In this document: positions 1 through 64,000 of the stretch, piece by piece | Numbering within the stretch: the stretch's first letter is position 1 | How the letters are laid out: every line of letters starts with the position of its first letter | Source of the DNA: Cellulomonas fimi | GTDB taxonomy: Bacteria; Actinomycetota; Actinomycetes; Actinomycetales; Cellulomonadaceae | Length of the DNA: 64,000 nt | Direction of reading: 5' to 3' | NCBI RefSeq assembly: GCF_012952065.1 | Contig: NZ_JABCJJ010000005.1 | Location: 62,001 to 126,000, forward strand | Program-made: the position numbers and the translations under genes | The notes under the pieces: generated by a model | Seen by the model: only the letters and a program-made list of their open reading frames with translations | Databases searched by the model: none | Told to the model about the DNA's origin: nothing

Positions 1-46
1 AGTGGCCGGGCGTGACGACGCCCGTCCCGTGCGCCACGATGGGGCG

Positions 47-943
47 GTGCCCGAGCTTCCCGAGGTCGAGGCGCTCGCCCGGTTCCTGCGCGAGCGGGCG
101 GTCGGTCGTGGCGTCGCCGCCGCCGACGTCGGAGCCATCAGTGCGCTGAAGACGTTCTCCCCCGCGCCGTCGGACCTGCTCGGACGGGAGCTCACCGGAG
201 TCGAGCGGCACGGGAAGTGGCTCGACGTCACCACCGGCCCGTCCGGGGCCGACGACGTCGCGCCGCACCTGGTCTTCCACCTCGCCCGGGCCGGGTGGCT
301 GCGCTGGTACGACGAGGCCCCGAGGACGCCGGCGCGGCCCGGCAGGTCGCCGCTCGCGCTGCGCGTGCGGCTCGACGACGGGGCCGGCTTCGACCTCACC
401 GAGGCGGGGACCCGCAAGCGCCTGGCCGTGCACGTCGTGCGCGACCCGCGCGAGGTGCGCGCGATCGCGACGCTCGGCGTGGAGCCGCTCGGGCCCGAGT
501 TCACGGTCGAGCGGCTCACCGCGCTGCTCACCGCGAAGAATCAGCAGGTCAAGGGTCTCCTGCGCGACCAGTCGGTGATCGCCGGCATCGGGAACGCGTA
601 CTCCGATGAGATCCTGCACGCCGCGCGCCTGAGCCCGTTCGCCCTGACCCGCTCGTTCGACGCCGAGCGCATCGCGACCCTGCACACCGCCGTCCTGGAC
701 GTGCTGACCGACGCGGTCGCGGCGTCGTCGGGCAAGCCTGCCGCGGAGCTCAAGGACGCCAAGCGGCGCGGGATGCGCGTCCACGCGCGGACCGGTCGAC
801 CGTGCCCCGGCTGGGACGGGGTCCCGTGCGGGGACACGGTCCACGAGGTCTCGTTCGCCGACTCGTCGCTGCAGTACTGCCCGACGTGCCAGACCGGCGG
901 CACGCCGCTCGCCGACCGCCGGCTCTCGCGCCTCCTGCGCTGA
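47..943 (+). CDS. Fpg/Nei-family DNA glycosylase
   Basis: Base-excision repair glycosylase/AP lyase of 298 residues. The GTG start at 47 is chosen because it gives the invariant N-terminus (M)PELPEVE, whose Pro2 is the Schiff-base nucleophile and Glu3 the catalytic acid; a frame open further upstream would bury these residues. Lys57 in HGKWLDV matches the conserved beta-clamp lysine. A helix-two-turn-helix region (around KGLLRDQSVIAGIGN) precedes a C-terminal zinc finger with C253, C261, C278 and C281. The first cysteine pair is spaced C-x7-C instead of the usual C-x2-C. Whether it prefers oxidised purines (Fpg) or pyrimidines (Nei) cannot be read from the sequence. It is convergent with tdk. 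Confidence 0.93.
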   Translation: MPELPEVEALARFLRERAVGRGVAAADVGAISALKTFSPAPSDLLGRELTGVERHGKWLDVTTGPSGADDVAPHLVFHLARAGWLRWYDEAPRTPARPGRSPLALRVRLDDGAGFDLTEAGTRKRLAVHVVRDPREVRAIATLGVEPLGPEFTVERLTALLTAKNQQVKGLLRDQSVIAGIGNAYSDEILHAARLSPFALTRSFDAERIATLHTAVLDVLTDAVAASSGKPAAELKDAKRRGMRVHARTGRPCPGWDGVPCGDTVHEVSFADSSLQYCPTCQTGGTPLADRRLSRLLR

Positions 944-957
944 CGCGGCGCCGCGTC
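942..957. terminator. Short palindrome between convergent genes
   Basis: GACGCGGCGCCGCGTC is a perfect 16-base palindrome covering the end of the glycosylase stop codon and the start of the 43-base gap before the convergent tdk. It could fold as a 6-bp stem with a 4-base loop and act on both strands. There is no U-tract, so this is only a weak terminator candidate. Confidence 0.3.
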
Positions 958-986
958 GACCGACCTCGACGACCGGGCGACCGGGG

Positions 987-1565
987 TCAGACCGGCGGCT
1001 CGAAGTGGCGGCGGCAGCGCGCCTGGTAGGCCTCGATGCCTCCGACGTGCTCGAGGGAAGCCACGCGGGCGTCCGCGGCGTCGCCGGCCCGTGCCCGTTG
1101 GTGGAACGCCGCGTCCGCTCCGCAGACGGCGCACACGGCCGTCAGCTTGGTGACGTCCTCCGCCAGCGCCATGAGCGCGGGCAACGGCTCGAACGGAGCG
1201 CCGTCGAACGTCACGCACAGGCCCGCCACCACGACCGTGGTCCCCCGGCGCGCGAGACCGTCCACGAGCGGGACCAGCCCGGCCCCGAAGAACTGGGCCT
1301 CGTCGATCGCCAGCAGGTCCAGGTGCCGGTCCCGGACCAGCCCCGCCAGGGAGCCCACGTCCGGCACCGCCTGGGAGGCGACGTCGAGCCCCGAGTGGGA
1401 GGCGACCCTGCCTGCGCCGTGCCGTTCGTCGAGCGCGTGGTTCACGACCTCCACGGCGAGCCCGGCGAGCCGCGCCCGACGTACCCGGCGGAGGAGCTCC
1501 TCGGACTTGCCGGCGAACATCGGCCCGCACACCACCTGGAGCCGACCGAGCCTGTCGCTGCGCAT
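987..1565 (-). CDS. tdk: Thymidine kinase (type II)
   Basis: Phosphorylates thymidine to dTMP with ATP in the pyrimidine salvage pathway. The protein is 192 residues, the usual length for the small tetrameric bacterial class. Visible features are the P-loop GPMFAGKS (14-21), the Walker B/catalytic region AIDEAQFF with Glu89 as the likely base, and the lasso-domain zinc site formed by C145, C148, C184 and H187 (CAVC and CRRH). The ATG start is close to the P-loop as expected. It is transcribed away from the GNAT gene behind it, across a 15-bp tandem duplication. Confidence 0.95.
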   Translation of the reverse strand: MRSDRLGRLQVVCGPMFAGKSEELLRRVRRARLAGLAVEVVNHALDERHGAGRVASHSGLDVASQAVPDVGSLAGLVRDRHLDLLAIDEAQFFGAGLVPLVDGLARRGTTVVVAGLCVTFDGAPFEPLPALMALAEDVTKLTAVCAVCGADAAFHQRARAGDAADARVASLEHVGGIEAYQARCRRHFEPPV

Positions 1566-1567
1566 GG

Positions 1568-1597
1568 GCGCAGCCTAGAAGAGCGCAGCCTAGAAGA
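1568..1597. repeat. Perfect 15-bp tandem duplication
   Basis: Two back-to-back copies of GCGCAGCCTAGAAGA (1568-1582 and 1583-1597). On the minus strand each copy carries a TAG triplet. The 1590-1592 copy is the stop codon of the GNAT gene, so the duplication gives a second stop-like copy just downstream of the first. Confidence 0.95.
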
Positions 1598-2477
1598 GCA
1601 CCGTGGCGTACGTGCCCTCCTGGCGGAAACCGACGCGGCGGTAGGCGGCGATGGCACGCTCGTTGTAGTCGTTGACGTAGAGCGAGACCGTGGGTGCCAC
1701 CTCGGCACGCGTCGTCACGACGACCGCCGCCATCCCGGCCTCCGAGAGCCGCCGACCGCGGAACGGGGGCGCGACCCAGACGCCCTGGACCTGCGCGACC
1801 CCGACCGCGACCGCTCCGAGCTCGGCCTTGAACGCGACCTCCGCCCCGTGCGTGCCGTGCGCCAGCCGGATGAACGAGCGGCGCTCGGCGATCAGCGAGC
1901 GGACGCGCTGCTCGTAGGGCCCCTGCGGTCCGGAGGCGGGCGAGTAACCGACCTCTTCGGCGAACATGCGCACGCAGGCCGGGAGCACGAGGTCGTACTC
2001 GGTCGGACGCGAGTACCGGACGAACGGGTCGGGATCCACGAGCGGGTCGCCGTCGATCACGAGCGAGGGCTGGTTGGCGCGGACCTCGCGCGGTCGTGAC
2101 CACGATCCGGCGAGCAGGTTCCAGAGGCCGAGGGCGGCGTGGGCCTCGCCGACGATGGACGAGCACCGCCGGCCCTGCGCCAGGGCCATCGCGGCGAACG
2201 CCTCCACGGCGCCGTCGACGCCCGGCGGGACGAGGGGGACGAGGTTCGCGCCCGACCAGCACAGCGCCTGGAGGCCGCCGTCCTGCTCGAACCCCCAGAG
2301 CTGCCCGCCCGACGCCGCCATCCCCATCCTGCGCGCCGCCTCGATCCGGCTCGCGGCCAGGACCGACTCGACCGGGAGCCGGGCGCACAGGTCGAGGGCG
2401 GCGGGCAGGTCGGCGTCGTCGAGGAGGCGGCCGCCGACTGCGGTCCCACCCAGCGTCGAGCCGCGCCAGCGTGCCAT
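1590..2477 (-). CDS. GNAT-family N-acetyltransferase downstream of ispG
   Basis: About 295 residues. The N-terminal half is a divergent acetyltransferase-like domain of the kind often annotated DUF4081. The C-terminal half is a recognisable GNAT fold with the acetyl-CoA loop around APPFRGRRLSEAG and the final VNDYNERAIAAYRRVGF motif. The same gene follows ispG in many Actinobacteria (as Rv2867c does in M. tuberculosis); the substrate is unknown. The ATG at 2477 is preferred, but a GTG at 2495 is possible. Neither start has a good Shine-Dalgarno. A CACAAT hexamer lies exactly 6 bases before the ATG, so a leaderless transcript is conceivable. Confidence 0.85.
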   Translation of the reverse strand: MARWRGSTLGGTAVGGRLLDDADLPAALDLCARLPVESVLAASRIEAARRMGMAASGGQLWGFEQDGGLQALCWSGANLVPLVPPGVDGAVEAFAAMALAQGRRCSSIVGEAHAALGLWNLLAGSWSRPREVRANQPSLVIDGDPLVDPDPFVRYSRPTEYDLVLPACVRMFAEEVGYSPASGPQGPYEQRVRSLIAERRSFIRLAHGTHGAEVAFKAELGAVAVGVAQVQGVWVAPPFRGRRLSEAGMAAVVVTTRAEVAPTVSLYVNDYNERAIAAYRRVGFRQEGTYATVLF

Positions 2478-2555
2478 GGGGGGATTGTGCACCACCCGAC
2501 TGGACGGCGCCCGGACATGCTCGGTCCAGCTGACCCGAGCCGACGACGTGCTCGA

Positions 2556-2597
2556 GACGGTGCCTCAGGAGACGGTGCTCAGAGGACGGTGCTCAGG
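2556..2597. repeat. Three tandem copies of a ~14-bp unit at the ispG stop
   Basis: The unit GACGGTGCTCAG recurs at 2571-2582 and 2585-2596, with a variant GACGGTGCCTCAG at 2556-2568. The last copy spans the ispG stop codon (2593-2595), so the array runs from the end of the coding region into the 3' gap. Confidence 0.85.
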
Positions 2598-3747
2598 ACA
2601 CGGTGACGACCGGCGACGAGGCCTCGACCGTCTCCATCGACTCCGCGATGCGCATGGCCTCCTCGATCAGGGTCTCGACGATCTGCGACTCGGGCACGGT
2701 CTTGACCACCTGGCCCTTGACGAAGATCTGACCCTTCCCGTTCCCGGACGCCACGCCGAGATCGGCCTCACGGGCCTCGCCCGGTCCGTTCACGACGCAG
2801 CCCATCACGGCGACCCGCAGCGGCACCTCGAGGCCCTCGAGCCCGGCGGTGACGCGCTCGGCCAGCGAGTACACGTCCACCTGGGCGCGGCCGCAGGACG
2901 GGCACGAGACGATCTCGAGCTTGCGCGGCCGGAGGTTGAGCGACTGCAGGATCTGGATGCCGACCTTCACCTCCTCGACCGGCGGGGCCGACAGGGAGAC
3001 GCGGATCGTGTCGCCGATGCCCTTGCTCAGCAGCGCGCCGAACGCCGTCGCGGACTTGATCGTGCCCTGGAACGCGGGTCCCGCCTCGGTCACACCGAGG
3101 TGCAGCGGCCAGTCGCCGCGCTCGGACAGCAGCTCGTAGGCGCGCACCATCACGACCGGGTCGTTGTGCTTGACGGAGATCTTGAAGTCGTGGAACCCGT
3201 GCTCCTCGAACAGCGACGCCTCCCACACGGCCGACTCCACGAGTGCCTCGGGCGTCGCCTTGCCGTACTTGGCGAGCAGCCGCGGGTCGAGCGACCCGGC
3301 GTTGACGCCGATGCGGATCGAGACGCCCGCCTCGGATGCCGCGCGTGCGATCTCCTTGACCTGGTCGTCGAACTTCCGGATGTTGCCTGGGTTGACCCGG
3401 ACGGCGGCGCAGCCCGCGTCGATCGCGGCGAACACGTACTTGGGCTGGAAGTGGATGTCCGCGATCACCGGGATCTGCGACTTCCGCGCGATCACCGGCA
3501 GCGCCTCGGCGTCGTCCTGGCTCGGCACCGCGACACGCACGATGTCGCAGCCCGACGCCGTGAGCTCGGCGATCTGCTGCAGGGTCGCGTTGATGTCCGT
3601 GGTCGGCGTCGTCGTCATGGACTGCACGCTGATCGGGGCGTCGCCGCCGACGTCGACCTTGCCCACCTTGATCTTGCGGGTCGGTCGACGCGGGGCCAGC
3701 ACCGGGGGCGGCGCTTCCGGCATGCCAAGGTTGATCGGGATCGTCAC
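2593..3747 (-). CDS. ispG: 4-hydroxy-3-methylbut-2-en-1-yl diphosphate synthase
   Basis: Catalyses the penultimate step of the MEP isoprenoid pathway, reducing MEcPP to HMBPP with a [4Fe-4S] cluster. The protein is 384 residues, the length of the short bacterial type. Cluster ligands are visible as C282 and C285 (SCPSCGRAQ) and C317 ([12 protein letters not shown]). The TIM-barrel part begins with KVGKVDVGG and includes VQSMTTTPT. It lies directly downstream of rseP, an arrangement shared across Actinobacteria; dxr, normally the next member of this group, is displaced about 9 kb away. Confidence 0.97.
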
Positions 3748-3781
3748 CGTGCCAGTATCCCCCTTCGGCCGCCGAGCGCCC

Positions 3782-5086
3782 TCACAGGGTGACCGGGCGC
3801 ACGATGTCCGCGTAGACGAGCAGCAGGCCGACGCCCACGAGCACGACGAACATCCCGTACGCGACCGGCATCATCCTGGCGACGTCCGCCGGGCGAGGTC
3901 GTGGGAGCCCGCGCACCCGCGCGACCTGGCGCTTGGCCCCTTCCCACAGCGCGCCGACGACGTGCCCCCCGTCGAGCGGCAGCAGCGGGATCAGGTTGAA
4001 GACGAACAGCGCGATGTTCAGCGCGGCGAGCAGGCCGAGCAGCGTGCGGACCTGTCCCGTGAGACCGAGGTCACCTCCGCCCTCGGCCGCCACCTCGCCC
4101 GCGAGCCGACCGATCCCCACCGGGCCGATCACCGACGTCTGGTCGCGCTCCTCGAGCCCGAACGCGGCCTGGGCGACGTCGACGATCCGCGCCGGGAGGG
4201 TGAGGACGATCGCCGCCGTCCCCGAGACCCCGGTCCACAGCGCGGTCGGGACGGTCGCGAGCGGCTGCCGCTCGAGCGCCCACGCGGGACCGACACCGAG
4301 GTATCCCACCGGTGCGAGGCGCGGCTCGCCGCCGGCATCGAGCACGACGGCCCCGTCCTCGACGACCGGACGATCCACCGTCACCGGGGTCACCATGAGC
4401 TCCCGCTCGGCACCGTCGCGCTGGACGGTGACGGCCACGGTCTCGCCCCCCGACCCGCGGATGAGCCGCGAGAGCTGGTCCCAGGAGGTGACCGCGACCC
4501 CGCCGAACGTCCGCACGACGTCGCCCTCCTGGAGGCCTGCTGCGGTCGCCGGTGACTCGGGGTCGCCCGAGGCGCACTCGGCGGCACCGGCGGCCGGGAC
4601 GCACGAGGTGACCGACGAGACCGTCGGGACCGGCGTCGGCGACCCGAACCCGACGAGCATCACGGCGAGCAGGACGCCCGCGATGAGCAGGTTCATGACC
4701 GGCCCCCCGAGCATGACCGTCAGCTTCTTCGGCGTGGAGAGGCGGTAGAAGGCGCGGTGCTCCTCCCCGGGCCGGATCTCCTCGGCGCTCACCTTCCGGG
4801 CGTCCTGGGCGAGCTGCCCCGACCAGCCGCGCACCGGCGGGTTCCCGACGGCGTCCGGCGGCGGGTACATCCCCACCATGCGGACGTACCCGCCCAGCGG
4901 GATCGCCTTGAGGCCGTACTCGGTCTCGCCCCGGGTCCGGGACCACAGCGTCGGGCCGAACCCGACCATGTACTGGCTGACCCGCACCCCGAACCGCTTC
5001 GCGGGCACCATGTGACCGACCTCGTGCAGGGCGATCGACACGAGCAGGCCGACGACCATCACCAGCACGCCCACGAGGTAGGCCAT
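3782..5086 (-). CDS. rseP: Site-2 intramembrane metalloprotease (RseP/Rip1 type)
   Basis: M50-family zinc protease that cleaves transmembrane anti-sigma factors and other membrane substrates. It has 434 residues. The active-site HEVGH motif is at 21-25 in the first membrane segment and the second metal-site motif LPLDGGH is near 371, in a C-terminal membrane segment. A PDZ domain lies between them (around [23 protein letters not shown]). The ATG start has GGAGA six bases upstream. It probably shares a transcript with ispG, only 34 bases downstream. Confidence 0.95.
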
Positions 5087-5180
5087 CAGTTCTCCGTTCC
5101 GTACCTGCGCACCGGCCGCGCGACGAGAGGGCGTCCATCATCCCCCGTCCTCCTGGGTGCCTGCTGCACGTCGACGGCGG

Positions 5181-6512
5181 TCAGGCGCTGGACGGCGTCG
5201 AGGGCGTCGTCGCCGTCCCCGCGGCGGGCCGAGGGGTGCGCTCCTCGAGCGTCCACGGCGACCCGTACCCCACCGGCTCGGGCGCGGAGAGCAGGTCGAG
5301 GAACGGGACGGCGTCGAACGCCTCGGGACCGAGCACGCCCGCTCCCGACCAGACGCCGCGGGCCAGCAGCTCGAGCGCGAGCACGGGGTTCACCGCCGTC
5401 TGCCACACGACGCACTGGGCGCCGTACTCCGCCATCGACCACGCGTTGTCGACGATGTGGTGCAGGTAGACCTCGCGCGGCTCACCGTCGCGACCCCGGC
5501 CCGTCACCAGCACGCCCGCGCACGTCTTCCCGCGCATCCGCTCGCCGAGCGCCGCGGGATCGGGCAGGACGGCGGCGACGACGTCGCGCGGGCTCACGGC
5601 CACGGAGCCCGGCGCCGCAGGGTCGGCCGACCGGACCGGGACCGCCTCGGTGCGGTCGAGCCCGAGGGTGTGCAGCGTGCGCAGGACCGCGATGAACTCC
5701 TCGCCGAGCCCGTACTTGAACGTCACCTTGCGGGCACCGAGGAAGCGCGGCATGAGCAGCACCTCCTCGTGCTCGACGTGGACGCACTCGACCGGCCCGA
5801 TGCCGCCGGGGAAGTCGAACACCTCGGGCTCGGAGAACGGCGGGACGGTGTACCAGCCGCGGTCCGCCTCCCAGATCACGGGCGGGTTGAGGCACTCCTC
5901 GATCGTCGTCCAGATGGAGAACGACGGCGCGAAGACCGGCTCCCCGTCGTCGCCCAGCACCACGAGGTCGGCGCCGTCGCGGGTCCCGAGCTCGTCGACC
6001 TCGCTGAACAGGTGGTCGACGGCGTAGCGGGCGAAGACGTCGGACAGCCCGGGCTCGACCCCCATCCCGACGAGCGCGAGGCGCCCGGCGTCGCGCCACC
6101 GGGAGTCGGCTGCGAACTGGGCGTCGCCGAGTTTGACGCCCGTCTCCTCGTAGGGTCGTTCCGGGTGCGGGCGCGAGAGCGACATCGCCATGTCGAGGTA
6201 GTCCGCCCCGGCGTCGAACGCGCCCTGGAAGACCGACATCACGAACCGGGGGTCCACGGCGTTCAGCACGTGGGTGGCGCCGTGCTCCCGCGCGAGGGCG
6301 GTGATCGCCGCGGGGTCGCTCGCGTCGACCCGGGCCGCCACGAAGCGCGGGCCCACCCGCGCGAGGTCGCGCGCGTTCGCGGCGGCGACCGTGCGGTCCG
6401 CGCGCGCGACGTCGAAGTCCGCCACGACCATCCGCTCGAAGAACACCCGCCGGGCGGCGATCCGCGCGACCGCGTCACCGACCCCACCGCTGCCGACCAC
6501 CAGGATGCGCAC
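5181..6512 (-). CDS. Saccharopine dehydrogenase-like NAD(P) oxidoreductase
   Basis: A 443-residue oxidoreductase that begins with a Rossmann nucleotide-binding motif (ILVVGSGGVGD). It belongs to the saccharopine/carboxynorspermidine dehydrogenase superfamily. The GTG start at 6512 is fixed by AGGAGG seven bases upstream; the same frame stays open further upstream but there it is antisense-type filler over the permease gene. It is the last gene of the pot transcript, 8 bases after potC. Placement with a polyamine importer suggests a substrate such as an amino-acid or polyamine conjugate, for example a carboxyspermidine-like compound. The exact reaction is not known. Confidence 0.85.
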   Translation of the reverse strand: MRILVVGSGGVGDAVARIAARRVFFERMVVADFDVARADRTVAAANARDLARVGPRFVAARVDASDPAAITALAREHGATHVLNAVDPRFVMSVFQGAFDAGADYLDMAMSLSRPHPERPYEETGVKLGDAQFAADSRWRDAGRLALVGMGVEPGLSDVFARYAVDHLFSEVDELGTRDGADLVVLGDDGEPVFAPSFSIWTTIEECLNPPVIWEADRGWYTVPPFSEPEVFDFPGGIGPVECVHVEHEEVLLMPRFLGARKVTFKYGLGEEFIAVLRTLHTLGLDRTEAVPVRSADPAAPGSVAVSPRDVVAAVLPDPAALGERMRGKTCAGVLVTGRGRDGEPREVYLHHIVDNAWSMAEYGAQCVVWQTAVNPVLALELLARGVWSGAGVLGPEAFDAVPFLDLLSAPEPVGYGSPWTLEERTPRPAAGTATTPSTPSSA

Positions 6513-6520
6513 GGATCCTC

Positions 6521-7342
6521 CTAGACCGCTCGGGCCGCCCGGCGTCGTCGGGCGGCCGCCGCGACCTGCACGGCGACCACCAGCACGAGCGCGAGGGCGA
6601 ACATGATCGAACCGATGACGTTCGCCTGGGGCGGGATGCCCCGCGCGGCGGACACGTAGACGAACTTCGGGAACGTGGTGAACGCGCCCGAGTTGAAGTT
6701 GGTGATGATGAAGTCGTCGAAGCTGAGGGAGAACGCCAGCAGCGCCGCGGCCGCGATGCCCGGCACGAGCAGCGGAAAGGTCACCTTCCAGAAAGCGAGC
6801 CACGACGAGGCGTAGAGGTCGGCGGCGGCCTCCTCGAGCCGCGGGTCCAGGCTCGCCACCCGCGCCTTGACCGTGACGACGACGAACGAGACGCTGAACA
6901 TCACGTGCGCGATCACGACCGTGCCGAACCCCGGCTGCACCCGCAGCGAGAGGAACTGAGCCAGCAGCGCCGCCCCGAGCACGACCTCGGGCGTGGACAT
7001 CGGCAGGAAGATCAGCAGGTTGGCGGCGCTCCGCCCGCGGAACCGGTACCGGACGAGCGCGACGGCGACCATCGTGCCGAGCACCGTCGCCCCGGCGGTC
7101 GCGAGCAGCCCGACGGTGAGCGAGTTGACGAACGCCTCGCACACCTGCGGGGCCCCGCACGGGTTGCGCCAGGCGTCGAGCGTGAAGCCCTGCCACACGA
7201 GGTTCGACCGGCCCGCGTCGTTGAACGAGAACGCCACGGTGTAGGCGACCGGCACCAGCAGGTACAGGAACGCGAGCCCCGCGAACACGGGCACGACGGC
7301 GTCGCCCAGCGACCAGCCCCGTCGCCGCCGCGCGGCGCTCAC
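6521..7342 (-). CDS. potC: Spermidine/putrescine-type ABC permease (PotC-like)
   Basis: Inner-membrane subunit of the polyamine importer, 273 residues with about six membrane segments. The EAA loop that docks onto the ATPase is around LEEAAADLYASSWLAFWKVTFPLLVPG. The GTG at 7342 overlaps the potB stop by four bases (GTGA), indicating translational coupling. The first external loop carries two cysteines (CGAPQVC) that could form a disulfide. Subunit naming (B versus C) follows gene order and similarity of style, not biochemical evidence. Confidence 0.9.
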   Translation of the reverse strand: MSAARRRRGWSLGDAVVPVFAGLAFLYLLVPVAYTVAFSFNDAGRSNLVWQGFTLDAWRNPCGAPQVCEAFVNSLTVGLLATAGATVLGTMVAVALVRYRFRGRSAANLLIFLPMSTPEVVLGAALLAQFLSLRVQPGFGTVVIAHVMFSVSFVVVTVKARVASLDPRLEEAAADLYASSWLAFWKVTFPLLVPGIAAAALLAFSLSFDDFIITNFNSGAFTTFPKFVYVSAARGIPPQANVIGSIMFALALVLVVAVQVAAAARRRRAARAV

Positions 7343-8280
7343 ACGAGGTCCTCGGTGCCTGCGCGTCGCACGTACGCGGTCACCAGGGCAAGGATCGCGA
7401 GCATGAGCACGACGGACAGCGCCGACGCCGTCGGGTAGTCGGCGACCCGGAAGAACCGCGAGTCGATGACCTGCCCGATCATCGCCGTGCTCGTGGGGTT
7501 GCCGAGGAGCACCGCGTTCACGTAGTCGCCCGATGCGGGGATGAACGTGAGCAGCGTCCCGGAGACGACGCCGGGCATCGACAGGGGCAGGGTCACGCGC
7601 CGGAACGTCGTCAGCCCGTTCGCGTACAGGTCTCCCCCCGCCTCGACCAGCCGCGGGTCGAGCCGCCCGAGGCTCGCGTAGATCGGCAGCGCCATGAACG
7701 GCAGGAAGTTGTACGTCAGGCCCGCCACGACCGCGAACGCCGTGGCGGTGAGCCGCCCGTCCGCCGGGAGCACCTGGAGCCACTTCAGCGCGGAGACGAC
7801 GAACGCGTCGTCGGCGAGGATCTGCTTCCACGCGATCGTCCGCAGGATGAAGCTCGTGAAGAACGGCGCGACGAGCAGCACGAGGAGCAGGCCCTGGGCG
7901 AGCTGTCGCCCCCGCAGCCGGACCGCGACGACGTACGCCATCGGGTACCCGATCAGGAGCGCCGCGACCGTCGCGACGAGCGCGAAGGCGAACGAGCGGA
8001 CCAGCTGGGGCCAGAAGGCCCTGAGCGCGGACGCGTAGTTCTGCCACTCGAGCGCCGGCTGGAACTGCCCGACGTCGCCACCGGGCACCGGCACGTAGAG
8101 CGAGGTCGCGAGCAGGGCGACGACGGGCAGGACGAAGAACAGCAGGAGGTAGACCAGCCCAGGCGCCAGCAGGAGGTAGGCGCCGCCCCGCGGGCGTCGA
8201 CCCGGACGGCTCGTACCCGGCGGGGCGGCCGCCGGTCCCGACGCCGCGGCCTCGCTGCCGAGGGCGGCCGCGATGGTCAT
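7339..8280 (-). CDS. potB: Spermidine/putrescine-type ABC permease (PotB-like)
   Basis: First permease of the importer, 313 residues with about six membrane helices after an Ala/Pro/Gly-rich cytoplasmic N-terminus of roughly 35 residues. The EAA-type loop is visible as LVEAGGDLYANGLTTFRRVTLPLSMPG. The ATG at 8280 overlaps the potA stop by four bases (ATGA), and its own stop overlaps the potC start, so potA-B-C are tightly coupled. Confidence 0.9.
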   Translation of the reverse strand: MTIAAALGSEAAASGPAAAPPGTSRPGRRPRGGAYLLLAPGLVYLLLFFVLPVVALLATSLYVPVPGGDVGQFQPALEWQNYASALRAFWPQLVRSFAFALVATVAALLIGYPMAYVVAVRLRGRQLAQGLLLVLLVAPFFTSFILRTIAWKQILADDAFVVSALKWLQVLPADGRLTATAFAVVAGLTYNFLPFMALPIYASLGRLDPRLVEAGGDLYANGLTTFRRVTLPLSMPGVVSGTLLTFIPASGDYVNAVLLGNPTSTAMIGQVIDSRFFRVADYPTASALSVVLMLAILALVTAYVRRAGTEDLV

Positions 8281-9476
8281 GCGCGGTCCAGGTCGACGAC
8301 GCCGTCGGACGCGTCCGTCGACCCGTCGAGCCCGAACGTGAAGCGCGGCGCCCACGCGAGGCGCACCTGCGCGCCGAGCGCGACCTGCGCGCCGCCCGCC
8401 AGATTCTGCGCGAAGACGCCGAGCGTCCCGAGCCCCGGCACCTCGACCTGGTACTGCGTGCTGACGCCGGCGAAGGACACGTCGGTGACGCGCCCCGGCC
8501 CGACGACGTTCGCGTCGTCCGACAGCTCCTCGTCGGCGGGCAGGAGATGGATCTTCTCGGGTCGGACCCCCACCAGCACGTCGCCGTGGGTGCTCACGGC
8601 GCGGTCCTGCGGGACCACCAACCGGGTGCCGCCGACGTCCACCCCGACCCACCCGTCGCGTACCTCGCGCACCCGACCCGGCAGCAGGTTCGACTGCCCG
8701 AGGAAGTTCGCCACGAAGACCGTGCGCGGCAGCTCGTACAGCTCCGCCGGCGTGCCGAGCTGCTCGATGCGCCCGGCGTTCATGACGGCGACCTGGTCGG
8801 CCATGGTCATGGCCTCCTCCTGGTCGTGGGTCACGTGCACGAACGTGAGGCCGACCTCGGTCTGGATGCGCTTGAGCTCGACCTGCATCTGGCGGCGCAG
8901 CTTGAGGTCCAGGGCGCCGAGCGGCTCGTCGAGCAGCAGCACGGCCGGGCTGTTGACGAGCGCACGGGCGAGGGCGACCCGCTGCTGCTGGCCACCGGAC
9001 AGCTGGGCGGGCCTGCGGTCCGCGAGGTGCGGCAGCTCGACCAGCGCGAGGCCGTCGCGGGCGCGCGCCACGGCGTCGGGCACGCGTCGGCGCCGCAGGC
9101 CGAAGGCGACGTTCTCCAGCACCGTCAGGTGCGGGAAGAGCGCGTAGCTCTGGAACACGGTGTTGACCGGGCGCTGGTGCGCGCGGCGCGCCGTGACGTC
9201 GGTGCCGCCGATGGTGATGGACCCGGAGGTCGGGTGCTCGAGACCGGCGACCATGCGCAGGGTCGTCGTCTTGCCGCACCCGGACGGCCCCAGGAGGGCG
9301 AAGAACGTTCCCGCCGGCACTGTCAGGGTGAGGTCGTCGACCGCGAGGTACGAGCCGAACGCCTTGGTCACGCCGACCAGGCCGAGGTCGGCGCCCGAGC
9401 CACCGGACGTCGGTCCGTCGGTCGCGCCGGCCGGGCCCGCGGCGTCCTGCACGCCCGTCGTCGTGCCGTGCGCCAT
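8277..9476 (-). CDS. potA: Polyamine ABC transporter ATPase
   Basis: ATP-hydrolysing subunit of 399 residues. Walker A is GPSGCGKTT (about 63-71), the signature is LSGGQQQR, Walker B is LLLDEPLGALD, and the switch histidine is in HVTHDQEEAM. A C-terminal TOBE/regulatory domain follows (from about VRPEKIHLLP). About 30 low-complexity residues precede the ATPase core. The ATG overlaps the potD stop (ATGA). Confidence 0.94.
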   Translation of the reverse strand: MAHGTTTGVQDAAGPAGATDGPTSGGSGADLGLVGVTKAFGSYLAVDDLTLTVPAGTFFALLGPSGCGKTTTLRMVAGLEHPTSGSITIGGTDVTARRAHQRPVNTVFQSYALFPHLTVLENVAFGLRRRRVPDAVARARDGLALVELPHLADRRPAQLSGGQQQRVALARALVNSPAVLLLDEPLGALDLKLRRQMQVELKRIQTEVGLTFVHVTHDQEEAMTMADQVAVMNAGRIEQLGTPAELYELPRTVFVANFLGQSNLLPGRVREVRDGWVGVDVGGTRLVVPQDRAVSTHGDVLVGVRPEKIHLLPADEELSDDANVVGPGRVTDVSFAGVSTQYQVEVPGLGTLGVFAQNLAGGAQVALGAQVRLAWAPRFTFGLDGSTDASDGVVDLDRA

Positions 9477-10750
9477 CACGCCCCGATCGCCGTGAGGAAG
9501 TCGCCGTTGTACCGCGTCTCCTCCTCCGGCGTGAGCGTGCGGAAGACGTGGGCCTTCGCGAGCGTGGCGTCGTCCGGGAAGATCAGCGGGTTCTCCACCA
9601 GCTCGGGGTCGATCTCCGCCATGGCCTCCTGGGCGCCCTTGACCGGGCAGATGTAGTTGACCCAGGCGGCCACCTGGGCCGCGACCGCCGGGTCGTAGTA
9701 GTAGTTCATGAGCTCCTCGGCGTTGCGCTTGTGCGTCGCGCCCACCGGGACCATGAGGTTGTCCGACCAGATCGTGCCCCCGGCGTCGGGCAGCGCGAAC
9801 GACCAGCGGTCGTCGTTCTCGAAGTTGATCTGGGTGATGTCGCCCGACCACCCGATCACCGCGACGGCGTCGCCCGAGATGAGGTCCTCCTTGTACGAGT
9901 TGCCCTTGACCTGGCGGATCTGCCCGTTCGTGATCTGCTCCTCGAGCACCGCGAGCGCGGCGTAGAACTCGTCGTCGCCCCAGGCGCCCGCCAGGTCGAC
10001 GCCCTGCTCGAGCATGATCAGGCCGACGGTGTCGCGCATCTCCGAGAGCACCTCGACCCGGCCGCGGTACTCGGGGTTCCACAGGTCCGACACGCTGCGC
10101 ATCCCCGCCGGCACCCGGTCGTTCGCCCACGCGATCCCCGCGAACCCCGACTGCCAGGTGAGGGAGTTCTTGCGGCCCGGGTCGAAGTCCACGTTCTTGA
10201 GCCCGTCGAGCAGGTTGTCCGCGTTCGGGATGTTGGCCCGGTCGAACTCCTGGGTGTACCCGAGCCGGATCAGGCGCGCGGTCATCCAGTCCGTCAGCGT
10301 GATGATGTCCTGACCGATGTCCTGACCGCGCGCGAGCTGGCCCTGGACCTTGCCGAAGTAGGTGTCGTTGTCGTCGATGTCCTCGGCGTAGTAGACGGTG
10401 ATCCCGGTCTGCTCCTGGAAGGTCTCCAGCGTCGGGTACGTCTGCGTCTCCTCGTCGTAGTCGAGGTAGAGGGTCCAGTTCGCCCAGTACACGCTCTTGT
10501 CGGTCGCCGAGACGTCCCGGCCCTGCACGGCCGACGACGACGTGCCCGTTGCGCCACCGCCCGTGCCGCACGCCGTGAGCACCGCCGCCAGGCCCGCCAT
10601 CCCCGCGCCCAGCTGCAGCACGCTGCGGCGCGACACCGCCCCGGAGTCCCCGGGGCCGAACCGCCGCTCGCGCTGGGACCGCTCCCGCCGCGCCTGCTGG
10701 ACGAGCGCACGGATCACCGGGTCTGCGGGGAGGTCGGGCCGACGGGTCAT
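9476..10750 (-). CDS. potD: Polyamine-binding lipoprotein, Tat-type signal
   Basis: Solute-binding component that captures spermidine/putrescine-like amines outside the membrane; 424 residues. The N-terminus carries a twin-arginine motif (SRRSVLQLGAG, Arg41-Arg42) after a long polar leader, and a lipobox LTAC with Cys61 as the lipidated residue. This predicts Tat export followed by lipid anchoring. The mature part resembles the PotD/PotF fold with YWANWTLYLDY near its start. It is the first gene of the potD-A-B-C plus oxidoreductase transcript. Confidence 0.92.
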   Translation of the reverse strand: MTRRPDLPADPVIRALVQQARRERSQRERRFGPGDSGAVSRRSVLQLGAGMAGLAAVLTACGTGGGATGTSSSAVQGRDVSATDKSVYWANWTLYLDYDEETQTYPTLETFQEQTGITVYYAEDIDDNDTYFGKVQGQLARGQDIGQDIITLTDWMTARLIRLGYTQEFDRANIPNADNLLDGLKNVDFDPGRKNSLTWQSGFAGIAWANDRVPAGMRSVSDLWNPEYRGRVEVLSEMRDTVGLIMLEQGVDLAGAWGDDEFYAALAVLEEQITNGQIRQVKGNSYKEDLISGDAVAVIGWSGDITQINFENDDRWSFALPDAGGTIWSDNLMVPVGATHKRNAEELMNYYYDPAVAAQVAAWVNYICPVKGAQEAMAEIDPELVENPLIFPDDATLAKAHVFRTLTPEEETRYNGDFLTAIGA

Positions 10751-10945
10751 CTGGGCGCTCCGCTCTCGTGGCTGGCATAGCGGTCACCGCGGGACAGCGC
10801 CGCTGTGGGGATGCTGGCACCCCGAACCCGCCAGCACAAGCAAATCAGTGGCGCAACTCACCGGTAGCAACGAAAACGTGACCGTATCGCCCGGGCGACC
10901 GCCCGATCCGGTGTCGGCGCGCGACCGCCGGCGTCCCCCGACGAC
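10751..10945 (-). promoter_or_regulatory. potD upstream region with hairpin/operator candidates
   Basis: This 195-base gap separates potD from the aldehyde dehydrogenase and must hold the pot promoter. It contains a perfect inverted repeat, TGCTGGC (10812-10818) and GCCAGCA (10830-10836), with an 11-base spacer. It also contains the octamer GCGCAACT (10851-10858), which recurs inverted upstream of the aldehyde dehydrogenase. CGGGCG/CGCCCG (10892-10905), just past the dehydrogenase stop, could be a weak terminator. I see no convincing -10/-35 pair. Confidence 0.45.
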
Positions 10946-12394
10946 CTAGCCCGCCAGGTTGGTCATCACGTGCTTGATGCGCGTGTAGTCCTCCAGGCTG
11001 TACATCGACAGGTCCTTGCCGTACCCCGAGTGCTTGAACCCGCCGTGCGGCATCTCGGAGACGAACGGGATGTGCGTGTTGATCCAGACGACGCCGAAGT
11101 CGAGCGCCCTCGAGACCCGCATCGCGGTGCCGTGGTCCTTGGTCCACACCGAGCTCGACAGCCCGTAGTCGACGCCGTTCGCGAGCGCGATCACCTCGGC
11201 CTCGTCGCGGAACGTCTGGACGGTGATGACCGGGCCGAAGATCTCCACCTGGCTCGCCTCGTCGTCCTGCCGCAGCCCGTCGACGACGGTCGCCTCGTGG
11301 AAGAAGCCGACGTCGCCCTGCCGGTGCCCGCCGGTCAGGACGCGCGCGTGGTCGGGCAGCCGATCGAGGAAGCCGAGAACCTGCTCGAGCTGGTTGGCGC
11401 TGTTGACCGGGCCGTAGGCGATCCCCTCCTCGTCCGGGCGGCCGGTTCGCTGCGTCCTGGCCTGCGCGGTGAGAGCGGCGACGAAGTCGGCGTGCACCGA
11501 CTCGTGCACCAGCACGCGCGTCGCGGCGGTGCAGTCCTGACCCGCGTTGTAGTAGCCGCCGACGGCGATCCCCTCGGCCGCCGCGGCGAGGTCGGCGTCG
11601 CCGAACACGATCACGGGCGCCTTGCCGCCCAGCTCGAGGTGCACGCGCTTGACGTCGTGCGCGGCGCTCCCCGCGACCTCCATCCCGGCCCGGACGGAGC
11701 CCGTGATCGAGACCATGTCGGGGATCCGGTGGTCGACCAGCGCGCGGCCCGTGTCGCGGTCCCCGCACACGACGTTGAGCACGCCCGCCGGGAGGAACTC
11801 GGCCGCGACCTCGGCCAGGAGCAGCGTCGAGGCGGGAGTGGTGTCCGACGGCTTGAGCACCACCGTGTTGCCCGCCGCCAGCGCCGGTGCGATCTTCCAC
11901 ACCGCCATCATCAGCGGGTAGTTCCAGGGCGTGACCTGAGCACACACCCCGATCGGCTCGCGGCGGACGAACGACGTGTGGCCCGCGAGGTACTCCCCCG
12001 CGCTCGCGCCCTCGAGGACCCGCGCGGCGCCGGCGAAGAAGCGGAAGTGGTCGCTCGACGGCGCGACCTCGTCGGTCGCCATGATGCCGAGCGGCTTGCC
12101 GGTGTTGCGCACCTCGGTGTCCACGAAGTCCTGGGTCCGGGCCTCGATCGCGTCCGCGAGCCGCAGCAACGCCAACTGGCGCTCGCCGGGTGTCGCGTCG
12201 CGCCAGGCCGGGAACGCCCGGGCCGCTGCCTGCAGGGCGCGGTCGACGTCCTCGGCGCTCGAGACCGGCGCGGTCGCGTACGCCTCGCCGGTGCTGGGGT
12301 CGACGACGTCCGAGGTGCGCCCGGACGTCGGGTCGACGTAGGCGCCGTCCACGAAGTTCCGCAGCGTCGTCAGTGCCGTGCTGGTGGTGGTCAC
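10946..12394 (-). CDS. Aldehyde dehydrogenase, gamma-aminobutyraldehyde type
   Basis: NAD(P)-dependent aldehyde dehydrogenase of 482 residues. Catalytic residues are Glu254 (HLELGGKAP) and Cys288 (NAGQDCTAA), and the C-terminus has MPHGGFKHSGYGKDLS. Similarity to PuuC/PatD-type enzymes and the neighbouring polyamine importer and aminotransferase suggest oxidation of 4-aminobutyraldehyde, a putrescine breakdown product, to GABA. The GTG at 12394 is chosen because AAGGAG sits seven bases upstream; a start eight codons earlier would place that Shine-Dalgarno inside the gene. Confidence 0.9.
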   Translation of the reverse strand: MTTTSTALTTLRNFVDGAYVDPTSGRTSDVVDPSTGEAYATAPVSSAEDVDRALQAAARAFPAWRDATPGERQLALLRLADAIEARTQDFVDTEVRNTGKPLGIMATDEVAPSSDHFRFFAGAARVLEGASAGEYLAGHTSFVRREPIGVCAQVTPWNYPLMMAVWKIAPALAAGNTVVLKPSDTTPASTLLLAEVAAEFLPAGVLNVVCGDRDTGRALVDHRIPDMVSITGSVRAGMEVAGSAAHDVKRVHLELGGKAPVIVFGDADLAAAAEGIAVGGYYNAGQDCTAATRVLVHESVHADFVAALTAQARTQRTGRPDEEGIAYGPVNSANQLEQVLGFLDRLPDHARVLTGGHRQGDVGFFHEATVVDGLRQDDEASQVEIFGPVITVQTFRDEAEVIALANGVDYGLSSSVWTKDHGTAMRVSRALDFGVVWINTHIPFVSEMPHGGFKHSGYGKDLSMYSLEDYTRIKHVMTNLAG

Positions 12395-12577
12395 AGCGTT
12401 CTCCTTCGAACCGGCCACGCGGGAGTGGATGGACCCCCGACGGATCCGAGGCTAGTGGAGTCGGCGCCGAAATCAACGGTGCGTCGGTGGCGACTGGACA
12501 CCGGAATCAGCAGTTGCGCACCGCGTCGGCCACGAAATCGCTTGCGTCCGGGCATCGGGACAGGCAACTATCGTCGA
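12395..12577. promoter_or_regulatory. Divergent control region, aldehyde dehydrogenase / Lrp
   Basis: Intergenic region of 183 bases that must hold both divergent promoters, and so is the natural binding site of the adjacent Lrp-type regulator. AGTTGCGC lies at 12512-12519 and GCAACT at 12564-12569; the same core in the other orientation is found upstream of potD. Promoter hexamers are not convincing. Confidence 0.45.
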
Positions 12578-13054
12578 GTGACCACGCGCCCCCGGAGCTC
12601 GTCGACCCCTGTGCTCGACGCGACGTCGAAGGCGATCATCGAACAGCTGCAGGAGGACGGCCGGCGCGCGTACGCGACGATCGGCAAGGCCGTGGGCCTC
12701 TCGGAGGCCGCGGTGCGGCAGCGGGTCCAGCGGCTCGTGGAGTCCGGCGTCGTCCAGATCGTCGCCGTGACCGACCCCGTGCAGGTCGGCTTCGCCCGTC
12801 AGGCGATGATCGGCATCCGCTGCGAGGGCGACCTCGAGGCGATGGCGGATGCCCTCGCCGACCTCCCCGAGGTCGACTACGTGGTGATCACCGCGGGCGG
12901 CTACGACCTGCTGGTGGAGGTCGTCTGCGAGGACGACGACCACCTGCTCGAGGTGCTCAACGGGCGGATCCGCGCCCTTCCGGGCGTCCACGGCACCGAG
13001 ACGTTCGTGTACCTGAAGCTCCGCAAGCAGCTCTACAACTGGGGGACCCGATGA
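12578..13054 (+). CDS. Lrp/AsnC-family transcriptional regulator
   Basis: A 158-residue regulator. The N-terminal helix-turn-helix covers about residues 15-70 (LDATSKAIIEQLQEDGRRAYATIGKAV region, then LSEAAVRQRVQRL), and the C-terminal ligand-binding RAM domain ends in VYLKLRKQLYNWG. It is divergent from the aldehyde dehydrogenase and coupled (ATGA) to the aminotransferase, so it probably controls the polyamine genes in response to an amino-acid or amine ligand. The GTG start has only a weak Shine-Dalgarno; a GTG at 12611 is an alternative. Confidence 0.9.
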   Translation: MTTRPRSSSTPVLDATSKAIIEQLQEDGRRAYATIGKAVGLSEAAVRQRVQRLVESGVVQIVAVTDPVQVGFARQAMIGIRCEGDLEAMADALADLPEVDYVVITAGGYDLLVEVVCEDDDHLLEVLNGRIRALPGVHGTETFVYLKLRKQLYNWGTR

Positions 13055-14442
13055 GCAGCGCCGCCCACTCCGTCACGCCGCGAGGCACGGCCCGCGACGA
13101 CGCCGCGCGCCGCCACCTGTGGGGCCACTTCACGCGGCAGAGCGCCTGGGACCACGACGTGCCGACCATCGTGCGCGGCGAGGGGCACCACATCTGGGAC
13201 GACACCGGCCGTCGCCTCATCGACGGCCTCTCGGGCCTCTTCGTCGTCCAGCTCGGTCACGGGCGCGCCGAGCTCGCCGAGCGCGCCCGTTCCCAGGCCC
13301 AGGAGCTCGCGTTCTTCCCGCTGTGGTCCTACGCCCACCCGCAGGCCATCGACCTCGCCGAGCGGCTCGCCCACCACGCCCCGGGCGACCTCAACCGGGT
13401 GTTCTTCACGACGGGCGGCGGGGAGGCCGTCGAGACGGCGTGGAAGCTCGCCAAGCAGTACTGGAAGCTGCGCGGCATGCCCACCAAGCACAAGGTGATC
13501 TCCCGGTCGATCGCCTACCACGGCACGCCGCAGGGAGCGCTGTCGATCACGGGCATCCCGAGCATGAAGGCGCCGTTCGAACCGCTCGTGCCCGGCGCCC
13601 ACAAGGTGCCGAACACCAACATCTACCGCGGACCCGTCGAGCTGCGCGACGACCCGAAGGCGTTCGGCCGGTGGGCCGCGGACCGGATCGAGGAGGCGAT
13701 CCTCTTCGAGGGGGCAGACACGGTCGCCGCGGTCTTCCTCGAGCCGGTGCAGAACGCCGGGGGCTGCTTCCCGCCGCCCCCGGGCTACTTCGAGCGGGTC
13801 CGGGAGATCTGCGACACGCACGACGTGCTGCTCGTCTCCGACGAGGTCATCTGCGCGTTCGGCCGGATCGGTGAGGTCTTCGCGTGCGACGACCTGGGCT
13901 ACGTCCCGGACATGATCACGTGCGCCAAGGGGATGACGTCGGGGTACTCCCCCATCGGCGCGCTCATCGCCTCCGACCGGCTGTTCGAGCCGTTCGCCAC
14001 CGGCGCGACGACCTTCTACCACGGGTACACGTTCGGGGGTCATCCCGTGTCGGCCGCGGTCGCCATGGCGAACCTCGACCTCTTCGAGGAGGAGGGCATC
14101 ACCGACCGCGTGCACCAGAACGCGCCGGTCTTCCGGCGGACGCTCGAGAAGCTGCTCGACCTGCCCATCGTCGGCGACGTCCGCGGCGAGGGGTACTTCT
14201 ACGGCATCGAGCTCGTCAAGGACAAGGAGACCCGCGAGACGTTCGACGACGACGAGAGCGAGCGGCTGCTGCGCGGGTTCCTGTCCAAGGCCCTGTACGA
14301 CGCCGGCCTCTACTGCCGGGCGGACGACCGCGGCGACCCGGTGGTCCAGCTCGCCCCCCCGCTCACGTGCGGACCCGCCGAGTTCGACGAGATGGAGCAG
14401 ATCCTGCGCGGCGTGCTGTCGGAGGCGTGGTCGCACCTCTGA
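13051..14442 (+). CDS. Class III aminotransferase (putrescine/omega-amino acid type)
   Basis: PLP-dependent aminotransferase of 463 residues. Lys293 in ITCAKGMTSGYSP is the cofactor lysine and Asp264 in VSDEVICAFGR contacts the pyridine nitrogen. The family transfers terminal amino groups of diamines or omega-amino acids to pyruvate or 2-oxoglutarate. Together with the importer and aldehyde dehydrogenase it would start putrescine catabolism (inference). The ATG overlaps the regulator's stop by four bases, and the gene ends 10 bases from the convergent dxr. Confidence 0.92.
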   Translation: MSSAAHSVTPRGTARDDAARRHLWGHFTRQSAWDHDVPTIVRGEGHHIWDDTGRRLIDGLSGLFVVQLGHGRAELAERARSQAQELAFFPLWSYAHPQAIDLAERLAHHAPGDLNRVFFTTGGGEAVETAWKLAKQYWKLRGMPTKHKVISRSIAYHGTPQGALSITGIPSMKAPFEPLVPGAHKVPNTNIYRGPVELRDDPKAFGRWAADRIEEAILFEGADTVAAVFLEPVQNAGGCFPPPPGYFERVREICDTHDVLLVSDEVICAFGRIGEVFACDDLGYVPDMITCAKGMTSGYSPIGALIASDRLFEPFATGATTFYHGYTFGGHPVSAAVAMANLDLFEEEGITDRVHQNAPVFRRTLEKLLDLPIVGDVRGEGYFYGIELVKDKETRETFDDDESERLLRGFLSKALYDAGLYCRADDRGDPVVQLAPPLTCGPAEFDEMEQILRGVLSEAWSHL

Positions 14443-14452
14443 CCCGGTGCGG

Positions 14453-15646
14453 TCAGGAGTGCGTGAGGAGCTCGTTCGTGCGCGCCCTCGCCCACGTCTC
14501 GGCGGCCAGGACCTCGTCCAGCGTCAGCGCGTCCAGCGCCGTCGCGCCGTCGTGCTCGGCCAGCGCCCGCTCGACGGTGTCGACGATGTCGAGGAAGCCG
14601 ATCCGGCCCGCGAGGAACGCGGCGACGCACTCCTCGTTCGCCGCGTTGTACACGGCGGGGTGGGTCGCCGAGGCCGCCACGGCGGCCCGCGCCAGCCCGA
14701 CGGCGGGGAACGCCTCCTCGTCGAGCGGCTCGAACGTCCAGCTGGTCGCGGTCGACCAGTCGCACGCGGGCGCGACGTCGTCGAGCCGCTCGGGCCAGGA
14801 CAGGCCCAGGGCGATCGGCAGCCGCATGTCGGGGGGCGACGCCTGGGCGATCGTCGACCCGTCGACGAACTCGACCATCGAGTGCACGACGGACTGCGGG
14901 TGGACCACCACGGTGATGTCGTCGGTCGGGACGCCGAACAGCAGGTGCGCCTCGATGAGCTCGAGCCCCTTGTTCATGAGCGTCGCGGAGTTCACGGTGA
15001 CGACCGGGCCCATCGACCACGTCGGGTGCGCGAGCGCCTCGTCGGGCGTGACCGGCTTGAGATCGTCGCGCCGCCGGCCGCGGAAGGGACCGCCGGACGC
15101 CGTCAGGATCAGCCGGCGCACCTCGCTGCGGGCACCGGACCGCAGGGCCTGTGCGATCGCCGAGTGCTCGGAGTCGACCGGGACGACCTGGTCCGGCCGA
15201 CGCAGCGCACGCGCGACGAGCGGCCCGCCGACGACCAGCGACTCCTTGTTGGCGAGGGCGAGCGTGCTCCCCGCCTCGAGGGCAGCGAGGGTCGGACCGA
15301 GGCCGACCGAGCCGGTGATCCCGTTGAGCACGACGTCGGTGCCCCGCCCGGCGAGCTCCGTGGCGGCGTCGGGCCCGACCAGCACCTCGACGCCTGCGGA
15401 CGCGTACCCCGCCGCGAACGCGGCGTCGGCGACCGCCGCGAGCACGGCCGGGGCGGCGTCGGCGTCGGCGACGGCCACCGTCCGGACCCCGAGCGCGACC
15501 GCCTGGCGGGCCAGGGCGACGGGGTCGCCGCCGCCTGCGGCCAGCCCTGTGACCGTGAACCGGTCACGGTGCCGGGAGAGGACGTCGATCGCCTGGGTCC
15601 CGATGGACCCGGTCGACCCGAGCAGGATGACGCTGCGCTGGTTCAC
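14453..15646 (-). CDS. dxr: 1-deoxy-D-xylulose 5-phosphate reductoisomerase
   Basis: Second enzyme of the MEP isoprenoid pathway, converting DXP to MEP with NADPH; 397 residues, normal length. The NADPH-binding GSTGSIG motif is at 10-16, followed by NKESLVVGG, the metal-binding region around VDSEHSAI, and a long C-terminal helical domain. In many Actinobacteria dxr sits directly next to rseP and ispG; here the polyamine block lies between them. The short gap upstream holds CTGCC repeats (15656-15670) and then ptsH. Confidence 0.97.
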
Positions 15647-15682
15647 CGTGGCATTCTGCCCTGCCCTGCCCTGCGCTCCGCC

Positions 15683-15961
15683 TCACTCGGCGTCGAGGTC
15701 CGTCTCGAGGAGCCCGGCGAGAGCCTCGAGCGCGTCGTCGGCCCCGTCCCCCTCGGCGCGCAGCACGACGACGTCGCCGTGCGAGGCGCCGAGGCTCATG
15801 AGGGACAGGATGCTCGAGGCGTCCATCGCCTCCTCGGCCGGCTCGCCGTCCATGGCGATGGTCACCGGCACGGGCTGGGCCCCGGCGGCCTTGGCGAAGA
15901 TCGCGGCAGGCCGGGCGTGCAGCCCGACGCGGCTGGCGATGGTGGCTCGGCGTTCGGTCAT
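15683..15961 (-). CDS. ptsH: Phosphocarrier protein HPr
   Basis: Small PTS phosphocarrier of 92 residues that passes phosphate from enzyme I to EIIA domains. The active-site GLHARPAA motif places the phosphorylated histidine at position 15. A Ser-Ser pair at 49-50 (DASSILSLMSLG) lies where Firmicute HPr has its regulatory serine, although HPr kinase is generally lacking in Actinobacteria. It is the last gene of the fructose operon, 53 bases after fruA. No enzyme I gene is in the window. Confidence 0.96.
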   Translation of the reverse strand: MTERRATIASRVGLHARPAAIFAKAAGAQPVPVTIAMDGEPAEEAMDASSILSLMSLGASHGDVVVLRAEGDGADDALEALAGLLETDLDAE

Positions 15962-15970
15962 GGTCTCTCC

Positions 15971-16010
15971 TCAGGTGGTTCGGGTCAGGTGGGACGTGTC
16001 AGGTGGGGTC
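15971..16010. repeat. 14-bp-period repeats between fruA and ptsH
   Basis: TCAGGTGG occurs at 15971-15978, 15985-15992 and 15999-16006, exactly 14 bases apart, filling most of the 53-base gap between fruA and ptsH. The last copy is just downstream of the fruA stop. The flanking bases of each unit have diverged. Confidence 0.8.
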
Positions 16011-16014
16011 GTGC

Positions 16015-18039
16015 TCAGACGGTGGCGAGCGCCGGCGTGTCGACGGCAGCAGGCCGACGGCTCACGGCGTAGCGCTTGAGGGCGACGACGGCCACGGCCG
16101 AGATCACGGTCCCGAGCGCGATCGCCCCGACGAACCACAGCACGTTGCCGATGGCGAAGAAGACGAAGATCCCCCCGTGCGGCGCCTGCGACGTCACGTC
16201 CGTCGCCATGACGAGCGCTCCCGTGGCGGCGGCCCCGAGCATGCTCGCGGGGATCACGCGCAACGGGTCTGCCGCCGCGAACGGGATCGCGCCCTCGGAG
16301 ATGAAGGACGCCCCGAGCAGCCAGGCGGCCTTGCCGTTCTCGCGCTCGGCGAGGCTGAAGAGCCTCCGGTCGATCACGGTGGCCAGCGCCATCGCGAGCG
16401 GCGGCACCATGCCCGCCGCCATGACGGCCGCCATGATCTGCCACGGCGCGGTGTTGTCGACGCTCGCCGTCCCGAGACCCGCCACCGCGAAGGAGTAGGC
16501 CACCTTGTTGACCGGACCGCCGAGGTCGAACGCCATCATGAGGCCGAGGATGATCCCGAGGGTCACGGCGGACGCGCCGGTCATGCCCGCGAGCCACGCG
16601 TTGAGCCGCTCGGTGACGAACGCGATCGGGCCGCCGAGCACGAGGAACATCAGGCCGGACGCCACGATCGACGCCGCGAGCGGGATGATCACGACCGGCA
16701 TGAGGCTGCGGAGCCAGCGCGGGACGTCGAGGCGCTCGAAGCTCTTGGCCACCACCCCGGCGAGGAGCCCGCCGACGATGCCGCCGAGGAAGCCCGCGCC
16801 CATGAAGCCCGCCACGGCCCCGGCGGTGAAGCCGGGCGCGATGCCCGGCCGGTCCGCGATCCCGTACGCGATGTAGCCCGCCAGCGCCGGCACCAGGAAG
16901 CCCATCGAGAGCTGGCCAATCTTGAAGAACACCGCGCCGAGGTAGGCACCGAGGCCGCCGTCGGGCAGGGCGAGGAAGGTGTTCTCGAGCACGATCTGGT
17001 CCGCCGTGCCGGTGATGTCGAACCCGCCCAGGAGGAACCCGAGCGCGATCATCAGCCCACCCGCGGCGACGAACGGGATCATGTAGCTCACGCCGGTGAG
17101 GAGGGCGCGCTTGAGCTGGTGGCCGAGGTGCTCGCTCCGCTCCTCCTCCGTGGCGGCGTCGGGGTGGAACCCGCCGCTCACCCGCCGGGCGTGCGGGTCG
17201 TCGGCGGCGGCCAGCGCCTCGGCGACCATCCGCGCGGGCTCGTCGATGCCGCGCTTGACGGGCGCGTTCACGACGGGCTTGCCGGCGAAGCGCTCGCGGC
17301 CCCGCACGTCCACGTCGACCGCGAAGATCACGGCGTCGGCCGCGGCGATCACCGCCGGGTCGAGGGCCGCCATGCCCGCCGAGCCCTGGGTCTCCACCTG
17401 GAGGTCGACCCCGGCCTCGGCGGCGGCGGCCGAGAGCGCATCGGCCGCCATGTAGGTGTGGGCGATCCCGGTCGGGCAGGCGGTCACGGCGACGAGGCGC
17501 CGGGTCCGCGGTGCGCCGGAGGGCACCGGCTCCGTCATGCTGCCGGCCACCGGTGCTGCGGGTTCCGCTGCTCCTGCCGGCGCCGGTGCAGGGCTGACGA
17601 CCGCGGTGACGATCGCGACGACGTCGGCCGCCGAGCCCGCGGCCCGCAGCGACGTCGTGAAGTCCTTCTTCATGAGCGATCGGGCGAGCTTGGCGAGGAG
17701 CTTGAGGTGCTCCTGATCCGCACCGGCCGGCGCCGCGATGAAGAACACGAGGTCGGCGGGACCGTCGTTCGCCCCGAAGTCGACGGGCGGGGACAGCCGC
17801 GCCATCGCGAGGGTCGGCTCGGTGACCGCCTCCGACCGGCAGTGCGGGATCGCGATCCCGCCGGGGATGCCCGTGGCCGTCTTGGCCTCGCGGGCCAGGG
17901 CGTCGGCGGCGAGGCCCTCGACCTCGGTGGCCCGGCCCGCGGCGACGACACGCTCCGCCAGGTGCCGGATGACGGTGGTCGGTGAAGCTCCCAGGTCGGC
18001 GTCGAGCGCGACGAGGTCGGTGGTGATCAGAGCACCCAC
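16015..18039 (-). CDS. fruA: Fructose PTS enzyme IIABC
   Basis: Membrane transporter that takes up fructose and phosphorylates it to fructose 1-phosphate. The single 674-residue chain has EIIA first (phospho-His66 in GIAIPHCRSEA), then EIIB (phospho-Cys188 in TACPTGIAHTYM), then the EIIC channel of about eight to ten membrane segments from about residue 305. An Ala/Pro-rich linker joins IIA and IIB. The GTG start at 18039 has GGAGGA upstream and lies inside the end of fruK (13-base overlap), so the two are translationally coupled. Confidence 0.95.
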   Translation of the reverse strand: MGALITTDLVALDADLGASPTTVIRHLAERVVAAGRATEVEGLAADALAREAKTATGIPGGIAIPHCRSEAVTEPTLAMARLSPPVDFGANDGPADLVFFIAAPAGADQEHLKLLAKLARSLMKKDFTTSLRAAGSAADVVAIVTAVVSPAPAPAGAAEPAAPVAGSMTEPVPSGAPRTRRLVAVTACPTGIAHTYMAADALSAAAAEAGVDLQVETQGSAGMAALDPAVIAAADAVIFAVDVDVRGRERFAGKPVVNAPVKRGIDEPARMVAEALAAADDPHARRVSGGFHPDAATEEERSEHLGHQLKRALLTGVSYMIPFVAAGGLMIALGFLLGGFDITGTADQIVLENTFLALPDGGLGAYLGAVFFKIGQLSMGFLVPALAGYIAYGIADRPGIAPGFTAGAVAGFMGAGFLGGIVGGLLAGVVAKSFERLDVPRWLRSLMPVVIIPLAASIVASGLMFLVLGGPIAFVTERLNAWLAGMTGASAVTLGIILGLMMAFDLGGPVNKVAYSFAVAGLGTASVDNTAPWQIMAAVMAAGMVPPLAMALATVIDRRLFSLAERENGKAAWLLGASFISEGAIPFAAADPLRVIPASMLGAAATGALVMATDVTSQAPHGGIFVFFAIGNVLWFVGAIALGTVISAVAVVALKRYAVSRRPAAVDTPALATV

Positions 18040-19007
18040 TGGTCATCCTCCATCGGATGGGTGGCGACAGCCGTCACGGTGACGGCGTCGGGTCGGGTCT
18101 GCTCCAGCGCGGGAACGGTGGAGCCGGGGAGCGAGGCTGCAGCGGCCCCGTGAGCGACGGCCTGGCGCAGGCGGTCGGGAGCGGACGACCCGGCGAGGTC
18201 GGCGAGGAGGTACCCGGCGAGTGCCGAGTCCCCGGCACCGACCGTGCTCCGGGGAACCATGGGAGGAGTACGGCCGAGCCAGCTGCCCTCCGCAGTGACC
18301 AGGACGGCCCCCTGAGAGCCGAGGGTCGCCAGGACGGCGCCCACGCCGGCGTCGACCAGCGACCGCGCCGCGGCCGCCGCGAGCGACGGGTCAGTCTCGA
18401 GACCGGGCCCGTCACCGACGCCGGTGAGCTCGGCGAGCTCCTCGGCGTTCGGCTTGAGCAGGTCCGGGTGCGCGGCGACCGCCGCGGCGAGCGGTGGGCC
18501 GGACGCGTCGACCGCGACCCGCGGGGCTGCGGCCCCGAGCCGCGCACGCAGCTCGCGGACCAGTCCGGCGTAGAAGTCGTCCGGGACCCCTCCGGGCAGG
18601 GATCCGGCGAGCACCAGCCATCGGGCGCCCGTCACCCGGGCGAGCACGAGCTCGACGAGTGCCGCCTGCTGGTCCGCCCGAAGGGACGGACCCGGCGCGT
18701 TGACCTTCGTGGTGGTGCCGTCGGGCTCGGTGAGCGCCACGTTGCTGCGCAGCGGGGTGCCGATCGGGAGTCCGACGTGCGGGATCCGCTGCGCCACCAG
18801 GGCAAGCATCACGGGGTCGTCCGCGTCGCCCGGGAGCACCGCCAGGCACGGCGCTCCCGTGGCCTGCAGGGCTCGGCAGATGTTGACGCCCTTGCCGCCG
18901 GGCTCCTGGCTGTCGCCGACCGCCCGTTGCACCGCACCACGGGCGAGCGGCTCGGCGAGCTCGACGGTGCGGTCGAGGCTCGGGTTCGGGGTCAGCGTGA
19001 CGATCAT
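18027..19007 (-). CDS. fruK: 1-phosphofructokinase
   Basis: PfkB/ribokinase-family kinase of 326 residues that converts fructose 1-phosphate to fructose 1,6-bisphosphate. Family motifs are GGKGVN (about 37-42) and STVGAGDS with catalytic Asp260. The ATG overlaps the fruR stop (ATGA), and its own end overlaps the fruA start, so the cluster is translated as one coupled unit. Confidence 0.94.
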   Translation of the reverse strand: MIVTLTPNPSLDRTVELAEPLARGAVQRAVGDSQEPGGKGVNICRALQATGAPCLAVLPGDADDPVMLALVAQRIPHVGLPIGTPLRSNVALTEPDGTTTKVNAPGPSLRADQQAALVELVLARVTGARWLVLAGSLPGGVPDDFYAGLVRELRARLGAAAPRVAVDASGPPLAAAVAAHPDLLKPNAEELAELTGVGDGPGLETDPSLAAAAARSLVDAGVGAVLATLGSQGAVLVTAEGSWLGRTPPMVPRSTVGAGDSALAGYLLADLAGSSAPDRLRQAVAHGAAAASLPGSTVPALEQTRPDAVTVTAVATHPMEDDQWVL

Positions 19008-19792
19008 GCGACCACGACCTCCACCTCGGCCTCGGCCAGCGCACGCGCCAGGTCGGGCGGCGGAGAGTCGTCGGTGACGAGGGCATCGATCTGGTCGAGC
19101 GTCGCGAACCGGACCAGCGTGTCCTCGCCGAGCTTCGAGGAGTCCACGAGCGCGACGACGCGTCGCGCCGATCGCACCATGGCGGCCTTGACCGCGGCCT
19201 CGGCCGAGTCGGGGGTGCTCAGACCGAAGTCGGCGGTCAGGCCGTTCGCACCCACGAACGCGACGTCGGCGCGCAGCGCGTCGAGCTGGCGGGTCGTCGT
19301 CGGGCCCACGAGGGCGCTGGTCAGGCCACGCACGCGGCCGCCGAGGAGGTCGAGCTGGATCTCGACGCTGGCCGCGAGGACGGAGGCGATCGGCAGGGCG
19401 TTCGTGATCACGAGCAGCTCGTCGCCGACCCGCTCGGCGCGCCAGGTCGCGAGCCGGTCCGCGAGCCGCTCCGTCGTGGTCCCGGCGTCGAGGATCACCG
19501 ACGCCGCGCGGCCCGCGGGGACGAGCGCCAGCGCTGCGTCCGCGATGCGGTTCTTCTCGTCGAGTCGCTGGGTGCGGCGCTCGAGGAGGCTGGGCTCGGA
19601 CAGGCTGACCCGGTGCATAGCCACCGCTCCACCGTGGACCCGGCGCAGCCGACGAACGCCCTCCAGCGTGTCGAGGTCTCGCCGGACCGTCTCGGGAGTG
19701 ACGTCGAGCTCGGCCGCGAGCTCGGCCACGGTGACGCGGCCGCGGTCCGCGACGACGTCGGCGATCCGGTCCTGGCGTTCGTGTGCGAACAC
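19004..19792 (-). CDS. fruR: DeoR-family regulator of the fructose operon
   Basis: A 262-residue DeoR-type repressor. The N-terminal winged helix-turn-helix is at about 5-57 (RQDRIADVVADRGRVTVAEL region, then VTPETVRRDLDTLE), followed by a sugar-phosphate-sensing domain with LDAGTTTERLA. As first gene of fruR-K-A-ptsH it most likely represses its own operon and is released by a fructose phosphate. The GTG start has GGAG seven to eight bases upstream. Its leader carries tandem repeats that may be its operators. Confidence 0.92.
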   Translation of the reverse strand: MFAHERQDRIADVVADRGRVTVAELAAELDVTPETVRRDLDTLEGVRRLRRVHGGAVAMHRVSLSEPSLLERRTQRLDEKNRIADAALALVPAGRAASVILDAGTTTERLADRLATWRAERVGDELLVITNALPIASVLAASVEIQLDLLGGRVRGLTSALVGPTTTRQLDALRADVAFVGANGLTADFGLSTPDSAEAAVKAAMVRSARRVVALVDSSKLGEDTLVRFATLDQIDALVTDDSPPPDLARALAEAEVEVVVA

Positions 19793-19805
19793 GGGTGCTC
19801 CTCGG

Positions 19806-19850
19806 CGTTGAGGTGACGGCGTTTGAGGTGACGGCGTTTGAGGTGACGGC
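19806..19850. repeat. Three 14-15-bp tandem repeats in the fruR leader
   Basis: GTTTGAGGTGACGGC is present as perfect copies at 19821-19835 and 19836-19850, and as a one-base-shorter copy at 19807-19820. The core CGTTTGAG also occurs in the promoter spacer at 19914-19921. Location between the predicted transcription start and the GTG makes these operator or leader elements. Confidence 0.85.
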
Positions 19851-19903
19851 GTTGACGTGGCGAGGACGGGTGTCCGGCGCGGTGATCCGCCTGCGTTCTT
19901 GTG

Positions 19904-19933
19904 ACTCTATGCCCGTTTGAGTTTGCTTGTCAA
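19904..19933 (-). promoter_or_regulatory. Strong sigma-70-like promoter of the fru operon
   Basis: On the minus strand TTGACA (19928-19933) and TAGAGT (19904-19909) are separated by 18 bases, a near-consensus housekeeping promoter in an unusually AT-rich patch. Transcription would start near 19897 and leave a leader of about 105 bases holding the tandem repeats. The spacer contains CGTTTGAG, the same core as those repeats. Confidence 0.75.
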
Positions 19934-19986
19934 CGAATCACAGGTAAACAAATCCTGCGGGCGTGAGCGGCCCGCGTTGGAGGAGC

Positions 19987-20023
19987 ACGAAGGGCACCCG
20001 GGTTCTCCGCCGGTGCCCTTCGT
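19987..20023 (-). terminator. Intrinsic-type hairpin after the DivIVA-like gene
   Basis: ACGAAGGGCACC (19987-19998) pairs perfectly with GGTGCCCTTCGT (20012-20023), a 12-bp stem with a 13-base loop, beginning 16 bases after the stop codon of the upstream minus-strand gene. There is no U-tract, as is common in high-GC Actinobacteria. Confidence 0.75.
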
Positions 20024-20039
20024 CAGGTGGTACGGCGGC

Positions 20040-20594
20040 CTACTCCACGCCCAGCAGGACCTCGACGGCGCGGTCGCAGAAGGCGTCGACCGGACCCTCG
20101 GCATAGCCGCGGCGTCCGCCCCGCCGGCGGAAGGTCGCCGACCGCACCGCCTGCGCCGTCAGCGGCTCGCCCCGATCGAAGTAGGCGACGAGCCGCTGGC
20201 ACAGCGCGTCGACGTCCGCCGGCTCGTACCCGGGCTCACCGCGGTGGGCCGGCGCGAACCGCTCGCCGTCGGGGCGGGTGAGCCGGCCGTAGAGCGTCCG
20301 CGCGCCGTCGGCCAGCTGGTCCATCCACGCCTGCTGCCCGTGCTGAGCGACGAACTCCTCGCGCGTCCGGGCGACGAACGCCGCCTCCAGACGATCGAGC
20401 GCGCCGTCGACCGCGCGGATCGAGTAGCCGCCCCGCACGACGTCGAACGCGATCGAACGGACGTCGCGGCCCGTCAGCGCCTCCGCGACCTGCGCCTCGT
20501 AGACGCGGCGCGCGTGGTCGAAGAACTCGTCCACCTCGTCCGTCGCGTACCCCGAACGGAGCCGCGAGACGGTCCGGAACATGCCCTGGCTCAC
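20040..20594 (-). CDS. Four-repeat DivIVA-domain protein
   Basis: A 184-residue protein with no catalytic motif. It contains four copies of the pattern G-Y-x4-V-D-x6 that marks the N-terminal membrane-curvature segment of DivIVA/Wag31, at residues 15-22, 56-63, 122-129 and 163-170. Copies 1-2 and 3-4 are each 41 residues apart, suggesting duplication of a pair. It lacks the long coiled coil of true DivIVA. The GTG at 20594 overlaps the rlmN stop (GTGA) and has AGGAGG close upstream; an ATG at 20582 is an alternative. A role in polar or septal localisation is only inferred from the domain. Confidence 0.85.
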
Positions 20595-21748
20595 TCGTCC
20601 TCCTCGGCGGCCAGCTGGCCGCACGCCCCGTCGATGTCGCTGCCTCGCGTGTCGCGGATCGTCGTCGGAACACCGTGCGCCCGCAGCCGCGCCACGAACT
20701 CGTCCTCGACCGCGGGGTCGCTCGCGGTCCACTTCGAGCCCGGGGTGGGGTTGAGCGGGATCGGGTTGCAGTGCACCCAGCCCTTGCCGCGCGCGTTGAG
20801 CTTCTCCCCGAGCAGGTCGGCACGCCACGCGTGGTCGTTGATGTCGCGGATCAGGGCGTACTCGATGGAGACGCGACGGCCCGTCACGTCGAAGTAGCGG
20901 CGGGCGGCGTCGAGCGTCTCGTCGACGCTCCAGCGCGTGTTGATGGGGACGAGCTCGTCACGCAGCTCGTCGTCCGGGGCGTGCAGCGACACCGCGAGGG
21001 TCACCGGGACGCCCTCCGTGGTGAGCTTCTCGATCGCGGGCACGAGGCCGACCGTCGAGACGGTGATGTTGCGGGCCGACATCCCGAGGCCGTCGGGCGT
21101 CGGCGCGACGAGCCGGCGCACCGTCTCCATGACGGCCTTGTAGTTGGCGAGCGGCTCACCCATCCCCATGAAGACGAGGTTGGACAGGCGCGTCGGGCCG
21201 CCGGGGACCTCCCCGTCCGCGAGCGAGCGCGCGGCCGCGCGCACCTGCTCGACGATCTCGGCCGTGGAGAGGTTGCGCGTCAGGCCGAGCTGACCGGTGG
21301 CGCAGAACGGGCACGCCATGCCGCAGCCCGCCTGGCTCGAGACGCACAGCGTCGTGCGGTTCGGGTAGCGCATGAGCACCGACTCGACCTTGGCCCCGTC
21401 GAACAGGTGCCAGAGCGTCTTGACCGTGGTCCCGCCGTCGGCCTGCATGGTGCGTGCCGCGGTGAGGAGCTGGGGGAACAGGTCGGCCACGAGGAGGTCA
21501 CGGCTCGCCCTGGGCAGGTCCGTCATGGCGGCCGGGTCGGCGGTCAGGTGCGTGAAGTAGTGCGTCGCGAGCTGCTTGGCCCGGAACGGCTTCTCACCGA
21601 GGTCGGTGACGGCCTGCACGCGCTGCTCGGGCGTGAGGTCGACGAAGTGCCGCGGAGGCTTGCCGCGCGGCCCACGACGGCTCGCGGAGAAGTCGAGGGC
21701 GACCGAGGTGGGGTTCGACGGCGCGGCGGCGGCGGTGGGGACGGTCAT
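20591..21748 (-). CDS. rlmN: Dual-specificity 23S rRNA/tRNA adenine-C2 methyltransferase
   Basis: Radical-SAM enzyme of 385 residues that methylates A2503 of 23S rRNA and A37 of some tRNAs. The 4Fe-4S cluster cysteines are C142, C146 and C149 (GCGMACPFC). The C-terminal catalytic cysteine is near 377 in DIDGACGQL, and GEPLANY marks the SAM-binding region. It follows cdsA by 18 bases and is coupled to the DivIVA-repeat gene. Confidence 0.96.
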
Positions 21749-21766
21749 CGGTTCGAGTCTTCCAGT

Positions 21767-22621
21767 TCAGTCGCCGACCGGCAGGAACGCCAGCAGCACG
21801 AGGTACACGACGGGCGCGCTCAGCAGCATCGAGTCCAGGCGGTCGAGGACTCCGCCGTGGCCGGGCAGCAGGCTGCCCATGTCCTTGAGCTGCAGGTCGC
21901 GCTTGAGGAGCGACTCGGACAGGTCGCCCACCGTCGCGGTGATCACGGTCGCCAGGCCGAGCCCGACGCCGATCAGCGGGTTGGCGCCGAAGCCCCACGC
22001 GATGCCGATCGCACCCACCACGCAGGACAGCACCACCGACCCGGCCAGACCTTCCCAGGTCTTCTTGGGGCTCACCGCGGGGGCCAGCGGGTGGCGACCC
22101 ACGAGAACCCCGGCGACGTACCCGCCCACGTCGCTCGCGACCGCCAGGAGGACGAAGAGCAGGACCCGCCGCGCGCCGTCGGGCATCGACAGCATGATCA
22201 TCGCGAAGCCGGCCATGAACGGCAGGTAGGCGGCCGCGAAGATGCCCGCGTTCGCGTCGCGGAGCGCCGCCGGTCCCGTCCCGTCCAGCACCCGCCAGAC
22301 GACGACGCCGCCCGCAGTGAGCATGAACGACACCAGCAGCGCCTCGCTGCCCGCGACGTACGACGAGACGAGGATGCCGACCGCGCCGACGAGCAGCGGC
22401 AGCAGCGGCAGGTGGATGTCCCGGCGCGCCAGCGCCTGAGCCAGCTCCCAGAGCGCCGCCCCGACGGCGAGCAGCGCGAGCCCGAGGAAGATCTCCTTGT
22501 GCCAGAACAGGGACGCCCCGACCGCGCCGAGCAGGAGCAGGCCGACGACGATGGCCACCGGCACGTTCCGGCCGGAGCGCGGGACCTGCGGTGGCGCGGC
22601 GGGGCCGGCGAGCTGAGTCAT
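21767..22621 (-). CDS. cdsA: Phosphatidate cytidylyltransferase
   Basis: Integral membrane enzyme that makes CDP-diacylglycerol from phosphatidate and CTP, feeding phospholipid synthesis. It has 284 residues and about eight membrane segments. The family signature is clear near the C-terminus: SLLKRDLQLKDMG followed by LPGHGGVLDRLDS. The ATG shares one base with the frr stop (TGATG). The pyrH-frr-cdsA-rlmN order is typical. Confidence 0.95.
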   Translation of the reverse strand: MTQLAGPAAPPQVPRSGRNVPVAIVVGLLLLGAVGASLFWHKEIFLGLALLAVGAALWELAQALARRDIHLPLLPLLVGAVGILVSSYVAGSEALLVSFMLTAGGVVVWRVLDGTGPAALRDANAGIFAAAYLPFMAGFAMIMLSMPDGARRVLLFVLLAVASDVGGYVAGVLVGRHPLAPAVSPKKTWEGLAGSVVLSCVVGAIGIAWGFGANPLIGVGLGLATVITATVGDLSESLLKRDLQLKDMGSLLPGHGGVLDRLDSMLLSAPVVYLVLLAFLPVGD

Positions 22622-23178
22622 CAGACCTCGAGCAGCTCGCTCTCCTTGGCCGCGAGGACCGTGTCGATGACCTCGATGCGCTTCTTGGTCTGCACCTCGA
22701 GCTCCTTCTCGGCCCTGGCCACCTCGTCCTCCCCCGCCTCGCCGTCCTTCGCGATGCGGTCGAGCTCCTCCTTCGCGCGGCGGCGGATGTTGCGCACGGA
22801 GACCCGCGCGTCCTCGGCCTTCGCGCGAGCGAGCTTCACGAAGTCCTTGCGGCGCTCCTGCGTGAGGCTGGGCAGGACGACGCGGATGACGTTGCCGTCG
22901 TTGCTGGGGTTGACCCCGAGGTCGGAGTCGCGCAGCGCCTTCTCGATGCCCGTCATGACGGACTTGTCGAACGGCGAGATCAGGATCGTGCGTGCCTCGG
23001 GCGTGTTGAACGAGGCGAGCTGCTGGAGCGGCGTCGGCGTGCCGTAGTACTCGACGGTGATCTTGGAGAACATCGCCGCGTTGGCCCGACCGGTCCGGAT
23101 GGTCGCGAAGTCCTCCTTGGCGACCTCGATCGCCTTGTCCATCTTCTGCTCGGCCTCGAGAAGGGTCTCGTCGATCAC
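22621..23178 (-). CDS. frr: Ribosome recycling factor
   Basis: Splits post-termination ribosomes together with EF-G. The GTG at 23178 is chosen because it gives the standard 185 residues beginning [13 protein letters not shown], with AAAGGAG five bases upstream. The C-terminal three-helix bundle ends with the conserved [15 protein letters not shown]. Confidence 0.97.
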
Positions 23179-23240
23179 CGGTGCTCCTTTGTTCGCGTCG
23201 TTCGCGGATCGTCGTGGCGCTGCGGCCACGGGGGTGCGGG

Positions 23241-24008
23241 TCAGTCCGCCGTGACCAACGTGCCGATCTTCTCACCCAGCAGCGCGCGCGTGACGTTCCC
23301 GGGCTCGCTCATGCCGAACACTCGCATGCGCACGTCGTTGTCCTTGCACAGGCTGAACGCGGTCGAGTCGACCACCTCGAGCCCCTGGAGCAGCGCGTCC
23401 GCGTACGTGAGGTGGTCGAGCCTGACGGCGGTGGGGTCGGTGCGCGGGTCGGCGGTGTAGACGCCGTCGACGCCGTTCTTGCCCATGAGCACCTCCTGGC
23501 AGTGCGTCTCGAGCGCTCGCTGCACCGCCACGGTGTCCGTCGAGAAGTAGGGCATGCCCGCGCCCGCGCCGAAGATCACGACGCGGCCCTTCTCCATGTG
23601 CCGGATGGCGCGCAGCGGGATGTAGGGCTCGGCGACCTGACCCATGGTGATGGCGGTCTGGACCCGCGTGTCGACGCCGGCCTGCTCGAGGAAGTCCTGG
23701 AGCGCCAGGCAGTTCATCACGGTGCCGAGCATGCCCATGTAGTCGGCGCGCGCACGGTCGAGGCCGCGCTGGGAGAGCTCGGCGCCGCGGAAGAAGTTGC
23801 CGCCGCCCGTGACGACCGCGACCTGGACACCCGCGCGCACCGCCGCCGCGATCTCCGCGGCGACCCGCTGGACGACGTCGGGCGCCAGGCCGATCCCCCC
23901 GCCGCCGAACGTCTCGCCCGAGAGCTTGAGGAGGACCCGGCGGGGGCCACCGTCCTCATCGCGCACCGGGCCGGAACCGCCGGTCAGCGCGTCGTGGTCC
24001 TGCGTCAC
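23241..24008 (-). CDS. pyrH: Uridylate kinase
   Basis: Converts UMP to UDP in pyrimidine synthesis; hexameric amino-acid-kinase fold, 255 residues. Motifs include LLKLSGETF at the phosphate-binding start, [10 protein letters not shown], and the UMP-binding AEPYIP segment. The GTG start has GGAGG upstream and adds about 20 polar residues before the core. It is 62 bases upstream of frr. Confidence 0.96.
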
Positions 24009-24105
24009 ATGTCCTCCGCTCGCCGGGGGCCCGCTCCGGGCCGGTCCGGTTCGTGCTCGTCGCCGGTGTCACGTCCCGGCCCGTGGTGGAGCGCCGTGTG
24101 CGGAA

Positions 24106-24135
24106 GTGGCCCCGGCCCCGAAGGACCGGGGCCAC
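24106..24135 (-). terminator. Terminator after tsf
   Basis: GTGGCCCCGG (24106-24115) and CCGGGGCCAC (24126-24135) form a perfect 10-bp stem with a 10-base loop, starting 13 bases downstream of the tsf stop. This ends the rpsB-tsf transcript before pyrH, whose leader lies beyond it. Confidence 0.8.
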
Positions 24136-24148
24136 CCCGCGCTGCGTG

Positions 24149-24994
24149 TCAGGCCCCGACGCGGAACCGCGCGAAGCCGGTGACCGTGCCGCCGGCCTCG
24201 GCGAGCACCTGGCCGACCGTCTTCTTCGGGTCCTTCGCGAACGCCTGGTCCACCAGGACGTTCTCCTTGAAGAAGCCGTTCAGGCGGCCCTCGACGATCT
24301 TCGGGAGCGCGGCCTCGGGCTTGCCCTCGTTCCGCGAGGTCTCCTCGGCGATGCGCCGCTCCGACTCGACCACGTCCGCAGGGACGTCGTCCTTCGTCAG
24401 GTACTGGGGCGAGTACGCCGCGACGTGCATCGCCACGTCCTTCGCCACGTCGGCGCCCGCGGCGTCCGTCGCGACGAGCACCCCGACCTGCGGCGGGAGG
24501 TCCTTGTTGACCTTGTGCAGGTAGAGCGCCACCTTCTCGCCGGCGACCCGCGCGAGCCGGCGGACGACGACCTTCTCGCCGAGCGTCGCGGCCGTCTCGT
24601 CGACGACGTCCTGCAGCTTCGTCCCGTCGACCTCGGACGCCAGCAGTGCGTCGGCGTCCTGCGCGCCGGACGAGACCGCCGCGGCGATCACCTTGTCGGC
24701 GAGCCCGAGGAAGGTGACGTTCTTCGCCACGAAGTCCGTCTCGGAGTTGATCTCGACGAGGACGCCGAGCTCACCGGACCCGGCCGGGTTCGCGGAGACG
24801 TTCGCGGCCACGAGGCCGTCGGAGGCCGAGCGGCCCTCGCGCTTGCTCACGCCCTTGAGGCCCTTGACCCGGATGATCTCGAGCGCCTTCTCGGCGTCGC
24901 CGTTCGCCTCGTCGAGAGCCTTCTTGACGTCGAGCATGCCCGCGCCGGTGCGCTCGCGGAGTGCCTTGATGTCAGCGGCGGTGTAGTTCGCCAT
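24149..24994 (-). CDS. tsf: Elongation factor Ts
   Basis: Nucleotide-exchange factor for EF-Tu. The protein has 281 residues and starts MANYTAADIKALRERTGAGMLD, the typical N-terminal domain that contacts EF-Tu. SETDFVAKN, the family signature involved in GDP release, is in the core. It lies 45 bases after rpsB and shares its transcript. Confidence 0.97.
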   Translation of the reverse strand: MANYTAADIKALRERTGAGMLDVKKALDEANGDAEKALEIIRVKGLKGVSKREGRSASDGLVAANVSANPAGSGELGVLVEINSETDFVAKNVTFLGLADKVIAAAVSSGAQDADALLASEVDGTKLQDVVDETAATLGEKVVVRRLARVAGEKVALYLHKVNKDLPPQVGVLVATDAAGADVAKDVAMHVAAYSPQYLTKDDVPADVVESERRIAEETSRNEGKPEAALPKIVEGRLNGFFKENVLVDQAFAKDPKKTVGQVLAEAGGTVTGFARFRVGA

Positions 24995-25039
24995 GGAGTT
25001 TCCGTTCTGGTCGATTCGGTTGCGGCAGCGGTGCGAGGA

Positions 25040-26125
25040 CTACTCGGACTTCGCTGCGGCGTCGGCGTCGGCGTCGGCGTCGGTCGAGACGTCGCCCACG
25101 GCCGGCTCCTCGGCAGCCAGGGTCGGCGCCTCGGCTGCCGCAGCAGCGACCGCTGCGTCGACCGCCGGAGCGGCGTCCTGGCCGGGGGTCGCAGCGCTCT
25201 CGGTCGGCAGCGACTCACCCGCGGGCGCCTCGGTGGCGGCAGCGGCCTCGACCGCGACCTCTGCCGGGACGTCGGCGACAGCGGCCTCCGCAGCGGCGGC
25301 AGGCGCTGTCGCGCTCTCGCCGGCGGCACCCGCGGTGAGACCGGCCTCGGCGCCGGCGAGGAGCTCGCGCTCCCACTCGGCCAGCGGCTCGGCGTCGACC
25401 TCGGCCCCGCCCTCGGCGGCACCCGCACGACCCGAGTGGCGCTGGATCAGGCCCTCGGCCGCGGCGTCCGCGATGACGCGGGTCAGCAGCGAGACGGCGC
25501 GGATCGCGTCGTCGTTGCCGGGGATCTTGTAGTCGACGACGTCGGGGTCGCAGTTCGTGTCGAGGATCGCGACGATCGGGATGCCGAGCTTGCGTGCCTC
25601 GTCGACCGCGAGGTGCTCCTTGTTGGTGTCGACGATCCACACCGCGGAGGGAACACGGGTCATGTCCCGGATGCCGCCCAGCGTCTTCGCGAGCTTGTCG
25701 CGCTCGCGGCGCATGATCAGCAGCTCCTTCTTCGTGAACGCGCTGCCCGCGACGTCGTCGAAGTCGACGAGCTCGAGCTCCTTGAGCCGCTGGAGCCGCT
25801 TGTTCACCGTCTGGAAGTTGGTGAGCATGCCACCGAGCCAGCGCTGGTTGACGTAGGGCATGCCGACGCGGGCGGCCTGCTCCGCGACGGGCTCCTGCGC
25901 CTGCTTCTTCGTGCCGACGAAGAGGATGGTGCCGCCGTGGGCGACCGTCTCCTTGACGAAGTCGTACGCGGTGTCGATGTAGTGCAGCGACTGCTGCAGG
26001 TCGACGATGTAGATGCCGTTGCGCTCGGTGAAGATGAAGCGCTTCATCTTGGGGTTCCAGCGGCGGGTCTGGTGCCCGAAGTGGACACCGCTCTCGAGCA
26101 GCTGGCGCATGGTCACGACGGCCAT
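25040..26125 (-). CDS. rpsB: 30S ribosomal protein S2 with long acidic/Ala-rich tail
   Basis: Ribosomal protein S2, with the normal core starting [19 protein letters not shown] and including FVGTKKQAQ and [12 protein letters not shown]. The protein is 361 residues; the family core ends near 255, leaving about 100 residues made mostly of Ala, Glu, Pro and Asp, ending with a DADADADA run. Such tails occur in several actinobacterial S2 proteins but this one is long. The ATG has AAGGA upstream. A structured leader precedes the gene. Confidence 0.96.
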
Positions 26126-26371
26126 GGCACGTCCTTCCGGCGCGCACCCTCACGGTGTGCGCGCAAAGTGGCGGGTCCGCGGCGGGACCCGCATTCCGGT
26201 TGTCGACGCCGACCGGGCGGTCGGTGCCCCTGGCGCCACGTCCGTGCTGGCGCCGAGGATCGCTCCTCGGACCGCTGCCAGCGCGTACGCCTGCTCTGCC
26301 GTCCGTGCCTCGGGCCCGGGTGCAGAGCGCGGCTGATGGCGCGCGATGTCGACCGGCACGCGCCGGTCGCG
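26126..26371 (-). promoter_or_regulatory. Structured rpsB leader RNA
   Basis: The 348-base gap between rpsB and the divergent M23 gene has no gene. On the minus strand TAGAGT (26378-26383) could be a -10 box. The predicted leader of about 245 bases then holds four perfect inverted repeats: 26351-26368 (7 bp, 4-base loop), 26293-26328 (7 bp closing a longer loop with an inner CGGGCCCG palindrome), 26253-26270 (7 bp, 4-base loop) and 26171-26192 (8 bp, 6-base loop). This resembles ribosomal-protein leaders bound by their own product; S2 autoregulation is inferred. The M23 promoter must also lie in this gap. Confidence 0.55.
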
Positions 26372-26473
26372 GCGCCAACTCTACCCGACCCCAGGGCGCC
26401 CGACGGACTGCCTGCGCACCGGCGGGCCGGCGCGCACCGGCACCGCGCGTCCACGCTCGCCAGGATCGACCCC

Positions 26474-27028
26474 ATGCCGACCTCACTGACCCAGCTGGCC
26501 GTGCTCGGCGTCGCGGTGGCCGCCCTCGCGACCGGCGTCGCCGTCACCCCGTCCCCGACGTCGCTGCCCGGCCCGCCGGGGACGCCCGCCACCACCGGGG
26601 CGGCCGTCTCGTACGTGTCACCGGTGCCCGGGGGGACCGGGACGCCGACCGTGGTCCGCCCGTTCGACGGGCCCGACGAACGCTGGGCGGCGGGGCACCG
26701 GGGCGTGGACCTCGCGTCGGGCGTGGGCGACGAGCTGGTGAGTCCCGCTCCGGGCACGGTGACTTTCGCCGGCACCGTGGTGGACCGCGGCGTGCTCAGC
26801 ATCCTGCATCCCGACGGTCTCCGGACCAGCCTCGAGCCGATCGTGCCGGTGGTCGTCGCAGGCCAGGACGTCCGCGCCGGCGAGCCCGTCGGGACGCTCG
26901 GGCCGGAGCGGGGTCACTGCGCCCCCGCGCCGTGCCTGCACTGGGGCGTCCGGCGCGGCGAGGAGTACCTCGACCCGCTGACGCTGCTGGCCGGCTCGGC
27001 ACCGATCGTCCTGCTGCCCGGCGACTGA
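26474..27028 (+). CDS. M23-family peptidase domain protein, exported
   Basis: A 184-residue protein with an N-terminal hydrophobic signal (about residues 5-28), a Pro/Thr linker, and a lysostaphin-type zinc peptidase domain. Metal ligands H75 and D79 are in GHRGVDLAS and H156 is in CLHWGV. The residue that is histidine in the canonical H-x-H is Cys154, so zinc-site activity should be checked. A homologous gene sits divergent to rpsB in other Actinobacteria. Likely substrate is peptidoglycan cross-bridges. Confidence 0.88.
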   Translation: MPTSLTQLAVLGVAVAALATGVAVTPSPTSLPGPPGTPATTGAAVSYVSPVPGGTGTPTVVRPFDGPDERWAAGHRGVDLASGVGDELVSPAPGTVTFAGTVVDRGVLSILHPDGLRTSLEPIVPVVVAGQDVRAGEPVGTLGPERGHCAPAPCLHWGVRRGEEYLDPLTLLAGSAPIVLLPGD

Positions 27029-27036
27029 GCGCGCTG

Positions 27037-27053
27037 CGCGGGGCGTGCCCGCG
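27037..27053. terminator. Bidirectional hairpin between convergent genes
   Basis: CGCGGG (27037-27042) and CCCGCG (27048-27053) form a 6-bp stem with a 5-base loop in the 41-base gap between the M23 peptidase and sigma-factor stops. It could serve both strands. Confidence 0.5.
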
Positions 27054-27069
27054 ATCGGGTGGAGCGGAC

Positions 27070-28131
27070 TCAGTCGCGCTCGGCGTCCATCAGCTTGGCG
27101 CGCAGGCGCAACATCGCCGCGGTGTGCATCTGGGAGATGCGTGACTCGGTCACACCGAGGACACGACCGATCTCGGCGAGCGTCATGCCCTCGTAGTAGT
27201 AGAGGACGAGGACGATCTTCTCGCGCTCGCCGAGCTGCTCGATCGCCCGCGCGAGCAGGTACTTGGTCTCCTGCGCTTCGAAGGAGCCCGCCGGGTCCGG
27301 CGTGCGGTGGTCCTCGAGCGTGTCGATCAGCGAGAAGGAGTCGGTCCGCTCCGAGCCGCCGCCGAGGAGGTCGTCCAGCGCGGCCACGTTCACGGTGGAG
27401 AGCTGCGCGAACACCGTGCGGAGCTCACCCACCCCGACCTCGAGTCGCTCGGCGACCTCGGACTCGGTCGGGGTCCGCCGGAGCTCGCCCTCGAGATCGG
27501 CGTACGCGCGGTCGACGGCGCGTGCCTTGGTCCGCACGGACCGCGGGATCCAGTCGATCGCCCGCAGCTCGTCGATGATCGCGCCACGGATGCGGGCGCT
27601 CGCGTAGGTCTCGAACTTCACGGCGCGCCCGAGCTCGTACTTCTCGATCGCGTCGATCAGCCCGAACATGCCGTACGAGACGAGGTCCGCCTGCTCGACG
27701 CTGCTCGGCAGGCGCATGCCGACGCGCCCCGCGACCGCGGTCACGAGCGGCGCGTAGTGCAGGATCAGTCGCTCTCGGGGCATGCGGTCGCCCGTGGCCT
27801 TGAACTCGGCCCACGCACGCTCGATCAGGTCGGCGACGGTCTCGTCGGTGAGGTCCAGCACGAGGTCGAGGTCGTCCGCGGGAACGGTGTCCTCGGTGCG
27901 CACCGCGTCCTCGACCAGCACGTGGTTGTCGACCGGCACGTGGTTGTCGACCAGCACCGAGCCGGCTGCCCGCGCCACGTCGCCGGGGAGCACGGCGTCG
28001 CCTGCCAGTACCGCGTCGCGCGGGTCCACCTCGTGGACGAGCAGGCTCTGCGCGCCGCGCTGGTGCGGCAGCAGGACCGCCGGCGCAGTCCGGTCGCTCG
28101 CCGCGGCGCGCTCCTGGGTCTGGGCTGTCAT
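27070..28131 (-). CDS. RNA polymerase sigma factor, WhiG/FliA family
   Basis: Alternative sigma factor of 353 residues. Region 2 is visible around [15 protein letters not shown] and [16 protein letters not shown], region 3 around [15 protein letters not shown], and region 4 with a helix-turn-helix at [21 protein letters not shown]. The position next to rpsB matches whiG of Streptomyces; in motile relatives such factors drive flagellar genes. Unusually, about 90 poorly conserved residues precede region 2, and part is encoded by tandem 18-bp repeats. The ATG at 28131 has GGGGGA seven bases upstream; an ATG at 28155 overlapping the xerC stop (ATGA) is an alternative. Confidence 0.9.
27901..27954. 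repeat. In-frame 18-bp tandem repeats in the sigma factor
   Basis: Units 27919-27936 and 27937-27954 differ by one base (CACGTGGTTGTCGACCRG); unit 27901-27918 is a diverged third copy. Because 18 is a multiple of three they stay in frame and encode repeated six-residue steps (VDNHVP / VDNHVL / VEDAVR) in the N-terminal extension. Confidence 0.88.
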
Positions 28132-28151
28132 CGAACGTTCCCCCGTCGTCC

Positions 28152-29096
28152 TCATGCTCGTGGATGCGCTTGCTCGAACGAGCGACGCAGCCGCTCGGCA
28201 GACACGTGCGTGTACCGCTGGGTCGTCGCGAGAGTCGCGTGCCCCAGGACCTCCTGCACGCTGCGGAGGTCGGACCCGCCGTCGAGCAGGTGCGTGGCCG
28301 CGCTGTGCCGCAGCCCGTGCGGCGCGACGTCGTCGACCTCGGCGAGGGCCGCGACCTCGTGCGACGCCGCCCGGATCTGGCGTGCGTCCGCGCGGCGACC
28401 GCGGCGACCCAGCAGCAACGCCGGTCCGGACGTTCCCGTGGCGAGCAGCGGCCGGCCGTCCGCGAGCCACCGCGTGACGGCTGTCGCGGCCGGCACGCCG
28501 AACGGCACCAGACGCTCCTTCGCGCCCTTGCCCATGACGCGGAGCAGCCTCTGGTCCAGGTCGACGTCGTCCACGTCGACCGCCACCAGCTCGCCCACCC
28601 GTGCCCCGGTCGCGTAGAGCAGCTCGAGAGCCGCCCAGTCGCGCAGGTGGACCGGGTCGCCGTCGTCGGCGCGGGTCCGCGCGACATCCAGCAGTCGAGC
28701 GGCCGGTGCGACGCCGAGCACCGTCGGGAGGCTGACCGTCGCCCGGGCCGAGGCGAGGCGGAGCGCCGGGTCCGCGGCCACCCGACCGGTGCGCTGCGCC
28801 CATGCGAAGAACGTGCGAGCGGCTGCACCCCGGCGCGCGAGGGTCGCGCGGCTCAACGGCACCGCGGCCATGACGGCGAGCCAGCCGCGCAGCACGGAGA
28901 GGTCGACGCCGTCGAGCGTCGTGACGCCGCGGTCCGCGGCATACGCGAGCAGGTGCTCGAGGTCACCGAGGTACGCCCGCACGGTGTGCTCCGACAGTCC
29001 GCGCTGCGCAGCCAGGTGGGTCTCGAACGCGACCTGCAGCTCCGACGACCACAGCGCGGGGCGAACCCCCGGCGCGTCCATGGTTGCGGTCTGCAT
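28152..29096 (-). CDS. xerC: Tyrosine recombinase XerC
   Basis: Site-specific recombinase of 314 residues that with XerD resolves chromosome dimers at dif. Catalytic residues are R166 (ATGARVGEL), K193 (GKGAKERL), H260 and R263 (HGLRH), H286 (LGHATL) and Y295 (TQRYTHV). An N-terminal SAM-like DNA-binding domain covers about 18-100. The ATG at 29096 has AGGGA close upstream. Its place beside dprA is conserved in Actinobacteria, so this is a housekeeping gene and not a phage integrase. Confidence 0.93.
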
Positions 29097-29248
29097 GTCC
29101 CTACGGTGACCGGCGGGCGACCCGCCCACAAGGGCCAGTTCTGGGGGGTCGGTGGGGACGGATGCGCGTTCGTCCCTTGCGTCCGATTCGCCCCGGCGTT
29201 CCCGGTGGTTCTCGACCCCTGCCGTGACGAACTTCACCCGGTCCCCCC

Positions 29249-30505
29249 TCAAGTACGCGGCGCGGCGCGTCGACGCCGCCACCCGGCTCCTTGCCTCTCA
29301 GCCAGCCCGTCGAGCTCGAGCGGGCCGAGCGCGGCCAGCGTCTCACCTTGCGACAGCCCTGCGGCGCGCGCCACCGACTCCGGCGGGGCGGGCCGCACCA
29401 CGGGGAGCGCGTCGAGCACCCGGCGAGCGACGGCGTCCAGGCCGTCGACGTCCGAGCGTGCGACCGTCCGCTCGGGTGCGAGGTCGGTGCCGGCCGCTCC
29501 CGCGAGCTCGGCGACCTCGGCCGCGTCCGTGACGCAGACGGCGGCACCGTCGCGCAGGAGCCGGTGGCACCCGGCCGATGCCATCGACGTGACCGGACCG
29601 GGCACCGCGCCGACAGGTCGCAGGAGGGTTCCGGCGTGGCCCGCGGTGTTCAACGCGCCAGACCGCCACGCGGCCTCGACCACGACCGTGGCGGCACTCG
29701 CCGCGGCGATCAGCCGGTTGCGCTGGAGGAACCGGCTCTTGCTCGGGACGCTCCCGGGTGGCACCTCGCTGACGAGCGCCCCACCGGCGTCGACCACCCG
29801 GCCCAGCAGGTCGGCGTTGCCCGCCGGGTACGGACGGTCCACACCGCCGGCCAGGAAGACGAGCGTGTCTCCCCCGACGGCGATCGTCGCCCGGTGCGCG
29901 GCGGCGTCGATCCCGTAGGCACCGCCGGACACGACCGTGAAGCCCCGAGCGCTCACCCCCGCGGCCAGGTCGGCGGTGACATGGGTGCCGTAGGCCGTGG
30001 CCGCGCGGGCCCCGACGAGCGCGACGGATCGCGCGAGCGCGGAGTCGAGCGCGGTCGTCCCGCGGACCCAGAGGCACGGCGGGGCGGCCGGGCCGAGGTC
30101 GTCCAGGCGCGTCGGCCAGGACGCGCTGCCCGGGTGCAGGAGCACCCCGCCCAACCGGGCCAGGACCGCCAGCTCCCGACGCGGGTCCGTGTGCTCGAGC
30201 CGAGGGGCCCAGCGGCCGAGGGCGGTGACGAGTCGGCGTCGCGAGGCGCCTTCCAGCCGGCCGACGCGCTCGCTCAGCTCGTCGACGGAACGCCGGACGC
30301 CTGGAGCGTCGCCCGTGAGCCCGCCCCCACCGCCGGTGCCCGTCGTCCGCGCGAGGGCGGCGCGGACCCAGGCGAGTGCGTCCTGCGCGCCGAGGACCGA
30401 CACGAGCGCCCCTGCCGTGGTGTCCCCCGGCTCCGCGAGGCGGCTCCAGGCGGCTCTCGCAAGGGTCTCCCCGTCGTGGTCGGCACCCCCGGCCAGCGTG
30501 CTCAC
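29249..30505 (-). CDS. dprA: DNA-processing protein DprA/Smf
   Basis: Binds single-stranded DNA during natural transformation and loads RecA. It has 418 residues: an N-terminal SAM-like domain, then the Rossmann-like core with [11 protein letters not shown] and [12 protein letters not shown], then a C-terminal winged-helix region ([19 protein letters not shown]). The GTG start overlaps the comM stop (GTGA), showing coupling. The 152-base gap to xerC holds only a small GGCGGG/CCCGCC hairpin (29112-29126). Confidence 0.93.
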
Positions 30506-32037
30506 GCGGCCACCTGCCCGCGCGTACGCAGGAGCAGGCCCTGACCGATCTCGCTGCGGCTCGGCGCCGAGCGCCCGGCGAGGTCCGCGAGGGTCCACGC
30601 GACCCGCAGCACGCGGTCCACGCCACGCAGGCTGAGCGCGCCACGGTCCAGGGCGCGGTCGAGATCCGCCATCAGGGACCGGTCGGCGCCGAGCGCGGCC
30701 CTGATCCAGTGGCCGGGCACCTCGGCGTTGGTCCGCCACGGCGTTCCCGCCAGCCGCTCCACCTGCGCCTCCCGAGCACCCGCGACGCGCCGCGCCACGA
30801 CGGCTGTGGACTCGCCACGGCCGGCTCCGTCGATCTCGGCGCGTGAGGCGGGGTGCACCTCGACCTGCAGGTCCACACGGTCGAGGAGCGGGCCGGAGAG
30901 CCGCGACCAGTACCGGCGCCTCGTCATGGGTGGGCAGACGCACTCGAGGCCCTTGCCGACCGCCTTGCCGCACGGGCACGGGTTCGCGGCGAGCACGAGC
31001 TGGAACCGGGCGGGATACCGGGCCGAGCCGCCGGCGCGCTGGATCACGAGCTCCCCGTGCTCGAGCGGCTGTCGCAGCGTCTCGAGCACCCGCGGGGAGA
31101 ACTCGGGCGCCTCGTCCATGAAGAGCACCCCACGGTGCGCGCGGGACGCGGCCCCGGGTCGCGGCATCCCGGAGCCGCCGCCCACCACAGCAGCCGCGGT
31201 CGCCGTGTGGTGGGGGTCCTCGAACGGTGGTCGCCGCAGCAGCCCCTCCGCGGGGTCGAAGGTCCCGGCGAGCGAGTGCACCGCGGTGACCTCGACCGCC
31301 TCGGGCTCGGTGAGGTCCGGCAGCAGCCCTGGCAGCCGCGCGGCCAGCATGGTCTTGCCGGCGCCGGGCGGTCCCACCATGAGCAGGTGGTGCCCGCCCG
31401 CCGCCGCGACCTCGAGCGCCGCGCGCGCCTGGTGCTGGCCCAGCACCTCGGCGAGGTCGACCGGGAGCGGTGCCCGGCGGACCGCCCCGACGGGCTCGAC
31501 CGCGGACGGTGCGGGCTGCTCGATCTCGGCGCCGTAGCGCCAGGCCACCTCGGCGAGACTCGCCGCGCCGAGCACGACGGCGCCCGGCACGAGCGCCGCC
31601 TCGGTCGCGTTCGCCGCGGGGACGACGACGTGCGGGTGACCGGCGGCGACCGCCGCGGCGACCGCGGGCAGCACCCCGCGCACGGGACGCAGCCGCCCGT
31701 CGAGGCCGAGCTCGCCGAGGTGGACGACCCCGGCCACCCGCGCGGCGTCGCACACCCCCGCACCCGCCAGCATCGCCACCGCGATCGCGAGGTCGAAGCC
31801 GGACCCCGACTTGGGCAGCGACGCGGGCGAGAGGTTGACGGTGATCTTGCGCTGCGGCCAGCCGATGCCCGACGACGAGACCGCCGCCCTGACCCGGTCC
31901 CGCGACTCGGCGAGCGCGGCGTCGGGCAGGCCCACGAGCGAGAATCCCGGCACCGACGCCGCCAGGTGCGCCTCGACCTCGATCAGGTGCCCGGACAGCC
32001 CGAGCAGCGAGACGCCCAGCGTTCGACCGAGCCCCAT
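30502..32037 (-). CDS. comM: YifB/ComM-family Mg-chelatase-like AAA+ ATPase
   Basis: A 511-residue ATPase whose H. influenzae and Vibrio relatives promote branch migration during transformation. Order of domains: Lon-like N-terminal domain (to about 170), AAA+ core with Walker A GPPGAGKTM and Walker B FMDEAPEF, a cysteine-containing CPCGKAVGKGLECVC insert, and a C-terminal Mg-chelatase subunit domain. The ATG shares a base with the yraN stop. yraN-comM-dprA form one transcript. Confidence 0.93.
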   Translation of the reverse strand: MGLGRTLGVSLLGLSGHLIEVEAHLAASVPGFSLVGLPDAALAESRDRVRAAVSSSGIGWPQRKITVNLSPASLPKSGSGFDLAIAVAMLAGAGVCDAARVAGVVHLGELGLDGRLRPVRGVLPAVAAAVAAGHPHVVVPAANATEAALVPGAVVLGAASLAEVAWRYGAEIEQPAPSAVEPVGAVRRAPLPVDLAEVLGQHQARAALEVAAAGGHHLLMVGPPGAGKTMLAARLPGLLPDLTEPEAVEVTAVHSLAGTFDPAEGLLRRPPFEDPHHTATAAAVVGGGSGMPRPGAASRAHRGVLFMDEAPEFSPRVLETLRQPLEHGELVIQRAGGSARYPARFQLVLAANPCPCGKAVGKGLECVCPPMTRRRYWSRLSGPLLDRVDLQVEVHPASRAEIDGAGRGESTAVVARRVAGAREAQVERLAGTPWRTNAEVPGHWIRAALGADRSLMADLDRALDRGALSLRGVDRVLRVAWTLADLAGRSAPSRSEIGQGLLLRTRGQVAA

Positions 32038-32393
32038 CAGACGACCCCGACCAGGTGCTCGACGCGGGCCGCGCCGCTCGGCGGCACGACGACGGCGACG
32101 ACGTCGATCCGGATCGTCGGTGGCCGGACGTCGTGCGCCGCGAGCCACTGCGCCGTCAACCGCCGGAGCCGCGCGAGCTTGCGCGGGGTGACCGCCTCGG
32201 CCGGGTGGCCGAACGCCGACCCGCGCCGCGTCTTGACCTCGACGACCACGAGCGCGTCGGCGTCCCGCGCGACGATGTCCAGCTCGCCGTCCGGGCCCCG
32301 CCAGTTGCGGTCGAGCACCTGCCAGCCCGCGGCGACGAGATACTCCGTCGCCACCTTCTCCCCGTACCGCCCGACCGCGTCCTTGGCGCGCAT
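32037..32393 (-). CDS. YraN/UPF0102-family endonuclease-like protein
   Basis: A 118-residue protein with a restriction-endonuclease-like fold. The active-site-like residues are in GELDIVARD and VVEVKTRRG, the D-ExK arrangement. The function in cells is unknown; the gene travels with comM and dprA. The ATG at 32393 is chosen because GGAGG is eight bases upstream and the family begins here; the frame is open for another 50 codons upstream without similarity. Confidence 0.9.
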   Translation of the reverse strand: MRAKDAVGRYGEKVATEYLVAAGWQVLDRNWRGPDGELDIVARDADALVVVEVKTRRGSAFGHPAEAVTPRKLARLRRLTAQWLAAHDVRPPTIRIDVVAVVVPPSGAARVEHLVGVV

Positions 32394-32567
32394 GCCGACC
32401 ACCTCCGGTCCCGAGGCTGCCCCGGGCCGCGCGGGGATGGAGCGTCGGGTCCAGGAGGCTAGGGACGAGCGCACGTCGCGCGCTGCTGGGGACGGTCCGC
32501 CACCGGAGCCACCCGCTGCCGACCCGCACACGGGACCGCCCACCGGGCCTCGGCGGAGGCGCCCCCG

Positions 32568-32891
32568 TCAGCGAGGGAAGGCGCCGCCCTGCCCCAGGTC
32601 GAGCTCGGCCTTGGCGAGCTCCTCGACGTTGACGTCGCGGAACGTCACGACGCGGACCGACTTCACGAAGCGGGCCGACCGGTAGACGTCCCACACCCAG
32701 GCATCGGCGAGCGTCAGCTCGAAGTAGACCTCGCCCGCCGCCGACCGCACCTGCAGGTCCACCTGGTTGGCGAGGTAGAACCGACGCTCGGTCTCCACCA
32801 CGTACGAGAACAGGCCCACCACGTCTCGGTACTCGCGGTAGAGGGCGAGCTCCATCTCGGTCTCGTAGTTCTCCAGGTCCTCCGCACTCAC
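32568..32891 (-). CDS. DUF2469-family protein
   Basis: A 107-residue actinobacterial protein of unknown function, strongly conserved in sequence (SAEDLENYETEMELALYREYRDVVG at the start, VRVVTFRDVNVEEL near the end). GTG at 32891 matches the family N-terminus; an ATG six codons upstream is possible, and neither has a good Shine-Dalgarno. It lies between rnhB and yraN as in other Actinobacteria. The 174 bases to yraN show no gene. Confidence 0.88.
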   Translation of the reverse strand: MSAEDLENYETEMELALYREYRDVVGLFSYVVETERRFYLANQVDLQVRSAAGEVYFELTLADAWVWDVYRSARFVKSVRVVTFRDVNVEELAKAELDLGQGGAFPR

Positions 32892-32966
32892 GGACCCATC
32901 ATGGCCCATCGATCGCGGCGGTGCGCCGACCGCGGGCCACCGCCGGGTGCAGCCGACCGGTGCTCG

Positions 32967-33824
32967 TCAGTCGTCCGCCGCCGCGTCGGGGTGGTCCACC
33001 GGCAGGCGCCAGCTCTGCCGGTGAAGCCTGCTGGGCCCGTGCACCCGGAGCGCCGCCACGTGCTCGGCCGAGCCGTAGCCCTTGTTGTCCGCCCAGCCGT
33101 ACAGCGGGTGCGCGCCCGCGAGGGAGGCCATGAGCGCGTCGCGCTCGCACTTGGCGAGGATGCTCGCAGCGGCCACCGACGCGCACGTGCGGTCGGCCTT
33201 GACCAGGAGGTGCACCCGGGGCTGCGGCGCCTCGACCGCGGCCCTGCCGAGCCCGGCGAGCGGCGGCCCGAGCTCCGTCACGCCGTCGGGCGACGCCACG
33301 CCGTCGGGCGATCCCTCGAAGAGCCGACCCTGGCGCGGCGCCGAGAGCCAGTCGTGCGACCCGTCCAGCAGGACGGCGTCGACCGGGCCGAGGGCGTCGA
33401 CCACCTCGGCGAGCGCGCGTCGGCCCGCGAGCCGCAGGGCGGCGATGATCCCGAACGCGTCGATCTCCGCGGCGGACGCGTGGCCGACGGCGCGCGCGAG
33501 GCCCCAGCGGGAGAGGCTGGGGAGCAGCGCCGTGCGAGCGGCCGGCGTGAGGAGCTTGGAGTCCGCGACGCCGCGCGGGCACGTCCGCGTGGTCGCACCG
33601 ACGGCGACCGCTCCCACGCTGACGGGACCGGCGAGCGCGCCCCGCCCCACCTCGTCCATCCCGACCACGAGCGCGGCGCCCGCGCCGAGGAGGGCGCGCT
33701 CACGTCGCAGCGTCGGCGTCGGTGTCGGTGTCGTCCGACGCTGCGTGCTCCGGGTCGGCGTGGCCGCGCGACGCGCCTGCCGCGCCCGGTCGAGCGCCGT
33801 CCCGTCCTGCGTCGTCGTCGTCAT
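32967..33824 (-). CDS. rnhB: Ribonuclease HII
   Basis: Removes ribonucleotides and RNA primers from DNA-RNA hybrids. It has 285 residues. The catalytic acidic residues begin with D57-E58 in [21 protein letters not shown] and [22 protein letters not shown] are further motifs. Two features are unusual: a 50-residue N-terminal extension rich in Arg and Thr-Pro, and an insert containing two copies of SPDGV near the middle. An internal start close to the core cannot be excluded. It lies 8 bases after lepB. Confidence 0.92.
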
Positions 33825-33832
33825 GCTGCCCC

Positions 33833-34588
33833 TCACGACCCGGCCGAGGCCGCCGGGACGTCCGCGAAGGTGGGTCCGGGGTTCCGCAGCAGCGCCAGCC
33901 GGTCCGCCGGCCACACCCGCGCGAAGCTGGTACCGACCACGTTCGCCACGGGGATGCTGCCCCCCCCGGGGTCGCCGAGGTGACCCCGCGAGTCGCGCGA
34001 GTTCTGCCGGTTGTCGCCCATGACCCACAGGCTGCCCGCCGGCACCGTCACGTCGAACTCGGCCTCGCTCGGTGCGGAGCCCGGCTTGAGGTACGGCTCG
34101 TCGATCCCGACGCCGTTGACCGTGACGCGACCGGCTTCGTCGCAGCACGCCACCTGGTCGCCCGGCAGCCCGATGACCCGCTTGATCAGGTGCTCGCCCG
34201 AGTCCTGCGGCAGCAGCCCGATGAACGTCATCCCGGCCTCGAACGCGTCGCGCAACGCGCTCTGCTGCTCCGGCTGCACAGGCGGCAGCCAGCCTCCCGG
34301 GTCCTTGAAGACCACCGTGTCACCGCGCTGGAGCTCGAACGGTCCGGGGACGAGTTTGCTCACGAGCACGCGGTCGCCCACCTGGAGCGTGTCCTCCATC
34401 GAGGCGCTCGGGATGAAGAAGGCCTGCACCAGGAACGTCTTGATCAGGAGCGAGAGGGCGAGCGCGCCCACGAGGATGATCACCGTCTCGCGCAGCCACG
34501 ACGCACCGCTCGAGGGCGGCGCGTGGCGCGCAGCCGACCCGACCTCGGCGCCTCGCTGGGGGGACACGGACTCCGACTGGTCGCTCAC
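33833..34588 (-). CDS. lepB: Type I signal peptidase
   Basis: Membrane-anchored serine protease that cleaves secretory signal peptides. It has 251 residues with one N-terminal membrane segment (about 33-53). Catalytic Ser63 is in PSASMEDTL and Lys136 in [22 protein letters not shown] is the conserved box E. Two adjacent cysteines follow at CCDEAG. The GTG start has only a weak Shine-Dalgarno. Confidence 0.95.
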
Positions 34589-34701
34589 CCGCTCACTGTG
34601 CCATTCCGCCTGCGCCCGAACCTAACCGCGCACGAGCGGCGTGCCGCCCGTCGTCGGTGGGGATCGCGCGTCCAGCGAGGCGTGCCGCGCGCCGGCCGCA
34701 G

Positions 34702-34724
34702 GTCCCCCGAGGGGCTCGGGGGAC
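34702..34724 (-). terminator. Second hairpin after rplS
   Basis: GTCCCCCGA (34702-34710) pairs with TCGGGGGAC (34716-34724), a 9-bp stem with a 5-base loop. It sits one base after the main rplS terminator and may act as a backup. Confidence 0.65.
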
Positions 34725-34725
34725 G

Positions 34726-34765
34726 CCGACGGGCGGCCACCGGGGCTCCGGTGGCCGCCCGTCGG
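34726..34765 (-). terminator. 18-bp perfect-stem terminator after rplS
   Basis: CCGACGGGCGGCCACCGG (34726-34743) pairs perfectly with 34748-34765 across a GGCT loop, starting 25 bases past the rplS stop. This very stable hairpin separates rplS from lepB-rnhB. Confidence 0.88.
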
Positions 34766-34790
34766 GCGGAGCTGTGCGGGACTGCCGGCG

Positions 34791-35150
34791 TCACTTCGCC
34801 GGGACGGTCTCGCGCTTCTCCTTGATCTTCGCCTTCTTGCCGCGCAGCTTGCGCAGGTAGTAGAGCTTCGCGCGACGGACGTCACCGCGGGTGACGACCT
34901 CGACCGAGTCGATCGTCGGCGAGTGGACGGGGAACGTGCGCTCGACGCCCACCCCGAAGCTGATCTTGCGGACGGTGAACGTCTCGCGGACGCCGCCGCC
35001 GGCGCGGGCGATGACCACGCCCTGGAAGACCTGGATGCGGGAGCGGTTGCCCTCGACGACCTTGACGTTGACCTTGAGCGTGTCGCCGGCACGGAAGGCC
35101 GGGATGTCGGTGCGCAGCGAAGCTGCGTCGACCGCGTCGAGCGTGTGCAT
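34791..35150 (-). CDS. rplS: 50S ribosomal protein L19
   Basis: Ribosomal protein at the 30S-50S interface, 119 residues. The ATG at 35150 gives [15 protein letters not shown] and is preceded by GGGGAAG; the upstream open frame is leader sequence. The core has [26 protein letters not shown] and a basic C-terminus [14 protein letters not shown]. It is preceded by a structured leader and followed by a double hairpin, so it is its own transcript. Confidence 0.97.
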
Positions 35151-35294
35151 GTGGTTCGCTTCCCCGCCCTGCCACAGGTCAGGCGCGATGTCGGGGCCGC
35201 TCGGGTCGAGCGGTCCGGTGGTGTTCGTTCGGAGGGGTGCGCTCGCGGTCGAGACCGACTCCCCTGTGGCAGAGACGCGACCGGCACACACCGA
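35151..35294 (-). promoter_or_regulatory. Structured rplS leader RNA
   Basis: The leader contains a perfect 10-bp long-range pairing between CTGCCACAGG (minus strand, 35263-35272) and CCTGTGGCAG (35169-35178). It encloses a compact hairpin CCGCTCG-GGT-CGAGCGG (35197-35213). The downstream strand of the long helix ends just before the GGCGGGGAAG ribosome-binding region, so folding could affect translation. Autoregulation by L19 is an inference. Confidence 0.55.
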
Positions 35295-35309
35295 CCGACC
35301 ATTCTGCCA
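35295..35309 (-). promoter_or_regulatory. rplS promoter element shared with rpsP
   Basis: Minus strand TGGCAGAATGGTCGG; the rpsP upstream region has TGGCACAATGGTCGG (one mismatch in 15). CAGAAT preceded by TGG fits an extended -10 element. A clear -35 is not visible. Confidence 0.5.
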
Positions 35310-35361
35310 CACCACCTGCGCCGGCCCGAACCCGCCGGTGCGCGGGGTCGGCCGGTCACCC

Positions 35362-36159
35362 TCAGGAGCGCGGCTCGTCCCGCCGACGCAGCACCCCGGC
35401 GTCGGCGGTCCACCCGAGCGAGTCGAGGAGCGCGAGGTCGTGCGTGTCGAGCCCAGCCACGTCGAGCGCCACGACGAGGTCGGGACGCCGCTCGGCGGTG
35501 CGGGTCAGCGCCTCGTCCCGGCGCCACCGTGCGATGCGCGCGTGGTGCCCCGAGAGCAGCACCTCGGGCACCTCGAGCCCCGCCCACCGCGGCGGCTTGG
35601 TGTAGACCGGGTACTCGAGGAGACCGGCGGCGCCGTGCGACTCCTCGACGAGCGACTCGGGGTTCCCGACGACGCCGGGCAGCAGCCGCGCGACCGCCTC
35701 CACCACGACGAGCGCCGCCACCTCGCCCCCGTTGAGCACGTAGTCGCCGATCGACACCTCGTCGACCGCCACGCCGCGCTCGCGGTAGTGCGCGGCGACG
35801 CGGGCATCGATGCCCTCGTACCGGCCGCACGCCACCACGAGGTGCTGCTCGTGCGCCAGCGCCTCGGCGGTGCGCTGCGTGAACGTCGTCCCCGACGGGG
35901 TCGGGACGACCAGGCGGGCCGACGGCGCGGCGCCCGCGAGCACGTCGTCGAGCGCTGCCCCCCAGACGTCCGGCCGCATGACCATCCCGGCGCCGCCACC
36001 GAACGGTGTGTCGTCGACCGTCCGGTGCTTGTCCGACGCCCAGTCCCGCAGGTCGTGCACGCGGACGTCGAGGAGGCCCGCGGTCCGCGCCTTGCCGACG
36101 AGCGACAGCTCCAGCGGCGCGAGGTACCCGGGGAAGATCGAGACGACGTCGATCCGCAC
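35362..36159 (-). CDS. trmD: tRNA (guanine-37-N1) methyltransferase
   Basis: SPOUT-family enzyme that methylates G37 of tRNAs with CNN-reading anticodons, preventing frameshifts. It has 265 residues. The N-terminal trefoil-knot SAM site includes [12 protein letters not shown] and [11 protein letters not shown]; the C-terminal helical tRNA-binding domain includes [23 protein letters not shown] start, one base after the rimM stop. Confidence 0.96.
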
Positions 36160-36160
36160 G

Positions 36161-36736
36161 TCAGGCCTTGTCGGCGTCGGTGTCCCGGCCCGACGACGCG
36201 CCGTCCGTCTCCTCGGACGCGACCATGTTCGCGGCGTCGGACGCGAGCAGGCCCGCCGGCGGGTCGATCACGACGCGACCGCCGTCGACGTCCACCACGG
36301 GGACGATCGCCCGCACGAAGGGCACCAGGGTCCGGTCGCCGGACTCCTCGACGAGCACCAGGACGTCGTGGGCCGGCAGGTGCTCGAGACCCGCGATCGT
36401 GCCGAGGGCGGTCCCGTCGACGTGCTCGGCCCGCAGCCCGGACAGCTCGTGCGGGTACCAGGCGTCCTCCTCGGCGTCGGCGGTCGCCTCGACGACGAGC
36501 TCGACCCCCCGCAGCGCCTCCGCGGCCGTCCGGTCGTCCGCCTCGGCGAAGGCCACGAACCACCGTCCGTGCTGCTCCCGGACGCGCGTGAGGGTGAGCG
36601 GGCCCGCCGACGCCGGATCGGTCGCGAGCGTCGCGCCGACCTCGAGCCGACGCGCGGGCGAGTCGGTGCGGAGCTCGAGGGCGACCTCGCCGCGCAGGCC
36701 GTGGGCGCGGCCGATCCGGGCGACGGTGAGCTGCAT
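36161..36736 (-). CDS. rimM: 16S rRNA processing protein RimM
   Basis: Assembly factor for the 30S head that binds S19 and helps 16S rRNA maturation. It has 191 residues: an N-terminal barrel starting [18 protein letters not shown] and a C-terminal PRC-type barrel with [14 protein letters not shown]-like and VIDPPAGLL segments. GGAGGAACC precedes the ATG. About 20 acidic/polar residues extend the C-terminus. Confidence 0.94.
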
Positions 36737-36792
36737 GGTTCCTCCGGGCGGGGCGGGCGGACGGACGAGGTGTCGTGGCCGGCGTGCGGCGA

Positions 36793-36845
36793 CGACGAGG
36801 CCCGGCCCCAGGCTACGTGTGCAGCGTGGGGACCGGGCCTCGTCG
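36793..36845 (-). terminator. Long terminator after khpA
   Basis: CGACGAGGCCCGG (36793-36805) pairs with CCGGGCCTCGTCG (36833-36845), 13 bp, and CCCCA/TGGGG extend the stem inward past a single bulged base. It ends the rpsP-khpA transcript, so rimM-trmD either depend on read-through or have a promoter in the 56 bases that remain. Confidence 0.82.
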
Positions 36846-36864
36846 GTGGAGCGGGTGCGGTGCC

Positions 36865-37104
36865 TCAGCGCCGGTCGACGTCCACGACGTCGATCCTGAC
36901 CGGGCCGTCCGTGGCGAGGGCGCCGACCACGGTGCGCAGCGCGCGCGCGGTGCGCCCGCCGCGGCCGATCACGCGCCCGAGGTCCTCGGGATGGACCCGG
37001 ACCTCGAGGAGCTCGCCCCGGCGCAGGGTCTTCGCGTCCACCTGGACGTCGTCCGGGTGGTCCACGATGCCGCGCACCAGGTGCTCGAGCGCGTCCGCGA
37101 GCAT
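36865..37104 (-). CDS. khpA: KH-domain RNA-binding protein KhpA
   Basis: A 79-residue single KH domain with the RNA-binding GXXG loop in VIGRGGRTARAL. KhpA proteins bind RNA, often with KhpB, and affect cell division and translation in Gram-positive bacteria. The ATG shares one base with the rpsP stop, so it is coupled to S16. Confidence 0.92.
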   Translation of the reverse strand: MLADALEHLVRGIVDHPDDVQVDAKTLRRGELLEVRVHPEDLGRVIGRGGRTARALRTVVGALATDGPVRIDVVDVDRR

Positions 37105-37577
37105 CAGGCCTGCTCGTCCGCGGGAGCCTCGGCGGTCTCGCCGGCGGCGTCGTCCGCAGCGGGGGCCTCAGCGGCGTCGACGGACGCGGCCGCCGACTTC
37201 GCTGCCTTCTGCTCCGACGCCTTGGCCTTGGCCTTCTCGGCGTCGAGCGCGGCGGCGTCGATCGCGGCCTGCGGGTCGACCTTGTCGCCCTTGGTACGCA
37301 GCGTGCCCTCGGCACCCGGGAGGCCCTTGAACTTCTGCCAGTCACCGGTCACCTTGAGCAGCGCGAGCACCTGCTCGGTCGGCTGGGCGCCGACGCCGAG
37401 CCAGTACTGGGCGCGCTCGCTCTGGATGTCGATGAGCGAAGGCTCCTCGGTGGGGTGGTACTTGCCGATCTCCTCGATCACGCGGCCGTCACGCTTGGTG
37501 CGCGAGTCGGCGACGACGACGCGGTAGTACGGCTGACGGATCTTGCCGAGACGCTTGAGACGGATCTTGGTGGCCAC
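37104..37577 (-). CDS. rpsP: 30S ribosomal protein S16 with extended tail
   Basis: Ribosomal protein S16. The GTG at 37577 gives [19 protein letters not shown] and has AGGAG 11 bases upstream. The core ends near residue 85; the total of 157 residues includes about 60 residues rich in Ala, Lys, Asp and Glu. Similar tails are known in actinobacterial S16, and S2 in this window has one too. Confidence 0.96.
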
Positions 37578-37703
37578 GGTGTGGTCTTCTCCTGAAGGGT
37601 GAGCTGTGGTGGTCCGGCTGCGACGACCCGTGGGGGCAGGTCGGCAGCAGGCGCCGAAGGACACGGTGACGTGCGGCTAGAGGGTCCGACGTACCGGGTA
37701 CAG

Positions 37704-37718
37704 CCGACCATTGTGCCA
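37704..37718 (-). promoter_or_regulatory. rpsP promoter element shared with rplS
   Basis: Minus strand TGGCACAATGGTCGG, matching 14 of 15 bases upstream of rplS. CACAAT with a TGG upstream looks like an extended -10. The start would lie about 120 bases before the rpsP GTG. Confidence 0.5.
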
Positions 37719-37747
37719 CGGCGGGCGAGGTCACCCCAACCGCACCA

Positions 37748-37768
37748 GGACCGGGGCGCCCCCGGTCC
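37748..37768 (-). terminator. Terminator after the amidohydrolase
   Basis: GGACCGGGG (37748-37756) and CCCCGGTCC (37760-37768) form a 9-bp stem with a 3-base loop, 12 bases beyond the amidohydrolase stop, just upstream of the rpsP promoter. Confidence 0.8.
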
Positions 37769-37780
37769 CCGCCCGACGTC

Positions 37781-38908
37781 TCAGGCCACCCGGCGCCCAC
37801 GCAGGACGACGGCACGGGGGTCGGCGAGCACCCGCGCGTCGAGCCGCGGGTCGGCGTCGTAGACGACGAGGTCCGCGCTCGCGCCCTCCTCGAGCCCGGG
37901 CACGCGCAGGTACTCGCGCGTCCGCCAGCTCGCCGCCGCCACCACCGCGGCGTCCGGGAGCCCGGCGTGCACGAGCTCGGCGACCTCGTCGGCGATCCGG
38001 CCGTGCTCGAGCGTGCCGCCGGCGTCGGTGCCGACGAGCAGCCGCACCCCCGCGTCGTGCAGGTCGCGGACGTGCTCGTAGCGGCGCGCGTGCAGGTGGC
38101 GCATCCGGGCCGCGAACAGCGGGTAGCGGCCGTCCGCCTGCGCCGCGATCGCCTCGAACTGCGCGACCTGGAGCAGCGTCGGCGTCACGGGGATCCCGCG
38201 GTGCGCGACCTCGTCGATGAGCTCGTGCGTCAGCCCGGTGCCGTGCTCGAGACAGTCGATCCCGGCCGCGAGCAACCCCGGCAGCGCCTCGGTGGAGAAC
38301 GTGTGCGCCGTCACGCGGGCACCTCGCTCGTGCGCGACGGCGATGGCCTTGGCGAGCACGTCGTCGGGCCAGAGCGGGCGGAGGTCCCCGTCGGCGCCGA
38401 GGTCACGGTCGATCCAGTCGGCGACGAGCTTGATCCAGCCGTCGCCGCGCTCGGCCTCCTCGGCGATCGCCTCGGGCAGCTGCCCGACGTCGGCGAGGTC
38501 GCGGCCGTAGTTGCGCAGGTACCGCTTGGGTCGGGCCAGGTGGTGGCCCGAGCGCAGGAGGCGCGGGAGGTCCTCGCGGTCGTGGACCCAGGCGGTGTCG
38601 GCGGGTGAGCCGGCGTCGCGGATGAGCAGCGTCCCGGCAGCGCGATCGGCCAGCGCCTGCTGCTCGGCGGTCGCCCGGTCGACCGGACCGTCGGCTCCCA
38701 GGCCGATGTGGCAGTGCACGTCCACCAGGCCGGGCAGCGCCCACCCGTCCAGCGTGGCGACCTCGCGTGCGGTGGTGGGCCGCTCGAACGTGACCCGGCC
38801 GTCCACGGCCCAGACCTCGCCGAGCTCGCGGTCGTCGTCGAGCACCACCGTGCCCCGCACGTGGATCACCGCGTCGTCCGTGCCCCGGTGCGCGGGCGCG
38901 GGTGCCAC
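37781..38908 (-). CDS. Metal-dependent amidohydrolase
   Basis: A 375-residue amidohydrolase-superfamily enzyme. Metal ligands include H65 and H67 (VDVHCHIG), a lysine in WIKLVADWID, histidines in VTAHTFST and LEHGTGL, and Asp in VGTDAGG. The substrate is unknown. A homologue follows ffh in other Actinobacteria (as Rv2915c does in M. tuberculosis), so the linkage is old. The GTG at 38908 lies one base after the ffh stop; the frame open upstream uses GTC, not a start codon, at the nearest valine. Confidence 0.88.
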   Translation of the reverse strand: MAPAPAHRGTDDAVIHVRGTVVLDDDRELGEVWAVDGRVTFERPTTAREVATLDGWALPGLVDVHCHIGLGADGPVDRATAEQQALADRAAGTLLIRDAGSPADTAWVHDREDLPRLLRSGHHLARPKRYLRNYGRDLADVGQLPEAIAEEAERGDGWIKLVADWIDRDLGADGDLRPLWPDDVLAKAIAVAHERGARVTAHTFSTEALPGLLAAGIDCLEHGTGLTHELIDEVAHRGIPVTPTLLQVAQFEAIAAQADGRYPLFAARMRHLHARRYEHVRDLHDAGVRLLVGTDAGGTLEHGRIADEVAELVHAGLPDAAVVAAASWRTREYLRVPGLEEGASADLVVYDADPRLDARVLADPRAVVLRGRRVA

Positions 38909-38909
38909 G

Positions 38910-40520
38910 TCAGCGACCCAGGAACTTCTCGAGCCCCGCGGGCAGCTGGATCTCGTCGGCGTCGCGCGCGCCGTCCTGCGCCTCCCCGAGCCCGAACGCC
39001 GAGCCTTGCGGCGCGCGCGGCGCCAGACCGGCGGCGCGCTCGGCCGCGAGCCGCTCCTGCTCGGCGCGCTTGGCCGGGTTCCCCGACTTGCCCTTCTTGC
39101 CGCGCGGCGCCGGCGCGGTCCTGCCACGGGACTTCTTGCCACCCATGCCCGGCAGGTTGCCCATCCCGGGCATGCCCGCCATGCCGGGCATGCCGCCGCC
39201 CTTGGCCATCTGCGCCATCATCTTCTGGGCGCCGGCGAACCGGTCGAGCAGCTGGTTGACGTCGGTCGCCGTCGTGCCGGAGCCGCGAGCGATGCGCGCA
39301 CGTCGCGAGCCGTTGATGATCTTCGGGGCGCGCCGCTCGGCGGGCGTCATCGAGCGGACGATCGCCTCGATCCGGTCGACCTCGCGCTCGTCGAAGTCGT
39401 CGAGGGCCTCACGCATCTGCCCCATGCCGGGCAGCATGCCCAGCATCTTCTTCATCGAGCCCATCTTCCTGAGCTGCTGCATCTGCACGAGGAAGTCCTC
39501 GAGCGTGAAGCCGTCGCCCGAGACGAGCTTGGCCGCCATCGCCTCCGCCTGGTCGGCGTCGAACGCCTTCTCGGCCTGCTCGATGAGCGTGAGCACGTCG
39601 CCCATGTCGAGGATGCGCGAGGCCATGCGGTCCGGGTGGAAGACCTCGAAGTCGGTGAGCTTCTCACCGGTCGACGCGAAGAGGATCGGGCGGCCGGTCA
39701 CCGAGGCGACCGAGAGCGCCGCGCCACCGCGCGCGTCGCCGTCGAGCTTCGACAGCACCACACCGGTGAACCCGACGCCGTCGGCGAAGGCCTGCGCGGT
39801 CGCGACCGCGTCCTGCCCGATCATCGCGTCGATGACGAACAGGATCTCGTCAGGGTCGACGGCGTCCCGGATGTCGGAGGCCTGCTGCATCAGCTCGGCG
39901 TCGACGCCGAGACGGCCGGCCGTGTCGACGATGACCACGTCGTGCTGGCGTGAGCGGGCCGTCGCGAGCCCGTCGCGGGCGACCGCGACCGGGTCGCCGG
40001 GCACACCGGCGCCCTCGTGGCCCGCCGTGCCGGGGTGCGGGGCGAAGACCGGGACGCCGGCGCGCTCCCCCACCACCTTGAGCTGGGTCACCGCGTTCGG
40101 CCGCTGGAGATCGGCGGCGACGAGCAACGGCGTGTGGCCCTGGCCGCGCAGGTGGAGCGCGAGCTTGCCGGCGAGCGTCGTCTTGCCCGCGCCCTGGAGA
40201 CCCGCCAGCAGGATGACGGTCGGGGGGGCCTTCGCGAAGGTCAGCGGACGGTTGTCGCCGCCGAGGATCGCGACGAGCTCCTCGTTGACGATCTTGACGA
40301 CCTGCTGCGCAGGGTTGAGCGCGCCGGACACCTCGGCCGAGAGCGCGCGCTCGCGCACCGTCGACGTGAACGCGCGGACGACCTGCACCGCGACGTCGGC
40401 GTCGAGCAGGGCCCGACGGATCTCGCGGACGGTCGCGTCGATGTCCGCCTCGGAGAGCCGGCCCTTGGTGCGCAGGTTCTTGAAGGTCGACGTCAGTCGA
40501 TCGGACAGGGTGGCGAACAC
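38910..40520 (-). CDS. ffh: Signal recognition particle GTPase Ffh
   Basis: SRP54 homologue of 536 residues that binds signal sequences and 4.5S RNA and targets membrane proteins. The N domain is at about 1-85, the G domain has GLQGAGKT at 107-114 and the D-x-A-G-R and TKLDG-type loops, and the methionine-rich M domain ends with a GMPGM-type repeat (MPGMAGMPGMGNLPGM). A basic tail follows. GTG start; the upstream gap is a 16-bp tandem duplication. Confidence 0.96.
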   Translation of the reverse strand: MFATLSDRLTSTFKNLRTKGRLSEADIDATVREIRRALLDADVAVQVVRAFTSTVRERALSAEVSGALNPAQQVVKIVNEELVAILGGDNRPLTFAKAPPTVILLAGLQGAGKTTLAGKLALHLRGQGHTPLLVAADLQRPNAVTQLKVVGERAGVPVFAPHPGTAGHEGAGVPGDPVAVARDGLATARSRQHDVVIVDTAGRLGVDAELMQQASDIRDAVDPDEILFVIDAMIGQDAVATAQAFADGVGFTGVVLSKLDGDARGGAALSVASVTGRPILFASTGEKLTDFEVFHPDRMASRILDMGDVLTLIEQAEKAFDADQAEAMAAKLVSGDGFTLEDFLVQMQQLRKMGSMKKMLGMLPGMGQMREALDDFDEREVDRIEAIVRSMTPAERRAPKIINGSRRARIARGSGTTATDVNQLLDRFAGAQKMMAQMAKGGGMPGMAGMPGMGNLPGMGGKKSRGRTAPAPRGKKGKSGNPAKRAEQERLAAERAAGLAPRAPQGSAFGLGEAQDGARDADEIQLPAGLEKFLGR

Positions 40521-40531
40521 CGGGGATCCTC

Positions 40532-40563
40532 ACCGTTCGTTCTCAGGACCGTTCGTTCTCAGG
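40532..40563. repeat. Perfect 16-bp tandem duplication between glnD and ffh
   Basis: ACCGTTCGTTCTCAGG occurs at 40532-40547 and 40548-40563, starting at the glnD stop and ending 11 bases before the ffh start. It makes up most of the intergenic region. Confidence 0.95.
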
Positions 40564-42357
40564 TCACGGACGGTCCAGCGTACCTGCCAGCCCCGCCGTG
40601 GCCCGGTCCGTGAGGTCGTCCACGAGTCTCGCGCGCCACGCGGTCCAGGCGGTCGGCCCGGCGGCGGACGCGTCCGCCTCCGTCAGCGCGCGCAGCAGCA
40701 CGAGCAGGTCGAGCCGGTGGTCGACGGCGTCGAGCAGCTCCCGGAGGGTCGCGGGGTCGTCGGGATCCCGGGTCGTCGCGAGCCCCGCGAGCGTCAGGTG
40801 GTGGCGCACGAGCCGTGCGACGTCCGCGCGGGTCGCGTCCTCGAACCCCATCCGCGCCAGGATCGGCTCCACGAGCCGCGACCCCTGTGCGCAGTGGTCG
40901 GTCGCGCCGGGCCGCTTGCCGATGTCGTGCAGGAGAGCCGCGAGCAGGAGCGTCCCGAGCCCGTCGCCGAGCCGGAGGCCACGGGCGACGCGCGACGCCC
41001 GGGCCGCGGTCTCGACCAGGTGCCGGTCGACGGTGTGCCGGTGGACGGCCGAGCGCTGCGGCCGGTTGCGCACCGCGGCCCACTCGGGGATCCAGGAGGT
41101 GACGACTCCCGCCAGGTCGAGCTGCTCCCACACCGGCACCTGCGCCCGTCCGCTGCCCAGCAGCTGGAGCAGCGACTCGCGGGCCGCGCGGGGCCACGGC
41201 TCGGGCAGCGACGGGGTGCGGCTCAGGCTCGCGACGGTGACGGGTGACAGCGGGAGCCCGGTCCGGGCCGACGTCGAGGCGGCCCGCAGCGGGAGCAGGG
41301 CGTCGTCCGCGGGGCGCGCGTCCACGCCGAGCACCAGCTCGCCGTCGTGCTCCACGAGCCCCTCGCCGACCGAGCGCAGCCGCGGCGCGGCGCGCCGTCC
41401 GCGCACCAGCACGGGGCGCCGCGTGAGCGCGGGACGCTGGAGCGCCTGGCGCGCGTGCCGGACCGTCGTGTCGAGCGCCGCGGAGATGATGCGCCCGGCC
41501 TCGGCGAGCCCGGCGAGGAGGTCGTCCGCATCGTCGGCACCGACCAGGTCCGCGACCTCGTCCTGGTCGGCGAGCAGCAGCCGGTTGGTGCGTCGGCGCG
41601 TCGCGACCTGGAGCGCGTCCCGGACGTCGAGGAGGTGGGCGTGCGCGGCGTCGACGGCGCCGTGCGGTCGGTCCGTGAGCCAGGTCGCCGCGAGCGCGGA
41701 CAGCACGACGGCGTCGCGGATCCCGCCGCGCGACTCCTTGAGGTCGGGCTCGACGAGGTAGGCCAGCTCGCCGTGCCGTTCCGCGCGCTCGCGCGTCGAG
41801 GCGAGCAGCTCGGGCAGGCGGCGCCGGGCGGCCGACCGCCAGTCGGTCAGCAGCGCCGACCGCGCGCGGTGCACGACGACGACGTCGCCCGCGACCGGCC
41901 GCAGCTCGAGCAGCCCGACGGCCGCAGGAAGGTCCGTCGACGCCACCTGGCGGCACTGCGCGAGCGAGCGCACCGCGTGGTCCAGGTCGAGGCCGGCGTC
42001 CCACAGGGGGTACCAGAGGCGCTCCGCGAGCCCGGCGAGCTGTTCGGCGGAGTGCCCGCGCCCGTCGTGCACGAGGACGAGGTCCAGGTCGCTCGCCGGG
42101 CTCGGGTCACCGCGCCCCACGCTCCCCACGGCGCCGAGCGCGATGCCCGACGGGCCGTCGGGGCCGCCGTCGGCCTCCTCCGTCACCGACGCCCAGAGCC
42201 CCGCGAGCCGCGCCATGACCAGCTCGGCGACGGCGGCACGCCGCGCGGCCCCGTCGGACCCGGGTCCGCTCAGGCGGGTGGCGAGGTCCAGCCGGTCGAC
42301 CCGGAGGTCCCGCACCCCGTCACGGGGGTGCGGGACCTCGGGCGCCCGGGTGGCCAT
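40564..42357 (-). CDS. glnD: PII nucleotidyltransferase GlnD, without ACT domains
   Basis: Modifies the PII protein according to nitrogen status; in Actinobacteria it adenylylates GlnK. The 597-residue protein has the nucleotidyltransferase motif [16 protein letters not shown] (about 78-92), the GlnD-type helical region, and an HD domain with LLHDIGK (about 478-484) for demodification. Only about 110 residues follow, and the two C-terminal ACT domains that sense glutamine in E. coli GlnD are not seen. The ffh gene follows at 43 bases, so they are not lost to a frameshift. It lies two bases after glnB. Confidence 0.92.
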
Positions 42358-42359
42358 GC

Positions 42360-44059
<1,700 letters not shown>

Positions 44060-44142
44060 GTGGATCGCCTCTCCCCTCGCCGGCCGGGCGGCCGGTCGGG
44101 CACCACGGTCGGGGAGTGCGGTTTCCCCTGGTGGCACGAGGC

Positions 44143-44158
44143 GTTACGGCGGTGTGAC
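44143..44158 (-). promoter_or_regulatory. GlnR-type binding site upstream of amtB
   Basis: Minus strand reads GTCAC-ACCGCC-GTAAC, matching the actinobacterial GlnR consensus gTnAC-n6-GnAAc at every defined base. It lies 84-99 bases before the amtB start. An imperfect repeat AAACG-TTG-CGTTT (44172-44187 region) is just upstream and might belong to a second half-site. Confidence 0.65.
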
Positions 44159-44223
44159 AAGGTGCGCACCCACGTAAACGTTGCGTTTCGCGGGTCGTGC
44201 AGCGGCCGGTCGATGGGCCGGCG

Positions 44224-45435
44224 CTACGCCGTACCGTCCCCCAGCAGGCCGTCCACGAAGTCGTCGACGTCGAACGGCGCGAGGTCGTCCGCCCCCTCGC
44301 CGAGGCCGACGAGCTTGACCGGCAGCCCGAGCTCCCGCTGGACCGCGACGACGATGCCGCCCTTGGCCGTGCCGTCGAGCTTCGTCAGCACGACCCCGGT
44401 CACGCCCGCGACCTCGGCGAACACCCGGGCCTGGTTCATGCCGTTCTGGCCCGTCGTGGCGTCCAGCACGAGGAGCACCTCGCTCAGCGGGGCCTCCCGG
44501 GTGATCACCCGCGTGATCTTCCCGAGCTCGTCCATGAGTCCGGCCTTGTTCTGCAGCCGGCCGGCGGTGTCCACCAGCACGACGTCGGCGCCCGTGCTGC
44601 GACCCGTGCGCACCGCGTCGAACGCGACCGCGGCCGGGTCGGCGCCGTCGCGGTCCGACCGGACGGTCGGCACGCCGACCCGCGAGCCCCAGGTCTCGAG
44701 CTGGTCGGCGGCCGCGGCGCGGAACGTGTCCGCGGCACCGAGGACCACGGTGCGCCCCTCGGCCACGAGCACGCGCGCGAGCTTGCCGACGGTCGTCGTC
44801 TTCCCCGTGCCGTTGACCCCGACGACGAGCACGACGGCGGGGCGCGGCTCGCCGTCGTCCCCCACCACCGGCTGGGTGGCGAGCGAGCGGTCGAGCGACG
44901 GGTCGACCAGCGCGACGAGCTGCTCGCGCAGCAGCGCTCGTGCCGCCGCCGGGTCCTGGATCCCCCGGACCCGGACCTCCGTGCGGAGCGCGTCGATCAG
45001 CTCACCGGTCGGCCCGGCGCCCACGTCCGCGAGCAGCAGGGTCTCCTCGAGCTCGTCCCAGTCGTCCTCGGTGAGGTGGTCACGCGAGAGGACGGCGAGC
45101 AGCCGGGCGCCGAGCGGTGAGCCCGAGCGGGCGAGACGCCCGCGGAGGCGCGCGAGCCGTCCGCCGACCGCCTCGGGCACCTCGAGCTCGGGCGCGAGCT
45201 CCGCCGGGGTGTCGGGCACGACGACGTCGGGCTCGGTGACCGGCGGCGGGACGAGTCCCTCGGTCGGCGGCGCGTCGGTGGGAGGCGCGTCGGCTGGAGG
45301 AGTCTCGGGGGCGCGCTCCGCGGGCGGCAGCGTCGGGGGCCGCCGGCGCCGGCGGGACACCACGGCGACCGCCGTCCCGAGGGCGGCAAGGGTCGGCAGG
45401 CCGATGGCGAGGAGGAGCTCGAGGGTCTCGTTCAC
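44224..45435 (-). CDS. ftsY: Signal recognition particle receptor FtsY
   Basis: SRP receptor GTPase of 403 residues. It begins with a hydrophobic membrane-anchor segment (about 5-26) and an Arg run, then an acidic/Pro-rich linker with a PPTDAPPTE repeat, then the NG domains with GVNGTGKT at 206-213, DTAGR and TKLDGTAKGG. An N-terminal membrane anchor is usual in Actinobacteria. GTG start. No strong terminator is seen before the amtB control region. Confidence 0.95.
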   Translation of the reverse strand: MNETLELLLAIGLPTLAALGTAVAVVSRRRRRPPTLPPAERAPETPPADAPPTDAPPTEGLVPPPVTEPDVVVPDTPAELAPELEVPEAVGGRLARLRGRLARSGSPLGARLLAVLSRDHLTEDDWDELEETLLLADVGAGPTGELIDALRTEVRVRGIQDPAAARALLREQLVALVDPSLDRSLATQPVVGDDGEPRPAVVLVVGVNGTGKTTTVGKLARVLVAEGRTVVLGAADTFRAAAADQLETWGSRVGVPTVRSDRDGADPAAVAFDAVRTGRSTGADVVLVDTAGRLQNKAGLMDELGKITRVITREAPLSEVLLVLDATTGQNGMNQARVFAEVAGVTGVVLTKLDGTAKGGIVVAVQRELGLPVKLVGLGEGADDLAPFDVDDFVDGLLGDGTA

Positions 45436-45505
45436 CGGAGAAGTGTCTCAGGAGGGGCCGGGCGTGCCGCGCAGCAGGGGCCGGGTGGAGGCGGCGGCGG
45501 ACGGC

Positions 45506-45820
45506 TCAGCGACGGGCGTGCGCGACGCCGCGCACCGCCCGCGCGCGCACCCGTCCCCAGGTCCCGGTGAGGTCGTCCACGCGCAGGTACGGGTCCTCGT
45601 CGACCTCCGTCGCCGCGAAGAACTCGTCGAGGTCGTCGTCGACCGCGTCGTCGTGCGTCGTGACCAGCGGTCGGCCGCCGCGCACCTGCTGGATGCCGCC
45701 GCGCAGCGTGGCGAGGAGGCCGGCGGGCCCGCCCTCGCGCCCGCCGGCCACGCTCGCGAGGACGAGGACGAGGACGGCCGCAGCGAGCGCGACGAGGGTC
45801 CCGACGAGGATGGAGGTCAT
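45506..45820 (-). CDS. Small membrane protein between smc and ftsY
   Basis: A 104-residue protein that I do not recognise. It has one N-terminal membrane segment (about residues 4-26), a short basic stretch, then a cytoplasmic acidic region (DDAVDDDLDEFFAATEVDED) and a basic C-terminus. It is codirectional with smc and ftsY, 70 bases before ftsY, which suggests a real gene and not an antisense frame. Confidence 0.7.
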   Translation of the reverse strand: MTSILVGTLVALAAAVLVLVLASVAGGREGGPAGLLATLRGGIQQVRGGRPLVTTHDDAVDDDLDEFFAATEVDEDPYLRVDDLTGTWGRVRARAVRGVAHARR

Positions 45821-45893
45821 GGGCCCATCCTCTCCCGCCCACCGTGGCCGGACGCGCCGGCAGGGCGCTGCGGCGGTGCGATCCGCACCACAT

Positions 45894-45919
45894 CTTCACG
45901 TGCCGCCTTCACGGGCCGC
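45894..45919. repeat. 13-bp tandem duplication after smc
   Basis: CTTCACGTGCCGC (45894-45906) is followed directly by CTTCACGGGCCGC (45907-45919), one mismatch, in the 126-base gap between the smc stop and the small membrane protein. Confidence 0.7.
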
Positions 45920-45946
45920 CGACACGGACCGGCGTCCGGCGCGGTG

Positions 45947-48900
45947 TCACGCGGGCGCGGGCTGGCGGTCCTCCCGCATGCGCTGACTGATCACGGTGGT
46001 CACGCCGTCACCCCGCATGGTGACGCCGTACAGCGCGTCGGCGATCTCCATCGTGCGCTTCTGGTGCGTCACCACGATGAGCTGGCTGTCCTCCTGGAGC
46101 TCGGTGAAGATCCCGAGCAGCCGGCCCAGGTTCGCGTCGTCGAGCGCGGCCTCGACCTCGTCCATGACGTAGAACGGGCTCGGGCGCGCCTTGAAGATCG
46201 ACACCAGGAGCGCGACCGCCGTCAGCGACCGCTCGCCGCCCGAGAGCAGGGACAGCCGCTTGACCTTCTTGCCGGCCGGCCGGGCCTCGACCTCGATCCC
46301 GGTCGCGAGCATGTCGTCCGGCTCGGTCAGGACGAGCCGCCCCTCGCCGCCGGGGAAGAGTCGCGGGAAGACGCGCTCGAACTGCGCGGCGGTGTCGCGG
46401 TAGGCGTCGGTGAACACCTGCTCGACGCGCTCGTCGATCTCGCGCACGATCTCGAGCAGGTCGGCCCGGGACTTCTTGAGGTCGGCGAGCTGGTCGGTGA
46501 GGAACTTGTGCCGCTCCTCGAGCGCCGCGAACTCCTCGAGCGCGAGCGGGTTGACCCGGCCGAGGAGCGCGAGGGCGCGCTCGGCCGCCCGCAGGCGCTT
46601 GGTCTGCTCGTCGCGCACGTACGGGATCTCGTGCGGGCCCTCGTCGGCGTCCGCGCCCCGCTCGCCCAGCACCGGGACCGGCCGGTCGGGCCCGAACTCG
46701 TCGAGCAGCACCTGCGGGTCGAGGCCGAGGTCCTCGACCGACCGCGTCTGGAGCTGCTCGATCCGGAGCAGCTGCTGCGCCCGCGCCACCTCGTCCCGGT
46801 GCGCGACGTCCGTGAGCTCGGCGAGCTGTCGCGCGAGCACGTCGGCGTCGGCCCGGAGCGCGGTCAGCGTCACGTCGCGCTCGGCGCGCGCCGCCTCCGC
46901 GGCCTCGCGCTCCGCACCGGCGCGGTGCAGCGAGACCTCGAGCGCCGCGAGGGTCTGCTGCGCCCCGCTGCGCACCGCCTCGGCGAGGCGGGCCTGGTGC
47001 ACGCGCACGCGCTCGCGCTCGGCCGCCCGGGCCCGCGCGACGCGCTCGGCCTCCGCGGCGCGTTCGAGCGACTCCGCCCGGCCGGCGAGGGCGCGTGCGC
47101 GCTCCTCGCTCGTCCGCAACGTGAGGCGTGCGTCCGTCTCGCGCCCCCGCGCCTGCGTGGCGAGCTCGGCGAGCCGGTCGCGCTCGACGGTCCCTGCGGC
47201 GATCGCCGCCTCCGTCTCGGCGGGCTCGGTCTCGGCGGCCGCGAGCCGCTCGGCGAGCTCGACCAGCTCGGCCTGATCGGCGGCGAGCGCCTCCGCCGCC
47301 CTCGCGAGCGAGACCTGGACGCGCTCGGCCTCGGCACGGGCGCCCCGCGCGGTCGCGCCGAGGTGACCGAGCTGCTCGGCCACGGCCGCGAGAGCGGCGT
47401 CGGACTGGTTGAGCCGGTCGAGCGTGTCCTCGTACGCGGCCCGCGCGGCGGCCTCCGCCTCGGTGGCGACGGCGAGCTCGAACCGGGCGCGCTCGCCCCG
47501 CGCGACCGCGTCGGCCTGGGCAGCGCGCGCCTCCTCGAGCGCGGCCTGCAGGTGCAGGACGCTCGGGGCGGTCGCGGACCCGCCGGACGCCCGGGTGCTC
47601 GAGAGCAGGTCCCCGCCGCGGGTGACGACGCGGAGCCCCGGGTGGTCGGCCACGATCGCCCGGGCCGTCGCGAGGTCCTCGACCACGACGACGTCGGCGA
47701 GCAGCGCGTCGACCGCCTGCCGCACCTCCTGCGGCGCCCGCACGAGGTCGACGGCCCGCTCGGCGCCCGGCGGCACGTCACCCGCCACCGGCAGCGCGGA
47801 GGAGCCGCCGATCACGAGCGTGGCGCGTCCGGCGTCGTCGGTCCGGAGCCGGCGGATGGCGTCGACGGCCGCGTCGACCGACTCGACCGCGACCGCGTCG
47901 GCCGCCGGGCCGAGCGCCGCCGCGATGGCGTCCTCGTTGCCGGGGGTGATGCTGAGCAGCGCGGCGAGCGACCCGAGCGTGCCGGCGAGCCCGTCCGCAG
48001 ACAGCAGCGCGCCGGCGCCGTCCTTGCGCGTGAGGCTCAGCTCGAGCGTCTCGATCCGCGCGCTCGACGCCGACCGGTCACGCTCGGCCGCGGCCAGCTC
48101 CTCGCGGACGGTCCGCACCCGCGTGGTCGCCTGCTCGACGGCGTCCGCCGCGGCCTCGTGCTCGGCGTCGAGGCCCTCCTCGCCCTCCTCGACCCCGGCG
48201 ACCTGGGTCTCGAGCGCCGCGAAGTCGCTCGTCGCCTGCGCGGCGCGGCGCTCCGCCTCGGCGAGCGACTCACGGAGCCGGCCGATCTCGCTCTCGGTCG
48301 CCTCGACCCGGCTGCGCCGCGCGGCCACCTGGCCGGCGAGCCGCGCGAGCCCCTCCCGGCGGTCTGCCGCGCCGCGCAGCGACGTCGCGAGGCTCCGCTC
48401 GGCCTCCGTCGACGCCGTCTCCGCCTCGTGACGCGCCGTCACCGCGGCCGCGAGCGCGGCCCGCGCGAGGTCGACCTCGGCCGCGAGCTCGGCCTCGGCC
48501 GCCCGCACCCGTTGGGCCTGCGCCTCGAGGTCGTTCGGGTCGCGGCGCGCCTCGGGCTCGGCGGCCGCGGAGCCGAGCAGGCGCAGCCGCTCGGACGCGA
48601 GCGTCGACGTGCCACGCAGGCGCTCACGCAGCGACGAGAGCCGGTACCAGACCTCGCTCGCGTCCGAGAGCCGGGGGGCCTCCTCGGCGGCGAGCCGCTC
48701 GACGTCGGCCAGCCGGGCCCGTGCACCGTCCAGCCGGGTCTCGACCTCGGTGCGCCGCGCGCGCAGCGCGGACTCGTCCGCGATCTCCTGCTCGAGCGTG
48801 GCGCTGAGCTGGGCGAGGTCGTCGGCGAGCAGCCGCGCGCGGGCGTCGCGCAGGTCCGCCTGCACCGTCTGCGCGCGTCGGGCCACCTCGGCCTGCTTGC

Positions 48901-49516
48901 CGAGCGGTCCGAGCTGCCGGCGGATCTCGCTCGTCAGGTCCCCCAGACGCGTGAGGTTGGCCTGCATCGCCTCGAGCTTGCGGAGCGCCTTCTCCTTGCG
49001 CTTGCGGTGCTTGAGGACCCCGGCGGCCTCCTCGATGAAGCCGCGGCGCTCCTCGGGCGTGGCGCGCAGGACCGCGTCGAGCTGCCCCTGCCCGACGATC
49101 ACGTGCATCTCCCGGCCGAGGCCCGAGTCGGAGAGCAGGTCCTGGATGTCGAGGAGCCGGCACGACGAGCCGTTGATCGCGTACTCGGACCCGCCGTTGC
49201 GGAACAGCGTCCGCGAGATCGTGACCTCGGTGTACTCGATCGGGAGCGCGCCGTCGGTGTTGTCGATCGTGAGCGACACCTCGGCCCGACCGAGCGGCGG
49301 CCGGCCGGCGGTGCCGGCGAAGATGACGTCCTCCATCTTGCCGCCGCGCAGGGACTTGGCGCCCTGCTCGCCCATCACCCAGGCGAGCGCGTCGACGACG
49401 TTCGACTTGCCCGACCCGTTGGGGCCGACGACGCACGTGACGCCCGGCTCGAAGCGCAGCGTCGTCGCCGAGGCGAACGACTTGAAGCCGCGCAGCGTCA
49501 GGGTCTTGAGGTGCAC
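45947..49516 (-). CDS. smc: Chromosome segregation ATPase SMC
   Basis: Condensin core of 1189 residues. Walker A GPNGSGKSN is at 31-39; two long coiled-coil arms flank a hinge at about residues 505-640; the ABC signature LSLLSGGERSLTAVALL and Walker B FYVMDEVEAALDD are near the C-terminus. The arms are rich in Ala, Glu and Arg. GTG start. No scpA or scpB gene is in the window. Confidence 0.96.
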   Translation of the reverse strand: MHLKTLTLRGFKSFASATTLRFEPGVTCVVGPNGSGKSNVVDALAWVMGEQGAKSLRGGKMEDVIFAGTAGRPPLGRAEVSLTIDNTDGALPIEYTEVTISRTLFRNGGSEYAINGSSCRLLDIQDLLSDSGLGREMHVIVGQGQLDAVLRATPEERRGFIEEAAGVLKHRKRKEKALRKLEAMQANLTRLGDLTSEIRRQLGPLGKQAEVARRAQTVQADLRDARARLLADDLAQLSATLEQEIADESALRARRTEVETRLDGARARLADVERLAAEEAPRLSDASEVWYRLSSLRERLRGTSTLASERLRLLGSAAAEPEARRDPNDLEAQAQRVRAAEAELAAEVDLARAALAAAVTARHEAETASTEAERSLATSLRGAADRREGLARLAGQVAARRSRVEATESEIGRLRESLAEAERRAAQATSDFAALETQVAGVEEGEEGLDAEHEAAADAVEQATTRVRTVREELAAAERDRSASSARIETLELSLTRKDGAGALLSADGLAGTLGSLAALLSITPGNEDAIAAALGPAADAVAVESVDAAVDAIRRLRTDDAGRATLVIGGSSALPVAGDVPPGAERAVDLVRAPQEVRQAVDALLADVVVVEDLATARAIVADHPGLRVVTRGGDLLSSTRASGGSATAPSVLHLQAALEEARAAQADAVARGERARFELAVATEAEAAARAAYEDTLDRLNQSDAALAAVAEQLGHLGATARGARAEAERVQVSLARAAEALAADQAELVELAERLAAAETEPAETEAAIAAGTVERDRLAELATQARGRETDARLTLRTSEERARALAGRAESLERAAEAERVARARAAERERVRVHQARLAEAVRSGAQQTLAALEVSLHRAGAEREAAEAARAERDVTLTALRADADVLARQLAELTDVAHRDEVARAQQLLRIEQLQTRSVEDLGLDPQVLLDEFGPDRPVPVLGERGADADEGPHEIPYVRDEQTKRLRAAERALALLGRVNPLALEEFAALEERHKFLTDQLADLKKSRADLLEIVREIDERVEQVFTDAYRDTAAQFERVFPRLFPGGEGRLVLTEPDDMLATGIEVEARPAGKKVKRLSLLSGGERSLTAVALLVSIFKARPSPFYVMDEVEAALDDANLGRLLGIFTELQEDSQLIVVTHQKRTMEIADALYGVTMRGDGVTTVISQRMREDRQPAPA

Positions 49517-49623
49517 CGGGGCAGCCTACGAGGTGCGCGGCGGGATCGCGGACTGCCGTGCCGTGCGCGAGCGGTGCGTCACCCGCGGGATCACGGACGC
49601 CTCACCTGCAGCTCACGCGGGCG

Positions 49624-50061
49624 TCACAGGCCCGGGAACCACAGCCCGATCTCGCGCGCCGCCGACTCCGGGGAGTCGGAGCCGTGCACGAGGTTCTGCT
49701 GGACCGCGAGCCCCCAGTCCCGCCCGAGGTCGCCGCGGATCGTCCCCGGCGCGGCCCCGGTAGGGTCGGTGGTCCCCGCGAGCGCACGGAAGCCCTCGAT
49801 CACGCGCTGACCCTCCGCGACCACCGCGAGGACCGGGCCCGACCGCATGAAGTCGACGAGCGGGGCGTAGAACGGCTTGCCCTCGTGCTCGGCGTAGTGG
49901 GCGGCCAGGAGCGCGTCGTCGGCGGTCCGCAGCTCGGCGGCGACCAGCCGGTACCCCTTGGCCTCCACGCGGCGCAGGATCTCCCCCGTGAGCCCACGTT
50001 CGACGGCGTCCGGCTTGACGAGGACGAGGGTGCGCTCGGTCTGGGCAGCGGTGTCGGTCAT
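49624..50061 (-). CDS. ndk: Nucleoside diphosphate kinase
   Basis: Equalises nucleoside triphosphate pools by a phospho-histidine mechanism. The ATG at 50061 gives 145 residues, close to the usual length, beginning [23 protein letters not shown]. The active-site histidine is H126 in [12 protein letters not shown]. It lies 20 bases after the DUF4233 gene. Confidence 0.96.
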
Positions 50062-50081
50062 GAGGTCAGACCCTAACCAAC

Positions 50082-50519
50082 TCAGCCCTGGCCGACCGGG
50101 TGCGCCGCATCCCAGTCGGCCTTCTCGCGGTCGATCCGCGCGCCCAGCCGCAGCCCCGTGACCCACAACGCCACGAACACGCCGGCGACCACGAGCGTCA
50201 TCGTGCCGACGAAACCGGCCGCCTCGACCGGCGCGACGAGGAGCGCGACGCCGCCCAGGAGCAGCAGCACCTGGACGATGCTGCCCGCCACGTACCCGCC
50301 CGGGCTGCGCAGCATCCCGGAGAGCAGGAGGAGCACGATGCTGAGCGTCCCCCCGATCGCCCAGACCACGCTCCCGGGCGCGGCCCGCAGCGCGTACGCC
50401 ATCGCTGTCGCGAAGAGCACCACGAACGCCTCGAGCACCAGCGTGGTCGCGGCGAAGGTGCGCCGGGCGGAGCGACGCCGCGCGGCTCCGGCGGGCACGT
50501 CGGACTGCGGGGTGGTCAT
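50082..50519 (-). CDS. DUF4233-family membrane protein
   Basis: A 145-residue protein with four predicted membrane segments and the family pattern [20 protein letters not shown] at the first. Function unknown. In Actinobacteria it is normally found between folC and ndk; here ndk follows as expected but folC is 5.3 kb away. The gene ends in [12 protein letters not shown], a soluble tail. Confidence 0.9.
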
Positions 50520-50523
50520 CGCG

Positions 50524-53017
<2,494 letters not shown>

Positions 53018-53023
53018 GCGGTG

Positions 53024-53058
53024 ACGTTACGCGGGGTGCAACTTTGCAGTCAATGCAA
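53024..53058 (-). promoter_or_regulatory. TetR promoter with overlapping operator, leaderless
   Basis: Minus strand TTGACT (53047-53052), 18-base spacer, TAACGT (53024-53029), then six bases to the GTG at 53017. This predicts a transcript that begins at the start codon. The palindrome TTGCA-n5-TGCAA (53044-53058) overlaps the -35 box and is the obvious TetR operator. Confidence 0.7.
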
Positions 53059-53074
53059 CCTTGTGTCGCGTGGG

Positions 53075-53854
53075 TCACCCCTCGCCGAAAGCGGCCTCGA
53101 TCTCGTCCATCACCGCGACGAACGCCGGCCGTGCCTGCGGGCCCGACGCCGCGACCACCAGCTCGCGCCCGCCGGTCGCGCCCAACCCGATGAGCGCCAG
53201 CACGCTGCGCGCGTCCACGCCGTCGACCGTCACGGTGGCGTCGAACTCCGCGGCCGTGCGGGCCAGCTGAGCGGCCGGGCGCGCGTGCAGGCCGAGCGGG
53301 TTGCGCAGGACGACGCTCCCTCGCACCGTCGGCGACGAGGCGTGCGTCGACGCTCGCCCGCCGGGCGAACCCGCGGAGGAACCCGGCCCGGACGCAACCG
53401 GTGCGGGCGCGCCGGACCGCGCGAACGAGGCGGCGGCGGACTCCGCGGCCTCGGCGACCTCGCTCAGGCCACCGCCGCCGGCCGCGGCGACGGCTGCGGC
53501 GACCGCGCCCTCCACGAACGGGGCGTCCACCAGGAGGACGCGTCCGGCGACGTCGTCGGCCGCGAGCTCGAGGACCGACTCCGTGGTCAGCACCGCCGAG
53601 CCGAGATCCGTGAGCACGACGACCGGGCGGTCGCCGGCCGCCGCCTGCTCGACGGCTCGCGCGATGAGCGCGAAGCTCGTACCGAGGCCTCCGTCCTCGA
53701 GGCCGCCCGCGGGAAGGATCGCGACGTCGGTCGCCATCTGACGCGCCAGCGTGGCGGTGCCGACCGCGACGTCGGCGGAGTGGGAGACCAGCACGAGCGC
53801 GACCCGCGGCGTGCGGCCGGCGACCCGGCCCGTCGTCACGTCAGGCACCGTCAT
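53075..53854 (-). CDS. dhaM: PTS-dependent dihydroxyacetone kinase subunit DhaM (EIIA-HPr)
   Basis: Phosphodonor subunit of 259 residues. The N-terminal EIIA-mannose-like domain carries the phospho-histidine in VSHSADVA (His25), and an HPr domain at the C-terminus has GLHARPAA with His190. An Ala/Ser/Pro linker joins them. The enzyme-I-like third domain of E. coli DhaM is absent, so phosphate must come from general PTS enzyme I. The ATG lies 14 bases inside dhaL; GTG codons at 53848 and 53839 are alternatives and none has a good Shine-Dalgarno. Confidence 0.9.
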   Translation of the reverse strand: MTVPDVTTGRVAGRTPRVALVLVSHSADVAVGTATLARQMATDVAILPAGGLEDGGLGTSFALIARAVEQAAAGDRPVVVLTDLGSAVLTTESVLELAADDVAGRVLLVDAPFVEGAVAAAVAAAGGGGLSEVAEAAESAAASFARSGAPAPVASGPGSSAGSPGGRASTHASSPTVRGSVVLRNPLGLHARPAAQLARTAAEFDATVTVDGVDARSVLALIGLGATGGRELVVAASGPQARPAFVAVMDEIEAAFGEG

Positions 53855-54545
53855 GTCGGGCGTTGTCGGAAGGGGCCCTGTTGCGACCAGCCCCCTCGGG
53901 ACCGGCCCGCTCGGCACCGGCGGCGTCGGCCGCCGCTCGGAGCACCAGGGCCGTCGACGTCGCACCGGGATCCGCGTGACCCGCGCTGCGCTCCCCCAGG
54001 TAGCTGGCGCGCCCCTTCGTGGCGACGAGCGGGATCGTCGCCACCGCGCCCGCCTCCGCGGCGTCGGCCGCCGCCGCGAGCACCGCCGCGGGGTCGGCAC
54101 CGGAGTCGGCGGCAGCGACCGCGGCCTCGACCGCCGGCGTCCACGCGTCGACCATCGTCTTCTCGCCCGGGGACGCCTTCCCGCGCGCGACGACGCCCTC
54201 GAGCCCGGCCTCGAGCATCGCCACGACCGCGCGCGAGTCGAGCGCGTCCACGCCGGTGACCTTCGCCGACCGGAGGTAGGCCGTCCCGTAGAGCGGGCCT
54301 GCCGCTCCGCCGACGGTCGACATGAGCGTCGTCGCGACGAGCTTGAGCACGTCACCGACCTCGGCGGGCGCGTCCTCGAGCGCGTCGAGCCGCGCGATGA
54401 CCGCCGAGAAGCCGCGGGCCAGGTTCTCGCCGTGGTCACCGTCGCCGATCTGCCGGTCCAGCTCGGTCAGCTCGACGCGACGGGCGGCCACCTGCTCGGC
54501 CGTCCGACGGGTCCAGTCGACCGCCCATGCCACGTCCAGCGTCAT
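53841..54545 (-). CDS. dhaL: Dihydroxyacetone kinase ADP-binding subunit DhaL
   Basis: Holds ADP that is rephosphorylated by DhaM, then passes phosphate to dihydroxyacetone on DhaK. The 234-residue protein has LDRQIGDGDHGEN with Asp30, Asp35, Asp37 and His38, at the positions of the Mg-ADP ligands in E. coli DhaL. The C-terminal 25 residues are Gly/Arg-rich and unlike the family. Confidence 0.93.
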   Translation of the reverse strand: MTLDVAWAVDWTRRTAEQVAARRVELTELDRQIGDGDHGENLARGFSAVIARLDALEDAPAEVGDVLKLVATTLMSTVGGAAGPLYGTAYLRSAKVTGVDALDSRAVVAMLEAGLEGVVARGKASPGEKTMVDAWTPAVEAAVAAADSGADPAAVLAAAADAAEAGAVATIPLVATKGRASYLGERSAGHADPGATSTALVLRAAADAAGAERAGPEGAGRNRAPSDNARHDGA

Positions 54546-54670
54546 CGTCTCCCTCTCCGCACGTCACGCGGGCGCATGCCGAGCACCCTCACCCGATCAT
54601 CGACCCGCGCGCACGGTCGCGCGCCGTGAGCTCGCGTGATTCATCCACCGCGCCCGGGCCGGATCGGCGA

Positions 54671-54709
54671 GGTGCCGCCTCGCCGAGGCAGGCGGGGCGG
54701 GGCGGCACC
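54671..54709 (-). terminator. Hairpin between dhaK and dhaL
   Basis: GGTGCCGCC (54671-54679) pairs with GGCGGCACC (54701-54709), a 9-bp stem with a 21-base loop, starting four bases after the dhaK stop. In a 167-base gap inside the dha set it may attenuate dhaL-dhaM or stabilise the dhaK message. Confidence 0.55.
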
Positions 54710-54712
54710 CGG

Positions 54713-55708
54713 TCACCAGTGGAGTGCCGCCGTGCGGACCGGCGCGTCCCACAGCGCGGTCAGCTCGTCGTCGAGACGCAGGACCGTCACCGAGGCGCCC
54801 TGCATCTCGAGCGAGGTCACGTAGTTCCCGACGAGCGACCGCGCCACCGTGACCCCGCGCCCCTCGAGGAGCGCCCGCGCGTGCCGGTAGACGATGTAGA
54901 GCTCCGACGCCGGGGTGCCGCCCATCCCGTTGACGAAGAGCAGCACGTCGTCGCCACGCGCCAGGCCGAGGTCGTCCGCGGCCGGGGTCAGCAGCATCTC
55001 GGTGATCGCGTCGGCGCCGGCCAGCGGTATCCGGCGTCGACCGGGCTCGCCGTGGATGCCGATCCCGATCTCGAGCTCGTCCTCCGGGAGGTCGAAGCTC
55101 GGGCGCCCCGCGTGCGGCACGGTGCAGGCCGTCAGAGCGACGCCCATCGACCGCACGTTCGCCACCACGCGCTCGGCGACGGCCGCGACCGTGGCGAGGT
55201 CGTCGCCGCGCTCGGCGGCGGCACCCGCGATCTTCTCCACGGCCACCGTGCCGGCGACGCCGCGGCGACCGGCCGTGTAGAGCGAGTCCTCGACCGCGAC
55301 GTCGTCGTTCACGACGACGGTGCGCACCTCGATGTCGTCGGCCTCGGCGAGCTCGACCGCGGTCTCGAAGTTGAGCACGTCCCCGGTGTAGTTCTTCACG
55401 ATCGCCAGCACGCCCGCGCCGCCGCTCGCGACCGTCAGCGCGGGGGCGATCTGGTCCGGGGTCGGCGACGTGAAGACCGCGCCCGGGACGGCCGCGTCGA
55501 GCATGCCGACGCCGACGAACCCGGCGTGCAGCGGCTCGTGGCCGCTGCCCCCGCCCGAGACGAGCCCGACCTTGCCGGCGACGGGTCCACCCGCGCGCGA
55601 GACGACGAGGGGATCCGGGTTGACGGTGACGAGGTCGGCGTGGGCGAGCCCGAAGCCCTCCACGGACTCCCGCACCACGTCCTGCGGGTCGTTGATCAGC
55701 TTCTTCAC
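54713..55708 (-). CDS. dhaK: Dihydroxyacetone kinase substrate-binding subunit DhaK
   Basis: Binds dihydroxyacetone covalently and presents it to DhaL; 331 residues. The hemiaminal-forming His219 is in [11 protein letters not shown], and [16 protein letters not shown] and [12 protein letters not shown] are family motifs. GTG start with AAGGGA upstream. The order dhaK-dhaL-dhaM and the absence of a nearby glycerol dehydrogenase leave the source of dihydroxyacetone open. Confidence 0.94.
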
Positions 55709-55866
55709 GCGGCCACATCCCTTCGCACCCGGCGCCGAGCGCCGGAACCAACGGGTGCCACGCGACGTCGTCGACGCGTGGGTCACGCAGCGGTGGAGCA
55801 ACACCTGTGCTGCTCACCCAACTCACGCGGCGGCGGCACGTCAAGAGACGGACAGCTGTCCAGGGA
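55709..55866 (-). promoter_or_regulatory. dhaK upstream region with two palindromes
   Basis: Between folC and dhaK lie GGACAGCTGTCC (55850-55861), a perfect 12-base palindrome five bases past the folC stop, and CCACGCG/CGCGTGG (55758-55781) with a 10-base spacer. One may end folC transcription; the other is a candidate dha operator. TTGACG (about 55837-55842) resembles a -35 box, but no matching -10 is seen. Confidence 0.4.
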
Positions 55867-57240
55867 TCAGTCCCGGCCGAGCAGGATGCGCACGTCCGCG
55901 ACCATCGTGACCGAACCGGTCACCAGGACGCCCGCGCCGTGCTGCTGGGCGCCCTCGGCCAGCTCGACGGCGAGGTCGAGCGCCGCGTCGAGCCGCTCGA
56001 CCTGGTGCACCCGGTCCTCGCCGAAGACCTCGATGGCGACCTGCGCCAGGTCGTCGACCGCGAGCGAGCGGGTCGAGGACGAGCGGGTCACCACCACCTC
56101 GGCGAGCAGCGGCTCGAGGCCGGCGAGCACCTGCTCGGCGTCCTTGTCCTCGAGCACCCCGACCACGCCGACGAGTCGCGTGATCTCGAAGGCCTCCTCG
56201 ATGCCCTCGACGAGCGCCTCGATGCCGGCCGGGTTGTGCGCGGCGTCCACGAGGATCGTCGGGCTCGAGCGGACGACCTCGAGCCGACCGGGCGAGGTCG
56301 CACCGCCGAACGCGGCCTCGACGACGGCGCCGTCGAGCGCGGCTCCCCCGGTCAGCAGCGACTCGGTCGCCACGAGCGCGAGGAGCGCGTTGTGCGCCTG
56401 GTGCGCGCCGTGGAGCGGCAGGAACACCTCCGTGTAGAGCCCGCCGAGGCCGCGCAGCGAGAGCAGCTGCCCGCCCACGGCCACGCTGCGGGACTCGACG
56501 TGGATGTCCACGCCCTCGCGCACGACCCGAGCACCCCGGGCGGCCGCCGCCGCGAGGACCACGCCCTCGACGTCGTCGGGCTGCTGCGCGAGCACCACGG
56601 TCGCGCCGTCCTTGATGATCCCCGCCTTCTCCCCCGCGATCGACGCGAGGTCGTAGCCGAGCCAGCGCTCGTGGTCGAGCGCGACCGGCGTGAGCACCGC
56701 CACGTCGCCGTCGACGACGTTCGTCGCGTCCCAGCGGCCGCCCATGCCGACCTCGACGATCGCGACGTCGACCGGCGCGTCCGCGAAGGCCGCGAGGGCC
56801 ATGACGGTGAGCACCTCGAAGAAGCTCATCCGCGGGCCGGCCTCGGCCGCCGAGCGCGTGTCGACGAGGTGCACCAGCGGGGCGACGTCCTGCCACAGCT
56901 CGACGAAGCGCTCGGCGCTGATCGGCTCGCCGTCGATCGCGATGCGCTCGCGCACGCTCGTCAGGTGGGGGCTGGTGAACCGGCCGGTCCGCAGCCCGTG
57001 CTCGCGCACGAGCCGTTCGACCATCCGCGCGGTGGACGTCTTGCCGTTGGTCCCCGTGACGTGGATCGTGCGGAAGCTCCGCTGCGGGTCGCCGAGCAGC
57101 TCGCACACCGCGAGCACGCGGTCCAGGGTGGGTTCGAAGTCGTGCTCGGGCGCGCGCGCCAGGATGCCCTGGTAGACCTCGCGCGCCGCCTCGTCGGCAG
57201 CCCGCTCGGCGTCGCGCCGGTCGCGGTCGGCCCGGCTCAC
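55867..57240 (-). CDS. folC: Folylpolyglutamate/dihydrofolate synthase
   Basis: Adds glutamate to dihydropteroate and to folates. The 457-residue protein has an ATP-binding GTNGKTS loop (63-69), the SPHL segment, and a C-terminal Mur-ligase-type domain with VDAAHNPAG. The first 22 residues are charged and variable. The GTG start overlaps the ileS stop (GTGA). Confidence 0.95.
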
Positions 57241-60200
57241 GCGCCGGTCCGCCCGTCGGCAGCGGCCCGGTCAGCCCGCTCGTCCCGCGCATCCCGCGCG
57301 ACCCGCTCGACCCGCTCGACCCGCTCGACCCGGACGGTGAGCTCGTCACCCGCCACCGCGTCGACCACCACCTCGACCGCGAGCGTCTCGTGCGCGACGA
57401 GCTCGCGGTGCCGCTCGACGGCCTCCTGCCACGGCGTCGGGACGCCGAGCGACAGCCGGATGCGGTCGGCGACGTGCAACCCGGCGGCCTTGCGGGCGTC
57501 CTGGACCGCACGCACGACGTCGCGCGCGTACCCCTCGGCCCGCAGCTCGTCGTCGAGGCCGATGTCGAGCACCACGAACCCCGAGCCCGGCAGCACCGCG
57601 GCGGCGATCTCGTCACCCTCGCGCTCGGCCACCACCGTGCGCAGCTCGTACTCGGGCTCGAGCAGCGCCACGTCGCCGCCGGCGGTCCGGACCACCACCG
57701 CGCCGTCGGCCGTCTGCTCCCAGTCGCCCGCCTTGGCGGCGCGGATGACGTCCTGGACGCCGCGGCCGAGCCGCGGGCCCGCCGCGCGCGCGTTCACGGT
57801 CAGCCGGCTCGAGACGCCGTACTCGGACGCGCCGGCGTCCGCCACGTCGAGCAGCTCGACGCGCCGGACGTTGAGCTCCGCCTGGATCAGCCCCGTGAGC
57901 CCGGCCAGGCGGGCCGGGGACGGGACCGCGACGCGCAGCTCGCGCAGCGGCTGACGCACGCGCAGACCGTTCGCCTTGCGCAGCCCGAGCCCCACCGAGC
58001 AGACCGCGCGCACCGTGTCCATCGCGGCCACCAGCTCGGCCTCGCCCGGCCGGCTCCCGGCACGGGCGTCGTCGACGAGCGACGGCAGCTCGTCCGCCGT
58101 CGGCCAGTCGGTGAGGTGGACGCTCCGCCCGCCGGTCAGCCCGCGCCAGACCTCCTCGGTCAGCAGCGGGGCGAGCGGCGCCATCACGCGCGTGAGGACC
58201 TCGAGCGCGGTCCACAGGGTGTTGAACGCGGCCTCGTCCTCGTCCCAGAACCTCTGCCGCGACGTGCGGACGTACCAGTTGGTCAGCACGTCGAGGTGCT
58301 CGCGCACGCTCTCGCACGCGCCCGGCACGTCGTACGCGTCGAGCTGGGCGGTCACGGTCGTCACGAGGTCCCGGGTCCGTGCGAGGAGGTACCGGTCCAT
58401 CGTCGCCAGCCCCGCGACGTCGTCGGCCGTCACGCGGCGCGCCGCCAGGCCCTCGCCGCCCCGGGCGGCGCCCGCGTACAGCGCGAAGAAGTACCACGTG
58501 CTCCACAGCGGGAGCAGGACCTGGCGGACGTTCTCGCGGATGCCCTCCTCCGTCACGACGAGGTTGCCGCCGCGCAGGATCGGCGAGGCCATGAGGAACC
58601 AGCGCATCGCGTCCGAGCCGTCGCGCTCGAAGACCTCGCTGACGTCCGGGTAGTTGCGCAGCGACTTGCTCATCTTGCGGCCGTCTGAGCCGAGCACGAT
58701 GCCGTGGGACACGGCCGTCCGGAACGCCGGCCGGTCGAACAGCGCCGTCGCGAGGACGTGCAGCGTGTAGAACCAGCCGCGCGTCTGCCCGATGTACTCC
58801 GTGATGAAGTCGCCCGGGTAGTGGCGGGTGAACCACTCGCGGTTCTCGAACGGGTAGTGCGCCTGGGCGTACGGCATCGAGCCCGAGTCGAACCACACGT
58901 CGAGCACGTCGGGGATCCGGCGCATCGTCGAGGCGCCGGTCGGGTCGTCGGGGTTCGGCCGCGTGAGGTCGTCGATGAACGGCCGGTGCAGGTCCGTCAC
59001 CTCGACCCCGAAGTCCGCCTCGAGCTCGGCGACCGAGCCGTAGACGTCGATGCGCGGGTGCGCCGGGTCGTCGCTGACCCACACCGGGATCGGCGTACCC
59101 CAGTACCGGTTGCGCGAGATCGACCAGTCGCGCGCCCCCGCGAGCCACTTGCCGAACTGCCCCTCCTTGATGTGGTCGGGCACCCACGTGATCTGCTCGT
59201 TGAGGTCGACCATGCGGTCACGGAACTCCGAGACGCGCACGAACCAGCTCGAGACCGCGCGGTAGATCAACGGGTTCCGGCACCGCCAGCAGTGCGGGTA
59301 GGAGTGCTCGTACGTCTCGTGGCGGACGACGACGGCGCGCCGGTCCGCGGGCGTGGCGGCGAGCGGTCCCGTGCCCGCCTTGAGGTCGGCGATGATCGCC
59401 TTGTTCGCCTCGAAGACCTGCTGACCGGCGTAGTCCGCGACCTCGCTCGTGAACCGGCCCTTGGCGTCGACCGGCACGACCGTCGCGATCCCCGCCGCGC
59501 CGCACACCGCCATGTCGTCCTCGCCGAAGGCCGGGGCGAGGTGCACGAGCCCGGTGCCGTCCTCGGTGGTCACGAAGTCGGCGACGAGCACCTGGTGGGC
59601 CTGGGGGTCGCGGCCGGCGAAGTACGGGAAGACCGGCGTGTACCGGCGCCCCGCGAGCGCCGTGCCCGGCAGCCTCTCGAGGACCGTGGCGTCCTCGCCC
59701 AGCTCCCGCGCGTAGGACGCGAGCCGCGACGACGCGATCACGACCCGCTCGCCCGCCCAGGCGCTGGCGTCGCCCGGGGCGACGACGACGTACTCGATCT
59801 CGGGCCCGACGGCGACGGCCAGGTTGGAGGGCAGCGTCCACGGCGTCGTGGTCCAGAGCAGCGCCAGCTCGCCCGTCTCGAGCCGGACCCCGACCGTGAG
59901 CGCCGGGTCCTGACGTGACTGGTACACGTCGTCGTCCATGCGGAGCTCGTGGTTGGACAGCGGCGTCTCGTCGCGCCAGCAGTACGGCAGGACGCGGTAG
60001 CCCTCGTAGGCCAGACCCTTGTCGTAGAGCTGCTTGAAGGCCCAGATGACCGACTCCATGTACGTCAGGTCGAGGGTCTTGTAGTCGTTGTCGAAGTCGA
60101 CCCACCGCGCCTGCCGGGTCACGTACGCGCGCCACTCGTCGGTGTACCGGAGCACCGAGGTGCGGCACACCTCGTTGAACGCGGCGATGCCCATCTCGTC

Positions 60201-60584
60201 GATCTGCGACTTGTCCGCGAAGCCGAGGATCCGCTCCGCCTCGAGCTCGGCCGGGAGGCCGTGCGTGTCCCAGCCGAACCGGCGCTCGACCCGGTGCCCG
60301 CGCTGGGTCTGGTACCGGCCGACGACGTCCTTGGCGTACCCCGTGAGCAGGTGGCCGTAGTGCGGCAGCCCGTTGGCGAACGGCGGACCGTCGTAGAACA
60401 CGAACTCGTTGGCGCCGTTCTCGCCGGCGGGCCTGTTGTCGATCGAGGCCTGGAAGGTCCCGTCCGCCGCCCAGTACGCGAGCACGTCCTTCTCGAGCGC
60501 CGGGAGGTCCGGCGACGCGGTGACGGGGGCGACGACGTCGTCGTCGCGCGTCGGGTCCGTGGGTCGGTGCAGGGGGTACGCCAT
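57237..60584 (-). CDS. ileS: Isoleucyl-tRNA synthetase
   Basis: Class I synthetase of 1115 residues, the long type with C-terminal anticodon and extra domains. HIGH motif is PHYGHLL (about 74-80), KMSKS is [10 protein letters not shown] (about 635-644), and an editing CP1 domain lies between. The ATG at 60584 gives [10 protein letters not shown] with AGGAG upstream. The C-terminal tail contains VERVERVER-type repeats from a 9-bp tandem DNA repeat. Expression is probably controlled by the T-box upstream. Confidence 0.97.
57301..57327. repeat. Three 9-bp tandem repeats in the ileS tail
   Basis: ACCCGCTCG is repeated at 57301-57309, 57310-57318 and 57319-57327. On the minus strand it encodes Glu-Arg-Val repeats near the end of ileS, followed by a variable charged tail. 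Confidence 0.9.
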
Positions 60585-60585
60585 G

Positions 60586-60862
60586 GTGCCTGGCTCCTGG
60601 TCGGTACGTCGGGTGTCGTCGCGTCTGGGCCACGAGGACGACAGGCCGTGCGCGTCGCGCGCCGCCTGCCGCGGTACCACCCCGCTTGCCGCCGCTCGGC
60701 CCCGGAGCCCTGGGGGCTGGCCCGGTGCGTATGCGACGACCACTCGACCGGCTGTGACGGGCCACCCGTCCGGTTCTAGTGGGGCTGCGGTGCCGACGTG
60801 TGCGCCGGCGCCGAGGCCTGTTCTTCCGGAGGCTCGCCGGTGATGTCCGGGTCGACGCCTGT
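60586..60862 (-). ncRNA. T-box leader, isoleucine type
   Basis: Leader RNA that senses uncharged tRNA-Ile. The conserved T-box TGGTACCGCGG is on the minus strand at 60669-60679, preceded by GGGG. Near the 5' end GACATCACCGGCG holds the codon ATC (60842-60844) as specifier, followed by the GAAGAAC pattern seen in actinobacterial ileS leaders with a short Stem I. GGCTCC upstream of the T-box can pair with GGAGCC at the ribosome-binding site, so control is probably translational. About 470 bases between ileS and the next gene contain no protein gene. Confidence 0.9.
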
Positions 60863-60868
60863 GCGGTC

Positions 60869-60874
60869 ATGCTA
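60869..60874 (-). promoter_or_regulatory. -10 candidate of the ileS T-box transcript
   Basis: Minus strand TAGCAT, about seven bases before the presumed leader start at 60862. No good -35 box is visible 16-19 bases upstream. Confidence 0.45.
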
Positions 60875-61056
60875 CCCCGCGTGCGAGCCTGCGGCCGGAG
60901 CCGGCACGGGGGTCGTCGCGGCCGAGGCGCCCGCGAACGCGCTGCGCCCCTCGCTGCGACTCGCTGCGCCTCGGCCCCTCAACCCGAGCAGCATGGGCAT
61001 CCGCGCGCGTCCCCGCGACGGCCGCCCGACCATTCGCGCGCGCCGTCCACCCCGGG
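60875..61056. other. Gap between ileS leader and mmsA; no gene seen
   Basis: This stretch is very GC-rich, with repeated CGCTGCG words around 60940-60975. GCGCGCG/CGCGCGC (61003-61041) and GACGGC/GCCGTC (61017-61047) are weak inverted repeats that might end the mmsA transcript. I see no codon-biased frame that belongs to a known protein. Confidence 0.4.
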
Positions 61057-62628
61057 TCAGTGGTTCTGCGGGAACCCCAGGTTGATCCCGCCGTGGCTCG
61101 GGTCGAGCCACCGCGACGTCACGACCTTGCCGCGCGTGAAGAAGTGCACGCCCTCCATCCCGTGCGCGTGCGAGTCGCCGAACAGCGAGCTCTTCCACCC
61201 GCCGAACGAGTAGTACGCCATCGGCACGGGGATCGGCACGTTCACGCCGATCATGCCGACCTCGACCTCGTTCTGGAACCGCCGGGCGGCGCCGCCGTCG
61301 TTGGTGAAGATCGCCGTGCCGTTGCCGTACGGGTTCGCGTTGATCAGGTGCAGGCCGTCGTCGTACGACTCGACCCGCACCACCGACAGCACGGGGCCGA
61401 AGATCTCCTGCTGGTAGATCGACATCGCGGGCGTGACCCGGTCGAAGAGCGTCGGGCCGAGCCAGAAGCCGTCCGCCTCGCCGTCGGGCTCGACGCCGCG
61501 ACCGTCGACCACGAGGTCGGCGCCCTCCGCCTCGCCCGCCGCGACGAAGCCGGCGACCTTGTCGCGGTGCTCGCGCGTCACGAGCGGACCCATGTCGGCG
61601 CCGACGCCGTCGCGCACGGCCGCGCCGTCCCCGGTCCGCAGGCGTCCCATCCGGTCGCGGATCTTCCCGACGAGCTCGTCGGCGACCGGCTCGACGACCA
61701 CGAGCGCCGAGATCGCCATGCACCGCTCCCCCGCCGACCCGAACCCGGCGTTCACCGCGGCGTCCGCCGCGAGGTCGAGGTCGGCGTCGGGCAGCACGAG
61801 CAGGTGGTTCTTGGCGCCGCCGAGCGCCTGCACCCGCTTGCCCGCCGCCGTGCCGCGCTCGTAGACGTACCGGGCGATCGGGGTCGAGCCGACGAACGAG
61901 ATCGATGCGACGTCGGGGTGGTCGAGCAGCGCGTCGACCGACTCCTTGGCGCCGTGCACCACGTTGAAGACGCCGTCGGGCAGGCCGGCCTCCCGCCACA
62001 GCTCGGCGATCCAGACCGACGCCGACGGGTCCTTCTCGCTCGGCTTGAGCACGACGGTGTTCCCCGCCGCGATCGCGATCGGGAAGAACCACATGGGCAC
62101 CATCGCCGGGAAGTTGAACGGGCTGATGATGCCCACGACGCCGAGGGGCTGGCGGATCGAGTAGACGTCGACGCGCGTCGAGGCGTTCTCGGTGAACCCG
62201 CCCTTGAGCAGGTGCGGGATGCCGCACGCGAACTCGACCACCTCGAGCCCGCGGGACACCTCGCCGAGCGCGTCGGACAGGACCTTGCCGTGCTCGGCCG
62301 TGAGGATCGCGGCGAGCTCCTCCTTGCGCGCGTTGAGGAGCTCACGGAACGCGAAGAGCACCTGCCCGCGCCTGCTGAGCGCGGTGTCGCGCCACGCCGG
62401 GAACGCGGTGCGGGCCGCGGCGACCGCGGCGTCGACGTCGGCCGCGGTGCCCAGCGGGACGCGGCCCGAGACGCGCCCGGTCGCCGGGTTGGTCACGGCG
62501 GCCGTGGGCGCGCCGTCGGCCGGCGGCACCGCTCGGCCGCCGATCCAGTGCGGGATCAGCACGGGGGCGACGCCGCCGTCGCCCGAGCGCTCGTCGGTAC
62601 CGGGGGTGGTCGAGATCGCGGTGCTCAT
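61057..62628 (-). CDS. mmsA: CoA-acylating methylmalonate-/malonate-semialdehyde dehydrogenase
   Basis: Aldehyde dehydrogenase of 523 residues that forms propionyl-CoA or acetyl-CoA from methylmalonate or malonate semialdehyde. Catalytic Cys303 is in GERCMAIS. The usual general-base glutamate of aldehyde dehydrogenases is absent, with QALGGAKNH at that site, a mark of the CoA-acylating type. The neighbouring SDR and aminotransferase suggest beta-alanine or valine breakdown. Confidence 0.93.
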   Translation of the reverse strand: MSTAISTTPGTDERSGDGGVAPVLIPHWIGGRAVPPADGAPTAAVTNPATGRVSGRVPLGTAADVDAAVAAARTAFPAWRDTALSRRGQVLFAFRELLNARKEELAAILTAEHGKVLSDALGEVSRGLEVVEFACGIPHLLKGGFTENASTRVDVYSIRQPLGVVGIISPFNFPAMVPMWFFPIAIAAGNTVVLKPSEKDPSASVWIAELWREAGLPDGVFNVVHGAKESVDALLDHPDVASISFVGSTPIARYVYERGTAAGKRVQALGGAKNHLLVLPDADLDLAADAAVNAGFGSAGERCMAISALVVVEPVADELVGKIRDRMGRLRTGDGAAVRDGVGADMGPLVTREHRDKVAGFVAAGEAEGADLVVDGRGVEPDGEADGFWLGPTLFDRVTPAMSIYQQEIFGPVLSVVRVESYDDGLHLINANPYGNGTAIFTNDGGAARRFQNEVEVGMIGVNVPIPVPMAYYSFGGWKSSLFGDSHAHGMEGVHFFTRGKVVTSRWLDPSHGGINLGFPQNH

Positions 62629-62712
62629 GGTGGTCGCCTTCGTCGGAGGTGAGCGGGTGGTGAGCGGGAGTGCCGTCCGCAGCGGGGTCGGTGCCGCGCG
62701 CTGGACCCGAGG

Positions 62713-63513
62713 CTACGCCCGGGCCACCTGGGTGTTCGAGACCTGCGCACGCGGCCGGAGCACGAGGAGGTCGACGTTCACGTGGTGCGGTCGGGTGAGG
62801 GCCCAGACGATCGTGTCGGCCACGTCCTGCGCCGTCAGCGGCGCGTCGACGCCCGCGTAGACCGCCTCGGCGGCCGCGGCGTCGCCGCCGAAGCGCTTGA
62901 GCGAGAACTCGTCGGTGCGCACCATGCCGGGCGCGATCTCGATGACGCGGACCGGCTCGCCGATCAGCTCGAGGCGCAGCGTCGTGGCGATCTGCCGCTC
63001 GGCGTGCTTGGCCGCGACGTAGCCGCCGCCGCCCGGGTAGGTGCCGAGTGCGGCGGTCGAGGTGATCACGAGGACGTCGCCGCGCCCGCTCGCCCGCAGC
63101 GCCGGGAGCAGCCTCTGCGTGACGCGCAGCGTGCCGAGCACGTTGAGCTCGAGCATCGCGCGCCAGTCCTCGACGCTGCCGCTCGCCACCGGGTCCGCCC
63201 CGATCGCTCCGCCCGCGCCGTTGACCAGAGCGTGCACAGGCCCGGCCGCCGTCACCTCGGCGACCAGCCGCGCGACGTCGTCGTCGGACGTCACGTCGGC
63301 GACGAGCGGTGTGGCGCCCGTCTCGGCCGCGAGCGCGGCGAGCCGGTCCGCGCGCCGGGCCACCGCGACGACGTCCCAGCCGGCGGCGACCAGGCCGCGC
63401 ACCGTGGCGGCCCCGATGCCCGACGACGCCCCCGTCACCACGGCGCGGAGACGCTCGAACCCTCCCGTCCGCGACGACACCTCGGCAGGAACCGACGGCT
63501 GCGCGGCCGTCAC
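62713..63513 (-). CDS. SDR-family NADP oxidoreductase
   Basis: Short-chain dehydrogenase of 266 residues. Cofactor motif TGASSGIG, NNAG-equivalent NGAGG, catalytic Ser in ITSTAAL, and YVAAK as the active-site Tyr-Lys pair are present. It resembles YdfG-type 3-hydroxy acid/malonic semialdehyde dehydrogenases, which fits the neighbours but is not proven. The GTG start overlaps the aminotransferase stop (GTGA). Confidence 0.9.
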   Translation of the reverse strand: MTAAQPSVPAEVSSRTGGFERLRAVVTGASSGIGAATVRGLVAAGWDVVAVARRADRLAALAAETGATPLVADVTSDDDVARLVAEVTAAGPVHALVNGAGGAIGADPVASGSVEDWRAMLELNVLGTLRVTQRLLPALRASGRGDVLVITSTAALGTYPGGGGYVAAKHAERQIATTLRLELIGEPVRVIEIAPGMVRTDEFSLKRFGGDAAAAEAVYAGVDAPLTAQDVADTIVWALTRPHHVNVDLLVLRPRAQVSNTQVARA

Positions 63514-64000
63514 AGGCCCGCCTCGACGACCGAGAGGGCCTCGTCGTAGACGGCCAGCGCACGGCCGACCTCGTCGTCGGTCACGACGCACGGCGGCACG
63601 ACGTGGATCCGGTTCTCCGCGAGGAACGGCAGCAGCCGTCGCGCCATGAGCTCGGACTTGAGCTGCCCCATGACCGCGGCCGGGACCGGCTCGCGGGTCG
63701 CGCGGTCGGCGACGAGCTCGAGGGCCCAGAACACGCCCAGCCCCCGCACCTCGCCGATCATCGGGTGGCGCTCGGCGAGGTCGCGCAGCCCCGGCCCGAG
63801 GACCTCCGCGCCGATCCGGGCCGCGTTGGCCACGATCCCCTCCGACTCCATGGCCGCGAGCGCCGCGACGATCGACGCCATCGCGAGCGGGTGCCCGGAG
63901 TACGTCAGCCCGCCCGGGAACACCCGCTCGTCGAACGTGGCGGCGATCTCGTCCGAGAGGATCACGCCGCCGACCGGGACGTACCCCGAGTTGACCCCCT
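63510..64000 (-). CDS. Class III aminotransferase, partial (5' end outside window)
   Basis: The C-terminal 163 codons of a PLP-dependent aminotransferase. The frame continues to the window edge and reads GVNSGYVPVGGVILSDEIAA there, so the PLP lysine codon is cut exactly at base 64000 (only AG of it is visible). GLTYSGHPLAMAS and a small domain with VRGLGVFWALEL follow. It belongs to the omega-amino acid:pyruvate (beta-alanine) aminotransferase group by style and neighbours. It is first in the aminotransferase-SDR part of the transcript that precedes mmsA. Confidence 0.9.
   Translation of the reverse strand, partial: GVNSGYVPVGGVILSDEIAATFDERVFPGGLTYSGHPLAMASIVAALAAMESEGIVANAARIGAEVLGPGLRDLAERHPMIGEVRGLGVFWALELVADRATREPVPAAVMGQLKSELMARRLLPFLAENRIHVVPPCVVTDDEVGRALAVYDEALSVVEAGL

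Follow-up and report, generated by a model that had tools for sequence, protein, structure and literature searches.

The region upstream of fruR in Cellulomonas fimi raises the question of whether a DeoR-type regulator would control its own fructose operon from the promoter alone, or from the promoter together with a short repeat array in the leader, as a first-pass annotation had proposed. The window, i.e., the whole stretch of DNA analyzed here, is 64,000 nucleotides long, and coordinates refer to it unless the contig is named. The genes concerned lie on the minus strand in the order fruR-fruK-fruA(IIABC)-ptsH, as follows.

19004..19792, minus strand: fruR, DeoR-type regulator with a GTG start, DeoR HTH and sensor domains
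18027..19007, minus strand: fruK, 1-phosphofructokinase family
16015..18039, minus strand: fruA, fructose PTS IIABC
15683..15961, minus strand: ptsH, HPr
19798..19803, minus strand: ribosome site GAGGAG, from sequence reading

The four genes would form a single transcript, and the GTG start of fruR is in register with those of four relatives in an alignment. The DeoR-type regulator adjoins fruK and the fructose PTS genes, which is the arrangement expected of an autoregulated fructose operon with a FruR of this type. HPr-domain matches on this contig (C56) are found at 15704-15955 and 53102-53320 in the window and, outside it, at contig positions 171970-172209; the sole ptsI match (contig 170274-170633) is near the third of them.

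Transcription is expected to start from the following site.

19904..19933, minus strand: promoter TTGACA-18-TAGAGT, from the promoter scan, aligned with four relatives

The scan recovered the promoter that had been read by eye, with TTGACA at 19933-19928, a spacer of 18 and TAGAGT at 19909-19904 on the minus strand; it is the sole promoter-like site reported between 19500 and 20300, against a shuffle mean of 0.0. The core word CGTTTGAG was likewise confirmed within the spacer, at 19914-19921, where it has the strand that it has in the array. On the 5' side of the promoter, a terminator-like hairpin (19957-19975, minus strand) and a perfect 12-bp inverted repeat (19987-20023) may mark the transcript end of the upstream DivIVA-domain gene.

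Conservation around this promoter was assessed with a motif learned from the regions upstream of FruR relatives, taken from one named-genome collection and from further genomes, the window being left out. Loci with a FruR match under 150 bits were excluded before motif learning, as were the window's own copies (L001, L071, L072, and L078) and L030, which equals L029 over the stretch shown; the L066 and L067 sequences were retained, and in some of the loci L110-L144 the upstream stretch contains the start codon (a 3-nt shift). The 101 remaining regions yielded a 20-bp motif of consensus CAACACAAACAGACATAAAG, to which 69 contributed sites and 32 none, so that it is common to orthologous operons, over or near the promoter, without being universal. 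Its matches at the fru promoter are the following.

19905..19924, minus strand: operator-like right arm AAACTCAAACGGGCATAGAG, lying in the -35/-10 spacer, overlapping the -10, and including the core at 19914-19921
19940..19955, plus strand: weak inverted left arm ACAGGTAAACAAATCC, 6.1 bits, separated from the right arm by a 15 bp gap
19885..19904, minus strand: weak further match directly 3' of the promoter, 3.5 bits, fifth in the window, of doubtful significance

On both strands of the 64 kb, the best site is the right arm, read from 19924 to 19905 on the minus strand, with 22.5 bits, followed by a site of 7.0 bits at 6599 (plus strand) and by one of 6.3 bits at 19930 (plus strand), also at the fru promoter. 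The eight best of 150 random starts led to this motif again, offset by two or three bases, and placed the best site of the window at 19921 or 19922. A caveat is that the motif overlaps the -10: the promoter site ranked first of 127,974 when only columns 1-14 were used, which omits most of the -10, it was first again with columns 1-11, and the spacer site was fourth with a 10-column motif (columns 5-14). The spacer word CTCAAACG is aligned with GATGAACA in L002, GATAAACA in L003, AATAAACA in L081, and AACAAACA in L082, which, together with the motif results, makes the core noticed in the first reading part of a conserved element. A 10-bp repeat within the operator was also considered and rejected, the autocorrelation of conservation having no clear 10-bp peak (0.11 at 10). 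Judging from sequence conservation, the motif in the promoter and spacer is probably the operator of FruR, and its position over the promoter would imply a block of initiation.

The distribution of the motif among relatives bears on the identity of the protein that would bind it. Scores above 15 bits were obtained for 40 of 56 fruK-linked relatives, the other 16 being at or below that value, vs. 1 of 10 unlinked ones (fruK not within 150 bases); the exception is L051, classed as unlinked, as is L046, though fruK lies 189 and 401 bases downstream in these two loci. The same threshold was passed by 13 of the 35 relatives known from their upstream stretch only and by 2 of 1010 shuffled regions, and a score above 6 bits by 46 of the 56 fruK-linked relatives vs. 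60 of the 1010 shuffled regions, counts that overstate the evidence because related species are not independent. Of the loci in the window's own family, L002 (14.9 bits) and L003 (21.0 bits) alone have the motif, and L004 (same genus, fruK-linked), L079, L080, L140, and L142 lack it; among FruR proteins from other genera, the closest are those of L081 (67%) and L082 (66%), and both come with it. The right arm is 112 nt from the start codon in the window, and 36-127 nt in the relatives (median 73.5, n = 54).

The motif might instead belong to a different, SugR-like regulator of the DeoR type rather than to the neighboring FruR. There is a precedent in Corynebacterium glutamicum, in which SugR represses cg2118-fruK-ptsF via an AC-rich site containing ACAAAC and AACA blocks; the sugR mutant is derepressed on acetate and a mutant of cg2118, the gene in the place of fruR, is not, PTS gene transcription being raised in the sugR mutant only (PMC2222622). 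This reading is nevertheless improbable for the window, given that the motif tracks fruK-linked fruR genes, that a single protein of the same genome matches FruR at E <= 0.001, and that a pattern designed with knowledge of the window's site matches this genome once, at the fru promoter. The best other site in the 285,675 own-genome bases scanned reached 10.5 bits, and no FruR-type site was found near ptsI in that scan, where the best score was 0.4 bits.

Another recurrent element was seen in part of the collection. A TGTGA-N5/6-TCAC palindrome, which we take to resemble a CRP/GlxR site, is located 3' of the fru promoter and 5' of fruR in 12 of the 101 relatives (L081, L084, L085, L087, L088, L089, L092, L094, L097, L101, L102, and L103) and is absent from the window; a looser form of the pattern occurs in 14 of the 101, vs. 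a shuffled mean of 0.3.

The arrangement of the arms is consistent with an inverted FruR operator. An upstream inverted arm of more than 4 bits accompanies the right arm in 27 of the 54 relatives in which the latter exceeds 15 bits, vs. 3 of the 37 stretches used as controls. Ten relatives have a gap of 5-6 bp between the arms, 14 have one of 15-17 bp, two have one of 26 bp, and one has a gap of 34 bp. These spacings mostly increase by single turns of the helix, and 24 of the 27 fall at 5-6 or 15-17 bp, the window having 15. The 6.1 bits of its left arm are weak, and more than 6 bits with the full motif is also reached by those 60 of 1010 shuffled regions.

The other component of the proposed control region lies in the leader.

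19803..19853, written on the plus strand: 15-bp tandem array of 3.5 copies in the fruR leader, TRF score 95

This array has the top score among the 32 tandem-repeat rows of the window. The three leader copies described in the first-pass annotation hold insofar as the array exists, but the exact unit GTTTGAGGTGACGGC is found only twice (19821-19835 and 19836-19850), the first copy lacking one T and the end of the array carrying a degenerate GTTGACGTGGCG. The assertion that four iterations of the core exceed chance depended on a miscount, the window containing three occurrences of CGTTTGAG rather than four. Three occurrences were observed vs. 0.52 expected, and 2 of 100 shuffles reach three; they are not independent because two of them are copies of one tandem unit. 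More informative is that one 8-mer is common to the array unit and the 30-nt promoter; when the promoter was shuffled by dinucleotides, 81 of 20,000 shuffles had some 8-mer in common with the unit (about 0.05 unit 8-mers per 30 nt are expected when counted over the window, array included), and because this word was chosen after the fact it is suggestive at most. That the array and the spacer have a core in common is most likely due to chance, and the case cautions against inferring common binding from a word that a promoter has in common with a tandem repeat nearby.

Could the array be a second FruR platform, which would block elongation or loop to the promoter operator? The first-pass annotation had suggested that FruR could bind at both places; the promoter half of that idea agrees with the conserved operator-like motif, from which FruR binding is predicted, and the array half does not, its best score being -9.6 bits vs. 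22.5 at the promoter. The common 8-mer has the same orientation in array and spacer, and GTCACTCAAACG, which is close to the unit's GTCACCTCAAACG, stands right after the -10 in L103, L105, and L106. A profile of this downstream element, which discriminates poorly, ranks the array units 74-89 of about 128,000 and the promoter's own element 35-37, and a motif derived from relatives could miss a derived type of site. Shorter motifs nevertheless rank the array only 255, 391, and 80, its 15-bp period would put adjacent units on opposite faces of the helix, vs. arm gaps that change in steps of roughly 10 bp, and in the four aligned relatives the promoter motif is conserved and the leaders have no array. 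Motif score, helical phase, and conservation thus led us to reject the leader array as an operator, and a second platform there seems very unlikely.

The array could also act in the RNA, its CACCTC words pairing with the GAGGAG ribosome site so that copy number tunes fruR translation. Both the minimum-energy and the centroid folds do contain a CCUC-AACGCC-GAGG hairpin that covers the ribosome site, but the last array copy suffices for it. The predicted accessibility of the ribosome site, 0.26 in the native leader, is 0.29 and 0.25 after removal of one and two units, and 300 shuffled arrays gave a mean of 0.32 (sd 0.13), one third of them at or below the native value. With a leader fold z-score of +0.92, 167 of 200 shuffles folding at least as well, and no Rfam match of the leader at E <= 1, the array was rejected as an RNA switch or ribosome-site mask, and we give a role in translation very little credence.

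The origin of the array appears to be local. A dispersed repeat was considered and rejected: the genome has two instances of the exact 15-mer, which are both inside the array, and with one or two mismatches it occurs in nine more places, including the first copy of the array. Sampling 200 kb of this genome gave 16 rows of tandem repeats scoring 95 or more, corresponding to about 11 distinct arrays, coding and noncoding DNA taken together. In the alignment, some 58 columns of the window's leader, array included, are missing from the four relatives, the placement of the gap being arbitrary. No tandem array of this 15-bp unit was reported among the 101 upstream regions; they contain ten other tandem-repeat rows, at least one of them in a leader. 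The latter belongs to another species (L089), in which a different array of period 13, AGTCACTGACGCT, is present in three copies, 81 to 43 bases 5' of fruR, as if leaders acquired such arrays independently. The 109-nt leader has weak matches in 16 of 396 other genomes (two candidates scored per genome), four of which (G231, G302, G315, and G566) have the leader match and a FruR match on different contigs. Derivation of the array by duplication of the leader beside the ribosome site was not established by shuffle scores, equal values being obtained for 78 of 2000 shuffles with L081, 793 with L002, 1481 with L003, and 306 with L082, each of 2000.

Among functional readings of such an element, the array might be young and variable in copy number, FruR or another factor contacting it weakly on alternating helix faces and slippage between strains tuning the fructose operon, which we hold to be a slim prospect. 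It is most probably an ordinary, lineage-specific tandem duplication, and is probably neutral for regulation.

The explanation that we favor with good, though not full, confidence, on the strength of the sequence comparisons, is thus an autoregulated fru promoter with a predicted inverted FruR operator, fructose 1-phosphate as inducer, and a probably neutral array. The promoter observed would drive the fruR-fruK-fruA-ptsH operon in the gene order found here. From the conserved motif over the promoter-like site and the geometry of its arms, we infer that FruR is the protein bound and that it acts as a repressor. The right arm of the operator would fill the -35/-10 spacer, the start of the left arm would be 31 bp upstream of that of the right arm, a distance of about three turns of the helix, and bound FruR would exclude RNA polymerase. 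Fructose 1-phosphate, which FruA would make and FruK consume, is the expected inducer in this operon. More generally, these data suggest how the operator of a group of FruR proteins from actinobacteria might be built: an arm resembling CAACACAAACAGACATAAAG would lie in the spacer of the promoter, and in many cases a second, inverted arm would follow the phase of the helix in its distance from the first.

No comparable motif for an actinobacterial FruR was found in the accessible parts of the open-licence literature; in the available portion of a study of bifidobacteria, FruR is listed without a motif (PMC4746261). The cg2118-fruK-ptsF cluster of C. glutamicum is like the window in its gene order, with ptsH next to it, and differs in its control by SugR, which is encoded nearby, whereas the window's genome has one DeoR-type FruR match; the SugR sites lie within or downstream of promoters, and their resemblance to the site described here is limited to the AC-rich blocks (PMC2222622). 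The FruR of Lactococcus lactis is like that of the window in that it is of the DeoR type and belongs to a fructose operon; its operator likewise has repeated units, which overlap the -35 box (PMC2222622, PMC10765703). As far as the two can be compared by description, its operator consists of four adjacent 10-bp repeats, whereas that of the window would have inverted arms through the -35/-10 spacer (PMC10765703, PMC2222622). In Staphylococcus aureus, FruR is of the DeoR type and represses the fruRKT operon to which it belongs, and fructose 1-phosphate disturbs its binding in mobility shift experiments (PMC10765703). Its footprint extends from -85 to -40, 5' of the promoter, in contrast with the predicted site of the window, which lies in the spacer (PMC10765703).
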